A DNA stretch of 60,048 nt from a delta proteobacterium ML8_F1. Its GTDB lineage: Bacteria > Bacillota > Clostridia > Peptostreptococcales > Acidaminobacteraceae. The notes below the pieces were generated by a model that saw nothing but the letters and a program-made list of their open reading frames with translations, ran no database searches and was not told where the DNA came from. Each line of letters starts with the position of its first letter. The stretch's first letter is position 1. This document shows positions 1 through 60,048 of this stretch, piece by piece. Where the stretch lies: the NCBI GenBank assembly GCA_002029975.1, contig LQBE01000040.1, forward strand, positions 73,066-133,113, given 5' to 3'. The position numbers were made by a program, and so were the translations under genes.

Positions 1-258
1 TTATACGAATCCCTGTGGAATCTGCTCATTTTTGCTTTTCTTCTTTATTACATGAAAAGGCTGACCTTCAAAGGTGAAGGCTTCCTGCTGTATGGCATTC
101 TGTATTCCCTGGGCCGGTTCTTTATCGAAGGGCTCAGAACGGATTCTCTGATGCTCGGAGAGTACCGGGTGGCTCAACTGATCAGTGTTGTCACGATTGT
201 CCTTTTTTCGGGGCTGATCGTGTGGATGAGAAAAAAGGGCTATAAGAAAAGGCTCTGA
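1..258 (+). CDS. lgt: Prolipoprotein diacylglyceryl transferase, C-terminal fragment
   Basis: The reading frame is open from base 1, so the gene is cut by the window edge; 85 C-terminal residues are visible. The peptide starts LYESLWNL, contains [13 protein letters not shown] and RVAQL, and ends in a membrane helix and a basic tail (KKGYKKRL). These are the usual last blocks of Lgt, the membrane enzyme that moves diacylglycerol from phosphatidylglycerol to the lipobox cysteine of prelipoproteins. At least two hydrophobic segments are visible. A strong terminator follows, so lgt closes the preceding unit and the dcw cluster begins a new one. The N-terminal part with the catalytic region is not in the window. 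Confidence 0.9.
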
Positions 259-288
259 TCAAATTTGCAAAGGTATCTCAAAGGACTG

Positions 289-330
289 AAACCTCTATTA
301 AAGTGGCTGAGAATAGAGGTTTTTTTTTAT
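289..330 (+). terminator. Rho-independent terminator after lgt
   Basis: AAACCTCTATT (289-299) pairs perfectly with AATAGAGGTTT (312-322) around a 12-base loop. A run of nine T follows at 320-328. It separates lgt from the mraZ promoter region. Confidence 0.9.
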
Positions 331-336
331 TTTTTG

Positions 337-380
337 TGGAAATAGTCGCAAAAGTGGTGTATAGTGGAGAAAAGTGGGGT
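337..380 (+). promoter_or_regulatory. mraZ promoter region with MraZ-type direct repeats
   Basis: Three directly repeated decamers lie end to end: AAAGTGGTGT (351-360), ATAGTGGAGA (361-370) and AAAGTGGGGT (371-380). GTGG therefore recurs exactly every 10 bases, at 354, 364 and 374. MraZ is known to bind arrays of GTGG-containing direct repeats in front of its own gene, so this is the probable operator for autorepression of the cluster. A possible -10 (TATAGT, 360-365) sits inside the array, with a weak -35 (TGGAAA, 337-342) 17 bases upstream. The repeats are seen directly; MraZ binding and the promoter elements are inferred. Confidence 0.75.
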
Positions 381-405
381 ATATTCCCTAACGAAGGTGG
401 CGCCA

Positions 406-837
406 ATGTTTATCGGTGAATATCAGCATAACATTGACAAAAAGGGCAGAATCAACGTTCCCAGCAAGTTCAGAAGCGAATTGGGGGATCGGTTTTATAT
501 GACCAAGGGTCTGGACGATTCCCTGTTCTGCTTTCCCCAGGAGGAATGGAAGATTTTCGAGGAAAAACTCAAGGGGCTGCCCTTGACCAACAAGAATGCC
601 CGGGGGTTCGTCCGGCTCTTCTTTTCAGGGGCGACGGAATGCGAGCTCGACTCCCAGGGAAGAATACTGATTCCACAGGTTCTCAGAGAACACGCGAAGA
701 TTGACAGGGAACTGATGATCATCGGAGTGGGAACCCGGGTCGAAATCTGGGCCTTGGACCAGTGGCGCCATTATACGGATCCGGAACAGATCAGTTATGA
801 CGAAATAGCCGAACATATGTCTGAATTGGGAATCTAG
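406..837 (+). CDS. mraZ: Transcriptional regulator MraZ
   Basis: A 143-residue protein with two SpoVT/AbrB-like swapped-hairpin domains, each carrying a D-x-x-G-R signature (DKKGR at residues 11-15 and DSQGR at 82-86). It begins [11 protein letters not shown], the usual MraZ start. The frame is open 14 codons further upstream to a GTG at 364, but that start would lie inside the operator repeats; ATG 406 has GAAGGTGG ahead of it and gives the family length. MraZ forms ring-shaped oligomers on DNA and represses the dcw operon. It is first in the cluster, 10 bases before rsmH, as in most bacteria. Confidence 0.95.
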
Positions 838-847
838 GTGGGATAAT

Positions 848-1780
848 ATGTCATTCAATCATTACAGTGTGATGCTCAAGGAAGTCATCGAAGGACTCGA
901 CATCAAGCCTGACGGGGTATACCTTGACGGAACCTTAGGCGGTGCCGGCCACGCCCGGGCGGTGGCGGGACATCTTGAAAATGGCATTCTGATCGGCATC
1001 GACCAGGACCAGGAGGCTCTCGCCTACGCAAAGGAACAGCTGTCGGAGTTCAAGGGACGCTGTATCCTGGTCCACGACAATTTCTCCAATATAGAGCGCA
1101 TCCTGAAGGAACTTGAAATCCCGCATGTTGACGGGATTCTCCTGGATCTGGGAGTTTCCTCCTATCAGCTGGATACCGCTCAAAGAGGATTCTCATACAA
1201 TCAGGATGCCCCCCTTGACATGCGGATGGACCAGACCGCCGGTCTGAAGGCCTCGGATGTGGTGAATGACTACTCTGAGGAGGAGCTTTCCCGAATTATC
1301 ATGGCCTATGGCGAGGAACGGTGGGCCCAGCGGATTGCCGCTTTTATTGTCACCCAGCGGAGCATCAAACCGATTGAAACCACCTTTGAACTGGTGGAGG
1401 TCATCAAAAAAGCCATCCCCAAAAATGCCAGAAGAGACGGCCCCCACCCGGCCAAGAGAACATTTCAGGCAATTCGCATTGAAGTCAACAATGAACTGGG
1501 AATCATTCAAAGAGCCATTGAAGAGGGTGTGGAACACCTGGCTCCTGGGGGGAGAATTGCTGTCATCACCTTCCATTCTCTTGAAGACCGGCTGGTCAAA
1601 AACACTTTCAAAACCCTGAGTCTTGACTGCATTTGTCCACCTGAAGCGCCGATATGCACCTGCAACCACCGGGCGAAGGTGAGGGTAATTACCCGGAAAC
1701 CCCTGCTGCCCGGTCTGAAGGAGCTGGAGTTCAATCCGCGGTCCCGCAGTGCAAAACTCAGAATTGCAGAGAAACTTTAA
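848..1780 (+). CDS. rsmH: 16S rRNA (cytosine(1402)-N4)-methyltransferase RsmH
   Basis: A 310-residue class I SAM-dependent methyltransferase (formerly MraW). The SAM loop [11 protein letters not shown] is at residues 26-36. Other family blocks are [30 protein letters not shown]-like ([10 protein letters not shown]) and [10 protein letters not shown], with a C-terminal cysteine-containing segment ([14 protein letters not shown]) and a basic end [10 protein letters not shown]. It methylates N4 of C1402 in the ribosomal P site. It starts 10 bases after mraZ with AGGTGGG upstream, and its stop is followed closely by the ftsL ribosome binding site. Length and order match other Bacillota dcw clusters. 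Confidence 0.97.
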
Positions 1781-1796
1781 AGAAGGAGGCGCTCAA

Positions 1797-2303
1797 GTGG
1801 CTACCGTCAACAGTGTCGATTCCTATCTGTATGAGGAAATTCTTTCCAGGGATATCACTGGCAAGACTGCGAAATTGAGACAATCCATGGGAAAAAGCCA
1901 CAGCAGGTCAAGAATTTTGAATCATTTGCTGGGTGTTCTTTTTATCCTTGTGATTTTCGGTGCCATGGCAATGCTTCTATACCGATATGCTGAAATCAAT
2001 GAGATCAAATATTCGAATTTTGAACTCAAAAAGGAGATTCAGTCCCTGAATGTCGCCGTGGAGGAATTGAAGTATCAGCTTGACAGCGCTTCGAATCTCA
2101 AAACCATAGAGCACTATGCCACAACACAGCTGGGCATGCAGTATCCCCAGCCGCACCAGGTGGTCTACATTGAAAGCGGTACAAAATATGCCTTGGATAT
2201 TGAAAAAAATGAGAATTTGGGTGATAATAGTCCTGAAGTGCTGGGCTATGGTCAACCTCAGGAGAATCTGGTCAAGACCATTATCGGTTTCTTATGGAAC
2301 TAG
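1797..2303 (+). CDS. ftsL: Cell division protein FtsL-like (septum formation initiator type)
   Basis: A 168-residue bitopic membrane protein with a basic cytoplasmic N-terminus, one hydrophobic helix at about residues 42-62 and a predicted coiled coil at about 66-100 (EIKYSNFELKKEIQSL). A short conserved end follows (TIEHYATTQLGMQYP). This is the FtsL/DivIC plan. The start is GTG 1797, chosen because AAGGAGG lies at 1783-1789; the upstream in-frame ATG at 1749 lies inside rsmH and has no such site. FtsL bridges FtsQ/DivIB and the FtsW-PBP synthase at the septum. Position between rsmH and the PBP gene supports the call, although FtsL sequences are poorly conserved. Confidence 0.85.
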   Translation: MATVNSVDSYLYEEILSRDITGKTAKLRQSMGKSHSRSRILNHLLGVLFILVIFGAMAMLLYRYAEINEIKYSNFELKKEIQSLNVAVEELKYQLDSASNLKTIEHYATTQLGMQYPQPHQVVYIESGTKYALDIEKNENLGDNSPEVLGYGQPQENLVKTIIGFLWN

Positions 2304-2312
2304 GAGGCTAGG

Positions 2313-4289
2313 ATGAAAGATCTCATTATGAAAAGAAATCGAAGACTTACTGTCATATTGTTTTTGGTGAGTCTTATTTTTTTTGCATTGATTGTCAGGA
2401 TGTTTTTCATCCAGGTTGTCAAGGCGCAGGAGTATCAAACCCTGGCTGCCATGAACCGGACCCGGGACATTCCGATTCCGGCTCTTCGGGGAACCATTTT
2501 CGATCGAAACGGCACCAAACTGGCCTTCAGCCTCAAATCCTTCAGTATCTGGACCCGTCCCGATGAAATCATCGACGTTGAAACCGCCCTTGACGCCATG
2601 GACCAGGTGACAGACCTTGATTTTGAAGAAATCCATGAGAAATTCTCCCGGGAGACAGAACTGGTCAAAATCAAGAGAGGACTCAGCCAGGAGACCGCCA
2701 AAAGCATTGAAGCCCTTGATCTCAAGGGGGTCTGGGTCACTGAAGACATTCAAAGAGTCTACCCCTACAATGACTTTGCAGCCCATGTCATAGGTCATAC
2801 CACGGTGGACAATCAAGGGATATCCGGTATTGAGCAGGCATTTGATGATATAATGACGGGAATAGAGGGGAAGTATTACATCAGCACTGATGCCAGCGGC
2901 AGGCAGCTGGCCTATGGGACGGACAAGGTCTATCAGCCGGTCCAGGGCAACAATGTCATTCTCACCATTGATGAAGTCATCCAGCATTATCTTGAAAAAG
3001 CCCTTGAAGGGGCCTATGAAAAGAATCAGGCTCTGAAAACCCTGGGCATCGTAATGGACCCGGCAACCGGAGAGATTCTTGCCATGGCCTCTAAGCCCGA
3101 TTATGACCTCAACGTTCCGAGGGTGCCCTTGAAGGCCTATGGGGACATCGATATAGAGACCCTCGATGAAGCGGAACAAGTGAAGACCTGGTCTGCCATG
3201 TGGACCAATCCCCTGGTGAGCAGTCTCTATGAACCCGGCAGTGTTTTCAAAGTCATTACAGCCTCGGCGGGACTCGAGGAGAATGTCGTAACGCCTTACA
3301 CAGAATTCGACGCCCACGGGTATCTCATGGTGGATGGCGTCAAGATCAGTTGCTGGTCCTCCCACAATCCCCACGGGCACCAGACCCTCACCGAGGGTCT
3401 GGAAAACAGCTGCAATCCTGTTTTCATGGAAACTCAGATGGCCCTGGGCAAGGCCCCCTTTTACGACTACATTGAAAATTTCGGCTTCACAAAAAAAACC
3501 GGCATTGCCCTGCCGGCGGAGGCCAGTCCCATGGTGGTTCCCGGGGATACAATGAACAACGTGGAAGCTGCGACCATGAGTTTCGGACAGGGCCTTTCAG
3601 TCACTCCCCTGCAGATGATCATGGCAGTCGGTGCCATTGCCAATGACGGGGTATTGATGAAGCCCATGATTGTCAAGGCCGTCACCGATGAAAAGGGGGA
3701 GGTCGTCGAAGAATATTCTCCGGAACCTGTCAGGCAGGTCATCAGCGGACAGACCGCTCTTGAGATGCGGTTGATGATGGAGTCTGTCGTTGACAACGGC
3801 AGTGGCGGCAATGCCAAGATTCCAGGCATCAGGGTGGCCGGGAAAACCGGAACCTCCCAGAAGATTTTTGAAGGCGCCTATTCGGACGACTTGTCCTGGG
3901 CCTCCTTCACGGCGATTGTTCCGGTGGACAATCCTGAGCTGGTGGTTCTTGTCATCGTGGACGAGCCGGCCTTCAGCGATTTCGGGTCTGTGGTGGCGGC
4001 ACCCATTGTAAGGGAAATCCTGGAGGACACCCTGAGATATCTCGGCATCAACCCCGAAAAGGAGTCTTTGGACCAGGTTGTTGTAGTTCCTGATTTCACA
4101 GGGATGAGTTACTCTGAGGCGAAGAAGACGGCGGAGGACCTGGGTCTTGCCGTCAGTGTTTCTGCCACTAGTGAAGTGACTGACAACCACTGGGTTTCAG
4201 AGCAGTTTCCCATGAAGCACAAGGATGTCGCCAGGGGTTCAATGGTGATTTTAAGGATTGAGGAGGTGGTGGACAATGAAGCTCAGTGA
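2313..4289 (+). CDS. Division-type class B penicillin-binding protein with one PASTA domain (FtsI/SpoVD family)
   Basis: A 658-residue transpeptidase. There is one N-terminal membrane helix (about residues 12-34), then the PBP dimerisation domain beginning near PALRGTIFDRNG. The transpeptidase domain has SVFK (catalytic Ser310), SCN (366-368) and KTGT (511-514). A single C-terminal PASTA domain starts near VVVPDFTGMSYSEA. It cross-links septal peptidoglycan together with FtsW. AGGAGG precedes ATG 2313. In spore formers this position may hold pbpB, spoVD or both; only one gene is present here. No other sporulation gene was seen, so a vegetative FtsI/PBP2B role is more likely, but the family cannot be split by eye. 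Confidence 0.93.
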   Translation: MKDLIMKRNRRLTVILFLVSLIFFALIVRMFFIQVVKAQEYQTLAAMNRTRDIPIPALRGTIFDRNGTKLAFSLKSFSIWTRPDEIIDVETALDAMDQVTDLDFEEIHEKFSRETELVKIKRGLSQETAKSIEALDLKGVWVTEDIQRVYPYNDFAAHVIGHTTVDNQGISGIEQAFDDIMTGIEGKYYISTDASGRQLAYGTDKVYQPVQGNNVILTIDEVIQHYLEKALEGAYEKNQALKTLGIVMDPATGEILAMASKPDYDLNVPRVPLKAYGDIDIETLDEAEQVKTWSAMWTNPLVSSLYEPGSVFKVITASAGLEENVVTPYTEFDAHGYLMVDGVKISCWSSHNPHGHQTLTEGLENSCNPVFMETQMALGKAPFYDYIENFGFTKKTGIALPAEASPMVVPGDTMNNVEAATMSFGQGLSVTPLQMIMAVGAIANDGVLMKPMIVKAVTDEKGEVVEEYSPEPVRQVISGQTALEMRLMMESVVDNGSGGNAKIPGIRVAGKTGTSQKIFEGAYSDDLSWASFTAIVPVDNPELVVLVIVDEPAFSDFGSVVAAPIVREILEDTLRYLGINPEKESLDQVVVVPDFTGMSYSEAKKTAEDLGLAVSVSATSEVTDNHWVSEQFPMKHKDVARGSMVILRIEEVVDNEAQ

Positions 4290-5721
4290 ATGCCTGGCAG
4301 GGATTGAGTACACTGGACAGATTGATGAGGACCTGACCATCAGGGCCATCGCCTATGATTCCAGAAAAGTCACCCCGGACAGTCTCTTTGTGGCCATCGA
4401 AGGCCACCGGACGGATGGTCACGCCTATGTGGCCCAAGCCAGGGAAAAGGGGGCGGTGGCCTTTGTGGTGGCCAAGGATATCCCCCTGGATGCACCCCGG
4501 ATAAAGGTTCAGAATCCCAGGGAGGCCCTCTCGGTGATTGCCAGGAATTTCTATGGGGCGCCCAGTGAAAAATTGAAGATTATGGGGGTGACCGGCACCA
4601 ATGGCAAGACCTCGATCACCCATATCGCCAGAGACCTTCTGAGTCGGATGGGCTATCCCTCCGGACTCATCGGCACCATTCACAATCTTGTGGGTGACCG
4701 GGAGCTGCCCGCCAGCGTCACCACTCCCGAGTCCCTGGAACTGCAGGCCCTCTTCGAAAAAATGATCCATCAGGGGATTGACTACTGCGTCATGGAGGTG
4801 AGCTCTCACGCCCTGAGTCTTTCACGGGTGGACCACGTGGATTTCAATGTGGGGGTTTTTTCAAATCTGACCCAGGACCATCTGGATTACCACAAAGACA
4901 TGGCATCCTATTTCGATGCCAAGAAAAAGCTTTTCACTCTGGTGGAGCACATGGTGGTCAATCTGGACTGTCCCTACGGCCGCAGACTTTTGGAAGCCGT
5001 TGACAAACAGCACCTGACCTACGGCGTCGCCCATCAGGGGGACCTGTGGGCGACACAGATCAACTACACCCCCGAAGGCACTGAATTCACCCTCAACTAC
5101 CGGGGAGGAACTTACGGGGTGAGGACTCCCTATCTGGGGGAAATCTACGTCAGCAACTTTCTAGGGGCGCTGGGAGGCCTTTTAGGTCTTGGATTCTCCA
5201 TAGACCGCTTGCTTGCTGCCACCGGGGGCCTGAGGCCGGTCCGGGGGAGGCTGGAAAGGGTGCTCAATCCCCTGGGGGCGATGATTCTGGTGGACTACGC
5301 CCACACTCCGGATGCCCTGAAGAATCTTTTGCAGATCGGGAGGTCCCTGACTAAAAAAAGGCTGATCTGTGTTTTTGGCTGCGGGGGTGACCGGGACAAG
5401 GGCAAGCGTCCCCGGATGGGGGCCATTGCCCAGGAACTGGCTGATCTGACCATCATCACCAGTGACAATCCCAGAAGTGAGGATCCCCGGGCCATTCTCA
5501 AGGACATTCTTCAAGGAATGCCGCCGGAGGCAAAAAACCGGCAGCTGGAGGTGGACCGTCGACAGGCCATTGAGATGGCTTTGACTGTGGCGGCTCCGGG
5601 GGATGCCGTGATTATTGCGGGAAAGGGTCATGAAACCTATCAGATTCTTGGAGAAACTGTCATCCATTTTTCTGATGTGGAAGTGGTGGAGGAGTTTTTT
5701 GAAAGGATGAACCGCTTATGA
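4276..5721 (+). CDS. murE: UDP-MurNAc-L-Ala-D-Glu: meso-2,6-diaminopimelate ligase
   Basis: A 481-residue Mur ligase. It adds the third amino acid of the peptidoglycan stem peptide in the cytoplasm, using ATP. The P-loop is GVTGTNGKTS (104-113). DNPR at 397-400 is the signature that contacts meso-diaminopimelate in DAP-adding MurE, so an A1-gamma type wall is expected. ATG 4276 was chosen over an in-frame start at 4258 because GAGGAGGTGG (4260-4269) sits at good spacing and the product then begins MKLSECL. It overlaps the end of the PBP gene by 14 bases and shares ATGA with murF. The DapF gene at 31944 fits a DAP-based wall. Confidence 0.97.
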   Translation: MKLSECLAGIEYTGQIDEDLTIRAIAYDSRKVTPDSLFVAIEGHRTDGHAYVAQAREKGAVAFVVAKDIPLDAPRIKVQNPREALSVIARNFYGAPSEKLKIMGVTGTNGKTSITHIARDLLSRMGYPSGLIGTIHNLVGDRELPASVTTPESLELQALFEKMIHQGIDYCVMEVSSHALSLSRVDHVDFNVGVFSNLTQDHLDYHKDMASYFDAKKKLFTLVEHMVVNLDCPYGRRLLEAVDKQHLTYGVAHQGDLWATQINYTPEGTEFTLNYRGGTYGVRTPYLGEIYVSNFLGALGGLLGLGFSIDRLLAATGGLRPVRGRLERVLNPLGAMILVDYAHTPDALKNLLQIGRSLTKKRLICVFGCGGDRDKGKRPRMGAIAQELADLTIITSDNPRSEDPRAILKDILQGMPPEAKNRQLEVDRRQAIEMALTVAAPGDAVIIAGKGHETYQILGETVIHFSDVEVVEEFFERMNRL

Positions 5722-7100
5722 GAAAAATGACCTTTAAAACCCTGGCTGCCGTCACCGGGGGAAGAATCCAGGAGATTGATGCATCCAGGGAGGTGGCTCT
5801 CTCCCAGGTGCAGACCGACTCCAGGCAGCTGGTGCCGGGCGGTCTTTTTCTGCCTCTTGCGGGGGAACATTTCGACGGACACGATTTTATCCTGGAGGCT
5901 CTGGCCCGGGGGGCGTCGTCTAGTCTGTGCTCGTCAGAGTATTTTTCAAACCACAAAGAAGCTCTTGAAAACAAGCCCCTGGTGATTGTCGAGGATACCC
6001 TGGGGGCTCTCAGGGATATGGCCCGGTGGGTGATCAGGGATTCAAAAGCCACAGTGATTGCCATCACCGGTTCCACCGGGAAAACCAGTACAAAGGATTT
6101 CATTGACAGCGCCCTGAGAACCACTTTTACTACCGCCAAGACCAAAGGAAATTTCAACAATGAAATCGGGATGTCCCTGAGTATTCTCAGTGCCGGTGCC
6201 GACACGGAAATATTTGTACTGGAAATGGGGATGAATCATCCGGGGGAGATCCGCCGTCTAGTCGACATTGCGCCGCCGGATATTGCCGTAATCACCAATA
6301 TCGGCGTCAGCCATATCGAGTTTCTCGGTTCCCGGGAGAATATCCTCAAGGCCAAGCTGGAAATCACTCAGAACATGGGCGGGGAGGGTCTGCTGCTTCT
6401 CAATGGGGAGGATGACCTTTTAAGTGCCCTTGTTCACAGAGACTGGCCCTTCAGGGTTGAAACCTTTGGAGAAAAAGAGCATGTCGACCACCGCCTTGAA
6501 TCCGTCAGAATCAATGCAAAAAACACCTATGACTACAAGCTTTCCCAAATAGGCATCACTCTGGGGGTCTACGGAAGGCACAATGTCCTCAACAGCGCCC
6601 CCGGTGTCATTATCGGCAAGAAACTCGGTGTGGATGCCAAAGCCATCCAAAGCGGCATTGAAGGCTACCGGGGGGAGAAGATGCGTCTGAGCCTGCAGAC
6701 CACACCAAGACAGGTTGAAATCATCAATGATGCCTACAATGCCAGTGTGGATTCCTACAGCAGCGCTCTGACGCTGGCTTACCAACTTAAAAAAAACAGG
6801 CTGGCTCTTTTTTTCGGAGACATCTTCGAGATGGGGGACCTTTCGGCTCAGGGACATCGCGAGGTGGCGGATATGATCAACCCTGAGGAGACTTTTTTGA
6901 TTCTCACCAAGGGCAGGGCCTCGAAAATCATCGGAGAAAGACTCCTTGAGCGGGGAATCGATCCGGCCTGCTGGATTCATGTGGCGACCTTCGAGGAGGC
7001 GGCGCGGATTCTCAATCAAAAACTGGAGCCCGGAGATCATCTGCTGATCAAGGGCTCGAGAGGCATGGCCATGGAAAGGGTCATTCCTTTACTGGCATAG
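5718..7100 (+). CDS. murF: UDP-MurNAc-tripeptide: D-alanyl-D-alanine ligase
   Basis: A 460-residue Mur ligase that joins D-Ala-D-Ala to the UDP-MurNAc tripeptide, the last cytoplasmic peptide step. The P-loop is GSTGKTST (118-125), the form typical of MurF. The middle domain contains KGNFNNEIG and LEMGMNHPGEI, and the C-terminal domain contains NDAYNAS, FGDIFEMGD and KGSRGMAME. ATG 5718 shares ATGA with the murE stop, so translation is probably coupled. The stop is 8 bases before mraY, which has its own AGGAGG. Length and gene order are standard. Confidence 0.97.
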   Translation: MRKMTFKTLAAVTGGRIQEIDASREVALSQVQTDSRQLVPGGLFLPLAGEHFDGHDFILEALARGASSSLCSSEYFSNHKEALENKPLVIVEDTLGALRDMARWVIRDSKATVIAITGSTGKTSTKDFIDSALRTTFTTAKTKGNFNNEIGMSLSILSAGADTEIFVLEMGMNHPGEIRRLVDIAPPDIAVITNIGVSHIEFLGSRENILKAKLEITQNMGGEGLLLLNGEDDLLSALVHRDWPFRVETFGEKEHVDHRLESVRINAKNTYDYKLSQIGITLGVYGRHNVLNSAPGVIIGKKLGVDAKAIQSGIEGYRGEKMRLSLQTTPRQVEIINDAYNASVDSYSSALTLAYQLKKNRLALFFGDIFEMGDLSAQGHREVADMINPEETFLILTKGRASKIIGERLLERGIDPACWIHVATFEEAARILNQKLEPGDHLLIKGSRGMAMERVIPLLA

Positions 7101-7108
7101 GAGGTATT

Positions 7109-8065
7109 ATGGTTATCAACAATTTCGCGGTGCTAGTTTCATTTCTCACAGTGCTTTTGCTGGGGCCTGTCGTGATTCCCCTGCTCAAGAGAATGAAATT
7201 CGGGCAGACCATACGGGATGAGGGACCCCGGGCCCACCAGGTGAAATCGGGGACCCCCACCATGGGCGGGATTCTCTTCATCCTCGCCATAGTGGTCGGG
7301 GCAATGGGTGGGGGGCTGCATCGAAGTCCCTACGTCGTTGTGGTTGTCAGCCTGCTCCTGTTTGGTATTCTGGGCTTTGCAGATGACTATATCAAAGTGG
7401 TCCAAAAGAGAAATCTGGGGCTCAGGGCCTATCAAAAGCTTCTCGGCCAGACGGGTATCGCCCTGGTGATTGCCGGGATGACCTATCCGGCGGGGCGGGA
7501 ACTGCTGATTCCCCTGACAGGGGGCATCATGGACCTTGGCCTGTGGTATTACCCCTTCAGTGTCCTTTTCATGGTGTCGGTGGTCAATGCGGTGAATCTC
7601 ACCGACGGACTCGATGGACTGAGCACTGGTCTGAGTATCCTGTGCATGGTTTTTTATGTGGTAGTAGGCAGTCTGCGAGGTGATGTCCCCATGACCACGG
7701 GCAGTTTGATTTTCATCATGTCGCTCCTGGGATTTTTGTATTTCAACCGCTATCCTGCCCGGGTCTTCATGGGAGATACGGGTTCCCTGGCATTGGGAGG
7801 GTTTATCGGAGGAATGGCCCTGGTCAGCGGGACGCCCCTGTACATACTGGTCATCGGCGGTGTTTTTGTGGCAGAAACCCTCTCAGTGATTCTCCAGGTG
7901 GCTTCCTTCAAAACTACCGGAAAAAGGATTTTCAAAATGAGCCCCCTGCACCACCATTTCGAGCTTGTCGGCTGGTCCGAGAAAAAGGTGGTCGGCACCT
8001 TCTGGCTTGCCGGTGGACTGCTGAGCCTTCTGGGCATCGCCCTGTATCTGGGAGGGACCCCATGA
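7109..8065 (+). CDS. mraY: Phospho-N-acetylmuramoyl-pentapeptide transferase
   Basis: A 318-residue polytopic membrane enzyme with about ten hydrophobic helices. It transfers phospho-MurNAc-pentapeptide to undecaprenyl phosphate, forming lipid I. Signatures seen are the GTPTMGG block near the N-terminus, FADDYIK, NLTDGLDGL with the conserved Asp166, FMGDTGSLALGG and the HHHFE loop at 281-285. The start ATG 7109 follows TAGGAGGT. It ends in an ATGA overlap with murD. The protein is close to the family's usual length, and nothing unusual was seen. Confidence 0.97.
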   Translation: MVINNFAVLVSFLTVLLLGPVVIPLLKRMKFGQTIRDEGPRAHQVKSGTPTMGGILFILAIVVGAMGGGLHRSPYVVVVVSLLLFGILGFADDYIKVVQKRNLGLRAYQKLLGQTGIALVIAGMTYPAGRELLIPLTGGIMDLGLWYYPFSVLFMVSVVNAVNLTDGLDGLSTGLSILCMVFYVVVGSLRGDVPMTTGSLIFIMSLLGFLYFNRYPARVFMGDTGSLALGGFIGGMALVSGTPLYILVIGGVFVAETLSVILQVASFKTTGKRIFKMSPLHHHFELVGWSEKKVVGTFWLAGGLLSLLGIALYLGGTP

Positions 8066-9399
8066 AAAACAGAATTCTGGTGGTTGGTCTCGGGAAATCC
8101 GGCCGGGCCCTGGTTGAGGTCCTCTTGGCTGAAGGCCACGAGGTGGAGGTCTACGATTCAAAGTCCCTGGGGTGCTTCGAAAAGGACCTGCAGCGGCAAC
8201 TTGGCTTTTCAAGGGGGTATTTCAATGAATTGCCCGAGGCCATGGATTACGATTTTGTGGCCATGAGTCCCGGGGTGTCCCTGGATGAACCGGTGCCGAA
8301 ATGGGCTCTGAGGGAGTCGGTTCCTTTGAAGGGAGAGCTGGAAATTGCCTTTGAGCGCTCAAGGGGGGAATTTGTCGGGATAACCGGCACCAACGGGAAA
8401 ACCACCACCACCACCCTGACCTATGAAATTTTCAAAGAGTTCTTTCCACAGGTGGCCCTGGCGGGCAATATTGGTTTTCCTGCAGTGACCCAGGTGGGCC
8501 AGGCCCGGGAGAACACGATTTTTGTCACAGAAATCAGTTCCTTCCAGCTGGAGACCATCGAGCACTTCAAGCCGAAACTCGGGGGGATTCTGAATATCAC
8601 TCCGGACCATCTCAATCGACACAAGACCCTTGAAGCCTATACCGCGGCCAAGCTCCGACTGTTTGAAAACTACAGTGATCGGGATGTCAGAGTCTTGAAT
8701 TACGATGACGATTTTCTCAGAAGCTACGGTGAAGGCTTTGAAAGCACCTTTTTCTTCAGCAGAACCCAAAAACTTAAGCGGGGTTGCTGGGTTCGTGACG
8801 ACGGCATGATTGTCTGCGATGCCGGCAGGGGAGGGACGACGGTCATGTCCCTGAAGGAGATCCGCCTCCCCGGGGTCCACAATCTGGAAAATGTTCTGGC
8901 CGCCCTCAGTTTCGGTTTTTTATACGGCATCCCTGCTTCAGTCATGGCCAGGGTCGTGGGAGCATTCAAGGGGGTGGAGCATCGTCTGGAGATTTTTGCA
9001 CAAAAACGGGGAATCACCTTTATCAATGATTCAAAGGCCACCAATCCCGAGGCCACCATCAAAGCCATAGAAGCCATGGATGGCCCGACGATACTGATTG
9101 CCGGCGGCATGGACAAGGGGAGTGACTTCTCCCCCCTCATTGATACATTTTCTCCCTTTGTCAAGCATCTGTGTCTTTACGGTGAAACCAGGGAAATCTT
9201 CAAAAAAACAGCTCAAGCCAGAGGATACCCTCATGTCAGTACCCATGAAGACCTCGGGGAAGCCTTGGCTAAGGCCCTGGAGTTTGCCGGGGAAGGGGAC
9301 CGGATCCTCCTGTCCCCAGCCTGTGCCAGCTGGGACATGTATGACAATTTCGAGGTGCGGGGCAGGCATTTCAAAAATCTAGTGAACGAGTTGGTTTAG
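8062..9399 (+). CDS. murD: UDP-N-acetylmuramoyl-L-alanine: D-glutamate ligase
   Basis: A 445-residue Mur ligase adding D-Glu to UDP-MurNAc-L-Ala. It has an N-terminal Rossmann-type domain (VVGLGKSG), the P-loop GTNGKTTTT (from residue 109), the middle-domain block NITPDHLNRH, and the C-terminal blocks HRLE, NDSKATNPEAT and LLSPACASWDMY. Its ATG lies in the ATGA overlap with mraY and its stop is one base before the ftsW start. The pathway order murD before murE is chemically true but the genes are arranged E-F-Y-D, as in other dcw clusters. Confidence 0.97.
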   Translation: MKNRILVVGLGKSGRALVEVLLAEGHEVEVYDSKSLGCFEKDLQRQLGFSRGYFNELPEAMDYDFVAMSPGVSLDEPVPKWALRESVPLKGELEIAFERSRGEFVGITGTNGKTTTTTLTYEIFKEFFPQVALAGNIGFPAVTQVGQARENTIFVTEISSFQLETIEHFKPKLGGILNITPDHLNRHKTLEAYTAAKLRLFENYSDRDVRVLNYDDDFLRSYGEGFESTFFFSRTQKLKRGCWVRDDGMIVCDAGRGGTTVMSLKEIRLPGVHNLENVLAALSFGFLYGIPASVMARVVGAFKGVEHRLEIFAQKRGITFINDSKATNPEATIKAIEAMDGPTILIAGGMDKGSDFSPLIDTFSPFVKHLCLYGETREIFKKTAQARGYPHVSTHEDLGEALAKALEFAGEGDRILLSPACASWDMYDNFEVRGRHFKNLVNELV

Positions 9400-9400
9400 G

Positions 9401-10501
9401 GTGAAAACAAAAACAACGGATTACGTCCTCATTTTCATAGTCTTGATTCTTCTTGCCATCGGGATTACCATGGTGTTCAGTGCCTCCTACTACTATGCCC
9501 TGAGCAAATGGCAGGACAAATTCTATTTTCTCAGAAAAGAAGTCATCTGGGTGAGCCTCGGACTTGCGGGGATGGTTGTAACCAGCTTCATTCCCTACAG
9601 GTTCTACAAGCTTGTTTCCTGGCCTTTGATGATTCTGTCAGTGGCGCTGCTGATTGTCACCCTTCAAGTCGGAGAGGTCTACAATGGGGCCCAGAGGTGG
9701 CTGACTATCGCAGGCCAGCAGTTCATGCCCTCTGAGGTGAGCAAAATTGCCGGAATTATTTTTTTCGCCCAGATGCTCAGCAGCAAGCGGTATGCCATCA
9801 AAAGCTTCATGGACTTGTTCAAGCCCTATCTGCCGGTCCTGGCCGTCCTGGCTTATCTGATTCTCAAACAGCCGGATTATTCCACCACAGGGGTGATTGT
9901 CGTGGTGATGCTTTCCATGATTTTCGTATCCGGTGCCAATATCCTGTATTTCGTCCCCCTGGTGAGTCTTTTTTTGTTCGGGAGCTGGTATTATATTTCA
10001 GATTCAATGTACCGCCTGCAGCGGGTACTGACCTTTCTCGACCCCTTTCAGGACCCCATAGGTGCCGGATGGCAGATTGTCAATTCCCTGTATGCCCTGG
10101 GCACTGGCGGCCTTCTGGGGGTGGGTCTGGGACAAAGTGCCCAGAACAAGCTGTACATTCCGGAGCCGCAGAACGATTTCATTCTGGCCACCTTCGGGGA
10201 GGAATTCGGGTTTATCGGTTTTCTTCTTCTGAGCGGCCTTTTCTGGGGACTGCTCTACCGGGGAATCAGAATTGCCTCCAGGGCACCGGATGCCTTCGGG
10301 GCCCTGCTGGCCTACGGCATTACCTTTTTAGTGGCGGTCCAGACCATTATCAACTTTGGCGTGGCCACCTCCTCTTTGCCGGTGACCGGAATGCCCCTTC
10401 CCTTTATCAGCTTTGGCGGGACTTCCCTGGTCATTCTACTGGGAGCCATGGGAATCCTGGTCAATATCTCAAAGTTCCAGCAAGAAAAGGAGGAAATCTG
10501 A
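9401..10501 (+). CDS. ftsW: Septal peptidoglycan glycosyltransferase FtsW (SEDS family)
   Basis: A 366-residue SEDS protein with about ten membrane helices. Recognised blocks are the first helix plus MVFSAS, the long loop with NGAQRWL and MPSEVSKI, KQPDYSTTGV, then GAGWQIVNS, GVGLGQSAQNKLYIPEPQNDFI-type sequence (given in part), FGEEFGFIG and the final GMPLPFISFGG. FtsW polymerises lipid II at the septum together with the division PBP. The start is GTG 9401, one base after the murD stop, with only a weak ribosome binding site, so it probably relies on coupling with murD. A second SEDS gene (rodA/spoVE) is not in this window. Confidence 0.95.
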   Translation: MKTKTTDYVLIFIVLILLAIGITMVFSASYYYALSKWQDKFYFLRKEVIWVSLGLAGMVVTSFIPYRFYKLVSWPLMILSVALLIVTLQVGEVYNGAQRWLTIAGQQFMPSEVSKIAGIIFFAQMLSSKRYAIKSFMDLFKPYLPVLAVLAYLILKQPDYSTTGVIVVVMLSMIFVSGANILYFVPLVSLFLFGSWYYISDSMYRLQRVLTFLDPFQDPIGAGWQIVNSLYALGTGGLLGVGLGQSAQNKLYIPEPQNDFILATFGEEFGFIGFLLLSGLFWGLLYRGIRIASRAPDAFGALLAYGITFLVAVQTIINFGVATSSLPVTGMPLPFISFGGTSLVILLGAMGILVNISKFQQEKEEI

Positions 10502-10502
10502 T

Positions 10503-11588
10503 ATGCGGATCCTACTCACCGGAGGCGGAACGGGAGGTCATGTCTATCCCGCCCTGGCCATCAAAGAAGCTCTTGAAAGTCTGGACAAGCATTCGGAGTT
10601 TTTATACGTGGGTACCCGGCGGGGAATCGAATCGCGGATTGTCCCCGGAGCGGGGGTTGACTTTGAGACCCTTGAAGTAGAAGGACTCAACAAGAGGATT
10701 TCCATTCAGACCTTCAAAAGCCTTTTCAAGCTCTTGAGGAGCCTCTTCGAGGCCAGACGGATTCTCAGGACATACGACCCGGACATTGTGATTGGAACAG
10801 GGGGGTATGTGAGCTTCCCTGTGGTTTTTGTCGCCGGTCTGATGAAAAAGAGGATTTTTCTCCATGAACAGAACGCTTTTCCCGGTGTGGCAAACCGTTG
10901 GTTGAGCCGTTACGCCGAAAAGCTGTTTCTCAGCTACCCGGAGTCCCAGGCTGCCTTCAGGATTCCCGGGGACAGGATGGCTGTGACGGGCAATCCCGTG
11001 CGCAGAGATTTTGAGTTCCCTGACCGGGAGCGGGAGAAGCTCGAACTGGGTCTGACAGGCAAAAAAGTGATTCTGGCCTTTGGGGGTTCAGGGGGTGCCC
11101 TGGCCATCAATGAGCTGACCCTTTCCCTGGCAGGGGCTCTGGCGGATGAGCAGGATATCAGGCTCATCCTGGGGTCCGGGAAACGCTATTTCGAATCCTT
11201 CTCAGAAAAGGGAAGGGGGCTGGACAATCTGGAAATTCTGGAGTACATTGATTCCATGCCCCGGTACATGGGAGCCTGTGACCTGGTGATTGCCCGCAGC
11301 GGTGCCATCACCCTGGCAGAGATTGCAGCCATGGGACTGCCCTCTGTCCTGGTACCTTCCCCCCATGTGGCCAACGACCACCAGATGAAAAACGCCAGGG
11401 TCTTCGAGTCCGCAGGTGCGGCCTGGGTGGTTGCCGAAAACGAAAAGGGTCTTGAGTCAGTTCCCGGAAGAATCAGGGACCTGATCCACTCCGGGGAAAC
11501 CCTTGAGACCATGGGGGAAAATGCCCGCCATCTCCACCGTCCCAACAGCGCAAAACTTATCGCTGAGGAGATCCTCAGAGAAATATAG
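10503..11588 (+). CDS. murG: UDP-GlcNAc: lipid I N-acetylglucosaminyltransferase
   Basis: A 361-residue GT28 glycosyltransferase that converts lipid I to lipid II at the inner face of the membrane. The glycine loop GGGTGGH is at residues 7-13. GTGGYVSFP, HEQNAFPG, NPVR, FGGSGGA and the C-terminal donor-binding part RSGAITLAEI with LVPSP are all present. ATG 10503 is set by AAAGGAGG at about 10488-10495. The frame is open further upstream inside ftsW (to 10413), but that extension is not MurG-like. It is followed 9 bases later by ftsQ. Confidence 0.97.
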   Translation: MRILLTGGGTGGHVYPALAIKEALESLDKHSEFLYVGTRRGIESRIVPGAGVDFETLEVEGLNKRISIQTFKSLFKLLRSLFEARRILRTYDPDIVIGTGGYVSFPVVFVAGLMKKRIFLHEQNAFPGVANRWLSRYAEKLFLSYPESQAAFRIPGDRMAVTGNPVRRDFEFPDREREKLELGLTGKKVILAFGGSGGALAINELTLSLAGALADEQDIRLILGSGKRYFESFSEKGRGLDNLEILEYIDSMPRYMGACDLVIARSGAITLAEIAAMGLPSVLVPSPHVANDHQMKNARVFESAGAAWVVAENEKGLESVPGRIRDLIHSGETLETMGENARHLHRPNSAKLIAEEILREI

Positions 11589-11597
11589 GGGGATGCC

Positions 11598-12305
11598 ATG
11601 AAAAAATTCCTTGTCCTGATTCTTGGACTCCTGCTCATGGGTTCAGGGGCCTACTTTGTAGTTGAAGGCGATCTCTTTATGCTGAACGAAGTGACCATCG
11701 ATACGGATCTTGGCATCAAAGAGAGCGAAATCCTTGCCTACAGTCAACTGTCAAGGCGGACCAATCTGCTGTTGATGGATGCGGCCGAGTCTTCCAGACA
11801 ACTTTCGACACACCCCTTAATCCGGGAAGCGACCCTGACCAAGGACTACCCCAGGGGCATCCGGGTCTCCTATACCCTCAGAGAGGGTCTGCTGGCGGTT
11901 TTTTACAAGAACAAGTTCATTATTGTGGATGATGAGGCCACGGCGCTGTATGTCAATCAGAATCAAGAGGGGCTTGTGGGACTCTACGGACTTGACATCC
12001 AGGGTTTCAATCTTGGCTACCCCCTCAATGCCAAAGAGGCGGAGCTCCTCAAATCGGCCATCATCCTTGTCAGGATGCTTCAAATCTCGGATTTCCCCTT
12101 TGACCCTTCCCTGCACATTGAAAAGGGGCACCTGTATCTTCAGATCAGCCGGGACTACAAGGTCAATTTCGGCAATGGGGAGAATCCCGAGGAGCGTTTC
12201 AACACCTTCAATACAATCTACCGTGAATTGTCAAAAGACGGGGTGAATCATGGTATAATAGATGTCAGTATCGATGGTGCGCCTGTATTCAGGCCCTTCA
12301 ACTGA
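11598..12305 (+). CDS. ftsQ: Cell division protein FtsQ/DivIB
   Basis: A 235-residue bitopic protein with a short cytoplasmic end and one membrane helix at about residues 4-22. A POTRA-like segment (residues about 26-95: LNEVTIDTDL, TNLLLMD, HPLIREATLTKDYPRGI) is followed by the FtsQ/DivIB domain (REGLLAVFYKN, FIIVDDEATAL). DivIB and FtsL form the periseptal complex that activates FtsW and the PBP. AGGGGGATGCC lies before ATG 11598. It sits after murG, as in Bacillota. Sequence similarity in this family is low, so the call rests on topology, the conserved blocks and position. Confidence 0.88.
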   Translation: MKKFLVLILGLLLMGSGAYFVVEGDLFMLNEVTIDTDLGIKESEILAYSQLSRRTNLLLMDAAESSRQLSTHPLIREATLTKDYPRGIRVSYTLREGLLAVFYKNKFIIVDDEATALYVNQNQEGLVGLYGLDIQGFNLGYPLNAKEAELLKSAIILVRMLQISDFPFDPSLHIEKGHLYLQISRDYKVNFGNGENPEERFNTFNTIYRELSKDGVNHGIIDVSIDGAPVFRPFN

Positions 12306-12315
12306 GGAGAATGCT

Positions 12316-13035
12316 ATGAAGACTAAAAATCAAAACCTGCTGCTGATCGGAACCATCAGTGTCATCCTTGGCATGGTGATTTCCCTGCAGTTCAGGACGG
12401 TGCAGGAGGATTTCCTTGAAGGCTCCAATCCCCTGATCAGGGCCCAGGAACTCAATGCGGCCTACAGTCGGCTGGTGAGCCAGCGGGATGAATTGCTGAC
12501 GGAGATTGCCGCCCTGGAAGCCCAGCTTAAAAGCATCGAAGAAAACGCTTCAAATGAAAGCGTCATTATCAGGAATCTCAATGAGGAACTTCAGCGTTAC
12601 AAACTCATGGGGGGATTTCTGGATGTTGAGGGACCGGGGATACAGATGATTCTGGACAACCCCGTGGACGAGGATATCCTCAAAGAAGACATCAATATCA
12701 TCTATGAATACGATCTGATCAATCTGCTGGTCAATGAACTCAATGCCGCCGGGGCGGAAGCCGTCGAGATCAATGACCAGCGGATCATCGCCACCACGGA
12801 AATCAGAACCGCAGGGAATTCCGTCTCCATCAATCAGCTGCCCCAGTATCCGCCCTTTGTGATCAAGGCCATAGGCAATCCCGACACCCTTGACGGGGCA
12901 GTGAGTCAGATATTCGGCATTGTTTCGACCATGCGGGACCAGGGATACTTCGTAGAAATCAAGAAGGCTGAAAAGATCAGCATCAAAAAATATCAGGGGG
13001 TTATCGGCTTTGATTTCGCTCAACCCGTGAAATAA
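12316..13035 (+). CDS. DUF881 membrane protein, copy 1
   Basis: A 239-residue protein with one N-terminal membrane helix (about residues 9-27). A coiled coil follows (about 45-90, ELNAAYSRLVSQRDELLTEI and on). The C-terminal DUF881 domain contains VEGPGIQMILD, LVNELNAAGAEAVEINDQRI and YPPFVIKAIGNP. The domain is typical of extracytoplasmic proteins next to dcw genes in Bacillota and Actinobacteria; its biochemical role is not established. ATG 12316 follows GAGGAG and is preferred to a start at 12262 inside ftsQ. It is the first of two adjacent paralogues and lies between ftsQ and ftsZ, where ftsA is found in many other bacteria. Confidence 0.9.
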   Translation: MKTKNQNLLLIGTISVILGMVISLQFRTVQEDFLEGSNPLIRAQELNAAYSRLVSQRDELLTEIAALEAQLKSIEENASNESVIIRNLNEELQRYKLMGGFLDVEGPGIQMILDNPVDEDILKEDINIIYEYDLINLLVNELNAAGAEAVEINDQRIIATTEIRTAGNSVSINQLPQYPPFVIKAIGNPDTLDGAVSQIFGIVSTMRDQGYFVEIKKAEKISIKKYQGVIGFDFAQPVK

Positions 13036-13047
13036 TCGAGGGATATT

Positions 13048-13767
13048 ATGAACAGGCTGACGTCTAAATGGGTGTTTTTCATATTGTTTTTCCTCCTTGG
13101 CGGTCTTGTGATGGCCCAGCTGCGGGTGGTCGGCAGGGTGAATTCCTATGTGTCCATCAAGGACATCGAAACCCTTTCGAACCAGATCAACACCCTTGAA
13201 ATAATGAATGCCAACCATCAAACGACGATTCAGAATCTCAGGGAGAAAATTGACGCTTACCTGGAGACCGAGCCCGCCTCAGGGGACCTGGAGACGGTCC
13301 TGAGGAGGGAGGTGGCCCAGTTCAAGATTCTCTCCGGGACTGAGAAGGTCTATGGACCGGGGGTAGTGGTGATTGTTTCCGATGCTGAAAAACCCATTGT
13401 CCTGGGTGACGACCCCAATAATTACATCGTCCATGACCTGGATCTTTTGGAAGTCGTCCACGACCTGAAAAATGCCGGGGCGGAGGCCATTGCCATCAAC
13501 GGGCAGCGGATCATACCCCATCAGACCAGTATCATCTGCAACGGGCCAACAATCAGTATTGACAACGTGGTCTATTCCCAGCCCTATATCATAGAAGCCA
13601 TTGGCGACAGGAAGTTTCTGGAGGCCGCGGCGACCTCCCCCGATTCCTATACCAATTTTCTCAAGCAGTGGGGCCTTTTCACTGAGGTGAATACCAGTGT
13701 CTATCTTGAACTCGAGGCCTACAAGTCCCGGATCAATTACGAATACATGATCAAAAAGGAGGATTAG
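13048..13767 (+). CDS. DUF881 membrane protein, copy 2
   Basis: A 239-residue paralogue of the preceding gene, with the same plan: one membrane helix (about residues 9-25), a short coiled coil (about 40-70) and a DUF881 domain (VYGPGVVVIVSD, LKNAGAEAIAINGQRI, YSQPYIIEAIGD). The shared block G-A-E-A-x-x-I-N-x-Q-R-I in both copies indicates an old tandem duplication, but the rest has diverged widely. It ends one base before the sbp start, so the three genes are probably translated together. A role in division or wall assembly is inferred only from the neighbourhood. Confidence 0.9.
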   Translation: MNRLTSKWVFFILFFLLGGLVMAQLRVVGRVNSYVSIKDIETLSNQINTLEIMNANHQTTIQNLREKIDAYLETEPASGDLETVLRREVAQFKILSGTEKVYGPGVVVIVSDAEKPIVLGDDPNNYIVHDLDLLEVVHDLKNAGAEAIAINGQRIIPHQTSIICNGPTISIDNVVYSQPYIIEAIGDRKFLEAAATSPDSYTNFLKQWGLFTEVNTSVYLELEAYKSRINYEYMIKKED

Positions 13768-13768
13768 G

Positions 13769-14101
13769 ATGTCTATAGCCATTTTTGGAATCCTTCTCGG
13801 TTTGCTGGTGGGGTATTATATCCCCCTGAATCTCAGCGGTGCAACAAGCATTTATCTGTCTGTGGCGATTCTGGCTGCGGTGGATTCCCTGCTGGGCGGT
13901 ATCAGAGCAAATTTTGAAGGCCGGTTTGATTCTCTGGTGTTTGTGAGTGGATTTTTTTTCAATTCCCTGATGGCTTTCATTCTGGCTTATCTCGGCGACC
14001 AACTGGGGGTTCCCCTGTACTACACGGCACTTTTTGTTTTTGGAACCAGACTTTTCAACAACCTGGGATATATCAGACGCTATTTGATCAAACGACTTTA
14101 A
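13769..14101 (+). CDS. sbp: Small basic protein Sbp (DUF1290)
   Basis: A 110-residue membrane protein with about three or four hydrophobic helices and a basic C-terminus (RRYLIKRL). The family blocks GYYIPLNLSG, YLSVAILAAVDSLLGGIRA and FGTRLFNNLGYIRR are clear. Sbp genes lie between ftsQ/DUF881 and ftsA or ftsZ in many Bacillota; the function is unknown. ATG 13769 is one base after the preceding stop, with AAAAGGAGG in the end of that gene as ribosome binding site. Confidence 0.9.
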   Translation: MSIAIFGILLGLLVGYYIPLNLSGATSIYLSVAILAAVDSLLGGIRANFEGRFDSLVFVSGFFFNSLMAFILAYLGDQLGVPLYYTALFVFGTRLFNNLGYIRRYLIKRL

Positions 14102-14109
14102 TTTCCCTG

Positions 14110-14137
14110 TTCAGTTCAAAATACTTTGTGTTATCAT
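14110..14137 (+). promoter_or_regulatory. Possible promoter for ftsZ
   Basis: An extended -10 (TG-T-TATCAT, 14129-14137) lies in the 87-base gap before ftsZ. A poor -35 (TTCAGT, 14110-14115) is 16 bases upstream. Extra ftsZ promoters are common in other bacteria. This one was chosen by eye and is only tentative. Confidence 0.4.
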
Positions 14138-14188
14138 AGGGATGAGATACCAATCCAGAGGGAAACTTCAGATGAAGGAGGAGCCACA

Positions 14189-15334
14189 GTGATAGAATTT
14201 GTCACAGAAGAAAACATATACGCCCAGATCAAAGTCGTGGGCATTGGCGGTGGCGGCAACAATGCGGTCAATCGCATGATTGAAAATGAACTCAAGGGAG
14301 TCAAGTTCATTGCCATCAATACAGATCAGCAGGATCTCAGAAATTCAAAAGCAGAACTCAAGGTTCAAATCGGCCAGAACATTACAAAGGGACTGGGGGC
14401 CGGTTCGAAACCGGAGATTGGCGAGCAGGCCGCCGTGGAATCCCGGGAAAAAATCATGCAGCTGATTGAAGGGGCGGACATGCTCTTTATCACTGCCGGC
14501 ATGGGGGGTGGCACCGGAACCGGTGCGGCGCCCGTTATTGCCGAAGTGGCCAGGGAACTGGGAATTCTGACCGTTGGCGTGGTGACAAAGCCCTTCAGTT
14601 TTGAAGGCAAAAAGAGGATGAGAAACGCTGAAGAGGGGATTGAACGACTCAAGGCCCATGTGGACACTCTGCTGGCCATCCCCAACGACAAGCTGCTGGA
14701 AATTGTGGAAAAGAAAACCTCCATTGTCGAGGCCTTTAAAGTAGCGGATGACGTACTCAGACAGGGTGTTCAGGGAATTTCCGATTTGATTGCCATTGAC
14801 GGGCTGATTAATCTGGACTTTGCCGATATCAGGACCACTATGTTGGGCAGCGGCATCGCCCACATGGGGACCGGCAGGGCCTCCGGGGAGAACCGCGCCG
14901 TTGAAGCCGCCCAGCAGGCCATCCAGTCACCGCTGCTGGAAACCACCATTGACGGGGCCAATGGGGTGCTGATCAATGTCACCGGGGATGAAAACCTCGG
15001 AATCCACGAGGTGCATGAAGCGATTCAGCTGATTACCGATGCGGTGAGTGAGGACGCTGATATCATCTTTGGTGCGGTGATCGATGAGGATTACCAAGAT
15101 GAAATCAAAATCACCGTGATTGCCACCCACTTTGGAAAATCCAGAGTGAAACAAGCCCTTGAAACGGATGATTTCGAGGATACAGAAGCATTCGAAGAGG
15201 AAGATGAAATCGATATTCCGGACATTTTTGGCAAACTCGATGTGGATCTTGATATTGACCTGGATTCATTGACCCGGAATGAGGATGAGGAAGAAGACGG
15301 CAACAACGGCCCTCCATTTCTGATTCGCAGATAA
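14189..15334 (+). CDS. ftsZ: Cell division GTPase FtsZ
   Basis: A 381-residue tubulin homologue that forms the Z-ring. The nucleotide-binding loop is [13 protein letters not shown]-terminal [31 protein letters not shown] and the T7-loop region NLDFADI are present. An acidic linker leads to the C-terminal peptide GPPFLIRR, the site bound by anchors such as SepF. GTG 14189 is the start: AAGGAGGAG (14175-14183) precedes it and the product then begins MIEFVTEEN; the longer frame from ATG 14126 adds an unrelated peptide. No ftsA was found in the window, whereas sepF is present at 22315. Confidence 0.97.
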
Positions 15335-15359
15335 GGCCTTCATTGGCCTTAATTTTTTT
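15333..15359 (+). terminator. Rho-independent terminator after ftsZ
   Basis: AAGGCC (15333-15338) pairs with GGCCTT (15345-15350) around TTCATT, followed by AATTTTTTT. The stem begins in the ftsZ stop codon. It marks the likely end of the dcw transcript. Confidence 0.8.
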
Positions 15360-15363
15360 CAAT

Positions 15364-15484
15364 AGCCGGAGGGCCACCGGGTTGTGCCGCTTAATGTGAA
15401 CCGTACGGCAACTGACTTGCCGGCCAGTGAAGGGTCTCGGAGAAAATCCAGGAGCAGAGAGGAGGATGGCGGTTCGGCTTTTTT
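15364..15484 (+). ncRNA. Possible structured RNA or leader between ftsZ and nrdR
   Basis: The 189-base gap between ftsZ and nrdR is long for this window and holds no coding sequence I can support. AGCCG (15364-15368) can pair with CGGCT (15475-15479), and GCCACC (15373-15378) with GGATGGC (15464-15470, one bulged A). The two helices are joined by a symmetric 4x4 internal loop. Inside lies a perfect hairpin, CGGCAA (15406-15411) with TTGCCG (15417-15422). Six T (15479-15484) follow the closing helix directly, as in an intrinsic terminator. This would fit a short untranslated RNA or a terminator-controlled leader of nrdR. No known riboswitch class was recognised, and conservation has not been tested. 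Confidence 0.35.
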
Positions 15485-15523
15485 CAGAGGGTTTGTGGAA
15501 AAAGAAGGTTCCGCCGGATTGAT

Positions 15524-15985
15524 ATGAAATGTCCCTACTGTGGTTTTGTGGAATCCAAGGTCATCGACTCCCGTCCTACGGAGGACGGATATGTCATCAG
15601 AAGAAGGCGTCAGTGCCTCAGCTGCTCCAACCGCTTCACCACCTATGAAAAGGTGGAGGAGGTGCAGTTGATTGTAGTGAAAAAAGATGGAACAAGGGAA
15701 TCCTTCAACCGGGGGAAAATCATCAACGGACTGGTCAGAGCCTGTGAAAAGAGGCCGATTTCCATTGAAGTGATGGAGAATATTGCGGACCGCATTGAGC
15801 AGAAGCTGATCAATTCCATGGAACAGGAGATTCCCTCGGGGGAAATCGGAGAACTGCTCATGGAGGAACTCAAGGCCTTGGACGAGGTGGCTTATGTGCG
15901 CTTTGCTTCGGTTTACAGGCAGTTCAAGGATCTCAATACCTTTGTCAAGGAACTCACAAAAATGCTGGATGAAAAGAAGGATTAA
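15524..15985 (+). CDS. nrdR: Transcriptional repressor NrdR of ribonucleotide reductase genes
   Basis: A 153-residue protein with an N-terminal zinc ribbon (Cys3, Cys6, Cys31, Cys34; MKCPYCG and CLSCSNRF) and an ATP-cone domain (residues about 48-135; [24 protein letters not shown]-like [12 protein letters not shown]). NrdR senses ATP/dATP and represses nrd operons through NrdR boxes. No nrd gene is in the window, so it acts elsewhere. The ribosome binding site before ATG 15524 is weak. The stop is directly followed by the ATG of pgeF. Confidence 0.96.
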
Positions 15986-16765
15986 ATGGAAATTACAACA
16001 ATTGCTGGCATCAGGATACTGCAGTTCCATGAGATAAACACCTTGCACGGCTTCACTGCCAGAAGCGGAGGAGTGAGTGAAGGGGGTTATGCAAGCTTGA
16101 ATTTCGGCCGCCATTCCGGGGATGATGCCTCAAGGGTGGAAAAAAATTTCGAGCGGCTTTTCCATGGACTGGGGATTGATGCCTCAAGGGTGGCCATGAC
16201 CTCCCAGAGTCATTCCAATCACATCAGGCGGATCGACGGTCAAGGTCACGGAGGGGTCCACGAGGACACCGACGGGCTGATGACCAATGTGCCGGGGATG
16301 GTCCTTGTCACCTTTTACGCCGACTGCACCCCCCTGTATTTCTATGACCCGAAGCACCGGGTAGTGGCCATGGCCCATGCCGGCTGGCGGGGAACCCTCA
16401 ACGGGATTGCCAGGGACATGGTCAGAGGGCTCCACAGGGAATACGGTGTCAGGGCCGGGGACCTCGTGGTCGGGATCGGCCCGAATCTTTCGAAGGAGCG
16501 CTTTGAGGTCGGCCCTGATTTTCCAGAAGACTTGGTTCCAGAGGAGGATTTCTCCCGATACCTGGACAGGTCCCCGGGTCGAATAACCTTTGATATGGCC
16601 GGGTGCAACAGCTTTCAGCTGCAGGAGATGGGTGTCTTGCAAGAAAACATTCATTTGAGCAACCTGTGTACCTATGATGAAAAGGACCTGTTTTTTTCCT
16701 ATCGGCGCCAGGGAAGGGCCTCGGGAAGAATGGCCGGCTTTATTGGCCTGGGTGAAAAAATATGA
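15986..16765 (+). CDS. pgeF: Peptidoglycan editing factor PgeF (laccase-domain, DUF152)
   Basis: A 259-residue member of the YfiH/YlmD family. The metal-site residues sit in the usual places: His76 (QSHSN), Cys114 (ADCTPL) and His131 (AHAGWRGT). The N-terminus has HGFTARSGGVSEG. Family members remove wrongly incorporated L-Ser from UDP-MurNAc in place of L-Ala, so a wall-precursor proofreading role fits the division-cluster setting. Purine nucleosidase and laccase-like activities have also been reported for relatives. It starts immediately after nrdR and shares ATGA with the next gene. Confidence 0.92.
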   Translation: MEITTIAGIRILQFHEINTLHGFTARSGGVSEGGYASLNFGRHSGDDASRVEKNFERLFHGLGIDASRVAMTSQSHSNHIRRIDGQGHGGVHEDTDGLMTNVPGMVLVTFYADCTPLYFYDPKHRVVAMAHAGWRGTLNGIARDMVRGLHREYGVRAGDLVVGIGPNLSKERFEVGPDFPEDLVPEEDFSRYLDRSPGRITFDMAGCNSFQLQEMGVLQENIHLSNLCTYDEKDLFFSYRRQGRASGRMAGFIGLGEKI

Positions 16766-18060
16766 AAAAATTCCTCATCAGGGGCGTTAAACCGGGAACC
16801 ATAGCTGAAGAGGCGGGCATCGCTCCCGGAGATTATCTGATAAGCATCAACTCAGAGCCCCTCAAGGACATCATAGACTATCTCTATCTCACCTCCGACG
16901 AGTTCATCGAGGTGCTGATTGAAACGGCGGCGGGAGAAGAAATCCTTTATGAAATTGAAAAGGATCCGGATGAGGACCTGGGACTTGAATTCGAGAGTCC
17001 TCTTCTCGACGATGTCAAGAGCTGTTCGAACCAGTGTGTCTTTTGCTTTATCGACCAACTGCCCCAAGGCATGCGCAAGAGTCTCTACTTCAAGGACGAT
17101 GATTCAAGATTGTCCTTCATGCAGGGGAATTTTGTCACTCTGACGAATCTGAGCGATGAAAAAATCCGCCGGATTGTCAGATACCGGATCAGTCCCATCA
17201 ATGTATCGGTCCACACCACGGATCCTGAGCTTAGGAAAAGGCTTCTCAGAAATCCAAAGGCCGGCAGGATTATGGAACAGCTTGGAATCCTGGCAGCGGG
17301 AGGCATCACTGTCAATGCACAAATCGTGCTGATGCCCGGCATCAATGACGCAAAGGCCCTTGACAACACCTTGAGGGATTTGAGTGCGCTGTATCCCCGG
17401 CTGAATTCCGTGGCCATTGTACCCATCGGATTGACGCGTTTCAGGGAAGGGCTGGCCCCCTTGGCTGTTTTTGACCCGGAAGGGGCGGCCGGGGTCATTG
17501 CCCAGGTTCACGCCCATCAGGAGAGGTTTCTTCAGTCTATGGGGACGCGGTTTGCCTTCCTAGCCGATGAATTTTATCTCAAGGCGGGACAGGGGATGCC
17601 TCCCTATGCCGCCTATGAAGGCTTCGGCCAGCTGGAGGACGGCATCGGCATGATTCGCAAATTCGGTGACGAAGTGCTCAAGGGGCACCGGAGGATGGTC
17701 TTGAAGGGCCGCTTCACCCTCATCACCGGGACCCTGGCGGAAGCTTTCATGATAGGGCTGGCCAAAGAACTGATGGACCATCATCCGCAGCTTCTGCTCA
17801 GGGTCCGGCCAATCACCAATGAAGTGTTCGGTCCCGACATCACCGTAAGCGGTCTGGTCTGCGGGCGGGATATCCTGATTCAGGCAGGTGACATTTCTGA
17901 CAGTGACGCCCTGCTGGTGCCGGACAATATGCTTAAAGCCGACGACGATTTGTTTTTAGATGATATTTCACTGGATCAACTGAGCCTTCAATTGGGGAAA
18001 CCGGTAAAAAGGATTCCGGTTCAAGGTAAAGATTTTCTTGAATTCTTAAGGAGTGACTGA
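16762..18060 (+). CDS. DUF512 protein with PDZ domain and radical-SAM-type cysteines
   Basis: A 432-residue protein. An N-terminal PDZ-like domain (residues about 5-65; GVKPGTIAEEAGIAPGDYLISIN) precedes a cysteine motif Cys88-x3-Cys92-x2-Cys95 (CSNQCVFCFIDQ) of the kind that binds a 4Fe-4S cluster in radical SAM enzymes. The C-terminal part is the DUF512 domain. The family is widespread in anaerobes and cyanobacteria and usually lies next to der. The reaction is unknown. ATG 16762 overlaps the pgeF stop. Its 3' end supplies the ribosome binding site for der, so it is probably co-translated with that ribosome-assembly GTPase. Confidence 0.9.
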   Translation: MKKFLIRGVKPGTIAEEAGIAPGDYLISINSEPLKDIIDYLYLTSDEFIEVLIETAAGEEILYEIEKDPDEDLGLEFESPLLDDVKSCSNQCVFCFIDQLPQGMRKSLYFKDDDSRLSFMQGNFVTLTNLSDEKIRRIVRYRISPINVSVHTTDPELRKRLLRNPKAGRIMEQLGILAAGGITVNAQIVLMPGINDAKALDNTLRDLSALYPRLNSVAIVPIGLTRFREGLAPLAVFDPEGAAGVIAQVHAHQERFLQSMGTRFAFLADEFYLKAGQGMPPYAAYEGFGQLEDGIGMIRKFGDEVLKGHRRMVLKGRFTLITGTLAEAFMIGLAKELMDHHPQLLLRVRPITNEVFGPDITVSGLVCGRDILIQAGDISDSDALLVPDNMLKADDDLFLDDISLDQLSLQLGKPVKRIPVQGKDFLEFLRSD

Positions 18061-18064
18061 GATT

Positions 18065-19396
18065 ATGAGTAAACCTGTACTGGCAATTGTGGGCCGGCCC
18101 AATGTGGGCAAATCCACCCTGTTCAACCGCATCGCCGGCCGGCGCATCTCTATTGTGGACGATACCCCCGGCGTGACCCGGGACCGCGTCTACGCCCAGG
18201 GGGAATGGCTGGGCCACCTTTTCACAATGATTGACACCGGGGGACTGGAGCCTGAAAGCAAGGACATGATTCTTTCGAAAATGCGGCAGCAGACGGAAAT
18301 TGCCATGGAACTGGCCGATGTGATTCTGTTCATGGTTGATGCCAGGGCGGGGCTCACCCCCCAGGACCACGAAGTGGCCCAGCTGCTGAGGAGGGCCAAC
18401 AGACCCGTGATTCTTGTGGTCAACAAAGTAGACAATCCCCAGTCTCCCGCCGGTATTTTCGATTTTTACGACCTGGGGATGGGGGATCCTTTTCCCATCA
18501 GCAGTGTCAATGGTCTCAACCTGGGAGATCTCCTCGACCTGGTTCTTGAGAAATTCCCAAGGGAATACTCTGAAGAAGCCGAGGAGGATCTTGTCCGTGT
18601 GGCCATTGTGGGCAAACCCAATGTGGGCAAGTCCTCTTTGCTCAACCGGATTTTTGGCGAGGAACGGGTGATTGTCAGTCCCATACCCGGCACCACCCGG
18701 GAATCCATTGACACGGAAATCACTCTGGAAGGCAAGCACTATCGCTTCATTGACACGGCGGGTATCAGAAAGCGCAAGAAGGTGACGGAAAACATCGAGC
18801 GCTATTCCGTCCTGAGAAGCTACGCCTCTGTGGACCACGCCGATATCGCCCTGATTATGATTGATGCCCAGGAGGGGGTCACCGAACAGGACAAGAAAAT
18901 TGCAGGATATGCCCACGAAGCGGGTAAAGGAATAATAATCCTGGTGAATAAATGGGACACCATAGAAAAGGACAACAAAACCTACAACAGCTATCTCAAG
19001 GATTTGAGAAACGAACTGGGTTTTTTGAGCTATGCCCCGGTCCTGTTTGTCTCGGTACTGTCAGGACAAAGAATCCGGGAAATCATCACCACCATTGATG
19101 CCGTCCATGCGCATCAGGTGTTCAGAATTTCCACCGGTCTGATGAATGACCTGCTCAATGAAATCGTCTTGTTGAACCCACCGCCCACGGACAAGGGCAA
19201 ACGGCTGAAAATCTACTACATGACCCAGGTGGGTGTCCTGCCGCCCCAGTTTGTCCTCTTTGTCAATGACAAGGAGCTGGCTCATTTTTCCTATATCCGC
19301 TACATTGAGAACAAAATCCGGGAATCCTTCAACTTTGAAGGAACCCCGATTCAGATTTTTATCAAACCCAAACGTGAAAAGGGAGGCCCCCAATGA
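18065..19396 (+). CDS. der: Ribosome biogenesis GTPase Der (EngA)
   Basis: A 443-residue protein with two tandem GTPase domains. Domain 1 has GRPNVGKST, DTGG and NKVD; domain 2 has GKPNVGKSS, DTAGIRKRKKV and NKWD. A KH-like C-terminal domain follows (YYMTQVGVLPPQFVLFVN). Der helps assemble the 50S subunit. ATG 18065 was chosen because AAGGAG is at 18048-18053 and the product then begins MSKPVLAIVGRPNVGK; a GTG at 18053 would add four residues. The stop shares ATGA with gpsA. plsY, often found between these two genes, is absent. Confidence 0.97.
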   Translation: MSKPVLAIVGRPNVGKSTLFNRIAGRRISIVDDTPGVTRDRVYAQGEWLGHLFTMIDTGGLEPESKDMILSKMRQQTEIAMELADVILFMVDARAGLTPQDHEVAQLLRRANRPVILVVNKVDNPQSPAGIFDFYDLGMGDPFPISSVNGLNLGDLLDLVLEKFPREYSEEAEEDLVRVAIVGKPNVGKSSLLNRIFGEERVIVSPIPGTTRESIDTEITLEGKHYRFIDTAGIRKRKKVTENIERYSVLRSYASVDHADIALIMIDAQEGVTEQDKKIAGYAHEAGKGIIILVNKWDTIEKDNKTYNSYLKDLRNELGFLSYAPVLFVSVLSGQRIREIITTIDAVHAHQVFRISTGLMNDLLNEIVLLNPPPTDKGKRLKIYYMTQVGVLPPQFVLFVNDKELAHFSYIRYIENKIRESFNFEGTPIQIFIKPKREKGGPQ

Positions 19397-20400
19397 AAAT
19401 AGGTGTCATCGGTGCCGGCAGCTGGGGCATCGCCATCAGCAGTGTCCTGAGCGAAACCGTGGAGACGGTATGCCTGTATGGCCGCAACTGCTCGAAAATT
19501 CATCACATGAAGACTACCCGCACAAATGACCAGCATTTGCCGGGCCTGCAGATTCCTGAGAAAATCGCCATGACCTGCGATTTTGAAGAAGCTGTCACAG
19601 GGAGTGATTTGATTGTCCTCGCTGTAGCCTCCCAGAGTGTCCGGGAGATTCTTCAAAAGCTCAAACCACTCATCAAGCCCTCCCAGATTCTTGTGAATCT
19701 CTCTAAGGGGATAGAAATTTCCTCCCTCAGGACGATATCGCAGATTGCTAAGGACCTGCTCCCCGACCAACCCTTTTGTGTGCTTTCCGGACCTTCCCAT
19801 GCGGAGGAGGTCGCCAGGAAACTCCCCACGACCCTGGTGGCGGCATCCCACCAAGAGGGCCTGGCGCAGCAAATCCAGGAAATATTTTCCAGGGATTATC
19901 TCAGAGTGTACACCAATCCTGATGTAATCGGGGTCGAGGTGGGCGGCGCCCTCAAGAACATTATCGCCCTCGGTGCGGGAATCTCTGACGGGCTGGGCTT
20001 CGGCGACAACACCAAGGCGGCCTTGATGACCAGAGGCATCAAGGAAATCGCCACCCTGGGCGTGGCGATGGGAGCCCATCATGAAACCTTCCGGGGGCTC
20101 AGCGGCATCGGCGATTTGATTGTCACCTGTACAAGCATGCATTCCAGAAACCGCCGCTGCGGGATTCTACTCGGACAGGGCTACACCCTGGAGGAGGCCA
20201 CGGAGGAGATTGGCATGGTGGTGGAGGGGGTTTTTACCGTCAAGTCCGCCTATGAACTCTCAAAAAGGCTGCAGGTTGAAGCCCCCATCACCGAGGAGCT
20301 CTACAGAGTCCTCTACGAAAAAGCGGATCCCAATGACTCGGTGATGCGTCTGATGAAAAGACACAGCAAGGATGAAATTGAAGAGATTTTCTTTTGGTAA
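19393..20400 (+). CDS. gpsA: Glycerol-3-phosphate dehydrogenase [NAD(P)+]
   Basis: A 335-residue cytosolic enzyme that reduces dihydroxyacetone phosphate to sn-glycerol 3-phosphate for phospholipid synthesis. The dinucleotide loop GAGSWG is at residues 7-12. Family blocks VNLSKGIE, LSGPSHAEEVA, GVEVGGALKNIIALGAGISDG (in part) and GLSGIGDLIVTC are present. It overlaps der by four bases. The stop lies 18 bases before the next ATG. Length is typical. Confidence 0.97.
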   Translation: MKIGVIGAGSWGIAISSVLSETVETVCLYGRNCSKIHHMKTTRTNDQHLPGLQIPEKIAMTCDFEEAVTGSDLIVLAVASQSVREILQKLKPLIKPSQILVNLSKGIEISSLRTISQIAKDLLPDQPFCVLSGPSHAEEVARKLPTTLVAASHQEGLAQQIQEIFSRDYLRVYTNPDVIGVEVGGALKNIIALGAGISDGLGFGDNTKAALMTRGIKEIATLGVAMGAHHETFRGLSGIGDLIVTCTSMHSRNRRCGILLGQGYTLEEATEEIGMVVEGVFTVKSAYELSKRLQVEAPITEELYRVLYEKADPNDSVMRLMKRHSKDEIEEIFFW

Positions 20401-20418
20401 TTGAAGGCGGGTGATCCC

Positions 20419-21585
20419 ATGAAAGGTTATCTTAAAGGGCTTGTGGCCATCGGGCTGATGGTCGGCATCGGCTATATCGGATTCAGGGCCTTTTCCCAGG
20501 AGACGGACCAGTTCTATTCTCTCACCTACGGGACCATCGACCACACCATTGAAGCGACGGGATATATCATACGCAACGAGGCAGTTCTGGCTACTGAGAG
20601 CGAAGGACTGGTCCGTTATCTTGTTGCAGAGGGTCAGAAGGTGAGAAAAAACGAATCCGTGGCCCATATTGTCAAAGACGCCTCCTACGCGGCGGAGGAG
20701 AATCCTGTGGATTTTGAGGAGGCGGCCCGTGGACTGCAAGTTGATCTTGAAAAAATAAATTATGAAATCAATTATCTGCACACGAAAATCATCAACGATC
20801 TTTCCCGGGGGAGCTATCAGGCCGTCTATCAGCTCAAGGAGGCTTTGAACCTGGCCCTCAATAAACGCCAGCGCTACAATGAAATCCTCCAGACGCAAAG
20901 CGGCCCCCAGGTGCATGAAACTTCAAACGAGGAAATTACCGAGCTCAAATCCCCGGGGTCGGGAGTGATTACCTATTATTTCGACGGCTACGAGGATGTT
21001 TTCCGCATCACCGACCTGTTCCGGATCGACTTTGAAAAACTCCTCGCCCAGGAGATTGATGTGACCAACCGCTCTACCCAGTTTGCCCGGGTGGGGGATC
21101 TGATCTACAAGGTGGTGGATTCCAATGCCTTCAGTCTCCTGGCCGTTGTCCCCAGGGAGGCCATGGATTACATGAAAATCGGGGCCACGGCCAATCTGGA
21201 GTTTGAATATGAAAGCATTCCCGGCAGAATTGTGGATATTTACTATCAGGAGGGTTACCTTGGTGTCCTCTTCGATACGGATCAGATCATCAGCGATTTT
21301 CAAAAAATCCGACAGGTCAAGGTCAAGCTGCAGCTTTCGAATTTCAAAGGCCTGAAGATTGAAAACTCCTCACTTGTCAAAAGGGATGGCCAGTATGGCG
21401 TCTATGTGATGAGTCTCAAGGACAAGCCGGTCTGGGTCAGGGTCAGGATACTGGGCTATGACGAGGAATACGCCATTGTAGCCAGGGACAGCTTCGTCAC
21501 CGATGAGGGAGACGGCGGGGTGAAGGTGTCTACAGTCAGTCTTCACGATGAAGTGCTGCGCCATGGTTCAAAGTACAGTGAATGA
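20419..21585 (+). CDS. HlyD-like membrane-anchored protein
   Basis: A 388-residue protein with one N-terminal membrane helix (about residues 5-22) and an extracytoplasmic part. A barrel-sandwich (lipoyl-like) block lies at about residues 38-80 (TIEATGYIIRNEAVLATESEGLVRYLVAEGQKVRKN). A helical segment follows at about 100-165, then a beta-rich region. This is the HlyD/adaptor layout, but no ABC or RND partner gene is nearby. Similar genes next to yggS-sepF occur in other Clostridia, from memory; the function is unknown. ATG 20419 is used; the TTG at 20401 directly follows the gpsA stop and has no ribosome binding site of its own. Confidence 0.75.
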   Translation: MKGYLKGLVAIGLMVGIGYIGFRAFSQETDQFYSLTYGTIDHTIEATGYIIRNEAVLATESEGLVRYLVAEGQKVRKNESVAHIVKDASYAAEENPVDFEEAARGLQVDLEKINYEINYLHTKIINDLSRGSYQAVYQLKEALNLALNKRQRYNEILQTQSGPQVHETSNEEITELKSPGSGVITYYFDGYEDVFRITDLFRIDFEKLLAQEIDVTNRSTQFARVGDLIYKVVDSNAFSLLAVVPREAMDYMKIGATANLEFEYESIPGRIVDIYYQEGYLGVLFDTDQIISDFQKIRQVKVKLQLSNFKGLKIENSSLVKRDGQYGVYVMSLKDKPVWVRVRILGYDEEYAIVARDSFVTDEGDGGVKVSTVSLHDEVLRHGSKYSE

Positions 21586-21598
21586 GAAGGAGATAGAC

Positions 21599-22297
21599 AT
21601 GGACTATATCAAAGAGAATTTGAAGGAAATAAAAGACAATATCAGGACGGTTTGTGAAAAGCAGGGCAGAGACCCGGAATCAGTGACACTGATTGCTGTG
21701 ACGAAAACCATTGATGAAGCCGTTGTCAATGAATCCCTGAAGCTTGGGATCAGGGATATCGGTGAAAACAAGGTCCAGGAGATTGAAAGAAAGTATCCCG
21801 CCATCTCCAAGGGGGTCAAGTGGCACCTGATCGGTCATTTGCAGCGCAACAAGGTGAAGTATGTCATTGACAAAGTGGCCATGATTCACTCTGTGGATTC
21901 CTTGAGACTGGCCCAGGAGATCGACAAAAGAGCTGAGGGCATCGGTCTGGTAATGGATGTGTTGCTGCAGCTCAATATCGCCCGGGAGGAAAGCAAGTTC
22001 GGGCTGGATATGGAGGAGCTCTACCGGCTCATTGAGGATTTGTCCCGGCTTGGGCACATCAGGGTCAGGGGACTGATGACCATGGCCCCCTTCGTTGAAA
22101 ATCCGGAGGAGGTCCGTTGGGTTTTCAGGAAAATGAAGGATATTTTTGAGGATTTGAAGCTCAGGGATTTTGAAAATATTGACATGGAGTATCTTTCCAT
22201 GGGAATGACCAACGATTATTTGGTGGCCCTGGAGGAAGGGGCCAATATGCTCAGAATCGGCACGGGAATCTACGGTCCGAGGGACTACTCGAAATAG
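21599..22297 (+). CDS. YggS-type pyridoxal phosphate homeostasis protein
   Basis: A 232-residue PLP-binding TIM-barrel protein (YggS/PROSC/YlmE family). It contains LIAVTKTI with the PLP lysine, GENKVQEI, WHLIGHLQRNKVKY, LLQLNIAREESKFG and LSMGMTNDY. It controls free PLP and amino-acid balance rather than catalysing a known reaction. GAAGGAG precedes ATG 21599; the longer frame from 21548 overlaps the previous gene and is not family-like. Placement just before sepF is the standard ylmE-sepF-yggT-ylmH order. Confidence 0.95.
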   Translation: MDYIKENLKEIKDNIRTVCEKQGRDPESVTLIAVTKTIDEAVVNESLKLGIRDIGENKVQEIERKYPAISKGVKWHLIGHLQRNKVKYVIDKVAMIHSVDSLRLAQEIDKRAEGIGLVMDVLLQLNIAREESKFGLDMEELYRLIEDLSRLGHIRVRGLMTMAPFVENPEEVRWVFRKMKDIFEDLKLRDFENIDMEYLSMGMTNDYLVALEEGANMLRIGTGIYGPRDYSK

Positions 22298-22314
22298 GAA
22301 AGGGGGGGCTTTGA

Positions 22315-22791
22315 ATGGCGGACCAGATCAAGAATAAATTCAAATTTTTCATGGGGCTTGATGATGTTCAAGAGGAAGAGAGTCCAGAGGCGTTTCCACA
22401 GGAGACACAAGAGCTTCCCCAGGCCACCTACAAGACCGAAGAGGCCAAGCATTTATTTGGAGCCAATAAAAAGCAGGAGGTCAGCAATATGCTCAATCCC
22501 GGCAATCCTTCCAAGGACAAGATTCAGGTCACCATCAGCAAGCCAGAGGATTTCAATGATTCGGCAGGCGTGGTGAACCATCTCAAGGAAAACAAACCGG
22601 TCATTGTCAATCTCGAGTCCCTGGATTCCGATACAGCCCGGAAAATCTTCGATTTTTGCTCAGGTGCTCTTTTTGCCTTGGACGGCAAAATTTTCAAAGT
22701 ATCAAAAAATATTTTCCTTTTTGCACCAAAAAATGTCGACATAACCGGGAACCTGAAGAATTCCCTTGAAAGTGATTATGACATAGAATAG
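22315..22791 (+). CDS. sepF: Cell division protein SepF
   Basis: A 158-residue protein with an N-terminal amphipathic stretch (MADQIKNKFKFFMGL) for membrane binding and a variable linker rich in Glu and Gln (about residues 15-65). The SepF domain follows (about 68-150; ITISKPEDF-like VTISKPEDFND, VIVNLESLD, ARKIFDFCSGALFALDG-type block, FLFAPKNVDI). SepF tethers FtsZ to the membrane and shapes septum growth. Because no ftsA is seen in the window, SepF may be the main FtsZ anchor. A G-rich ribosome binding site (GAAAGGGGGG) precedes ATG 22315. Confidence 0.95.
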   Translation: MADQIKNKFKFFMGLDDVQEEESPEAFPQETQELPQATYKTEEAKHLFGANKKQEVSNMLNPGNPSKDKIQVTISKPEDFNDSAGVVNHLKENKPVIVNLESLDSDTARKIFDFCSGALFALDGKIFKVSKNIFLFAPKNVDITGNLKNSLESDYDIE

Positions 22792-22803
22792 GAAGTGATA
22801 AAA

Positions 22804-23061
22804 ATGGAAATCATCAAGGTGTCTGTGTACTATTTTGTCAATGTGGTGAATTATCTGATTCTGGCCAGGGTGATCATGTCCTGGTTTGTCAGGGATTATT
22901 CCAATCCCATCGTGCAGTTCATCTATCAGATTACCGAGCCCATCCTTGCCCCCTTCAGAGAGCTGCTCAGGAAAATCGGGGTTGGCGGCATGCTGGATTT
23001 TTCCCCTATTGTAGCCCTGTTGTTCATCCAGTTTCTGGCCAGTCTGATCTATGGCCTCTGA
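22804..23061 (+). CDS. YggT family membrane protein
   Basis: An 85-residue protein with two hydrophobic helices and the YggT blocks RVIMSWFVRDYSNPIVQFIYQITEPILAPFR (partly quoted here as RVIMSWF and ITEPILAPFR) and DFSPIVALL. The family is linked to division and osmotic tolerance by gene context, with no defined biochemical role. ATG 22804 follows AGGAAGTG; GTG 22795 is an alternative start adding three residues. The end overlaps ylmH by 11 bases. Confidence 0.9.
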   Translation: MEIIKVSVYYFVNVVNYLILARVIMSWFVRDYSNPIVQFIYQITEPILAPFRELLRKIGVGGMLDFSPIVALLFIQFLASLIYGL

Positions 23062-23809
23062 TGGCCACAAGGAAAGGCTTCTGGCCATCCGACGCCTTGA
23101 GGATTTGATTTTCGGGGAGATGCCCGCCGAGGGACGGCTTTTTTCTGATTTTGTTCCACCGGGGGTGGTTCCCGAAATCAAAAAATATCTGGGGTCCTCC
23201 ACAGGACGGGAGGTCGTCTACTACCGCCCCAATGCCGGGAGTGACTACGGCATTGTGGGTGTTTTCGAGTCCGCTGAAGCTGCTGTGGGGGCATGGCCTC
23301 TGAGGGTGATGGCGATTGCCGGACTGTCCGGGGATGTCAGCCACCGGGATGTGCTGGGCAGTCTCATGGCACTGGGAGTGGAACGCAAAAAAATCGGGGA
23401 TATTTTTGTCCGGGGGGACACCGCTTATGTGGTGGTGATGGCGCCCCTGTTTCCCTATTTCAAGGACCAGCTCAAAAAAGTCGGTCCCAGTCCCGTGACG
23501 GTTGAAGAAGTGTCTCTGACGCAGATTGAGGACCTCGGGCCCCGATATGTCGCCGAGGTGGCGGTTTTGAAGTCCCTGAGAATAGACCTGGTGATTGCCA
23601 GGGCTTTCAAGGTTTCCCGGAACCAGGGGAAGGATTTTTTTCGCGAAGGCCGGGTGAAACTGAACCATCTGCCTGTCAAAAACCACCACAAAATGCTTCA
23701 GCCGGGAGATCTGGTTTCTCTGCGGGGTTACGGCAGAGTGCGGATTGATGCGGTGCTTGGACAGACCCAGAAGGGAAATTTGAAGGTTTCCCTGCATTAT
23801 ATGAATTAA
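23051..23809 (+). CDS. ylmH: YlmH family S4-domain RNA-binding protein
   Basis: A 252-residue protein. The N-terminal and middle parts have the YlmH blocks (FSDFVPPG, MAIAGLSGDVSHRDVLGSLMALG, GDIFV), and a C-terminal S4 RNA-binding domain lies at about residues 178-245 (RIDLVIARAFKVSRN, FFREGRVKLNH, GDLVSLRGYGR). In Bacillus YlmH binds stalled 50S subunits and can act in ribosome rescue besides RqcH, whose gene is at 30103. It overlaps yggT. The stop is followed 17 bases later by an unusual gene rather than divIVA. Confidence 0.93.
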   Translation: MASDGHKERLLAIRRLEDLIFGEMPAEGRLFSDFVPPGVVPEIKKYLGSSTGREVVYYRPNAGSDYGIVGVFESAEAAVGAWPLRVMAIAGLSGDVSHRDVLGSLMALGVERKKIGDIFVRGDTAYVVVMAPLFPYFKDQLKKVGPSPVTVEEVSLTQIEDLGPRYVAEVAVLKSLRIDLVIARAFKVSRNQGKDFFREGRVKLNHLPVKNHHKMLQPGDLVSLRGYGRVRIDAVLGQTQKGNLKVSLHYMN

Positions 23810-23826
23810 TTCAAGGAGGAAAAAAT

Positions 23827-25023
23827 ATGCCAGTCAATATTCACCGTTTGCCCATACCCTTTGTCCATGACGATGCGCTCAACGAGGAGAATGACCTTTT
23901 TTTGAGCCGGCTCAGCGAAGCCCTGGGCTATGAACTGGGAAATGCCGATGTCACTCATCTTCAGGAAGGAGAGCCCCTGTACGTTTTTGTGCCCTCCGGC
24001 GGAACGGAAAACGAATTCAAGAAAATATTTTCCGGGATTGCCGGACCAGTGTTTCTAATCACCACGGGACAGGCCAATTCCCTGGCAGCTTCCATGGAAA
24101 TCCTGTCCTTTATAAAAAAAATGGGAGGCCGGGGGGAAATCCTCCACGGCTCCCATGAAGCCCTGGCCCGTCGGATCAATATGCTGGAGCGGGTGATGAA
24201 GACGAAATCCCGGCTAGCAAAGGGTCGGCTGGGTGCCGTGGGAATGCCGTCGGACTGGTTGATTGCTTCTGAGGCGGACTACGCTTCAGTCAAGGAGGCC
24301 ACAGGGCTGACCCTGGTGGATATTTCCATGGAAGAGCTTCTTGAAGAGATTGACAAGGCAACCTATCCCGAAACGCCCCTGGTGAGGGAACTCCTGGACA
24401 AGCACTATTTTGCCAAGGACATGACCACCTCTCTGAATATCTATGGCGCTTTGAAACGCTTGGTTGAGAAATATGAACTGGACGGTTTCACCCTGCGTTG
24501 TTTTGATCTCCTGGACAAGGTGCACGGTACGGGATGTCTGGCCCTTGGCATTCTCAACTCCGAGGGAATCTTCGCCGGATGTGAAGGGGACATGCCCGCC
24601 CTGGTTTCCATGATGGTTCTGGGAACCCTGAGTGAGAAGCCTGTCTTTCAGGCCAATCCCTCCCGCTTCAGCGACGACAGGGAGCAGGTCATTCTTGCCC
24701 ACTGCTCTGTACCCTTTGGCATGATTGATAGTTATCGTCTGACCACCCATTATGAATCGGGAATCGGAGTCGGCATTGACGGTGAGATTCCCAGAGGTGA
24801 AATCACAATCTTCAAAGCCTCGGCAACCCTTGACAGATACTTTGTGGAAAAGGCCGCCATTGTCAAAAATCTTCACGAGGGGAATCTCTGTCGGACCCAG
24901 ATTGAGGTGGCCTGTCCCACCTGTTACGATTTTTTCATGAACCGACCCATCGGCAATCACCAGCTTATCGTCGTGGGGGATTTCAAGGAAACCGTCGAAG
25001 AGTTCTTCAAATGGGTCCCTTGA
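23827..25023 (+). CDS. FucI/AraA-fold (L-fucose isomerase-like) protein of unknown function
   Basis: A 398-residue protein, shorter than true L-fucose isomerases (near 590). The C-terminal half resembles the FucI/AraA superfamily: FTLRCFDLLDK, then GCEGDMPALVSMMVLGTLSEKPVF, which matches the E-G-D metal-site region, and near the end CPTCYDFFMNRPIGNHQLIVVGDF, which matches the G-N-H-x block with a glycine-aspartate strand. The N-terminal half contains FVPSGGTENEFKK and ITTGQANSLAASMEIL, which look like the cofactor-free substrate-recognition domain. AAGGAGG precedes ATG 23827. No sugar gene is nearby. It follows ylmH in the place where divIVA often sits. The substrate is unknown. Confidence 0.7.
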   Translation: MPVNIHRLPIPFVHDDALNEENDLFLSRLSEALGYELGNADVTHLQEGEPLYVFVPSGGTENEFKKIFSGIAGPVFLITTGQANSLAASMEILSFIKKMGGRGEILHGSHEALARRINMLERVMKTKSRLAKGRLGAVGMPSDWLIASEADYASVKEATGLTLVDISMEELLEEIDKATYPETPLVRELLDKHYFAKDMTTSLNIYGALKRLVEKYELDGFTLRCFDLLDKVHGTGCLALGILNSEGIFAGCEGDMPALVSMMVLGTLSEKPVFQANPSRFSDDREQVILAHCSVPFGMIDSYRLTTHYESGIGVGIDGEIPRGEITIFKASATLDRYFVEKAAIVKNLHEGNLCRTQIEVACPTCYDFFMNRPIGNHQLIVVGDFKETVEEFFKWVP

Positions 25024-25087
25024 CCCTCCCTGCGAATTCGTCCGGGGATTTTCGCAGACATTTGCTACAGACCGGGCAAAGCCACGG

Positions 25088-25116
25088 TTGACTAAGAAAA
25101 AGAAATTGGATATAAT
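25088..25116 (+). promoter_or_regulatory. Vegetative promoter of the ileS T-box leader
   Basis: TTGACT (25088-25093), a 17-base spacer and a perfect TATAAT (25111-25116). It lies 65 bases after the previous stop and just before the T-box leader. Transcription should begin near 25123. Confidence 0.9.
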
Positions 25117-25122
25117 CTAGAG

Positions 25123-25371
25123 GTGAATCTGCATAGACAAAAGGCGATGAAGGAGTCCGTAACCCCTGAGGATTTTCAGAGAGTCGGTGTGAGGTGAAAA
25201 CCGGCAATGCTCATTGGTTTAAATCTCTCCGGAGCTGTTCGGGTGAAAGATGACTAGCCTGAACCGGGCGATACCCGTTAATCATCATGGAGTGATTGTG
25301 CTTGCAATAAGCAGGGTGGTACCGCGGAAATTTTTTCGTCCCTATACAGATGTATGGGGACTTTTATTATT
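25123..25371 (+). promoter_or_regulatory. T-box riboswitch (isoleucine) with attenuator
   Basis: The 363-base gap before ileS holds a T-box leader. The T-box core GGTGGTACCGCGG lies at 25315-25327. The UGGU there would pair with the ACCA end of uncharged tRNA, which fits the A73 discriminator of tRNA-Ile. Stem I features (AGAGAG, GGTGAAAACC) lie upstream at about 25180-25203. An ATC at 25223-25225 is a good candidate for the isoleucine specifier. The terminator is GTCCCTATAC (25338-25347) pairing with GTATGGGGAC (25352-25361) before TTTTATTATT. Uncharged tRNA-Ile should favour the antiterminator and switch ileS on. Confidence 0.93.
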
Positions 25372-25386
25372 CTAAGGGGTGAAAGA

Positions 25387-28300
25387 ATGTATCCAGGACT
25401 GAGCAAAGCGGGGAACAAGGAACGGGAAGCTGAGATTTCCAAATACTGGCAATCCATTGATTTGCTGCATCAAAGCGTGGAGACACGGGAAGGCAGGGAA
25501 AGCTTTGTCTTTTATGACGGACCTCCCACGGCCAACGGCAAGCCGGGGTTGCACCATGTGGTGGCAAGGGGTTTGAAGGATTCAATCTGCCGCTATAAAA
25601 CCATGAAGGGCTATCAGGTAAAGCGCAAGGCCGGCTGGGATACCCACGGTCTGCCTGTGGAGATTGAAGTCGAGAAAAAACTCAAATTGTCCAATAAACA
25701 GGATATTGAAAAGTATGGCCTGGAGGCCTTCAATGCCCAGTGCCGGGAATCGGTCTTCACCTATGAGGCGGCCTGGCGGGAAATGACGGAACGGATGGCC
25801 TTTCTAGTGGATATGGATGATCCCTATGTCACCCTGGAGAATCGCTATATTGAATCCGTCTGGTGGATTCTGGACAAATTTTTCAAGGAAGGCTACATCT
25901 ATGAAGGGCACAAGATCCTGCCCTACTGCGCCAGGTGCGGGACAGGGCTGGCTTCCCACGAGGTGTCCCTGGGCTATCAGGAAATCAAGACGGATACGGT
26001 TTATGTCACCTTCAAACTGAAAAATGAGGAGGCCTACTTCCTGGTCTGGACCACGACTCCCTGGACTCTGGCTTCCAATGTCGCCCTGACGGTTCATCCC
26101 GGGGTAACCTACGTCCGGGCCAAGCAGGGGGACAAGGTCTACATTCTTGCCAAAAAACTGCTGCATGAGGTCATGGGAGAGGATTATGAAATCCTCGATG
26201 AATTCCTGGGGGAGACGCTGGAGAGGGTGCCCTATGAGCCCATCATGCCCTTTGTGCAGCTGGACAAGGAAGCCCATTTTGTCACCCTTGGGGACTATGT
26301 CACTACGGATGACGGCACAGGGATCGTCCACACCGCCCCGGCCTTCGGGGAGGATGACTACCATACCGGGCGCCGTTACGACCTGCCGGTTCCCCAACCG
26401 GTGGATGAAGACGGAAAATACACTCAAACTCCCTGGAAGGGCCAGTTTGTCATTGATGCGGACCCGGAAATCATCCAGTGGCTCAAGAGCGAAGGCAAGC
26501 TCTACCGCAAGCAGAAAATTGAACACAATTATCCCCACTGCTGGCGGTGTAAAACCCCCCTCCTGTATTCGGCAAAACCAAGCTGGTACATTGAAATGAC
26601 CAGACTCAAGGATCAACTCATTGCCAACAACAATGCTGTCCACTGGCATCCGGATTATGTGGGAGAAAAACGTTTCGGCAACTGGCTGGAGAATCTCAAC
26701 GACTGGGCGATTTCCAGGAACCGCTACTGGGGGACCCCCCTCAATATCTGGCGTTGTGAGTGTGGCCACACCACCTCCATTGCCTCCATCGCCGAGCTCA
26801 CGGAAAAGGCCATTGAATCCATAGACGACACCATTGAACTGCACCGTCCCTATGTGGACGATGTCCACATCCGCTGTGAACAGTGCGGTGGTGTGATGAG
26901 CCGCGTGCCGGAGGTCATCGATGTGTGGTTCGATTCAGGGGCAATGCCCTTTGCCCAGCATCACTACCCCTTCGAAAACAAGGAGAATTTCGACAAGCTC
27001 TTCCCGGCGGATTTCATCTGTGAAGGCATTGACCAGACCCGGGGATGGTTTTATTCCCTGATTGCCATATCCACCTTTGTCATGGGACAGTCCCCCTACA
27101 AGAATGTTCTTGTCAATGACCTGTTGCTGGACAAAGAGGGCAAGAAAATGTCCAAATCCAGGGGCAATGTCCTGGATGCGGCGCAGCTTTTTGACAAGTA
27201 CGGTGTTGATGCGGTGCGGTGGTATCTCAATTATGTTTCCCCCGCCTGGGCGCCAACGAAATTTGATGAAGAAGGACTCAAGGAAGTCAAAAGCAAATTT
27301 TTCAATACCCTGGAGAATGTCTATAATTTCTTCATCCTCTACGCCAATATTGACAAGGTGGATGCCCGGAAGATAACGGTGCCTGTAGGGGACCGGCCGG
27401 AGCTTGACCGCTGGATTGTTTCCAGACTCAATACCTTGATTCAGGATGTGACACAGGACTTTGACGATTATGACCTGACCAAATCAGTCCGAAAAATCCA
27501 GGAATTCGTCAGCGAGGACTTGTCCAACTGGTATATCCGAAGAAGCAGAAGGCGGTTCTGGAATCCGCAAATGGACCGAGACAAGGAATCGGTTTATCGC
27601 ACCACCTATGAAGTCCTGCTTGAGGTCAGCAAAATCATTGCCGCCATCGCCCCGTATCTCTCGGAAGAAATCTATCGCAATCTGAGCGGGGAAACCTCCG
27701 TCCATCTGGCGGATTTCCCCCAGGCAGATCCCGCCTTCATTGATGCCACCATTGAAAAAAGAATGGAACTGGTGAGGGCCCTGGTGACATTGGGCCGCGC
27801 CGCAAGGGAATCCGTAAAAATCAAGGTCCGCCAGCCGGTTCAAAAGGTGCTGGTGGATGGCGCCTACAAGGCCTTGATTGAGGATTTGACTCCCCTTATC
27901 AGGGAGGAACTCAATGTCAAGTCAGTGGTTTTTGTCGATGATGTGAAGGATTACATGGATTTCAACCTCAAACCCAATTTCAGGGTGCTGGGTCCGCTTC
28001 TGGGCAAGGACATGGGGGCCTTCGGCAAGGCGCTGGAATCCCTTGACGCCAAGGAAACCGTGGCGGCCCTGGAAAGAGGAGAGACTATCGAGGTCTCTTT
28101 GCCCGGTGGCTTGAAAGTCGCCGTGGATTCAGAAAAGGTCCAGGTCAACATCACCTCGAAGGAGGGCTTCACGGTGGAGATGGAAAACAATGTTTTCATC
28201 ATTCTGGACACGACCCTCAGCGAAGCGCTTATCAGAGAGGGATACGCCAGAGAATTCGTTTCCAGAATCCAGCAAATCAGAAAAGCCATGGATTTTGAAG

Positions 28301-28488
28301 TCTCTGACCACATTGAAATCCACTATTCCTCAACAGAGGCTTTCACTCAAGCCATTGAAGAGTACGAGGACTATGTGCTGGGAGAGACCCTGGGGACCTG
28401 CATCAGGCCGCTTGAAAACGCTGATGCCGAGGAATACGACCTCAACGGCCAGCCCACCCGGATCCAGTTGAAACGGATCAGAGCCTAG
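25387..28488 (+). CDS. ileS: Isoleucyl-tRNA synthetase, long (type 2) form
   Basis: A 1033-residue class I synthetase that charges tRNA-Ile. The HIGH-type motif is GLHH (54-57) and the KMSKS loop is at 587-591. The editing domain contains WTTTPWTLASNVAL. An RNRYWGTPLNIW block, a C-terminal anticodon-binding domain and an extra C-terminal region (about residues 900-1033) follow. Length and the tail resemble the eukaryote-like IleS2 class, often mupirocin resistant, rather than the near-920-residue IleS1; this is from memory of the families. AAGGGGTGAAAG precedes ATG 25387, which is right after the T-box terminator. lspA does not follow. Confidence 0.96.
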   Translation: MYPGLSKAGNKEREAEISKYWQSIDLLHQSVETREGRESFVFYDGPPTANGKPGLHHVVARGLKDSICRYKTMKGYQVKRKAGWDTHGLPVEIEVEKKLKLSNKQDIEKYGLEAFNAQCRESVFTYEAAWREMTERMAFLVDMDDPYVTLENRYIESVWWILDKFFKEGYIYEGHKILPYCARCGTGLASHEVSLGYQEIKTDTVYVTFKLKNEEAYFLVWTTTPWTLASNVALTVHPGVTYVRAKQGDKVYILAKKLLHEVMGEDYEILDEFLGETLERVPYEPIMPFVQLDKEAHFVTLGDYVTTDDGTGIVHTAPAFGEDDYHTGRRYDLPVPQPVDEDGKYTQTPWKGQFVIDADPEIIQWLKSEGKLYRKQKIEHNYPHCWRCKTPLLYSAKPSWYIEMTRLKDQLIANNNAVHWHPDYVGEKRFGNWLENLNDWAISRNRYWGTPLNIWRCECGHTTSIASIAELTEKAIESIDDTIELHRPYVDDVHIRCEQCGGVMSRVPEVIDVWFDSGAMPFAQHHYPFENKENFDKLFPADFICEGIDQTRGWFYSLIAISTFVMGQSPYKNVLVNDLLLDKEGKKMSKSRGNVLDAAQLFDKYGVDAVRWYLNYVSPAWAPTKFDEEGLKEVKSKFFNTLENVYNFFILYANIDKVDARKITVPVGDRPELDRWIVSRLNTLIQDVTQDFDDYDLTKSVRKIQEFVSEDLSNWYIRRSRRRFWNPQMDRDKESVYRTTYEVLLEVSKIIAAIAPYLSEEIYRNLSGETSVHLADFPQADPAFIDATIEKRMELVRALVTLGRAARESVKIKVRQPVQKVLVDGAYKALIEDLTPLIREELNVKSVVFVDDVKDYMDFNLKPNFRVLGPLLGKDMGAFGKALESLDAKETVAALERGETIEVSLPGGLKVAVDSEKVQVNITSKEGFTVEMENNVFIILDTTLSEALIREGYAREFVSRIQQIRKAMDFEVSDHIEIHYSSTEAFTQAIEEYEDYVLGETLGTCIRPLENADAEEYDLNGQPTRIQLKRIRA

Positions 28489-28519
28489 GAAATCCTGGCA
28501 GGAAAGGAGGGGGGTTGAA

Positions 28520-30020
<1,501 letters not shown>

Positions 30021-30031
30021 TATCCGGTTGG

Positions 30032-30102
30032 TTCGGGGCATATCGCCCCAGGCCGGGCTTCTTTTGGAGAAATTTTCAAAAGCCCGGGTCTGCCGGGGAA
30101 CC
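30032..30102. other. Hairpin-rich tail-to-tail spacer
   Basis: The spacer between pyrR and rqcH holds further inverted repeats. GGGGC and GCCCC flank ATATC at about 30037-30051. CGGGC-TTC-TTTTG pairs with CAAAAGCCCG across about 30054-30086, apart from a three-base bulge. Neither has a good T-run. They may stabilise the convergent mRNA ends; no coding sequence was seen. Confidence 0.5.
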
Positions 30103-31812
30103 CTAGCCTTTATAAGGCATCAGCAGCTCTTCCCTGGGGGTGACGTACAAAGTTTTTTGCTCGAAATAGTTGACAAATCCCGGCTTGGAGCCACTGGGCT
30201 TTTTGACCTGGCGCACCTCGGTGTAATCAACCGGTACATTGGAGGAGAGGTTCGCCTTTGAGTAGAAAGCCGCAACACTGGCAGCCAGAAGCAGTGACTG
30301 TTCATCGGGCAGACGGCCCTTGAGGCGCAAGACCACGTGGGATCCGGGGATATTCCTGGTGTGGAACCACAAATCCTGTTTTGAGGCCACCTTGAAGGTC
30401 AGTTCGTCATTGGCCCGGTTGTTTTTGCCCACCAGTATTTCAAAGCCCGCCGGCGAGACAAAGCGGTGGAATCCCGGGGGTTTTTTTCTGGCCTTGGCAT
30501 AGCCGCGTTTTTTGAGATAACCCTCAAGGGAAAGCTCCTCTGCTATGGCCGTGAGATCCTCCTCACCACCGGCAGTTTCAATGCTCACCAGGGTGGTTTC
30601 CAGATATTCAATCTCTGCCTCGGCCTGGTTCAACTGATGCAGCAGATGGGATTTGGAATCCTTGAGCTTGTGGTATTTCTTGTAATAGGCGCTGATATTT
30701 TCCTTCGGGCCCAGTCTTGGGTCCAGGTCAATCACCAGGGGTTCGCCGGTGTAGTAGTTAGTCACCTTCACTGACTCGAGTCCCTTTTCAAGCTGATAGA
30801 TATTGGCCAGGAGCAGCTCCGCCTTGATTTTGAAAGCTTCAGCTCCCTCGGCATTCCTCAGTTCCTCCCTGAGATGCTGGATTTTACTCTGGGTTCTCTT
30901 GAGTCGCCCCTCGAGGGTCCTGCGCATGGATTTGGAACGCTGCAGAATGTGGACCTGCTGGTCCTTGGTGGTATAGAAGGTTTCGATCATTTCAAAAATA
31001 TCCCCGTACTCTCTTCGAAGGGGGTACTCCTTCAGGGGGACCATGTGGAAATCCTTGAAGTGGTGGTGGTCGTCGGTAAAGATATAAAAACCTTCAGGTT
31101 CGAAATCCCTGAGATCACGGTAGAGGGCCCTAAGGGCTGTATCCCGGGCTGATGCCGGCAAATCCTCTGAGTCAAGATGGTGCTTTTGAACCATGAATCC
31201 GGCCAGGGCCGGACTGATGCCTTGAAAGCGCTTAAAGAGGGCTTTTGCGAGGGACTTCGGGTCCTGCAGGTCTTTGAGCAGGGCAGTGAACTCCGCCTCG
31301 GAAGTCCCCAGGATGGCCTGCTGGTCCGAGGTCATGGGCTGGTACTTCAGAGTTGGAAGAATCGGACGCGAAGGGCTCATATAGGGAGGCACCCGCTTCA
31401 AAGCATCGATAATGTGATGCGTTTCATCCATGAAAATCAGGTTGGAGTGCTTTCCCATGAGTTCCAGAACCAGGACAACCTTGCTTTCGTCCCCCAGTTC
31501 GTTGCGGCTTAGAAATTCAAAATGCACCTGCCGGTCGTCCCCCAGCTGTACCACCTCTTGGAGCAGGGCGCCTCTCAAATGCTTTCTCAGCATGATTAGA
31601 AAAAGGGAGGGGGTGGGAGAATTGGGTTTTTTGGTATCGGTCAGGGTCATATAGGGCATTGAAGGATTGATGGAAATTTTGAGTCGTTTCTTGTTTCGGA
31701 AGGAAATCAAAATCTGATCCTTCTCTGGCTGGTCGATTTTGTCCACCCGGTTTTGAAGCAATGGTGCAAGTCCCTTGATTGCATATTTCAGGACAAAGCC
31801 ATCATAGGCCAT
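30103..31812 (-). CDS. rqcH: Ribosome quality control protein RqcH (NFACT family)
   Basis: A 569-residue NFACT protein (also called FbpA). The NFACT-N domain (residues 1 to about 260) opens MAYDGFVLKYAI. HhH and coiled-coil regions follow (about 275-420, with KYHKLKDSKSHLLHQL). The NFACT-R domain contains EILVGKNNRANDELTFK, DLWFHTRNIPGSHVVLR and VPVDYTEVRQVKKPSG. RqcH binds split 50S subunits and adds alanine tails to stalled nascent chains. The start ATG at 31812 has GAGGTGATC upstream; an earlier start at 31836 would overlap the promoter. An extended -10 promoter lies just upstream. It is one of only three minus-strand genes here. Confidence 0.95.
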   Translation of the reverse strand: MAYDGFVLKYAIKGLAPLLQNRVDKIDQPEKDQILISFRNKKRLKISINPSMPYMTLTDTKKPNSPTPSLFLIMLRKHLRGALLQEVVQLGDDRQVHFEFLSRNELGDESKVVLVLELMGKHSNLIFMDETHHIIDALKRVPPYMSPSRPILPTLKYQPMTSDQQAILGTSEAEFTALLKDLQDPKSLAKALFKRFQGISPALAGFMVQKHHLDSEDLPASARDTALRALYRDLRDFEPEGFYIFTDDHHHFKDFHMVPLKEYPLRREYGDIFEMIETFYTTKDQQVHILQRSKSMRRTLEGRLKRTQSKIQHLREELRNAEGAEAFKIKAELLLANIYQLEKGLESVKVTNYYTGEPLVIDLDPRLGPKENISAYYKKYHKLKDSKSHLLHQLNQAEAEIEYLETTLVSIETAGGEEDLTAIAEELSLEGYLKKRGYAKARKKPPGFHRFVSPAGFEILVGKNNRANDELTFKVASKQDLWFHTRNIPGSHVVLRLKGRLPDEQSLLLAASVAAFYSKANLSSNVPVDYTEVRQVKKPSGSKPGFVNYFEQKTLYVTPREELLMPYKG

Positions 31813-31834
31813 AGCGATCACCTCAGTGTAAATC

Positions 31835-31843
31835 ATTATAACA
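31835..31843 (-). promoter_or_regulatory. Extended -10 promoter of rqcH
   Basis: Read on the minus strand, TG-T-TATAAT lies here, about 23 bases before the rqcH start codon. No good -35 is visible, which is usual for extended -10 promoters. It faces away from the dapF promoter. Confidence 0.7.
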
Positions 31844-31874
31844 CAAAACCCCTGGGGATTTATTTCGAGAATCC

Positions 31875-31907
31875 TTTACAGGGGCAGTGAAAAGATATTA
31901 TTATAAT
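31875..31907 (+). promoter_or_regulatory. Promoter region of dapF
   Basis: An AT-rich block GATATTATTATAAT holds several possible -10 hexamers. TATTAT at 31899-31904 is 18 bases after TTTACA (31875-31880). TATAAT at 31902-31907 is a better hexamer but has a 21-base spacer. The region diverges from the rqcH promoter; the exact start cannot be decided by eye. Confidence 0.55.
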
Positions 31908-31943
31908 AAGAACAAGGGTAATGAAAGAGAGTGGGAAGCCGAT

Positions 31944-32732
31944 ATGGAATTTACGAAAATGCATGGAGCGGGAAATGATTTCATTGTATTTGAAGGAGAC
32001 ACCGACGGGGACTATGGGGCGCTGAGTTTGAAGCTCTGTCACCGGCGCTTCAGTGTCGGGGCGGACGGCCTGATGGTGACCAGAGTTGTGGATGAGAGGA
32101 CCATTCGGATGGTTTATTACAACAGCGACGGGACCAGGGGGCAGATGTGCGGCAACGGAGCCCGCTGTCTGGCCTATTTTGCCTACAAAAAAGGGCTTGT
32201 CAGACACAGGGATTTCATCCTGGAAACCGATGCCGGCCGGGTGGAAGCTGCCATTCTAGAGGAGGACCTGGTTGAAATCGCCATGGGACATCCAGTGACT
32301 GACTCCCCCTTTGAGCGCTATTTTTTCGATGAGGAAATCACCGTGGCGGACAGGTCTTTTCATATGAGCTATATTCTCATGGGTGTTCCCCATGTTGTTC
32401 TCGAGCTCGAGTCCCTGGACAAGCGCGAAGTCCTGCAGCTTGGGCCCCGGATTGAAACAATGCCCTTGTTTACCCAAAAGGCCAATGTCAATTTTGTAAA
32501 GGTTCTGGATAAAGGCCATGTGATGATTGACACCTGGGAGCGGGGTGCCGGCAATACCCTTGCCTGCGGCACGGGGGCCCTGGCCAGTGTCTATGTGCTG
32601 AACCGTCTGGGGCGGCTTGAGCCCCATGTCAGGGTTGACGCTCCGGGAGGCACACTCTGGGTGAGAATCGACCCGGCCAGAGGGGTATTTCTGCAAGGAG
32701 GCGCTGTTGTCGCCTTTGAAGGGAGAATCTAA
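31944..32732 (+). CDS. dapF: Diaminopimelate epimerase
   Basis: A 262-residue PLP-independent racemase fold enzyme converting LL- to meso-diaminopimelate, needed for lysine and for the wall made by MurE. Both catalytic cysteines are visible: Cys69 in GQMCGNGARC and Cys208 in LACGTGA. HGAGNDFIVF opens the protein. ATG 31944 is chosen because the upstream extension (from 31887) covers the promoter and is lysine/tyrosine-rich noise. yicC starts 14 bases after it. The dapF-yicC-gmk order is typical of some Clostridia. Confidence 0.96.
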   Translation: MEFTKMHGAGNDFIVFEGDTDGDYGALSLKLCHRRFSVGADGLMVTRVVDERTIRMVYYNSDGTRGQMCGNGARCLAYFAYKKGLVRHRDFILETDAGRVEAAILEEDLVEIAMGHPVTDSPFERYFFDEEITVADRSFHMSYILMGVPHVVLELESLDKREVLQLGPRIETMPLFTQKANVNFVKVLDKGHVMIDTWERGAGNTLACGTGALASVYVLNRLGRLEPHVRVDAPGGTLWVRIDPARGVFLQGGAVVAFEGRI

Positions 32733-32745
32733 GGAGGAAGGTATC

Positions 32746-33627
32746 ATGTTAATGAGCATGACCGGCTATGGACAGGGCAAGGCTGAAAATCAGGAAATGG
32801 GACTGATCATCGATTTGAAGAGCGTCAACAACCGCTATCTGGACCTCAACATTCGCATGCCCAGAAAGTTCAATCCCTTTGAGGATCTCGTCAGGGAGCG
32901 GATCAAGGCATCCCTGGTCCGCGGCAAGGTTGATGTCTTTATCAATATTGAAAACAGTCATCGCGAGGATTTGACTGTCACGGCGGACTTTCCTCTTCTG
33001 AGGCGCTATGTGGAGGCCTATGAAGCCATCAAGGAGACCTTCGGCCTGGAGGACAAAATCTCCTTGAATCATCTGGTCCGGATTCCCGAGGCATTGATGG
33101 TCGAGGACAGGGGGCTGGATGAAGAGGCTGTGAAAAGCCTGCTGCTTGAGGCTCTGGACAGGGCCCTGACACAGATGAGTGCCATGCGCCGGACTGAAGG
33201 AGAAAAATTGGCCCTTGATATATTGGATAAAACTGATAAAATGAATCATGTTTTACAAGAGATAGAGCTGCTGGCACCCTTTATCGCCTCCAGACACCAG
33301 GAAAAGATGGCAGCGAGAATTCAGGAACTCCTGGGCCAGGTTGAGGATTTTGACGCCGACAAACTCAATATGGAGATTGCCGTCTTTGCCGACCGCAAGG
33401 ATATCAACGAAGAAATCGTCCGCCTGAAATCCCACTTTGCGCAGATTGATTCTCTTATCAAGACCCAGGAGGTAGTGGGCAGAAAGCTTGACTTTCTGCT
33501 TCAAGAGGTGAACCGGGAGGTCAACACCATCGGATCGAAATCCCCTGACTACGATATTTCCAACCACGTGGTTGAATTGAAGAGTTTATTGGAAAAAATC
33601 AGAGAACAGGTCCAAAATATTGAATAA
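32746..33627 (+). CDS. yicC: YicC/YloC family endoribonuclease
   Basis: A 293-residue protein. The N-terminal YicC domain starts MSMTGYGQGK and contains DLKSVNNRYLDLNIRMP-type sequence and VRGKVDVFI. The C-terminal DUF1732 block contains ADRKDINEEIVRLKSHF, GRKLDFLLQE, REVNTIGSKS and ELKSLLEKIREQVQNIE. Family members cut RNA. TAAGGAGGAAGG precedes ATG 32746; an in-frame ATG at 32755 is an alternative. remA, which often lies between yloC and gmk, is absent; gmk starts 12 bases after the stop. Confidence 0.93.
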   Translation: MLMSMTGYGQGKAENQEMGLIIDLKSVNNRYLDLNIRMPRKFNPFEDLVRERIKASLVRGKVDVFINIENSHREDLTVTADFPLLRRYVEAYEAIKETFGLEDKISLNHLVRIPEALMVEDRGLDEEAVKSLLLEALDRALTQMSAMRRTEGEKLALDILDKTDKMNHVLQEIELLAPFIASRHQEKMAARIQELLGQVEDFDADKLNMEIAVFADRKDINEEIVRLKSHFAQIDSLIKTQEVVGRKLDFLLQEVNREVNTIGSKSPDYDISNHVVELKSLLEKIREQVQNIE

Positions 33628-33638
33628 GGGGAGAGAAT

Positions 33639-34256
33639 ATGCTCAGAAAAGGAAATCTTTTTGTCATCAGCGGTCCTTCCGGCGCCGGTAAGGGCACGAT
33701 TATCAGAGAAGTGCTGAAATCAACCCGGGATATCAAACTTTCCGTATCGGTCACCACCCGAGATTCCCGCAGGGGCGAGACAGAGGGAATCAATTACTAT
33801 TTCAAAAGCGATGAAGAGTTTGAAAAAATGATTTCGGAAGAGGGCTTTCTTGAATACGCGAAGGTGTATGACCATTATTACGGCACACCAAAGGAACCTG
33901 TGCTAAAAGCTGTTGAACAGGGCGAGAACATCATTTTGGAGATTGACATACAAGGGGCGCTTCAAGTGAAAAAGTCCTACCCTGAGGCGATTTTCATCTT
34001 TATTCTCCCCCCCTCGATGGCCGAGCTCAAAAACAGAATTGTCCTGAGGGGTTCTGAAACGGCGGAGGCTTTGAAGTTGCGTTTTGCCAGCGCCCTCGAA
34101 GAAATCGCCTATATTGAAAAATATGATTACTATATTGTCAACGATACCCTGGCATCCTCGACCCGTTCCCTGTACGCCATCATCGAGGCGGAAAGATGCC
34201 GGATCAGAAAAGATGTCGCTGATATTATCAAAAATTTCAAGGAGGAATTGCAATGA
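33639..34256 (+). CDS. gmk: Guanylate kinase
   Basis: A 205-residue kinase that phosphorylates GMP to GDP. It has the P-loop SGPSGAGKGT (residues 10-19), the GMP-binding blocks SVTTRDSRRGE and YYF, and LEIDIQGALQVK. It is followed in ATGA overlap by rpoZ, the same order as in Bacillus and E. coli relatives, and an AAGGGGAGAG ribosome binding site precedes ATG 33639. Confidence 0.97.
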   Translation: MLRKGNLFVISGPSGAGKGTIIREVLKSTRDIKLSVSVTTRDSRRGETEGINYYFKSDEEFEKMISEEGFLEYAKVYDHYYGTPKEPVLKAVEQGENIILEIDIQGALQVKKSYPEAIFIFILPPSMAELKNRIVLRGSETAEALKLRFASALEEIAYIEKYDYYIVNDTLASSTRSLYAIIEAERCRIRKDVADIIKNFKEELQ

Positions 34257-34444
34257 TTAGACCATCCATTGATGAGTTGTTGGAGAAGATTGACGACCGG
34301 TATTCCCTGGTGATTGCGGCATCGAAAAGAGCGCGGCAGATTATGGAAAGCGAGCAGTACGAAGAGGCAGTCTATGTGGACAAGCCTGTGACCCAGGCCG
34401 CCAAGGAGATTATGGACGGCAAAGTGGTCATGACCAGTGAGTAG
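34253..34444 (+). CDS. rpoZ: RNA polymerase omega subunit
   Basis: A 63-residue omega subunit, which helps beta-prime fold and join the polymerase. It shows MIRPSIDELLEKI, RYSLVIAASKRARQI and KPVTQAAKEI. AAGGAGG lies in the end of gmk, and ATG 34253 overlaps the gmk stop by four bases. coaBC follows at once. Confidence 0.95.
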   Translation: MIRPSIDELLEKIDDRYSLVIAASKRARQIMESEQYEEAVYVDKPVTQAAKEIMDGKVVMTSE

Positions 34445-34453
34445 GTGGTGGGG

Positions 34454-35644
34454 ATGAAACACAAAAAAGTAGTTCTCGGAGTCACCGGAGGCATCGCAAT
34501 CTACAAGGCGCTGGAAGTCATTTCCCTGCTTAAAAAGCTGGAGATAGAGGTACAGGTCATTATGACCCGCCACGCCCGGGAGTTTGTCACCCCCATGACC
34601 TTTGAAGCCATGAGCGGTCGAAAGGTTCTGACGGATCTGTTCACTCTGGGAGCGGATTCCAAAATCGAGCATATCGAGGTGGCCAAGACGGCGGATCTGT
34701 TCGTTGTCCTACCGGCAACCGCCAATATCATCGGGAAAATGGCCCGGGGGATTGCTGATGATCTTCTGTCCACGACCCTGCTGGCCACAAAAGCCCCGGT
34801 TTATGTGGCCCCGGCAATGAACACCAACATGTTTGAGCATGTGAGTGTCCAGGAAAACCTGGGAATCCTCAGGGACAGGGGAGTTGTCATTATCGAGCCT
34901 GATGCCGGACGTCTGGCCTGTGGCGACACGGGAAAAGGCAAGCTGGCCCCTCCGGAGGATATTGTGGAACAGATTGTCTGGGCTCTTGAGGCCAGACAGA
35001 CCCTCAAGGACAAAAAAATTCTCGTTACTGCGGGTCCCACCGTGGAGCCCATTGATCCGGTCCGTTATATCACCAATCCTTCCAGCGGCAGAATGGGATT
35101 CGAGATGGCAAGAGCCGCCAGGGCTCTCGGGGCCGAGGTGTATCTTGTTGCGGGACCGGTAAACCTCAAGACACCCTTCGGAGTCCGTCGCATCGACGTG
35201 ACCACTTCTGAGGACATGTATCGGGAGGTCATGGGACTTTACGACAGGATGGATATCGTGATTAAAGCCGCGGCGGTCCTGGATTATCGTCCCGAGAAAG
35301 TGCATGAGAAGAAAATCAAAAAAGAGGATATCGAGGCATCCCTGACCCTCGAGAGAACCAGGGATATTCTCAAGACCCTGGGGAAGACCAAGAGCCACCA
35401 GTTTTTAGTGGGCTTTGCCGCTCAAACCCATGATGTCGTGGATTACGCCAAGGCGAAAATCAGGGACAAGAATCTGGATTTCATGGTGGCCAACGATGTC
35501 AGCCTCAAAGGTGGCGGTTTTCAGTCAGAGTGGAATGAAGTCTATCTGATCACCCGGGACATGCAAGTCACCCACCTTTCTTTGGATAAAAAATCGGTTA
35601 TCGCAAAAGAGATTCTGGAAAAAATCGCGGATATGGTAAAATAG
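34454..35644 (+). CDS. coaBC: Phosphopantothenoylcysteine decarboxylase / phosphopantothenate-cysteine ligase
   Basis: A 396-residue bifunctional coenzyme A enzyme. The N-terminal flavoprotein (CoaC) half has GVTGGIAIYKAL, PATANIIGKMA, PAMNTNMF and a substrate-clamp region with CGDTGKGKLA. The C-terminal CoaB half has TAGPTVEPIDPVRYITNPSSGRMG (partly quoted), KAAAVLDYRP and GFAAQT. ATG 34454 is placed after AGGTGGTGGGG; GTG 34445 directly after the rpoZ stop would add three residues. coaD, a later step in the same pathway, is at 51273. A terminator follows the stop. Confidence 0.96.
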   Translation: MKHKKVVLGVTGGIAIYKALEVISLLKKLEIEVQVIMTRHAREFVTPMTFEAMSGRKVLTDLFTLGADSKIEHIEVAKTADLFVVLPATANIIGKMARGIADDLLSTTLLATKAPVYVAPAMNTNMFEHVSVQENLGILRDRGVVIIEPDAGRLACGDTGKGKLAPPEDIVEQIVWALEARQTLKDKKILVTAGPTVEPIDPVRYITNPSSGRMGFEMARAARALGAEVYLVAGPVNLKTPFGVRRIDVTTSEDMYREVMGLYDRMDIVIKAAAVLDYRPEKVHEKKIKKEDIEASLTLERTRDILKTLGKTKSHQFLVGFAAQTHDVVDYAKAKIRDKNLDFMVANDVSLKGGGFQSEWNEVYLITRDMQVTHLSLDKKSVIAKEILEKIADMVK

Positions 35645-35670
35645 GAGTCGTAGCCGACTCTTATTTTTTT
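35645..35670 (+). terminator. Terminator between coaBC and priA
   Basis: GAGTCG (35645-35650) pairs with CGACTC (35655-35660) around TAGC, followed by TTATTTTTTT. It begins in the base after the coaBC stop. priA starts only 11 bases further on, so termination may be partial. Confidence 0.75.
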
Positions 35671-35680
35671 GAGGTGTGGA

Positions 35681-38023
35681 ATGAATATCAATGTCATTTT
35701 ATTGAAGGCGGTCAAGGATACGGATCGTCTCTATACTTACAGGGTACCTGAAAATTTTGAGGCCATGGTTCAGGTGGGTTCAAGAGTCATTGTCCCCTTC
35801 GGCAGGGGGTCGCGCCCCATGGAAGCAGTGGTGATTGAAAAGGGGGTGGCAGCGGACTTTGAGGTCAAGGAGATTCTCAGAGGCTTTGACGAGGGTTATG
35901 ACCTGAGCCCTGAGATGGTTGAGCTGCTCCAAAGGGCCGGGGATTATTATTTAAGCTCCCTGTCAAAGCTGATTAAAAGCGCTATTCCCCTGGGTTCGAA
36001 ACTCGAGCTGCTGCCTGAAATCCTTTTCAAGGATGACGAGGCGAGGAGGGCCTATGAAAGTGGGGAGCAGAGTCTGGCCTCTCTGTTGAAGCAGGGGCTG
36101 GCAATTCAGCGGGTGACTTATCAAAAAAAAGCCCGGGAAAAAACCCTCAAGATGGTCCGGTGCCTGGCCTCTTTGGACCAACTCCAAGCGGCATTACTGG
36201 AACTCAGAAGCAACGCCCATAGGAAAAGAGCCTTGCTGGAATTGTTTGTCAAGGATCCGAAACGGGTGATCCCCCTGAAGCAGGCGGGACTTTCAAGGGA
36301 GGCGCTCAGACCCCTTTGCGAGGAAAATCTCATGGAGGTTTTTGATAAAACCGTCTATCGCTCCAGCCTTTACAGAGACCAGGACCTCTCGATAAAACCC
36401 AAGCCTGTACTCAATCGAGAGCAGTTGGCGGCCTTTGAGCAGATCAGGGCCGCCATGGCGGCAAACGCCTATGCCCTTTTCCTGCTTCACGGGGTGACCG
36501 GCAGCGGCAAGACCGAAGTCTACCTGCAGCTGGCTGAGGTGGCTTTGGAGCGTAATGAGTCTGTGATAGTCATGGTGCCAGAGATTTCTCTGATTCCTCA
36601 GATGGCCCGGGTCTTTATCGAGAGATTCGGACCCGTGGTGGGCTTTTACCATTCGCAAATGTCCCAGGAAGAGAAGATGGAGGAATGGTTGAGAATCAAG
36701 GAGGGAGAGTTCAGAATCGTCATCGGTCCGAGGAGTGCCGTGTTTTCCCCGGTGAAAAACCTGGGCCTGATAGTCGTGGATGAGGAGCACTCTTCGAGTT
36801 ACAAATCGGAATCAGAACCCAGATACCACGGCATCCAACTCGCACAGATGAGGGCGGGGCAGCACCAGATTCCCCTTGTCCTGGGCAGTGCCACCCCCCG
36901 GGTGGAAACGTACTGCGAGGCGCTAAAGGCAAGGGGCGGGATTCTCACCCTGACCAAACGGGTGGCTCAAAGACCGATGCCGGCTGCCTCTCTGGTGGAT
37001 ATGCGTGAAGAAACGATGACGGCGAAGGTCAGCCTGGTCAGTGCAAGACTCAGGGAGCAGATTCAGCTGAGACTTGAAAAAGGCGAGCAGACCATTCTTT
37101 TTTTGAACAAGAGGGGATATGCCTCCTTTGTCAGCTGTCTGCAGTGCGGTCATGTCATGAGCTGTCCCCACTGTGAAGTCCCTTTGATATACCACAAGAA
37201 AACCAGCCATGGCGAATGCCGGCTGTGCGGCTACAGAACACGGGTTCCGAGGCAGTGCCCGGAATGCGGCAGCCCCCACTACCAGTATTTCGGCATGGGA
37301 ACGGAAAAAATCGAAGAGAAAATCAAAGGCCTGTTTCCAGAGGCCCGGATCATACGAATGGATTCAACCTCCATGGCGGGCAAATACGCCCTCAAGGAAG
37401 CCTACGAGGCCATTGAGGCCAGGGAAGTCGACATCATCCTCGGGACACAGATTGTTGCAAAGGGCCATGATTTCAAAGGGGTCACCCTGGTGGGGGTCCT
37501 TGCGGCGGATATCAATCTCAATGTGCCCGACTACACAGCCAGTGAAGTGACCTATGCCCTGATTACCCAGGCCATGGGACGCAGCGGCAGGGGGGAAGTC
37601 CCGGGAGAAGTGATTATCCAGACCTACAATCCGGAGCACTATGCGATTCAAAGCGCCCTGGCTTCCGATTACCGGGTCTTTTACGATTTTGAAATAGCGG
37701 TTCGTGAAGCCATGACCTACCCGCCCTTCACCCGGTTAATCCATCTGACGGTCAATTCCTCTATAGAAACCATGGCCCATGACTATGCCAAGGGTCTGGC
37801 GTGGGCCCTGAGAGAGCAGTTCAAGGGTCTCGATGCCCGGGTTGTGGGTCCCGGTGCCGCCTTGAACCTGAAGGTGAACCACACTTACCGCTATCAGGTG
37901 CTGATCAAGGGAGAGACAGTTGACCAGCCCAGGATTAAGGGTATAATAAATGATATAATCCACAAGGTAAAACATCCTAAAATTCATGTGTCGGTGGATG
38001 TGGACCCCATCAGTCTTTTATGA
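35681..38023 (+). CDS. priA: Primosomal protein N' (replication restart helicase PriA)
   Basis: A 780-residue superfamily 2 helicase. It has an N-terminal DNA-binding domain (TYRVPENF, VGSRVIVPFGRGSRP), Walker A GVTGSGKTEVY, a DEEH box, the zinc-binding cysteine cluster (CLQCGHVMSCPHCEVPL, CRLCGYR, CPECGS) and helicase motifs near ILGTQIVAKGHDF and MGRSGRGEVPGEV. It reloads the replisome at collapsed forks. GAGGTGTGGA precedes ATG 35681. The frame is open to TTG 35669, inside the coaBC terminator, so the later start is used. Confidence 0.96.
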   Translation: MNINVILLKAVKDTDRLYTYRVPENFEAMVQVGSRVIVPFGRGSRPMEAVVIEKGVAADFEVKEILRGFDEGYDLSPEMVELLQRAGDYYLSSLSKLIKSAIPLGSKLELLPEILFKDDEARRAYESGEQSLASLLKQGLAIQRVTYQKKAREKTLKMVRCLASLDQLQAALLELRSNAHRKRALLELFVKDPKRVIPLKQAGLSREALRPLCEENLMEVFDKTVYRSSLYRDQDLSIKPKPVLNREQLAAFEQIRAAMAANAYALFLLHGVTGSGKTEVYLQLAEVALERNESVIVMVPEISLIPQMARVFIERFGPVVGFYHSQMSQEEKMEEWLRIKEGEFRIVIGPRSAVFSPVKNLGLIVVDEEHSSSYKSESEPRYHGIQLAQMRAGQHQIPLVLGSATPRVETYCEALKARGGILTLTKRVAQRPMPAASLVDMREETMTAKVSLVSARLREQIQLRLEKGEQTILFLNKRGYASFVSCLQCGHVMSCPHCEVPLIYHKKTSHGECRLCGYRTRVPRQCPECGSPHYQYFGMGTEKIEEKIKGLFPEARIIRMDSTSMAGKYALKEAYEAIEAREVDIILGTQIVAKGHDFKGVTLVGVLAADINLNVPDYTASEVTYALITQAMGRSGRGEVPGEVIIQTYNPEHYAIQSALASDYRVFYDFEIAVREAMTYPPFTRLIHLTVNSSIETMAHDYAKGLAWALREQFKGLDARVVGPGAALNLKVNHTYRYQVLIKGETVDQPRIKGIINDIIHKVKHPKIHVSVDVDPISLL

Positions 38024-38082
38024 CGCCGGCACAGGATACCTGTAGGACTGCAGCACAAAAAAACACAAGGAGGTGCCTGCAA

Positions 38083-38544
38083 ATGGCCCTTAGAACCATA
38101 AGAATAGACGGGGATCCGGTCCTGAGAAAGGTCGCAAAGCCCGTGACGAAATTTGATGAAAAACTGGCCCTTGTGGTCCAGGACATGCTGGACACCATGG
38201 TGGCGGAAGACGGTATAGGTCTGGCTGCGCCCCAGATCGGTCTGCTTAAAAGAATCATGGTCATCGATTTGTACGATGACACGGGGTCCAAAGTGTATGT
38301 CAATCCGGAAATCCTCCACCAGGAGGGGGAACAATTTGAAGTTGAAGGGTGTCTCAGTGTCCCGGATGCCTCGGGAGCGGTGAGAAGACCCGCCGTGGTG
38401 ACCCTGAGGGCCCAGGATCTTCAGGGAGATTTCTTCGAAGTCCAGGGGGAGGGGCTGCTGGCCCGGGCCATGTGCCATGAAATTGACCATCTCAACGGGA
38501 TTCTCTTTACCGATAAAATTGAAGAGAAGGCAGAGGAAGTGTAG
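38083..38544 (+). CDS. def: Peptide deformylase
   Basis: A 153-residue metallo-enzyme that removes the N-formyl group from new proteins. All three motifs are present: GIGLAAPQ (44-51), EGCLS (88-92, metal ligand Cys90) and HEIDH (132-136). AAGGAGG at about 38068-38074 fixes ATG 38083; the extension from 38020 overlaps the priA end and is not family-like. fmt, which adds the formyl group to Met-tRNA, starts directly after it. Confidence 0.97.
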   Translation: MALRTIRIDGDPVLRKVAKPVTKFDEKLALVVQDMLDTMVAEDGIGLAAPQIGLLKRIMVIDLYDDTGSKVYVNPEILHQEGEQFEVEGCLSVPDASGAVRRPAVVTLRAQDLQGDFFEVQGEGLLARAMCHEIDHLNGILFTDKIEEKAEEV

Positions 38545-38545
38545 G

Positions 38546-39472
38546 ATGAGGGTCCTGTTTATGGGGACGCCGGAATTTGCTTTGCCGTCCCTTGAATATC
38601 TTTTGAATCATCACGAGCTGGTTGGGGTATTTACTCAACCGGACAGAAAAAAGGGACGGGGGAAAAAGCTTTCACCCCCTCCGGTAAAGGCTTTCCTTGA
38701 AAACACAGGGATCAGGGTGTACCAGCCTCCAAACCTCAAGGCTCCTGAATCTCTGGACCTTGTCCGCTCCCTCTCTCCCGAGGTGATTGTAGTGATTGCC
38801 TATGGCAATCTGTTGCCAGGGGAGATTCTTGAAGCGGCGCCTCTGGGGGCCATCAATGTCCATGCCAGTCTTCTGCCGGCTCTCAGAGGGGCGAGCCCCA
38901 TACAGACGGCCATTGTCAGGGGACTTGAAGTGACGGGGGTCACCACGATGCAGATGAATGAAGGACTTGACACCGGGGATATCCTGCTGAAGGAGACCGT
39001 CGACATTCCCAAAGACATGAACGCCGGGGAGCTCCACGATGTGCTCAAGGAAAAAAGTGCCCTCGTCCTTGAGAGGACCCTTGAGAACCTCAAAGCCCTC
39101 AAAGCCCTTCCCCAGGATGAATCCCTGGCCTCCTATGCGCCCATGATCACCCGGGCCATGGCGAAAATCAATTTCAACCAAAGCGCCAGGGAGGTCTATA
39201 ATGGCATTCGCGGCTATTTTCCATGGCCTGTTGCCTACACCCTTGTTGAAGGGGTTCCTTTGAAAATTCTGCAGGCCCGGGTCAGGACCACCTCCCAGAC
39301 AGGAGAGCCTGGACGCGTATCCAGTGTTTCAAAAGAGGGAATCGAGGTCTTGTGTGCCAGTGACATCCTTGTGATACTCAGGGTGCAGCTGCCCTCGGGC
39401 AAACCGCTGCATGTTTCACAGTTCATCCAGGGACATGATTTAATCAGAGAAAACATACAGTTAGGAGAGTGA
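38546..39472 (+). CDS. fmt: Methionyl-tRNA formyltransferase
   Basis: A 308-residue enzyme that formylates initiator Met-tRNA with 10-formyl-tetrahydrofolate. It shows MRVLFMGTPEFALPSL, the loop QPDRKKGRGKKL, and the catalytic region NVHASLLPALRGASPIQ with the conserved Asn and His, then MNEGLDTGDIL. A C-terminal tRNA-binding domain follows. The start is one base after the def stop with GAGGAAGTG as ribosome binding site. def-fmt-yugP-rsmB is the common order in Bacillota. Confidence 0.97.
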   Translation: MRVLFMGTPEFALPSLEYLLNHHELVGVFTQPDRKKGRGKKLSPPPVKAFLENTGIRVYQPPNLKAPESLDLVRSLSPEVIVVIAYGNLLPGEILEAAPLGAINVHASLLPALRGASPIQTAIVRGLEVTGVTTMQMNEGLDTGDILLKETVDIPKDMNAGELHDVLKEKSALVLERTLENLKALKALPQDESLASYAPMITRAMAKINFNQSAREVYNGIRGYFPWPVAYTLVEGVPLKILQARVRTTSQTGEPGRVSSVSKEGIEVLCASDILVILRVQLPSGKPLHVSQFIQGHDLIRENIQLGE

Positions 39473-39476
39473 TAGC

Positions 39477-40163
39477 ATGTTTATTTACGGTTCAAATCTG
39501 GGATTTCTGCTGCTGATTCCCATGATTATTTTTGCAATGTATGCCCAGTCCAAGGTGACCCGAACCTTCAACAAATATCTCAGGGTCCCGAATTCACGCA
39601 ATCTGTCGGGCTATGAAACGGCCAGAAAGATTCTCGACGCCCACGGGCTCTACGATGTTCCCATTGAGAAGGTGGGGGGGCATCTTTCGGACCACTATGA
39701 CCCGAGGACCCGTACCGTCAGACTTTCCGAGGCGGTCTACAGCGGGCGCAGTGTGGCGTCGAGCAGTGTGGGGGCCCACGAGGTCGGTCATGCCCTGCAG
39801 CATGCCGAAGGCTATGTCCCCCTGAAGTTGAGAAGTCTTCTGGCTCCGGCGGCCCAGTTCGGGTCGAAGTACATGATTTTTCTGATCTTCATGGGTTTCA
39901 TTTTCAATATTCTGCAGCTCATTGACTTGGGGATTCTCTTTTTCTCTCTGGCACTGCTTTTTCAGATTGTCACCCTGCCGGTGGAATTCAATGCCAGTCT
40001 CAGAGCCATTGACAATCTCCATCACATGGCTCTGGTGGGTCAGGAGGATCTTGCAGGCTCCAATGCCGTCCTTAAAGCGGCTGCCATGACCTATGTGGCG
40101 GCGGCGGCGGTTTCTGCCGCACAACTGTTCAGATTCATCCTTCTGAGAAATGCCAGGCGCTAA
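39477..40163 (+). CDS. YugP-type membrane zinc metallopeptidase
   Basis: A 228-residue membrane protein with the zinc motif HEVGH (residues 101-105) and about four hydrophobic segments, including one at the N-terminus (9-22) and two at about 130-165. LRVPNSRNLSGYETARKIL, HLSDHYDPRTRTVRLS and LPVEFNASLRA are family blocks (neutral zinc metallopeptidase, YugP/DUF-type). Substrate unknown. TTAGGAGAG precedes ATG 39477. It lies between fmt and rsmB, its usual place. Confidence 0.92.
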   Translation: MFIYGSNLGFLLLIPMIIFAMYAQSKVTRTFNKYLRVPNSRNLSGYETARKILDAHGLYDVPIEKVGGHLSDHYDPRTRTVRLSEAVYSGRSVASSSVGAHEVGHALQHAEGYVPLKLRSLLAPAAQFGSKYMIFLIFMGFIFNILQLIDLGILFFSLALLFQIVTLPVEFNASLRAIDNLHHMALVGQEDLAGSNAVLKAAAMTYVAAAAVSAAQLFRFILLRNARR

Positions 40164-40164
40164 C

Positions 40165-41505
40165 ATGAAAATCATCAATCCACGGGTAATAGCCGTCAAG
40201 ACTTTGACGGCTATTACCCATAAGAAGCGCTTTATGAAGGAAGTCCTCGAAGAGAACCTTAACGGGGTTCCCAGGGAACAAAGGGCCTACGTCAACCGGA
40301 CGGTGCGGGGAGTTGTGGAGAATTTGAGCTATCTCGACGGGATTCTTGAAAAACTGTCCCGGATCAAGCTTAAAAAGCTCAGAGAAGCGGATCGAAATAT
40401 TCTCAGACTCGGGCTGTATGAAATCCTCTTCATGGACCATATCCCTGACTATGCCACGGTGAATGAAAGCCAGAGACTGATGAAAAAATCCAATCCTTCC
40501 CTGGTCGGGTTTGCAAATGGTCTGCTAAGAAATGTTTCAAAAAACAGGAAATCCATCATTGAGGAATTCGAAGGGACTCTTAAAGACACGCCGGAGGATC
40601 TGGCCGTCAAATATTCCCATCCCGCATGGCTCATGGCCCGTTGGATCCGGGATTTCGGCCTGGAAAACACGAAGCGCATGGCGGAGCTCAACAACACCCC
40701 GCCTCCGGTATTTATCCGACTCAATCCCCTCAAGACCGACCTGAACCGGCTCATGGCGGCACTGGCCGGGGAGGGGGTGAAGGTCCAGCCGGCTCCCTTG
40801 AATCCCCAGGCCCTGTTAGTTGAAAGCGCAGACATATCCTTGCTTGCCGGCACCCGGGGGTTTGCCGGGGGTCTGTTTACAATCCAGAGTCTCAGCAGCA
40901 TGCTCATTGCGCCGCTCATGGATTTGAAACCAGGTCTGAGGGTTCTCGACCTGTGTGCCGCCCCGGGATCCAAAACCACCCATATCGCTGAGTTGATGCA
41001 GGGAACGGGTGAAGTCGTCGCCCGGGATATCTCCCGGGGAAAGCTGGCCAGGATACAGGAGAATGTGGACCGGCTCAAGTTGGACAATGTCCGGATTCAG
41101 CTGGGAGATGCCACCGTGCAGGATCCCGGAAGTTTTGACGCCTTTGACCGGATTCTCCTGGACGCCCCCTGCTCCGGTCTTGGAATCATCAGGAGAAAAG
41201 GGGACATCAAATGGAACCGCGAAACCGGGGACATTCCCGCCCTGAGAAAAATTCAGAGGAATATGATTAATAATGCCGCGAAATATGTTAAAATAGGCGG
41301 TGTAATCCTGTACAGTACCTGTACACTGGAAGTTATGGAAAATCAAGGAGTCATTGAAGAATTTCTCGCGACCCATGAGAACTTTGTCATGGATTCAATT
41401 TCTGAAATCGATGACGCATTTATCCGAGAGGGCATGCTTGTGGTTACGCCACATGAACATGGCATGGATGGATTTTTTGCCTGCCGGTTAAAACGCATTG
41501 GATAA
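40165..41505 (+). CDS. rsmB: 16S rRNA (cytosine(967)-C5)-methyltransferase RsmB
   Basis: A 446-residue SAM-dependent methyltransferase. An N-terminal NusB-like RNA-binding domain (residues about 1-130; NPRVIAVKTL, EQRAYVNRTVRGVVE, ILRLGLYEILFM) is followed by a methyltransferase domain with LDLCAAPGSKTTHIA, the DAPCSGLGIIRRKGD motif and the second conserved cysteine in YSTCTLE. It methylates C967 of 16S rRNA. ATG 40165 has only a weak ribosome binding site, and a strong hairpin starts 17 bases after the start codon's last base. rlmN, which often follows rsmB, is missing. Confidence 0.95.
   Translation: MKIINPRVIAVKTLTAITHKKRFMKEVLEENLNGVPREQRAYVNRTVRGVVENLSYLDGILEKLSRIKLKKLREADRNILRLGLYEILFMDHIPDYATVNESQRLMKKSNPSLVGFANGLLRNVSKNRKSIIEEFEGTLKDTPEDLAVKYSHPAWLMARWIRDFGLENTKRMAELNNTPPPVFIRLNPLKTDLNRLMAALAGEGVKVQPAPLNPQALLVESADISLLAGTRGFAGGLFTIQSLSSMLIAPLMDLKPGLRVLDLCAAPGSKTTHIAELMQGTGEVVARDISRGKLARIQENVDRLKLDNVRIQLGDATVQDPGSFDAFDRILLDAPCSGLGIIRRKGDIKWNRETGDIPALRKIQRNMINNAAKYVKIGGVILYSTCTLEVMENQGVIEEFLATHENFVMDSISEIDDAFIREGMLVVTPHEHGMDGFFACRLKRIG
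40184..40219 (+). repeat. Perfect 16-bp inverted repeat inside the start of rsmB
   Basis: GGGTAATAGCCGTCAA (40184-40199) and TTGACGGCTATTACCC (40204-40219) are exact reverse complements around the four bases GACT. The repeat lies in codons 7-19 of rsmB, which encode the conserved segment RVIAVKTLTAIT. In mRNA it would form one of the strongest hairpins in the window, 17 bases after the ATG. There is no T-run, so it is not a terminator. A role in translation control is inferred only. Confidence 0.9.
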
Positions 41506-41518
41506 GAGAGGGACAGAC

Positions 41519-42229
41519 GTGGAATACTATCTGAGAAGCGACATCGGCACAAAACGCGACAAAAACGAAGATTATGTCCTTTATCATGAGAGAAGCGGCA
41601 TTTTTATCATTGCCGACGGCATGGGAGGACACAAGGCCGGGGAAATCGCTTCAAAAATGGCCGCCAGGGAGTTCATTGTGAAAATCGAGTCTGTGGATGC
41701 GGCCAAACCGGCGGATTTAATCAGTGCCTTCGATGCGGCGAATACGGCTGTTTACAATGCTTCTGTAGCCCATGAAGCCTATCAGGGGATGGGTACGACC
41801 CTGACGGCGGCCATGATTGAAGGCAACAGTGTCTACCTGGTCCATGTCGGGGATACAAGAGCCTACAAGGTGAATCCGCAGGGACTGACCCAGATTACCC
41901 GGGACCACACCTTGATTTCTGAAATGTATCGCAAGGGCAGTCTGACCCTTGAGGAGATGAAGGACCATCCCCAGAAGCATCTGCTTACCAAGGCCCTGGG
42001 AACCAAGGCGAACTGTGAACCGGATGTGTTCCAGGAATCCTTTGGAGAGAATGATTTTCTTGTGATGACCAGCGACGGACTCACGGACCTGGTGGATGAT
42101 CTGGAAATCAAAAGGATGGTTCTTGATTTGAAATATCCCAAGGCCATTGTCGAGAGTGCCATCCAGTTGGCCAACAGTCGCGGCGGAAAAGACAATATCA
42201 GTATGATCTGTATTAAATTCCAAGACTAA
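41519..42229 (+). CDS. prpC: PP2C-type serine/threonine phosphatase (PrpC/Stp)
   Basis: A 236-residue metal-dependent phosphatase. Motifs are RDKNED (14-19, with the metal-binding acid), ADGMGGHKAGE (Asp34), GTTLTAA, VGDTRAY, DHT, SDGLTDLV and the final GGKDNISM. It removes phosphate from targets of the neighbouring PASTA kinase. GTG 41519 with GAGAGGGA upstream is the preferred start; a TTG at 41498 overlaps rsmB. prkC follows 13 bases later. Confidence 0.94.
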   Translation: MEYYLRSDIGTKRDKNEDYVLYHERSGIFIIADGMGGHKAGEIASKMAAREFIVKIESVDAAKPADLISAFDAANTAVYNASVAHEAYQGMGTTLTAAMIEGNSVYLVHVGDTRAYKVNPQGLTQITRDHTLISEMYRKGSLTLEEMKDHPQKHLLTKALGTKANCEPDVFQESFGENDFLVMTSDGLTDLVDDLEIKRMVLDLKYPKAIVESAIQLANSRGGKDNISMICIKFQD

Positions 42230-42242
42230 AGGAGTCTGTTGA

Positions 42243-44144
42243 ATGAAGGGTACGATTTTAGGGAATCGATATGAAATCATAGAGAAAATCGGAGACGGCG
42301 GCATGTCCGATGTCTATAAGGCACGCTGCCAGGTGCTCAAACGGCATGTGGCGGTTAAAATCCTCAAAAGCGAATTCAACGCCGATCCGGAATTCGTCAA
42401 AAAATTCGATGCGGAATCCACTGCTGTGGCGGGGTTGAATCATCCCAACATCGTGAATATTTTTGATGTGGGAATTGAAGCGGACCTGCGCTATATTGTC
42501 ATGGAATTTGTAGACGGCAAAACCCTCAAATCCCTCATCAGGGAAAAACAGGGGCCCCTCGAGGAAAATGAAATCATCCGGCTGTCCATGCAGATTGCCA
42601 GTGCCCTGGACCATGCCCACCGGCACCACATCATTCATCGGGACATCAAATCCCAGAACATCATGATCTCAAACCAGCAGGTGGCCAAGGTAGCGGATTT
42701 CGGCATTGCCAAGGCCATGTCAGCCAGTACCGTGGTTCACAGCAACGAGGTGATGGGAAGTGTCCAGTATGCCTCTCCGGAGCAGTCCAAGGGATCGGTC
42801 ATCGACCACCGGTCGGATATCTATTCCCTGGGCGTGGTGATGTATGAAATGGCCACGGGAAGGCTCCCTTTTGTGGGAGAAAATGCCGTGACCATCGCCT
42901 TGAAGCACATGAGGGAGCAAGTAGTCCCCCCCGGGACCTACAACAAGACCCTTTCAAATGGTCTTGAAGAAGTGATTGCCCGGGCCTTGATGAAGAATCC
43001 GGATTCGAGGTATCAGACTGTCAGTGAGCTGATGGTGGATTTGAACCGTCTGAGGAGCAATCCCTCGGAAACCTTTGATTATGAAAACAGTGAAGACTAT
43101 GACTATGCCACAATGGTACTGCCCAACTATCAGGAGATTGATGCCATGAGTAAAAAAGCGCCGACCAAGAAGAAATCTAAAAACAAGCCGCAAAAGGGCA
43201 ACCGGCTGACCATGGTGACGGTGATTCTTCTGGCGCTGCTGGCTTCCCTTTTGATTTTCAGTATTGTCGGATTCAACCTCCTCAAGGACAAATTCATTCC
43301 TCAGGAGGTGGAGGTTCCGAACCTGATTGAGTTGACCTTTGAAGAAGCCAAGACCGCCTTGAACGAAAGGGGACTCTATATCGAGGAGGAGGGCACCCGT
43401 TTCTCCAATGTCATTGAAAAGGGCCGAATCCTGGAGCAGTCCGAGGTTGCGGGAACCATCCTCAAGGAAGGCTTCACCATCAAAGTGGTGGTCAGCAAGG
43501 GTCAGAACCTTGTGGAAATTCCAAATCTTCTTCAAAAAGAGCTCTCTGAGGCCCAGATTATTCTCGATAATCTGGAACTCAGTGTGGACTCTGTTGAATA
43601 TGTCGTCAATGACCTGCCCAAGGGCTATATTCTGGCACAGGAACCCGCCAGTGGAGAACTGATTGAGAAGGGGCAGGCCATCAAACTCATTGTTTCCCAG
43701 GGTTCCACGGCACAGGAATACATCATGCCCACTATCACGGGACTCACCTATGAAGAGGCCCTTGGCCGACTGGAGGGCAACAATATCCAGCTGGCTCTCA
43801 AGGGGTACGATTATTCTGACTTTCCGCAGGATACCATTGCAAGCCAGAGTATTTCCCAGGGGACCATTGTCTACCCGGGGGATGTCGTCGACGTGACCAT
43901 CAGCAATGGGCCGAAGCTGACCACCAGGTCCTACAAACTCTACACCCAGTATTTTGAAGGTGACGAGGAGACTGTGACCATTGAAATGATTGACGAGCAG
44001 GGGGATGCAAGGATTGTCTATTCCCAGCTGCATGCCCGGGAGGAGGAAAGCTTTGTGGTTGAATTGACAGCAAAGGGTGAGGTGACCATCAATATCTACT
44101 ACGGCGAGACCCTCTTCAATACCCTGAACGAGCATTTTGAATAA
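42243..44144 (+). CDS. prkC: PASTA-domain serine/threonine protein kinase (PrkC/Stk)
   Basis: A 633-residue membrane kinase. The cytoplasmic kinase domain has the glycine loop IGDGGMSDVYKA (16-27), Lys39, catalytic HRDIKSQN (Asp134), DFGIAKA and YASPEQ. A basic juxtamembrane stretch precedes one helix at about residues 322-345. Three PASTA domains follow (VEVPNLIELTFEEA, VEIPNLLQKELSEA, IMPTITGLTYEEA), plus a C-terminal beta-rich tail. PASTA domains bind muropeptides or lipid II, so the kinase links wall state to growth and division. AAAGGAGTC precedes ATG 42243. The stop overlaps rsgA by one base. Confidence 0.96.
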   Translation: MKGTILGNRYEIIEKIGDGGMSDVYKARCQVLKRHVAVKILKSEFNADPEFVKKFDAESTAVAGLNHPNIVNIFDVGIEADLRYIVMEFVDGKTLKSLIREKQGPLEENEIIRLSMQIASALDHAHRHHIIHRDIKSQNIMISNQQVAKVADFGIAKAMSASTVVHSNEVMGSVQYASPEQSKGSVIDHRSDIYSLGVVMYEMATGRLPFVGENAVTIALKHMREQVVPPGTYNKTLSNGLEEVIARALMKNPDSRYQTVSELMVDLNRLRSNPSETFDYENSEDYDYATMVLPNYQEIDAMSKKAPTKKKSKNKPQKGNRLTMVTVILLALLASLLIFSIVGFNLLKDKFIPQEVEVPNLIELTFEEAKTALNERGLYIEEEGTRFSNVIEKGRILEQSEVAGTILKEGFTIKVVVSKGQNLVEIPNLLQKELSEAQIILDNLELSVDSVEYVVNDLPKGYILAQEPASGELIEKGQAIKLIVSQGSTAQEYIMPTITGLTYEEALGRLEGNNIQLALKGYDYSDFPQDTIASQSISQGTIVYPGDVVDVTISNGPKLTTRSYKLYTQYFEGDEETVTIEMIDEQGDARIVYSQLHAREEESFVVELTAKGEVTINIYYGETLFNTLNEHFE

Positions 44145-45028
44145 TGAGACTCAAGGGAATCATACTCAAGGGAATCGGCGGGTTTTATTATGTTGAAGCC
44201 GGGGACAGGATTTACGCCACCCGGGCAAGGGGTCTTTTCCGCAATGAAAAAATCAAACCCCTTGTGGGGGACCAGGTGGAAATCGATGTGACCTCTGATG
44301 AAGATTCCGAAGCCTATATCCAGAAAATTCTGCCAAGAAAATCCCGTCTTCAAAGACCTGAAGTCGCCAATGTCGACCAGGTCATTGTCACCATGGCCCT
44401 GACCAACCCGAGCCCGAATTTCATTCTTTTGGACAAACTGCTGATTCTGGGGCAGTATCACGGGGTCAGGCCCGTCATCTGCCTCAATAAAAGCGACCTG
44501 GTGCCACCTGGAGTCCTCGAGGAGGTCAAAAGGGATTACGAGGCCACGGGATTTGACGTGATTTTTGTCAGTGTGCCAGAGTTAACCGGCATCGAAGACT
44601 TGAAGGCAGTGCTCCGGGGCAAGGTCAATGTGTTCGCCGGCCCGAGCGGAGTGGGCAAATCCTCCATCACCAATGCCCTCAAGCCGGGCCTGGCCCTGAA
44701 AGTCGGCGAGGTGAGTGAAAGAATCGGCCGGGGCAGACACACCACCCGCCACACTGAGCTCATAGAACTGCCCTCGGGGGGGTTCGTTCTGGACACACCG
44801 GGTTTCAGCTCCCTGGAAATCCTTCAGATTCCCAAGGATACCCTTAAAGACTACTATCCGGATTTCAGTGAAGCGGCCAGGGACTGCCGCTACCGGGACT
44901 GCAGTCATATCAATGAGCCCGGCTGCGGTGTGAAAGAGGCGGTGGCAGACCGTCGGATTTCTCAAAACCGTTACCATGGCTACCAGTACATTTATGAAGA
45001 ACTCAAAAAACAAAAGGAGAGATACTGA
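44144..45028 (+). CDS. rsgA: Ribosome small subunit biogenesis GTPase RsgA
   Basis: A 294-residue circularly permuted GTPase. The order is an N-terminal OB fold, NKSD (G4) before the P-loop GPSGVGKSS (about 165-173), then DTPGF (G3). A C-terminal zinc module follows (CRYRDCSHINEPGC). RsgA checks late 30S assembly. It follows prkC with a TAATG overlap, and rpe starts immediately after its TGA. The prpC-prkC-rsgA-rpe-thiN order is that of Bacillus. Confidence 0.97.
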   Translation: MRLKGIILKGIGGFYYVEAGDRIYATRARGLFRNEKIKPLVGDQVEIDVTSDEDSEAYIQKILPRKSRLQRPEVANVDQVIVTMALTNPSPNFILLDKLLILGQYHGVRPVICLNKSDLVPPGVLEEVKRDYEATGFDVIFVSVPELTGIEDLKAVLRGKVNVFAGPSGVGKSSITNALKPGLALKVGEVSERIGRGRHTTRHTELIELPSGGFVLDTPGFSSLEILQIPKDTLKDYYPDFSEAARDCRYRDCSHINEPGCGVKEAVADRRISQNRYHGYQYIYEELKKQKERY

Positions 45029-45679
45029 ATGGTGAAAATTGCCCCTTCCATCCTGTCTGCTGATTTTTCCCGTCTGGGGGAAGAAATCAGGGCGGTTGAA
45101 AAGGCCGGTGCCGACTGGATACACCTTGACATCATGGACGGCCACTTTGTGCCGAACATCACCTTCGGTGCCCCGGTGGTGAAAAGCATACGCAAGACAA
45201 GCGGTCTGTATTTCGATGCCCATCTCATGGTCCACAATCCCGATGCCTTTTTCGAGGACTTCGTCAGGGCCGGAGTGGACGGCATCACCATTCACCAGGA
45301 AGCCAGCCTGCACCTGGACCGGTCCATCCAGGCGATAAAGGCTCTTGGTGTCAAGGCGGGGGTGTCACTGAATCCTGCGACTCCGGTCCAGACTATCGAG
45401 CATCTGCTGCCTCAGCTGGATCTGGTACTGGTCATGTCGGTCAACCCCGGATTCGGAGGGCAGCATTTTATTGAATACACCAGGGACAAAATCAAAGCCC
45501 TGAAGGCAATCAAGGCGGCGAAGGGCTTTACCTTTATCATAGAGGTGGATGGCGGTGTTGTCCCAGAAAACGCCGCCATACTGAGAGAAAGCGGCGCCGA
45601 GGTGTTGGTGGCCGGGAGTGCAATCTATCACAAGGATGATTACAAGGCGGCAATCGACGCCCTCAGGTCAAGGCCATGA
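45029..45679 (+). CDS. rpe: Ribulose-phosphate 3-epimerase
   Basis: A 216-residue TIM-barrel enzyme that interconverts ribulose 5-phosphate and xylulose 5-phosphate in the pentose phosphate pathway. It shows IAPSILSADFSRLGEE, HLDIMDGHFVPNITFG, FDAHLMV, VMSVNPGFGGQ, EVDGGV and AGSAIY. AAAAGGAGAG precedes ATG 45029. Its last bases overlap the thiN start (ATGA). Confidence 0.97.
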   Translation: MVKIAPSILSADFSRLGEEIRAVEKAGADWIHLDIMDGHFVPNITFGAPVVKSIRKTSGLYFDAHLMVHNPDAFFEDFVRAGVDGITIHQEASLHLDRSIQAIKALGVKAGVSLNPATPVQTIEHLLPQLDLVLVMSVNPGFGGQHFIEYTRDKIKALKAIKAAKGFTFIIEVDGGVVPENAAILRESGAEVLVAGSAIYHKDDYKAAIDALRSRP

Positions 45680-46305
45680 AGGCCCTGCTTCTGGGAGCGG
45701 CCGGGATTGGCGATTACGAACAGTTGAAAGGGCAACTCAGTGAGGATTACGACTATGTGCTCTGTGTGGACGGCGGAATCAGGCATCTTGAACCCCTTGG
45801 GCTCACACCGGACCTGATCATTGGCGACATGGACAGCGCCGATCCTGAAGCGTTGAAGGCATTGCAGTCAGTCCCTGTGAAACGGTTCCCCGTGATGAAG
45901 GATGAAAGTGATTCGGAACTCGCCCTGCTGGAACTTGGCGATTCAGAATACGAGGTGATTCACATGGTGGGATTCTACGGGTCGAGGTGGGACCACACCC
46001 TGGTGAATTTCGGACTCCTGATCAAGTACGCCCATCTCAATGTCCACATGATTGACGAAAACAACCGGGCTTTCGCCGGCCGGGGGAGGATAGAGCTTCA
46101 GGGACTTCAAGACCGGGTGGTTTCCCTGATCCCCATGACACCGATTTTTGGAGTGACCCTCACCGGGATGAAGTATCCACTCAATGACGTGGATGTGGCC
46201 TATCCGACCTCTTTGACCCTGAGCAACAGTCTTGTGGATTCCAGGGGAAGCATCGAGGTCCGGGAGGGAAAATACATCGTGGTGATCTCTATGGCGGCAC
46301 AATAA
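45676..46305 (+). CDS. thiN: Thiamine pyrophosphokinase
   Basis: A 209-residue enzyme that makes thiamine diphosphate from thiamine and ATP. Motifs are CVDGGIRHL, LIIGDMDS, KDESDSELAL (the family usually has K-D-x-T-D here; this protein has Ser) and GSRWDHTL. It overlaps rpe by four bases and ends the run that began at dapF; a bidirectional terminator follows. No TPP riboswitch was seen nearby, which fits a salvage or final-step gene inside a housekeeping operon. Confidence 0.95.
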   Translation: MKALLLGAAGIGDYEQLKGQLSEDYDYVLCVDGGIRHLEPLGLTPDLIIGDMDSADPEALKALQSVPVKRFPVMKDESDSELALLELGDSEYEVIHMVGFYGSRWDHTLVNFGLLIKYAHLNVHMIDENNRAFAGRGRIELQGLQDRVVSLIPMTPIFGVTLTGMKYPLNDVDVAYPTSLTLSNSLVDSRGSIEVREGKYIVVISMAAQ

Positions 46306-46307
46306 AA

Positions 46308-46342
46308 AAAAGAGTCTACTTAATGAAGCAGTAGACTCTTTT
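46308..46342. terminator. Bidirectional terminator between thiN and rpmB
   Basis: AAAAGAGTCTACT (46308-46320) pairs perfectly over 13 bp with AGTAGACTCTTTT (46330-46342) around a 9-base loop. There are A- and T-runs on both sides, so it can serve convergent thiN and rpmB. It includes the last bases of rpmB. Confidence 0.9.
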
Positions 46343-46532
46343 AAACAGCTCTTTGCACTTTTCCTGAGCGCAAGCATCTCGAACAGACGTAGACTCTCTT
46401 GACGGTACCCTGCTCTTCAATTTTGACACGCTTTAGATTGGGCTTCCAGACTCTCTTATTGTGATTCATGGCATGGGATACATTATTGCCTGACACCTGA
46501 CCCTTGCCACACACTGAACATGTTTTGGCCAT
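46341..46532 (-). CDS. rpmB: Ribosomal protein bL28
   Basis: A 63-residue protein of the zinc-binding form: CSVCG at residues 5-9 and CSRCLRSG near the C-terminus give four cysteines, and NVSHAMNHNKRVWKPNL is the L28 core. It belongs to the 50S subunit. It is transcribed alone on the minus strand from its own consensus-like promoter, with GGGAGGTG before the ATG. The isolated, opposite placement beside yloU is also seen in Bacillus. Confidence 0.97.
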   Translation of the reverse strand: MAKTCSVCGKGQVSGNNVSHAMNHNKRVWKPNLKRVKIEEQGTVKRVYVCSRCLRSGKVQRAV

Positions 46533-46575
46533 CTATTACACCTCCCTCGGGAATTCATCAAAAATCAACAAAATC

Positions 46576-46604
46576 ATTCTATCATTAATACCCCCCTTTG
46601 ACAA
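46576..46604 (-). promoter_or_regulatory. Promoter of rpmB
   Basis: On the minus strand TTGTCA (46604 to 46599), a 17-base spacer and TAGAAT (46581 to 46576). It leaves an untranslated leader of about 35 bases. Confidence 0.8.
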
Positions 46605-46624
46605 GGCTTAAATCGTCTAGGTTC

Positions 46625-46653
46625 TTGTCTAATTTTCTTTAACAGTGTAAAAT
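46625..46653 (+). promoter_or_regulatory. Promoter of the yloU-fakA unit
   Basis: TTGTCT (46625-46630), a 17-base spacer and TAAAAT (46648-46653), 36 bases before the yloU start. It is back to back with the rpmB promoter. Confidence 0.75.
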
Positions 46654-46689
46654 GAAATGTGAACCCAATCTCATACAGGAGGAATTAGA

Positions 46690-47046
46690 ATGTCTATTAA
46701 AATAGAAAATGACCTGGGATCGATCAACATATCGAAAGAAGTCATTGCAAATATCGCCGGATCTTCCGCCATCGAGTGCTACGGCCTTGTCGGTATGGCG
46801 ACGAGAAGTGCTTCAAGCGGTATTGTCAATCTGCTGAAAAAGGAAAACCTGAGCAGAGGGGTGAAAATCGAGGCTTCCGATGAAGGCCTCAATATCGATC
46901 TTTATGTGATTATCCAGTTTGGAACCAAGATTTCCGTGGTGGCTGAAAATATCATCGAAAAAGTGAAATACAATGTTGAAAACCAGACGGGTCTCAAGGT
47001 CCTCAAGGTCAACGTCAACATCGAAGGGGTAAAAGTTCAAGATTGA
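46690..47046 (+). CDS. Asp23/Gls24 family protein (YloU-like)
   Basis: A 118-residue protein of the Asp23/Gls24 family. It begins with a beta strand block (INISKEVIANIAGSSAIECYGLVGM) and has GVKIEASDEGLNIDLYVIIQFG and VNVNIEGVKV. The role in Bacillota is unclear; members are linked to envelope stress and lipid metabolism. The neighbouring fakA-like gene starts 16 bases later, the usual yloU-yloV pair. AGGAGGAATTAG precedes ATG 46690. Confidence 0.93.
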   Translation: MSIKIENDLGSINISKEVIANIAGSSAIECYGLVGMATRSASSGIVNLLKKENLSRGVKIEASDEGLNIDLYVIIQFGTKISVVAENIIEKVKYNVENQTGLKVLKVNVNIEGVKVQD

Positions 47047-47062
47047 TAGGAGGAGAGTCATC

Positions 47063-48688
47063 ATGGATATTAAGAGTATCGACGCGGGATTGCTGACCAA
47101 GATGTTTATCCAGGGAACTTTGAGCCTTGACAAAGATAAAGAAAAAATAAATGGTCTGAATGTTTTTCCGGTTCCTGATGGGGATACGGGCACAAATATG
47201 ACTTTGACCATGCAATCCGCCATAGAAGAATTGTCAAAAAAGGAGTACAGTACCGTAGCGGCAGTGTCAAAAGCGGTTTCCAAGGGTTCCCTGATGGGGG
47301 CGAGGGGAAATTCAGGTGTCATCCTCTCCCAGATTTTCAGAGGTTTTGCAAAGGGAATCGAAGACAAAGAGGTTTTGAGTCCGGCGGATTTCGCCCGGGG
47401 TCTGAAGACTGCAGCCAGCACCGCCTACAAGGCGGTACTCAAGCCTGTTGAGGGGACCATTCTCACCGTTATGAGACTGACGGCGGAAAAGGCGGAACAT
47501 CTGAATCTCGAGGATATCGCCTTTCATGATTTTTTCAAAATCATTATTGCAGCGGCCAACGAGGCCTTGAAGGACACGCCCAACCAGCTTGAAGTCCTCA
47601 GGCAGGCCGGTGTCGTGGATGCCGGAGGAATGGGCTTCATATCGATTCTCAACGGCTTCAACAACGGGGTCCTCGGCAGGGAGATGGAAGAAAACATTGT
47701 CACCGCCAAGGCCACGGAGAGTCTCGCTGGCCATGGCCACGCCGCTCCGGGGGACATCACCTTCCAATACTGTACGGAGTTCATTATCAAGACTCCCCAC
47801 GAGGATGCCACAGCCTTGAGAGACGAAGTCTTCACCCTCGGTGACAGCATGGTCTTTGTCCAGGACGAAGACCTTGTCAAGGTGCATGTGCATACCAACA
47901 ACCCGGGAATTGCCATAGAAGCAGCCCTGAGATACGGGGATCTTGTGAGTGTCAAAATTGACAATATGAAGGAACAGCATGAGAATATTCTTTTCAAAGA
48001 GTCCCAGGAAAAGAAAGGGGCCCTAGAAAAGAAAAAATATGGATTCATCGCTGTTGCCATGGGAGAAGGTCTCAAGGAAATTTTTGAGAATCTTGGGGTG
48101 GACCATATCATCTTCGGGGGCCAGACCATGAATCCCAGCACCGAGGATATCATGGCGGCCATGGAGGAAATCAACGCCGAGCATGTCTTTATTCTGCCCA
48201 ACAACCCGAATATCATCATGGCGGCCAATCAGGCCAGAGAGCTGAGTCGAGGGGACGTCACGGTTCTGCCCACCCGGAGCATCCCCCAAGGCATCAGTGC
48301 TCTGGTGGGATTCAACGAAGAACTCGGGGTCAAGCAGAATGAAGAAGAGATGCTCAAAATTTTAAGAAGCGTCAAAACCCTTCAAATCACCTATTCTGTC
48401 CGGGACACGAACTTTGATTCCAAGGCCATCAAAAAGGATGATATCCTGGGAATTCTGGACGGGGAAATTGTCTGTGTGGAAGCAACCATTGCCGACGGAC
48501 TGGTGAAGGGGATTGAAAAGGCCATCGACGAGGACACGGAAATCATCGCCATCTACTATGGTGAAGAGGTGGACAAGGCTCAGACCGAGGCCCTGGTGGA
48601 AAAGCTTCAAGAGAACTATCCTGACACCGATTTTGAGATCTACTACGGCGGACAGCCCCTGTACTACTACCTTGTATCGTTGGAATAA
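47063..48688 (+). CDS. DAK2-domain fatty acid kinase catalytic subunit-like protein (FakA/YloV)
   Basis: A 541-residue protein. The N-terminal DAK2 (DhaL-like) domain has the Mg/ATP motif PVPDGDTGTNM (37-46, acidic residues Asp39 and Asp41) and MGARGNSGVILSQI. The middle part has CTEFIIKT and VHVHTNNPG; the C-terminal domain follows with FEIYYGGQPLYYYLVSLE. FakA phosphorylates fatty acids held by FakB, feeding acyl-phosphate to PlsY/PlsX chemistry. No fakB was seen here; plsX is at 56247. AGGAGGAG precedes ATG 47063. A terminator lies at its stop. Confidence 0.93.
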   Translation: MDIKSIDAGLLTKMFIQGTLSLDKDKEKINGLNVFPVPDGDTGTNMTLTMQSAIEELSKKEYSTVAAVSKAVSKGSLMGARGNSGVILSQIFRGFAKGIEDKEVLSPADFARGLKTAASTAYKAVLKPVEGTILTVMRLTAEKAEHLNLEDIAFHDFFKIIIAAANEALKDTPNQLEVLRQAGVVDAGGMGFISILNGFNNGVLGREMEENIVTAKATESLAGHGHAAPGDITFQYCTEFIIKTPHEDATALRDEVFTLGDSMVFVQDEDLVKVHVHTNNPGIAIEAALRYGDLVSVKIDNMKEQHENILFKESQEKKGALEKKKYGFIAVAMGEGLKEIFENLGVDHIIFGGQTMNPSTEDIMAAMEEINAEHVFILPNNPNIIMAANQARELSRGDVTVLPTRSIPQGISALVGFNEELGVKQNEEEMLKILRSVKTLQITYSVRDTNFDSKAIKKDDILGILDGEIVCVEATIADGLVKGIEKAIDEDTEIIAIYYGEEVDKAQTEALVEKLQENYPDTDFEIYYGGQPLYYYLVSLE

Positions 48689-48714
48689 GGAGGGTTCTAT
48701 CCCTCCTTTTTTTT
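48687..48714 (+). terminator. Terminator between fakA-like gene and recG
   Basis: AAGGAGGG (48687-48694) pairs with CCCTCCTT (48701-48708) around TTCTAT, with eight T at 48707-48714. The stem begins in the preceding stop codon. recG starts only about 14 bases beyond, so some read-through is likely. Confidence 0.85.
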
Positions 48715-48727
48715 GGAGATGATGGCC

Positions 48728-50707
48728 ATGAACCTCAAAGAACTCAGAGGTGTGGGTCCAAAGACCCTGGGACGGCTTGAGAAAATCGGCATCAGGACTC
48801 TCGAGGACCTCCTCTACTATATGCCCTCCCGTTATATCAACCGCAGCGCGATACTTGATCTTGCAAAGGTCGGGGGAAAAGCCACAGGCAGTCTGGCTGG
48901 AACCGTAGTGGGGATCAAGGTCAGGCGCAGCTTCAATACCAGAGAAATCCTCGTGCTGAGTCTTCAAGCCCAGGGCTATACCGGAGAGATACTGTTTTTC
49001 AATGGACAGTACCTCAAAAACAATTTCAAATTCCACAAGGACTACTATTTCTACGGCGAGGTCAAGGTTCAAGGCCGGGGGTTCAAAATGATTCAGCCGG
49101 AGTTTGCTTCCGTGGGGGACCAGGAGTTTCTGTCCATCGTCCCGGTGTATCCGGTGACCGCCGGAATCAGCCAGAAAAACATGCGCAGTTATATGAAACA
49201 GGCTTTGAATTTTGTGCCCGGGGAAAATCTTCCGCAGAGCCTTCTCGGGAAGAACCGGCTGTGCTCCAGGGCCCATGCCCTTGAAAACATGCATTTTCCC
49301 ACGGACAGACTGCAGTACAAAGAAGGAAAGTACCGTCTCATCTATGAAGAATTTTTTCTCTTTATCCTGGGCAACCGGCTTCTCAAGGGGGAAAACGGCA
49401 GGGTAGCGGGACATGTGATTCCCAAAAACTCACGGGCTCTGGAAGACCTGCAAAAGCAGGTGGGTTTCGAGCCCACCCCCGACCAACTGGTGGCTTTAGA
49501 GGAGATTCTCGAGGATCTTGCGGGTCCCCGGGGGATGCGGCGACTCCTGCAGGGGGATGTGGGCAGCGGCAAGACCTTTGTAGCGCTTTTTGCGGCTTAC
49601 AATACCGCCCTCAGCGGTTTTCAGGCCGGTGTTCTGGCGCCCACTGAAATCCTCGCTACCCAGCTTTTCAGGGAGTTTAAAAAAATTATTCCGGATTCTG
49701 TCAGCATTGTGCTTCTCACCGGGTCCACCAGGGACAAAGAGAGGGTGTATTCCCTGCTGGCATCCGGGGAAATACAGATACTTGTGGGAACCCACGCCAT
49801 CATCCAGTCCCAGGTTGCATTCAAGAATCTTGGACTGCTGGTTGTGGACGAACAGCACCGCTTTGGCGTCAACCAGAGGCAGGTGCTGATCGGACAGGAT
49901 TCACAAACCAACTATCTGATGATGAGCGCGACCCCCATACCCAGGACCCTGTCCATGATTCTGTATTCAGATGTGGAGGTGTCGACCATCAGGTCTATGC
50001 CCAAGGGGCGAAGGAAAATCGAAACCCAGCTGGTGCTCAGTCACAAAGAGCCCCAGCTCCTGGAACGAATCAAGGGTCTGATTGACTTGGGATACCAGGG
50101 CTATGTGGTGTTTCCCCTGATTGAGGCTTCAGAGCACTTTGACGAAGTGGATTCCCTTTTTGAAGGCTTCAAGCGCCTCCAGGGGGCCTTTTCAGACACC
50201 CCCCTGGCCATGATTCACGGCAAGATGCCCGGTGATGAAAAAAACAGGGTGATTGATGATTTCAAAAGCGGTCAAATCAAGATCCTGGTTTCCACCACAG
50301 TGATTGAGGTGGGAATTGACCATCCCCGGGCGAATTTCATAGTCATTTACAATGCGGAACGCTTCGGACTCAGTCAGCTTCACCAACTCAGGGGCCGGGT
50401 GGGTCGTTCGGACATGGCGGGCTACTGTTTTCTTGTCAGCCGCAAACCCAATGACAATCTGACAATTCTCACCGAAACCACCGATGGCTTCAAAATTGCC
50501 CTGGCGGATTTAAAGAAAAGGGGACCCGGAGAAGTGCTGGGACTGAGGCAACACGGTTCAGGGCACTTCCTGGTCGCAGATTTGCTCAAGCATACTCCGG
50601 TGATGCACAGGGCCATGGCGGATGTGACCCATATCCTGGAAAACTCCCAGGCATTCGAGACCTATCTTGAGGCTATGAAGGAAAAAATTTTGATCAGCAA
50701 AGGATGA
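48728..50707 (+). CDS. recG: ATP-dependent DNA helicase RecG
   Basis: A 659-residue fork-reversal helicase. The N-terminal wedge (OB) domain includes LRGVGPKTLGRLEKIGI and LLYYMPSRYINRS. The helicase domains carry GDVGSGKTFVA (about 276-286), DEQHRFGV, MSATPIPRTL, FPLIEASEHFD, STTVIEVGIDHP and HQLRGRVGRS. ATG 48728 is chosen for spacing from GGAG (48715-48718) and because MNLKELRGVGPKTL is the usual beginning; ATG 48719 and 48722 are in frame and possible. It overlaps rsmD or ends just before it, depending on the rsmD start. Confidence 0.96.
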   Translation: MNLKELRGVGPKTLGRLEKIGIRTLEDLLYYMPSRYINRSAILDLAKVGGKATGSLAGTVVGIKVRRSFNTREILVLSLQAQGYTGEILFFNGQYLKNNFKFHKDYYFYGEVKVQGRGFKMIQPEFASVGDQEFLSIVPVYPVTAGISQKNMRSYMKQALNFVPGENLPQSLLGKNRLCSRAHALENMHFPTDRLQYKEGKYRLIYEEFFLFILGNRLLKGENGRVAGHVIPKNSRALEDLQKQVGFEPTPDQLVALEEILEDLAGPRGMRRLLQGDVGSGKTFVALFAAYNTALSGFQAGVLAPTEILATQLFREFKKIIPDSVSIVLLTGSTRDKERVYSLLASGEIQILVGTHAIIQSQVAFKNLGLLVVDEQHRFGVNQRQVLIGQDSQTNYLMMSATPIPRTLSMILYSDVEVSTIRSMPKGRRKIETQLVLSHKEPQLLERIKGLIDLGYQGYVVFPLIEASEHFDEVDSLFEGFKRLQGAFSDTPLAMIHGKMPGDEKNRVIDDFKSGQIKILVSTTVIEVGIDHPRANFIVIYNAERFGLSQLHQLRGRVGRSDMAGYCFLVSRKPNDNLTILTETTDGFKIALADLKKRGPGEVLGLRQHGSGHFLVADLLKHTPVMHRAMADVTHILENSQAFETYLEAMKEKILISKG

Positions 50708-50712
50708 ATCCA

Positions 50713-51267
50713 ATGAGAGTAATCGCCGGTACAGCCCGGGGGACCCGTCTGGTGACCCTCCCGGAAATGACGACCCGTCCGACAGTGGACCGGGTCAAGG
50801 AAAATCTCTTCAATATCATACAGCATCAGATTCAGGGGAAGGTGGTTCTGGATCTTTTCTGCGGCTCCGGGAGTCTGTGCATTGAGTCCCTCAGTCGCGG
50901 CGCCGCCAAGGCCTATTTTGTTGAAAAGAACCCAAAATGCATGCCCTATATTGAAGAAAATCTTAAAAAAACCCGTTTGAGGGACAAAGCAGAGCTCTTC
51001 AATGAAAATTCCGATAATTTTCTGTCAAAAGCAAAGCGCGGTGATATGAAATTTGATATAATATTCCTGGACCCACCCCACAAGCAGGGGCTGGGTTTGA
51101 GCGCTATTGAAAAAATCGAGGCCTATGACTTGCTGAATCCGGGGGGAATCATTGTGGTCGAGCACCATGCCCAGGAGGATTATCCCGGTCTCGTGGGGAG
51201 TTTCGAGAAAACCAACCACAGGCAATACGGCAAAACCACGCTGAGTTTTTATCAGATTAAGGAGTGA
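50713..51267 (+). CDS. rsmD: 16S rRNA (guanine(966)-N2)-methyltransferase RsmD
   Basis: A 184-residue SAM-dependent methyltransferase. It begins MRVIAGTARGTRL, with TRPTVDRVKENLFNI, the SAM loop LDLFCGSGSLCIESLSRG (in part) and the catalytic motif IFLDPPHKQG. The usual fourth motif residue is Tyr or Phe (DPPY); here it is His, seen directly. ATG 50713 follows AAAGGATG; ATG 50704, overlapping the recG stop, would add three residues. rsmD-coaD is a common pair. Confidence 0.94.
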   Translation: MRVIAGTARGTRLVTLPEMTTRPTVDRVKENLFNIIQHQIQGKVVLDLFCGSGSLCIESLSRGAAKAYFVEKNPKCMPYIEENLKKTRLRDKAELFNENSDNFLSKAKRGDMKFDIIFLDPPHKQGLGLSAIEKIEAYDLLNPGGIIVVEHHAQEDYPGLVGSFEKTNHRQYGKTTLSFYQIKE

Positions 51268-51272
51268 ATCCA

Positions 51273-51758
51273 GTGCAAGTAGCGGTTTATCCCGGGAGCT
51301 TTGACCCCATTACCAAGGGACACCTTGAAATCATCAGAAGAACCAGCAAAATCTGCGGGCGTCTGATTGTCGCCGTCGTGGACAATCCCAACAAGGAGGC
51401 CCTGTTCACCCTGGAGGAACGCCTGGAAATGATCAAGCACTCTGTGGAGGACCTCGACAACGTTGAAATTGATATCTTTAAAGGACTGCTGATCAACTAT
51501 GTCAAGGAAAAGCAGGTCAGAATCATTGTCAAGGGACTCAGAGCCGTTTCTGATTTCGAATACGAATTTCAAATGGCCCTGATGAATAAAAGCATTTGCG
51601 GGGAAATCGAAACCCTGTTCATGATGACCAGCCCCGAATACTCTTTCCTCAGTTCCAGCATGGTCAAGGAAGTGGTCCTCTTGGGGGGGCGTGTGGATGA
51701 CTTTGTCACTCCGTTTGTTCACAGGAAGATTATAGAAAAAATAGGGAATGGGGGATGA
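51273..51758 (+). CDS. coaD: Phosphopantetheine adenylyltransferase
   Basis: A 161-residue nucleotidyltransferase of the penultimate step of coenzyme A synthesis. GSFDPITKGH (8-17) is the nucleotidyltransferase T/HxGH site, and VKGLRAVSDFEYE and YSFLSSSMVKEV are typical. GTG 51273 is preferred because AAGGAG (51259-51264) has suitable spacing and the protein begins at MQVAVYPGS; GTG 51264 is an alternative overlapping rsmD. Its stop overlaps the next gene's ATG cluster. Confidence 0.96.
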   Translation: MQVAVYPGSFDPITKGHLEIIRRTSKICGRLIVAVVDNPNKEALFTLEERLEMIKHSVEDLDNVEIDIFKGLLINYVKEKQVRIIVKGLRAVSDFEYEFQMALMNKSICGEIETLFMMTSPEYSFLSSSMVKEVVLLGGRVDDFVTPFVHRKIIEKIGNGG

Positions 51759-51760
51759 TG

Positions 51761-52276
51761 ATGAAAGTATTAGAGCTGTTGGATGATTTGGAAAATCTTT
51801 TGGAAGTGGCTTCAACCGTCCCGTTTTCAGGAAAGATCATGGTGGACAGGAGTGATGTGGGCAATCTGATCAAGGAGATCCAGATTCTCCTGCCTGATGA
51901 AATGAAGCATGCCAAGTGGATCAAGGATGAACGCAATAAAATCATAGAGGATGCCAGGAGAGACGCCCAGAGGATTGTTGATGAGGCCCAGCGCAAGGAA
52001 GAGGAAATCCTCAGCGGCGCCAAGAATCAATTTGACGACATTCTTGACGAGCATAAAATTGTAGAGCTGGCCAGACAGAAATCTGAAAAAATGCTGTTCA
52101 AAGCCCAGCAGGAAGCCTCGGATATCAGAAAAAACGCTTTTTTATACGCCTATGACATCATTGAGAAGGCCCACCACAATATGGATGAGATTCTAAAGAT
52201 TTTGCAAAAGAACAAATTTGAGCTGGAGGAATACATCAACAAAACGGAGGGAAAAAAAAACAACGATAAAAAATAG
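51761..52276 (+). CDS. Coiled-coil protein resembling ATP synthase subunit E/b or DivIVA-type stalks
   Basis: A 171-residue hydrophilic protein. An N-terminal region (about 1-40; MKVLELLDDLENLLEVAS) precedes a long charged helix with Ala/Glu/Lys/Arg repeats (about 45-140; DARRDAQRIVDEAQRKEEEI). The tail is lysine and asparagine rich. Such genes are commonly named ATPase or V-type subunit in clostridial genomes after coaD, but there is no nucleotide-binding motif, so that name is not supported by the sequence. Three ATG codons (51755, 51758, 51761) are in a row; the last is used. ylbJ, often near here, is absent. Confidence 0.75.
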   Translation: MKVLELLDDLENLLEVASTVPFSGKIMVDRSDVGNLIKEIQILLPDEMKHAKWIKDERNKIIEDARRDAQRIVDEAQRKEEEILSGAKNQFDDILDEHKIVELARQKSEKMLFKAQQEASDIRKNAFLYAYDIIEKAHHNMDEILKILQKNKFELEEYINKTEGKKNNDKK

Positions 52277-52295
52277 TGCCTTTTCCGGGCACTAT
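52273..52295. terminator. Bidirectional terminator shared by the coiled-coil gene and tmcAL
   Basis: ATAGTGCC (52273-52280) pairs with GGCACTAT (52288-52295) around TTTTCCG. On the plus strand GGTTTTATAT follows; on the minus strand a run of six T follows. The stop codons of both genes lie in the stem. Confidence 0.85.
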
Positions 52296-53485
52296 GGTTT
52301 TATATAGGGAGAATTGCGGTAATCCCTGCCCCAGGGTTCCTGGCTGAGGATACTGTGCAGGTCCTGGGCGCGGCGGCCCAGCTCCAACTGGTAGAGGAGT
52401 ATGGGGTCGCGGCTTGTGAAGTCACCCTCCTTGACAATCAGGGGCAGGGTGCTTTTTTTCTGGAAGAGGCCCAGAAGCTCGAGGCCCTTTTGGTCCGCCC
52501 CGAGAACCCTGAGGAATTTTGGTTCCTTCAGGTCGAATGTGTGGACAGACTCGCTGGTGATTTGAAGGAGCAGGTACACGAGAACTCTTTGAATCCGGGT
52601 TCTCGGGTATCTTTTGGTGAGGACTTTAGCCATGAATTCCCCGAAGTCCGCGGTTGCCCGGGCGGCCTTGAGCAGCCTGTTGTCCAGGCCTTCGCGGATT
52701 TCATAAAGGGAGGCCAGGGTGCTTTTATCCATGGTGAGAAGGGTGTAGCGAATCAGGGGATAGGCCCTTGAGAGAAGGGCGTGGTGCTTTGCCTGCCTGA
52801 GAATTTCATAGGCTTTCATGGGCATTGCCTGTTCAATGTATTCCCACCGGCCTTCCTCATGCCACTTGCGGATTGCCGTGGCACTGGCAAGGCCTTCTTC
52901 AAGGGCAAGACTGTGGTAGCCGACCTTGTGCCTTTTGATGGTCATGGGGGTCATGGCGCTGCCAAGCTGCTCCAGGGCCTTGAGATATTCCAGGCCGAGG
53001 ATATCGTTGCTTTTGAGGGAGGTCTTGAGGATGCCCAGATCCATGAGGGTGTTTTCCCGGGCCTTCATGAAGGAATGCCCTTGGTCGAGATAGTGCTTCA
53101 GAGTGACCTTGAACTGGGGGGACTCTGAAGCGAGCTGCCTGGAAATACCCATGAGTTGTTCGAGGTCGTGGCTCTCCGAACCGAAGGCCAGGCAATCCAC
53201 GACATTGAGAGCTTCCAGTGCCTTGATACTGCCGGCGGCAAAGCCCTCGGCACTTGAAATCGCTGCAAAGAGAGGCATCTCCAGCACAAGATTCACGCCG
53301 GAGTCCACGGCCATTCGAGCGCGTTTGTAGGGGTCCAGGAGGGCGGGCTCACCCCGTTGGACAAAGGGACCGCTCATGATGGCCAGGCTGTGGGTGGCAT
53401 GACTCTGGGCCATGCTTTCTCTCAAATGCAAGGCATGGCCATTGTGGAAGGGATTGTATTCGGCAATAATTCCCAGAATTTTCAT
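52292..53485 (-). CDS. tmcAL: tRNA(Met) cytidine acetate ligase TmcAL (YlbM)
   Basis: A 397-residue protein of the DUF795 family that acetylates C34 of elongator tRNA-Met using acetate and ATP. The N-terminal nucleotidyltransferase site is GIIAEYNPFHNGH (His14 and His17). MSGPFVQRGEPAL, FGSESHDLEQL and the C-terminal RLLKAAR are also family blocks. The start at 53485 gives the typical beginning MKILGIIAEYNP; the frame is open to 53545, but that would cross the promoter. The gene diverges from ackA. The shared acetate theme may be chance, since the acetate source for TmcAL is the cell pool. Confidence 0.94.
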   Translation of the reverse strand: MKILGIIAEYNPFHNGHALHLRESMAQSHATHSLAIMSGPFVQRGEPALLDPYKRARMAVDSGVNLVLEMPLFAAISSAEGFAAGSIKALEALNVVDCLAFGSESHDLEQLMGISRQLASESPQFKVTLKHYLDQGHSFMKARENTLMDLGILKTSLKSNDILGLEYLKALEQLGSAMTPMTIKRHKVGYHSLALEEGLASATAIRKWHEEGRWEYIEQAMPMKAYEILRQAKHHALLSRAYPLIRYTLLTMDKSTLASLYEIREGLDNRLLKAARATADFGEFMAKVLTKRYPRTRIQRVLVYLLLQITSESVHTFDLKEPKFLRVLGADQKGLELLGLFQKKSTLPLIVKEGDFTSRDPILLYQLELGRRAQDLHSILSQEPWGRDYRNSPYIKP

Positions 53486-53501
53486 TGATTTCACCAAATT
53501 C

Positions 53502-53530
53502 ATTATACCATTCTTCTTTATCACTTGAAA
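53502..53530 (-). promoter_or_regulatory. Promoter of tmcAL
   Basis: On the minus strand TTTCAA (53530 to 53525), a 17-base spacer and TATAAT (53507 to 53502). The -35 hexamer is the same six base pairs as the ackA -35 read on the other strand. Confidence 0.65.
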
Positions 53531-53554
53531 ACAGTGGGTTTTCAAGTGTATAAT
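53522..53554 (+). promoter_or_regulatory. Palindromic promoter region of ackA
   Basis: TTGAAA (53525-53530), an 18-base spacer and TATAAT (53549-53554) form the likely ackA promoter. CACTTGAAAAC (53522-53532) and GTTTTCAAGTG (53538-53548) are perfect 11-bp inverted repeats around AGTGG. They fill the spacer and the -35, a good place for a regulator to bind. No regulator was identified. Confidence 0.7.
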
Positions 53555-53600
53555 GAATGGTGTATTGTATACAAAAAAAGCGTATTTTAAGGAGGAAACA

Positions 53601-54800
53601 ATGAAGGTAATTGTAATTAACTGCGGGTCATCATCTTTAAAGTATCAACTCCTCAATATGGAGGATGAAAGTTTAATGGCAATCGGTCTTGTAGAGCGCA
53701 TCGGACTTGATGGAGCACAGCTCAAGCATGAAACCGTGGGAAAGGACAAGCAGGTGATAGTCACCCCTATGAAGAACCACAAGGATGCTCTGAAGGTGGT
53801 TCTTGACGCCCTGGTGGATCCCGGGCACGGGGTAATCAAAAGTCTCAATGAAATCGACGCAGCGGGCCACAGGGTGGTCCATGCCGGCGAGAAATTCAGC
53901 GGTTCGGTGAAAATCACTGATGCCGTGATGGACGCTCTCGAAGAATGCATCGAGCTGGCCCCGCTGCACAATCCCCCCAATATCATGGGAATCAAGGCCA
54001 TCCAGGAATTGCTGCCCAGTATTGTCAATGTGGGAGTTTTTGATACCGCATTCCATCAGACCATGCCCGCCTCCTCCTATATTTATCCCTTGCCCTATGA
54101 ATACTACGAGAAGTACGGTCTCAGACGCTATGGATTCCACGGCACCTCCCACCGCTATGTCTCGGAAAGAGCCGCCTCAATTCTGGGAATGGATTACCAT
54201 AACATGAAAATCGTCACCTGCCATCTGGGCAACGGCGCCAGTGCCACGGCAGTGCTCAACGGCAAGTCCGTGGCCACTTCCATGGGCTTTACCCCCCTGG
54301 AAGGTCTGGCCATGGGAACCAGGACCGGGGATCTCGACCCTGCCATTGTCACCTACCTGATGAGCAAGGAGAATCTCAGTATCCAGGAGATGGACAATAT
54401 TCTCAACAAAAAATCCGGCGTCCTCGGCATATCCGGAATTTCCAGTGATTTCAGAGACATCGAAGAGGCGGCGGATGCCGGCAACCAGCGGGCGAAGCTT
54501 GCTGTGGATGTCTTCAGACTTCGGGTCAAAAAATACATCGCCGCCTATGCAGCTGTCATGGGAGGGGTGGATGCGGTTGTGTTCACCGCCGGTCTTGGGG
54601 AGAACTCCCCTGTGGACAGAAAGGCGATCTGCGAGGGACTTGAATTCATGGGCCTTTCCATTGACGACGAAAAGAACAATGTCCGGGGCAAAGAGACAGT
54701 TATTTCAACCGATGACTCCAAGGTCAAGGTACTGCTTATCCCCACCAATGAGGAGCTGACCATTGCCAGGGATACCATTGAAATCCTGGGGACTCTGTAG
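53601..54800 (+). CDS. ackA: Acetate kinase
   Basis: A 399-residue enzyme that converts acetyl phosphate and ADP to acetate and ATP, a main energy-yielding step of anaerobic fermentation. It shows [36 protein letters not shown] (conserved His), [31 protein letters not shown] and the Arg/Glu active site in it. AAGGAGGAAACA precedes ATG 53601. pta is not adjacent, so acetyl phosphate is made elsewhere. The yceD-rpmF promoter follows 12 bases after the stop. Confidence 0.97.
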
Positions 54801-54811
54801 AATTTAAATCC

Positions 54812-54840
54812 TTGACAAAAGAAATGCCAGTCTATATAAT
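54812..54840 (+). promoter_or_regulatory. Consensus promoter of yceD-rpmF
   Basis: TTGACA (54812-54817), exactly 17 bases, then TATAAT (54835-54840): a full match to the vegetative consensus. It should give a strong transcript starting near 54847, about 20 bases before the yceD start. Confidence 0.95.
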
Positions 54841-54868
54841 AATACTGTTGTAATTTGAGGTGTTGAGT

Positions 54869-55363
54869 ATGTCAATTAACATCAAGAATCTACTCAAAGG
54901 CGAAATCAAGGTTTTGCCTGTCAGGTCTCAAATAAACATCGAAATCGATGAGTCTTTGAAAGCGATGGGCATTCTTGAAGCCTCGGAGATTACAGCCCAC
55001 GGGCAGGTGGTCCTCAGAGGTGCAAAAGCCTTTCTGGAGCTTAGAATTGAAGGGGAGCTGGTCTATGCCTGCGCCCGCTGTCTGGACCCGGCACCCTACA
55101 GGCTGAAGCTGGATGTGGACAAATGTCTTGAAAGCCCGGGGTCTGGAGTCGAGGATTGCATACCGCTCAAGGGTACTGTCCTGGAACTTGATGGATTCAT
55201 CCTGGAAGAAACCCTGTTGAATCTTCCGGGGAAGGTACTCTGCAGTGAAGACTGCCGAGGAATCTGTCCTGTATGCGGCATCAACAAAAACCACGAAACC
55301 TGTCATTGCGAAGAAGATCTGGTCGATCCGCGATTTGACGTTCTCGATGACTTTTTCAGTTAA
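54869..55363 (+). CDS. yceD: DUF177/YceD family protein
   Basis: A 164-residue protein of the YceD family, usually placed before rpmF. ACARCLDP in the middle and the C-terminal CGINKNHETCHCEE block give cysteine pairs that may bind zinc; FILEETLLNLPGKVLCSEDCRGICPVCG is typical (quoted in part). In plants and bacteria relatives are linked to 23S rRNA accumulation. ATG 54869 follows GAGGTG; the frame is open only a few codons further. rpmF is 19 bases downstream. Confidence 0.9.
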   Translation: MSINIKNLLKGEIKVLPVRSQINIEIDESLKAMGILEASEITAHGQVVLRGAKAFLELRIEGELVYACARCLDPAPYRLKLDVDKCLESPGSGVEDCIPLKGTVLELDGFILEETLLNLPGKVLCSEDCRGICPVCGINKNHETCHCEEDLVDPRFDVLDDFFS

Positions 55364-55382
55364 ATTTAAGGAGGTGTGATCC

Positions 55383-55562
55383 ATGGCAGTCCCTAAGAGA
55401 AAGACTTCAAAGGCTAGAAGAGATAAAAGAAGAGCTTCGAATATCAAGATGACAGCTCCTAACCTCAGTGTATGTCCGAATTGTCACGAACCTATGGTGC
55501 CTCATAGAGTTTGTCCATCCTGTGGATATTACAAAGGGGAAGAAGTCGTTAAAGTCGACTGA
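55383..55562 (+). CDS. rpmF: Ribosomal protein bL32
   Basis: A 59-residue 50S protein. It begins [18 protein letters not shown], the L32 signature, and carries a zinc ribbon of four cysteines (31, 34, 44 and 47; [18 protein letters not shown]). TAAGGAGGTGTG precedes ATG 55383. A strong terminator follows. The yceD-rpmF-fapR/plsX order is conserved in many bacteria and links ribosome and lipid genes. Confidence 0.97.
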
Positions 55563-55567
55563 TTCTC

Positions 55568-55597
55568 AAGCCCCTGCCTCAAGGCAGGGGCTTTTTT
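55568..55597 (+). terminator. Terminator after rpmF
   Basis: AAGCCCCTGCC (55568-55578) pairs perfectly with GGCAGGGGCTT (55583-55593) around TCAA, with six T at 55592-55597. Confidence 0.95.
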
Positions 55598-55609
55598 AAC
55601 CGGTTTGTC

Positions 55610-55654
55610 TTGCACATTTCTTTTTTTTGTCTTATAATTAGTAGCAGGTACTAA
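55610..55654 (+). promoter_or_regulatory. fapR promoter with FapR operator
   Basis: TTGCAC (55610-55615), 17 bases and TATAAT (55633-55638) form the promoter. TTAGTA (55638-55643) and TACTAA (55649-55654) are an inverted repeat with a five-base centre that matches the known FapR box shape. The box begins in the last base of the -10, so bound FapR should block initiation. A further half-like TACTAA lies near 55662-55667. Malonyl-CoA is the known inducer of FapR in other Bacillota. Confidence 0.9.
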
Positions 55655-55679
55655 AATAAAGTACTAAAGGAGTGGTTCT

Positions 55680-56231
55680 GTGAGTACGTCAGCCAAAGAA
55701 AAAAGGCAGCAGCAACTCATCGAAATCATTGAAACAGACCCCTTTGTCACGGATGAAGTCTTGAGTGAAAAATTGAAGGTCAGTATTCAAACCATCAGAC
55801 TGGACCGCATGGCCCTGGCCATTCCTGAACTCAGAATCCGAATCAAGGATGTGGCCCGGAACAATTACGACAAAGTCAGGACTCTGAAAAAGTCTGAAAT
55901 TGTCGGTGAACTCATTGACCTTGATTTGAACCAGCAGGGAATCTCACTTTTGCAAACCGATGAAACCATGGCTTTCGAACGCACGAAAATCATAAAGGGC
56001 CATTATATATTTGCCATGGCCGAGTCCCTCGCCCTGGCGGTCATTGATGCCAGGGTGGCCATTACCGGTGTGGCCAATCTGAAGTACGCCGTGCCTGTAA
56101 AGGCCGGCGAACAGCTCAAAGCCAAGGCGAAGGTCACCATGATACGGGGAAAGGAATATTTTGTCCATGTGTTTATTACGGTGAAGGACCAGCCGGTATT
56201 TCGATCGAAATTCATTTTGAAGACCCTGTAG
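55680..56231 (+). CDS. fapR: Fatty acid biosynthesis transcriptional repressor FapR
   Basis: A 183-residue regulator. A DeoR-like helix-turn-helix lies at about residues 5-55 (RQQQLIEIIETDPFVTDEVLSEKLKVS). A hot-dog fold effector domain occupies about 75-183, with GHYIFAMAESLALAVID and GVANLKYAVPVKAGEQL. It represses lipid synthesis genes and is released by malonyl-CoA. The start is GTG 55680 after AAAGGAG. The operator overlaps its own promoter, so it is probably autoregulated. plsX follows after 15 bases. Confidence 0.95.
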   Translation: MSTSAKEKRQQQLIEIIETDPFVTDEVLSEKLKVSIQTIRLDRMALAIPELRIRIKDVARNNYDKVRTLKKSEIVGELIDLDLNQQGISLLQTDETMAFERTKIIKGHYIFAMAESLALAVIDARVAITGVANLKYAVPVKAGEQLKAKAKVTMIRGKEYFVHVFITVKDQPVFRSKFILKTL

Positions 56232-56246
56232 AGGAGGTTGAAAATC

Positions 56247-57257
56247 ATGATTATTGCACTGGATGTCATGGGCGGCGACAAGGGACCGCGGGAAATGATC
56301 CGAGGCGCCCTGGCGGCTTTGGAGCGCGTCCCTTCGCAGGTGATGTTAATTGGCACTCAAGAGACGATTGAAGGCGTCCTGGAGGAATTCAAGGAGTCCA
56401 GTCCCCGATTGAGTTTTACCTACACCACGGAAGTGATTGAAAATGATGACAAGCCGGTTCAGGCCATCAAAAGGAAAAAAGATTCCTCTATGGTGGTGGG
56501 CTTTGATCTTCTCAAAAAAGGAGAAATCGATGCGTTCATTTCAGCGGGAAACACCGGAGCCCTCCTGGCGGGGGGACTGCTGCGTCTGGGCAGAATCCGG
56601 GGCATTGACCGGCCGAGTCTTGCGACGGTCTACCCGATGAAGGGGAAAATGGGCATACTCACCGATGCCGGAGCCAATGCCGAGGTCAAACCCCAAAACT
56701 ATCTGGAATTTGCCACCATGGCCAGTATTTATGCCAGCCGGGTTCTGGGAATTTCCAGTCCCAAGGTGGGTCTGGTCAATATCGGCACAGAAAAGACCAA
56801 GGGAACCCCCCAGCTGCTGGCAACCTACGAGCTTCTCGAAAAATCGAATCTGAACTTCATCGGCAATATCGAGGGCAGGGACATCCCCCTGGGAGTGGCG
56901 GATATCGCTCTGGCCGACGGTTTTACCGGCAATGTGATTCTCAAGGTCACTGAAGGAGTGGCGACATCCATCACAGACCATTTGAAGTCCATGTTCATGA
57001 AAAATACCGGGACCAGGGTGGCTGCGCTGCTGGTGAAAAGCGGACTCGCTGCCTTCAAGAAAACCATGGATTATACAGAATACGGCGGGGCGCCACTTCT
57101 GGGCTTGAAGGGCGCTGTGGTCAAAGCCCATGGTTCTTCAAACCACAAGGCCATTATGAATGCCATTGTCTATGCACAGAAATACCTGGATTCCGGTGTC
57201 ATCGACGAGATTGAGACCTATGTCAAGGACAGGAGTGAAGCAGTTGACGAAGCTTAA
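56247..57257 (+). CDS. plsX: Phosphate acyltransferase PlsX
   Basis: A 336-residue enzyme that makes acyl-phosphate from acyl-ACP, the start of phospholipid assembly. It begins MIIALDVMGGDKGP and has AISAGNTGALLA-like FISAGNTGALLAGG, ILTDAGANAEVKP, NIGTEKTKGTP, IALADGFTGNVILK and KAHGSSNHKA. GAGGAGG precedes ATG 56247; a TTG at 56238 would add three residues. The end overlaps fabH by 14 bases. The acyl-phosphate user PlsY is not in the window. Confidence 0.96.
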   Translation: MIIALDVMGGDKGPREMIRGALAALERVPSQVMLIGTQETIEGVLEEFKESSPRLSFTYTTEVIENDDKPVQAIKRKKDSSMVVGFDLLKKGEIDAFISAGNTGALLAGGLLRLGRIRGIDRPSLATVYPMKGKMGILTDAGANAEVKPQNYLEFATMASIYASRVLGISSPKVGLVNIGTEKTKGTPQLLATYELLEKSNLNFIGNIEGRDIPLGVADIALADGFTGNVILKVTEGVATSITDHLKSMFMKNTGTRVAALLVKSGLAAFKKTMDYTEYGGAPLLGLKGAVVKAHGSSNHKAIMNAIVYAQKYLDSGVIDEIETYVKDRSEAVDEA

Positions 57258-58233
57258 AAGTGTAGGCATTATCGGCACGGGAAGTGCCTTGCCTGAAAGA
57301 ATCATGACCAACTATGATCTTGAAAAAATCGTGGAGACTTCCCACGAATGGATCGTGACCCGTACAGGCATTGAGGAAAGACGCATTGCCGATGAAAAAA
57401 CCACCACCTCGGACCTTGCCTACGAGGCAGCCCTCAAAGCCCTGGAAATGGCCAAAACTTCTCCTGAGGAACTGGATTTGATCATTGTGGCCACCATTAC
57501 TCCGGACATGATGTTTCCCGCCACCGCCTGTATTCTCCAGGACCGGCTCAAGGCCACAAAGGCTGCGGCTTTTGATCTGGAGGCGGCCTGTTCCGGTTTC
57601 CTCTACGGAGTGACCACGGCCCAGCAGTTCATAGCCACGGGATATTACAAAAAAGTCCTGGTCATCGGTGGTGAAGTGATGTCCAAGATAGTGGATTTTA
57701 CCGACCGTGGCACCTGTGTGCTCTTCGGAGACGGTGCCGGTGCCGTGGTGATGGGGGAGGTTGAAGAGGGCTTTGGCCTTTTGTCCACTGAACTTGGCTC
57801 CAAGGGAGAGGGCGGCAAATTTCTCTACCAGCCGGCGGGGGGTTCTCTGGAACCGGCTTCAGCTGAATCCGTGGCCAATCGACGCCACTTTGTGAAAATG
57901 GGGGGGCCGGAGGTTTTCAAGTTCGCTGTGAGAATCATGGGAGAAAGTTCTGTGAGAGTCATCGAAAAGGCGGGGCTGAACCTGGAGGATGTGGACTATC
58001 TTGTCCCCCACCAGGCCAATACCCGGATTATTGAGGCGGCGGCCAAGCGGATCAAACTGCCTATGAACCGGGTCAAGGTGAATCTCAACCGCTATGGCAA
58101 TATGTCGGCAGCTTCCATTCCTGTGGCCCTTGATGAAGCGGTCCGGGGGGGAGAAATCAAAAAAGGCGATCATGTAGTCCTGGTGGGCTTCGGCGGCGGC
58201 CTCACCTGGGGTGCCGCCCTGATCAGATGGTAG
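57244..58233 (+). CDS. fabH: 3-oxoacyl-ACP synthase III
   Basis: A 329-residue condensing enzyme that joins acetyl-CoA and malonyl-ACP to start fatty acid synthesis. The Cys-His-Asn triad is visible: Cys116 (AACSGF), His256 (VPHQANTRI) and Asn286 (RYGNMSAASIP). The start is taken as TTG 57244 because AGGAG lies at 57231-57235; GTG 57235 overlaps that site and is less likely. No fabK lies between it and fabD, unlike many Clostridia. Confidence 0.95.
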   Translation: MTKLKSVGIIGTGSALPERIMTNYDLEKIVETSHEWIVTRTGIEERRIADEKTTTSDLAYEAALKALEMAKTSPEELDLIIVATITPDMMFPATACILQDRLKATKAAAFDLEAACSGFLYGVTTAQQFIATGYYKKVLVIGGEVMSKIVDFTDRGTCVLFGDGAGAVVMGEVEEGFGLLSTELGSKGEGGKFLYQPAGGSLEPASAESVANRRHFVKMGGPEVFKFAVRIMGESSVRVIEKAGLNLEDVDYLVPHQANTRIIEAAAKRIKLPMNRVKVNLNRYGNMSAASIPVALDEAVRGGEIKKGDHVVLVGFGGGLTWGAALIRW

Positions 58234-58242
58234 GGAGGTTCT

Positions 58243-59190
58243 ATGGGTAAAATAGCATTCATTTTCCCGGGCCAGGGCGCACAGTACCCCGGCATGGGCA
58301 AAGAAATTCATGAGGCTTTTCCTGTGGCCAGGGAGGTCTTTGACAGGGCCTCAGCGGTGCTGGGCTACGATATGGCAAAGGTCTGTTTCCAGGGGACTGA
58401 AGAGGACCTGAGACAGACGGAAATCACCCAGCCCGCCATTTTGACGGTCAGTTATGCCATGGCCCGGGTCCTTCTTGAAAAGGGTGTCAGACCCGGTGCT
58501 CTGGCGGGGCTCAGTCTTGGGGAATATTCAGCCCTGGTGCTTGGCGGGGCCCTGAGCTTTGATGAAGCCCTTGGAGTGGTGGTCCGGCGGGGAAAAATCA
58601 TGCAGGAAGAAGTGCCCGCCGGGCGCGGCATGATGGCGGCCATCCTGGGTTTGGAAAACCACCTGGTTGAAACCGCCTGTCAAAGCGCATCATCCTGGGG
58701 TATTGTGGAACCGGTGAACTATAACTGTCCAGGACAGCTGGTTATTGCGGGTGAGGTCGAAGCCGTTACCAAGGGGATGGAGATTGCCAAATCCCTGGGT
58801 GCCAAAAAGACGGTGGCCCTCAAGGTGTCGGCACCCTTTCACACCAGTCTCCTGGCAGGGGCTGGCGAAAAACTCAGGGGTGTACTGGAACAGGTTGTCA
58901 TCAAACCCCTTGAAATCCCAGTCATCAACAATGTCGCCGCTCAAGAAAACCGCAGTCCTGAGGACACTTTTGAGAAGCTGGTTCAACAGGTGTACCGGCC
59001 GGTGCTCTGGGAGGACTCGGTTAACTATCTCATTGAAGAGGGCTTTGACACTTTTATTGAAGTGGGACCCTCGAGAAGTCTGTCGAATTTCGTCAAAAGA
59101 ATTTCGAAGGAAGTGACGGTTCTCAATGTCGAGGACCTCAAATCCCTTCATAAAACCATTGAAGCCCTGGGAGGTGCCCATGAATCTTAA
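58243..59190 (+). CDS. fabD: Malonyl-CoA: ACP transacylase
   Basis: A 315-residue acyltransferase that loads malonate on ACP. It begins IAFIFPGQGAQYPGMG. The nucleophile is Ser91 in GLSLGEYSAL, Arg is in VRRGKIMQE, and His is in APFHTSLL, with GPSRSLSNF-like EVGPSRSLSNFVK near the end. AGGGAGG precedes ATG 58243. It overlaps fabG by 11 bases. Confidence 0.97.
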   Translation: MGKIAFIFPGQGAQYPGMGKEIHEAFPVAREVFDRASAVLGYDMAKVCFQGTEEDLRQTEITQPAILTVSYAMARVLLEKGVRPGALAGLSLGEYSALVLGGALSFDEALGVVVRRGKIMQEEVPAGRGMMAAILGLENHLVETACQSASSWGIVEPVNYNCPGQLVIAGEVEAVTKGMEIAKSLGAKKTVALKVSAPFHTSLLAGAGEKLRGVLEQVVIKPLEIPVINNVAAQENRSPEDTFEKLVQQVYRPVLWEDSVNYLIEEGFDTFIEVGPSRSLSNFVKRISKEVTVLNVEDLKSLHKTIEALGGAHES

Positions 59191-59923
59191 AGGAAAGACT
59201 GCAGTTGTCACCGGAGGCTCCAGGGGAATAGGCAAAGCCATTGCCCTGGGTCTGGCCCAAAAGGGGGCGGATATCGCCCTCAACTATACCGAACGCAAAG
59301 AAAGCGCCCTCGAGGTTCAGGGGGAGATTCTTGCCTTGGGCGTGAGGTGTGAAATCTACCAGGCGGACGTTTCCCGGGAGGATTCGGTGAAGGCCTTTGT
59401 TGAGGCACTCCAGGCGGATTTCCCCCGAATTGATATTCTCGTGAACAATGCCGGCATTACCAGAGACGGTCCGGTGGTCCGCATGAGTGAGGAGGATTTC
59501 ACCCGGGTGCTGGATATCAATCTCAAAGGGACCTTCCTGATGAGCAAATACCTGGGCAAGCTGATGATGAAGCAGCGGGAGGGCAGAATTATCAATATCG
59601 CCTCGGTGGTGGGACTGATGGGCAATGCCTATCAGGCTAATTATGCCGCCTCCAAGGCTGGAATCATCGGGCTCACCAAGTCCCTCGCCAAGGAATTTGC
59701 CCCTCGAAATATACGGGTCAACGGGGTGGCTCCGGGTTTTATAAAGACAGAGATGACGGACCGGCTGCCTCAGAAGGTGAAGGAAGAATACACCAGAGCC
59801 ATCCCCCTGGGGGATTACGGAAGCCCGGAGGATGTTGCCGGTGCGGTGTTGTTTCTGGCCAGTCGCTATGCCGACTATGTCACCGGTCAGATTCTGGTGG
59901 TCGACGGCGGCATGCTCATGTGA
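59180..59923 (+). CDS. fabG: 3-oxoacyl-ACP reductase
   Basis: A 247-residue NADPH-dependent short-chain dehydrogenase that reduces 3-oxoacyl-ACP. It has TGGSRGIGK (11-19), NNAGITRD, and the catalytic Ser142 (IASVVG), Tyr155 and Lys159 (YAASK), then APGFIKTEMT and the final VDGGMLM. ATG 59180 follows GGGAGGTGCC; the frame is open upstream inside fabD but that part is not family-like. It is the last complete gene in the window. Confidence 0.97.
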   Translation: MNLKGKTAVVTGGSRGIGKAIALGLAQKGADIALNYTERKESALEVQGEILALGVRCEIYQADVSREDSVKAFVEALQADFPRIDILVNNAGITRDGPVVRMSEEDFTRVLDINLKGTFLMSKYLGKLMMKQREGRIINIASVVGLMGNAYQANYAASKAGIIGLTKSLAKEFAPRNIRVNGVAPGFIKTEMTDRLPQKVKEEYTRAIPLGDYGSPEDVAGAVLFLASRYADYVTGQILVVDGGMLM

Positions 59924-60048
59924 AAAAGGGGGGATCCGTGTTTTATCCCCAGGCTGCCAACAGGGTACCACGGCTTGAAAAAGCCGAAAAAATAAAAAGC
60001 TGAATTGTAAAATGAAGTTGAACTAATTAAAAATCCATAGAGGGCCAA
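59924..60048 (+). other. Non-coding spacer after fabG, probable upstream region of acpP
   Basis: The last 125 bases hold no gene I can support. GGGGAT (59930-59935) can pair with ATCCCC (59945-59950), and CGGCTT (59971-59976) with AAGCCG (59981-59986) around GAAA. Neither is followed by a T-run, so they are not clear terminators. The sequence becomes A-rich after 59985. acpP usually follows fabG and would be expected beyond the edge. Confidence 0.5.

Follow-up and report, generated by a model that had tools for sequence, protein, structure and literature searches.

Inverted repeat in the first codons of rsmB

The question raised by this locus is whether a perfect inverted repeat in the first codons of rsmB is explained by the encoded protein or does a second job, and in the latter case whether it is read as DNA or as RNA. 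The window, that is the whole stretch of 60,048 nt that was analyzed, carries rsmB on its plus strand (40165–41505), encoding a 16S rRNA (cytosine(967)-C(5))-methyltransferase of 446 aa with an N-terminal NusB domain (NF011494, 434.5 bits against a cut-off of 319; PF01189 and PF01029). The start at 40165 fits the related sequences described below, the codon at that column being ATG in four of the five (window included) and GTG in one.

An earlier note on this DNA had described a perfect 16-bp hairpin with a GACT loop in codons 7–19. A scan of the window for inverted repeats with arms of at least 13 nt and at most 60 nt apart recovered exactly this structure, which covers codons 7–19 with the ATG at 40165 taken as the start: at 40184–40219, GGGTAATAGCCGTCAA (40184–40199) and TTGACGGCTATTACCC (40204–40219), each of 16 nt and 100% complementary, flank the 4-nt spacer GACT. 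No other perfect short-range inverted repeat of the window is as long, and it heads the eight listed, so the description of it as the longest perfect stem stood, while the distance given from the start codon, 17 bases, has to be corrected to 16 intervening bases. The exact arm has one match per strand in the 2.38-Mb genome, both at the rsmB site. The next perfect repeat in the window, of 13 bp with a 9-nt spacer, lies at 46308–46342 between the thiamin pyrophosphokinase and Asp23 genes.

When 32 syntenic genes of the window (34,014 nt) were resampled synonymously 15 times, the longest arm found anywhere was 8–10 bp as compared with the 16 bp observed. Resampling of rsmB codons 1–22 alone produced an arm of at least 10 bp in 93 of 5000 sequences and one of 16 bp in a single case. 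The peptide itself predisposes to a dyad, and for that reason the strong evidence comes from conservation of the palindrome, not from its presence in one genome.

Conservation of the dyad among relatives

A search with RsmB gave a match at E ≤0.001 in 59 of 61 genomes, its own included, the weaker matches including other members of the RsmB/NusB superfamilies. The clade considered here (genera g1, g3 and g4, uncultured Clostridia) provides five rsmB sequences, that of the window included, from about four lineages. Identity to the RsmB of the window is 73% for G001, 51 and 50% for the two copies in G003 and 49% for G004, with the next sequence at approximately 40%. The two G003 sequences (G003a and G003b) come from one assembly, 73% complete, in which contigs C135 and C200 (loci L145 and L146) hold two different rsmB regions, both with the dyad; this assembly probably contains two strains binned together. 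A further genome of the same genus (G023, 62% complete) was left out, since its RsmB match was confined to the C-terminal part, at 35%.

The conserved unit is the 24-bp sequence TAGCCGTCAA-N4-TTGACGGCTA at 40190–40213, in rsmB codons 9–17, and all 20 arm bases are kept in all five clade sequences, third codon positions included. Its left arm, TAGCCGTCAA (40190–40199, codons 9–12), and its right arm, TTGACGGCTA (40204–40213, codons 14–17), are both identical in 5/5, and the right arm is continued by TTAC to give an invariant run of 14 nt (40204–40217). The spacer (40200–40203) is constant in length and variable in sequence, being GACT in the window and AACC, TGCT, TGCT and TGTT in the relatives, and the differences at codons 12–13 fall exactly within it. 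In all five sequences the site is uninterrupted. Outside the core, the outer part of the 5' arm (40184–40189) reads GGGTAA in the window and GAAGAA, GAAAAA, GAAAAC or GAAAAT in the relatives, and the outer part of the 3' arm (40214–40219) reads TTACCC in the window and in G001, and TTACAT or TTACCT in the others. Accordingly, G001 and G003a have a contiguous stem of 12 bp, and G003b and G004 one of 10 bp.

To compare this conservation with that of neighboring genes, codons were aligned for 34 syntenic ORFs of the window with those of G001, G004 and, for some, G003, with three to five taxa each; ORFs 51252 and 59138 (minus strand) were dropped as presumed antisense frames with a codon identity of 74–78%, leaving 32 genes for the codon statistics. 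With p-values based on amino-acid-specific background rates, which are nominal as windows overlap and taxa are related, but for a region named before the scan, the segment AV..LTAIT ranked first of 7,539 codon windows in 32 genes with three taxa (7/7 codons identical, p = 2.7e-8) and first of 2,577 windows in 13 genes with four (7/7, p = 5.4e-11), and with five taxa the best of 1,216 windows in 7 genes had 6/6 identical codons (p = 2.7e-9). In the five-taxon comparison AV..LTAIT itself is identical at 6/7 codons, the one that differs being a Thr codon outside the core. All five Ala, Val, Leu and Thr codons of the core are identical in five taxa, as is the Ile codon ATT, whereas outside the dyad such codons are identical in only 2/296 five-taxon columns (9/581 with four taxa and 133/1745 with three). 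Over rsmB as a whole, dyad included, 32 of 169 codons are identical in five taxa as compared with 21.9 expected. Across the 34 ORF alignments the rsmB dyad was also the only inverted repeat (arm of at least 6, loop of 3–10) paired in every taxon. Synonymous conservation at the dyad thus far exceeds that found elsewhere in these genes, as would be expected of a conserved element overlapping a coding sequence.

As the core was invariant in a gene that otherwise diverged considerably, the sequence comparison indicates that the dyad very probably has a function beyond its coding role. The central idea of the earlier note, a constraint on the repeat beyond coding, is upheld by these data, with 20/20 core bases kept in 5/5 sequences against the 2/296 background columns, although the conserved unit is 10-4-10 and not 16-4-16. 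Relatives with the same protein sequence but no stem, which that note had considered grounds for rejecting the idea, did not turn up: the dyad was present in all the relatives found with at least 49% identity.

The longer stem of the window is due to GGT at 40185–40187, opposite ACC, which occurs in this genome only and adds three pairs to make 16 bp. Compared with GAAGAA in G001, GGGTAA in the window has three adjacent differences, each of which yields a base pair, and two of which turn codon 8 from arginine in G001 into valine in the window. In 79 of 85 aligned RsmB sequences the residue at codon 8 is Q, K, E or R; two have V, one of these being the window's own. The three outer pairs would be a later, non-conserved addition. 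Homogenization of arms by replication template switching has been reported for yeast genes (PMC8604942) and for RNA genes (PMC8794818). The resemblance to the present case is that adjacent changes extend a pre-existing inverted repeat and change an amino acid; such switching could account for the three window-specific pairs at most, and would leave the conserved core unexplained. One template switch, with the 3' arm as the source of the copy, would suffice for the outer-arm change, but the case for it is weak and chance is a possible cause for the outer arm, because the window and G001 differ by 551 runs of at least three adjacent differences over 33.9 kb.

Occurrence of the dyad elsewhere

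The full dyad was found in four of seven genomes searched and at rsmB only, once per genome and twice in the assembly with two rsmB copies. No further site within three mismatches was found in these seven genomes, the reversed control matching at one place in G004. Searches with up to three mismatches and with exact half-sites therefore revealed none of the additional sites, in the genome or near the promoters of a regulon, that would be expected of an operator. Half-sites gave 33 matches in four genomes, 10 of which were arms of the dyad itself; for 20 of the other 23, no partner arm was found within the respective 3-kb locus. Among the exact 10-mer half-sites in G000 and G001, one is shared by the two, in the same coding sequence. 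In a search for a trans partner or a second site, the exact 14-mer TTGACGGCTATTAC, the 14-nt extension of half-site TTGACGGCTA, was found at rsmB only, in 4/4 genomes; with up to two mismatches it gave 92 matches, those at rsmB included. The corresponding numbers against the reversed control were 35 vs 20 in G000, 22 vs 12 in G001, 23 vs 26 in G004 and 12 vs 39 in G003.

The dyad is not a general feature of rsmB. In a survey of the first 120 nt of RsmB genes (104 loci, of which 87 were usable and 17 skipped), arms of at least 10 bp were found in five loci (the window, L004, L033, L005 and L006, where L004 and L033 lie on the same contig), and the other 82 5' ends, outside the clade, had no perfect arm longer than 8 bp. 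The inner 8-bp form is carried by 4/41 genomes of the family. Order-wide, GCCGTCAA-N2-10-TTGACGGC was matched in 9/393 genomes, five of them outside the clade; as the reversed control matched in 7/393, these five are at chance level, and none lies in an rsmB-like frame as judged from the five longest frames per locus.

Several other origins were considered and rejected. A mobile palindromic repeat of the REP or RPE type does not agree with one site per genome and with the absence of any gap at the dyad codons in the five-taxon alignment. A phage or plasmid source was discarded since 39900–40600 had no plasmid match, the full arms were absent from viral contigs and the first 102 aa had no viral relative. 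Five Rfam matches were obtained at E ≤5, all below gathering scores and none overlapping the dyad, so that a known RNA family was likewise dismissed, as was an alternative pairing partner, since within 500 nt on either side no 6- or 7-mer taken from the arms comes up again in three or more of the five taxa. In the part of the open literature that was searched, no title or opening of an abstract dealt with a dyad element of this kind.

Gene neighborhood and putative promoters

The gene order is priA, def, fmt, zinc metallopeptidase, rsmB, PP2C phosphatase, PASTA kinase and rsgA. The gene directly upstream, encoding a putative neutral zinc metallopeptidase (39477–40163, plus strand; PF04298), has a stop codon that ends one base before the ATG of rsmB. 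A probable promoter, TTGACC-16-TATAAT, lies on the plus strand in the 3' end of priA (37920–37947), upstream of def, fmt, the peptidase gene and rsmB; it matches the consensus at 11/12 positions and its hexamers are within runs invariant in 5/5. A possible extended -10 promoter, TTAATA-16-TAAAAT with TG (41267–41294, plus strand, 9/12 consensus matches), is located in the 3' end of rsmB and precedes the phosphatase, kinase and rsgA genes. Fifteen bases of this site (41283–41297) are invariant in 5/5 taxa, and 41267–41297 ranks as the second-best region in the four-taxon codon test.

A scan of six genes (priA, def, fmt, peptidase, rsmB and phosphatase) for runs of at least 9 nt invariant in five taxa returned two runs in priA (TTGACC and TATAAT, 16 apart), one in def, the two dyad arms and one at the extended -10 site in rsmB. 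Since three of the four runs other than the dyad correspond to the two promoter-like sites, such runs tend here to mark DNA elements. No conserved promoter-like pair was found near the dyad by the promoter scan and the five-taxon alignment. A minus-strand promoter using TTGACG of one arm (9/12 match) was rejected, as by eye the relatives have no matching second hexamer.

Folding and covariation

The rsmB sequence from -30 to +120 folds at -51.5 kcal/mol as compared with -34.2 (s.d. 5.6) for synonymous resamples, of which 3/1000 were as low, and folding of 166 nt around the dyad gave a z of -3.38 with 2/200 dinucleotide shuffles as low. The earlier note had held that a folding energy no lower than that of synonymous shuffles would tell against its proposal, and this was not the outcome. 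Stretches of 70 nt around the dyad fold at -16 to -28.6 kcal/mol in all five clade sequences. A stable stem with an energy below synonymous resamples, as an mRNA hairpin demands, is consequently present.

The compensatory third-position changes that the note had suggested looking for were absent. Of the sixteen pairs, 11 are the same in all sequences, four are broken in some of them and one has a change on one side that leaves it paired (as G-C or G-U); none of the sixteen changed on both sides and values were not above shuffled controls, the 11 invariant pairs being silent. The absence of compensatory changes weakens a pure RNA-structure reading; the silence of the invariant pairs means that the covariation result cannot by itself exclude RNA. 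Three pairs joining third positions (ATA:GCT, GCC:ACG and GTC:TTG) could covary synonymously and none did, and neither GCC to GCT nor GTC to GTT, single changes after which a G-U pair would remain, occurred in the core. Comparable Ala and Val columns with only C or T in third position are uniform in 2/10 cases with five taxa, 5/32 with four and 51/192 with three, so that the G-U argument taken alone is modest, at about 20% per column. The ATT of the right arm has stayed fixed in G003b and G004, where the base of the 5' arm that pairs with its middle position has changed. The absence of these possible synonymous changes, in genes whose ordinary synonymous sites are nearly randomized, together with an ATT fixed without its partner, favors a reading of the sequence itself. 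Sites in DNA bound by protein dimers typically have invariant perfect arms and a free spacer of fixed length, and both the two-fold symmetry and the free spacer of constant length expected of a dimer operator were found here.

Candidate function and alternative explanations

On the strength of these sequence comparisons we propose the dyad as a candidate for a site that is read by sequence, most likely as DNA, and acts on transcription into rsmB, an explanation to which we give somewhat less than an even chance. Selection on the base sequence would keep the dyad in codons 9–17, and a two-fold symmetric, presumably dimeric, protein would read it as double-stranded DNA with one half-site per subunit, leaving the 4-bp spacer unread. 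Once bound, the protein would hinder RNA polymerase coming from the priA promoter, a roadblock that would set rsmB output apart from that of def and fmt, while the phosphatase, kinase and rsgA genes would keep their own promoter at the 3' end of rsmB. The position of the dyad between the conserved priA promoter and the conserved promoter-like site at the end of rsmB makes a local effect likeliest, and a protein at the dyad could lower transcription of rsmB alone. Several points count against a DNA site: no promoter adjoins the dyad, the lack of a second close site in the genomes searched would imply a DNA-binding regulator with one close target, which is unusual, the dyad would form a stable hairpin in the mRNA as well, and the comparison covers just three genera.

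The main rival is an mRNA hairpin acting on rsmB translation or stability, which we consider the less probable explanation yet a serious one. Such a hairpin might hold initiating ribosomes, be bound by an RNA-binding protein, with RsmB as the obvious autoregulator, or be cut by an RNase. The core stem begins at nt 26 of the coding sequence (the A of the ATG being 1), immediately in front of a ribosome positioned on the start codon; it is stable in all five sequences at an energy that few resamples reach, and one copy per genome, hence one mRNA, suits a cis-acting RNA. Mid-operon autoregulatory sites are, moreover, known for RNA-binding proteins. Against this, the core has neither covariation nor a G-U change, outer pairs are broken without repair and the loop varies freely in sequence, though it is usually the loop or a bulge that a sequence-specific reader of an RNA hairpin recognizes. 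A narrower proposal, one-site control of the 16S rRNA methyltransferase, would have a candidate protein, possibly RsmB through its NusB-like domain, read the dyad as DNA or RNA and thereby tune the supply of the enzyme apart from the gene row; we regard it as unlikely.

The remaining explanations are each very improbable. Protein constraint with codon bias, in which the palindrome is a coincidence of the peptide IAVxxLTAIT, can draw on the predisposition of this peptide (93/5000 resamples of codons 1–22), on residues conserved within the clade and on the slight excess of identical codons in rsmB overall (32 vs 21.9 of 169), but it was already disfavored by the five identical core codons and Ile ATT, set against 2/296 outside the dyad, and by the confinement of codon 12–13 differences to the spacer. 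We think it about as improbable that the dyad, single in each genome and perfectly symmetric as it is, serves a recombinase, an integrating element or a replication or segregation protein in place of a gene regulator: the site is uninterrupted in all five sequences, GC skew is positive in all 15 steps of the window, and of the 22 contigs in the viral collection with the 8-4-8 form none has the outer TA pairs of the full dyad. A Firmicutes dif consensus had no match in three genomes, so that this comparison is uninformative. A terminator or attenuator on one strand is given just as little credence. At least one inner-stem match outside the clade, that at L115, looks like a terminator, with six T after the hairpin, and on the minus strand three of the five rsmB sequences have four or five T directly after the core or two bases past it; yet the coding strand has no T run in 5/5 and the minus strand none in the window and G001, the dyad was absent from the terminator-scan list, and a terminator does not need an invariant stem.

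Relation to known systems

Intragenic operators can act as roadblocks to transcription, as with lacO2 in lacZ, the PurR site in purB and the CcpA and CodY roadblocks. These share with the dyad a symmetric sequence in a coding region some way past the promoter, but they belong to regulators with many sites per genome, whereas the rsmB dyad would be the one close site of a putative regulator. Mid-operon autoregulatory mRNA sites are exemplified by those of S7, S8 and S15, which like the dyad can form a stem and stand at the head of an RNA-binding protein gene that is part of a longer row; in contrast to them the dyad shows no covariation, has a variable loop and has no Rfam match at E ≤5 that overlaps it.

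The dyad would represent a clear second code laid over the protein code in a bacterial housekeeping gene, and if it is true that RsmB reads it, rRNA modification would be linked to control of its own enzyme. A handful of genomes was enough to find overlaid sites, the same comparison having recovered the priA promoter and the promoter-like site in rsmB. Elsewhere in the window, at 53559–53574, GGTGTATTGTATACAA, which holds the palindrome TTGTATACAA, is identical in 3/3 taxa where the frame called for acetate kinase begins. The Pfam match of this frame begins only at residue 18, an AAGGAGG follows, and G004 has ATA at the called start, so that 53559–53574 is probably the leader or promoter of the acetate kinase gene and not codons.
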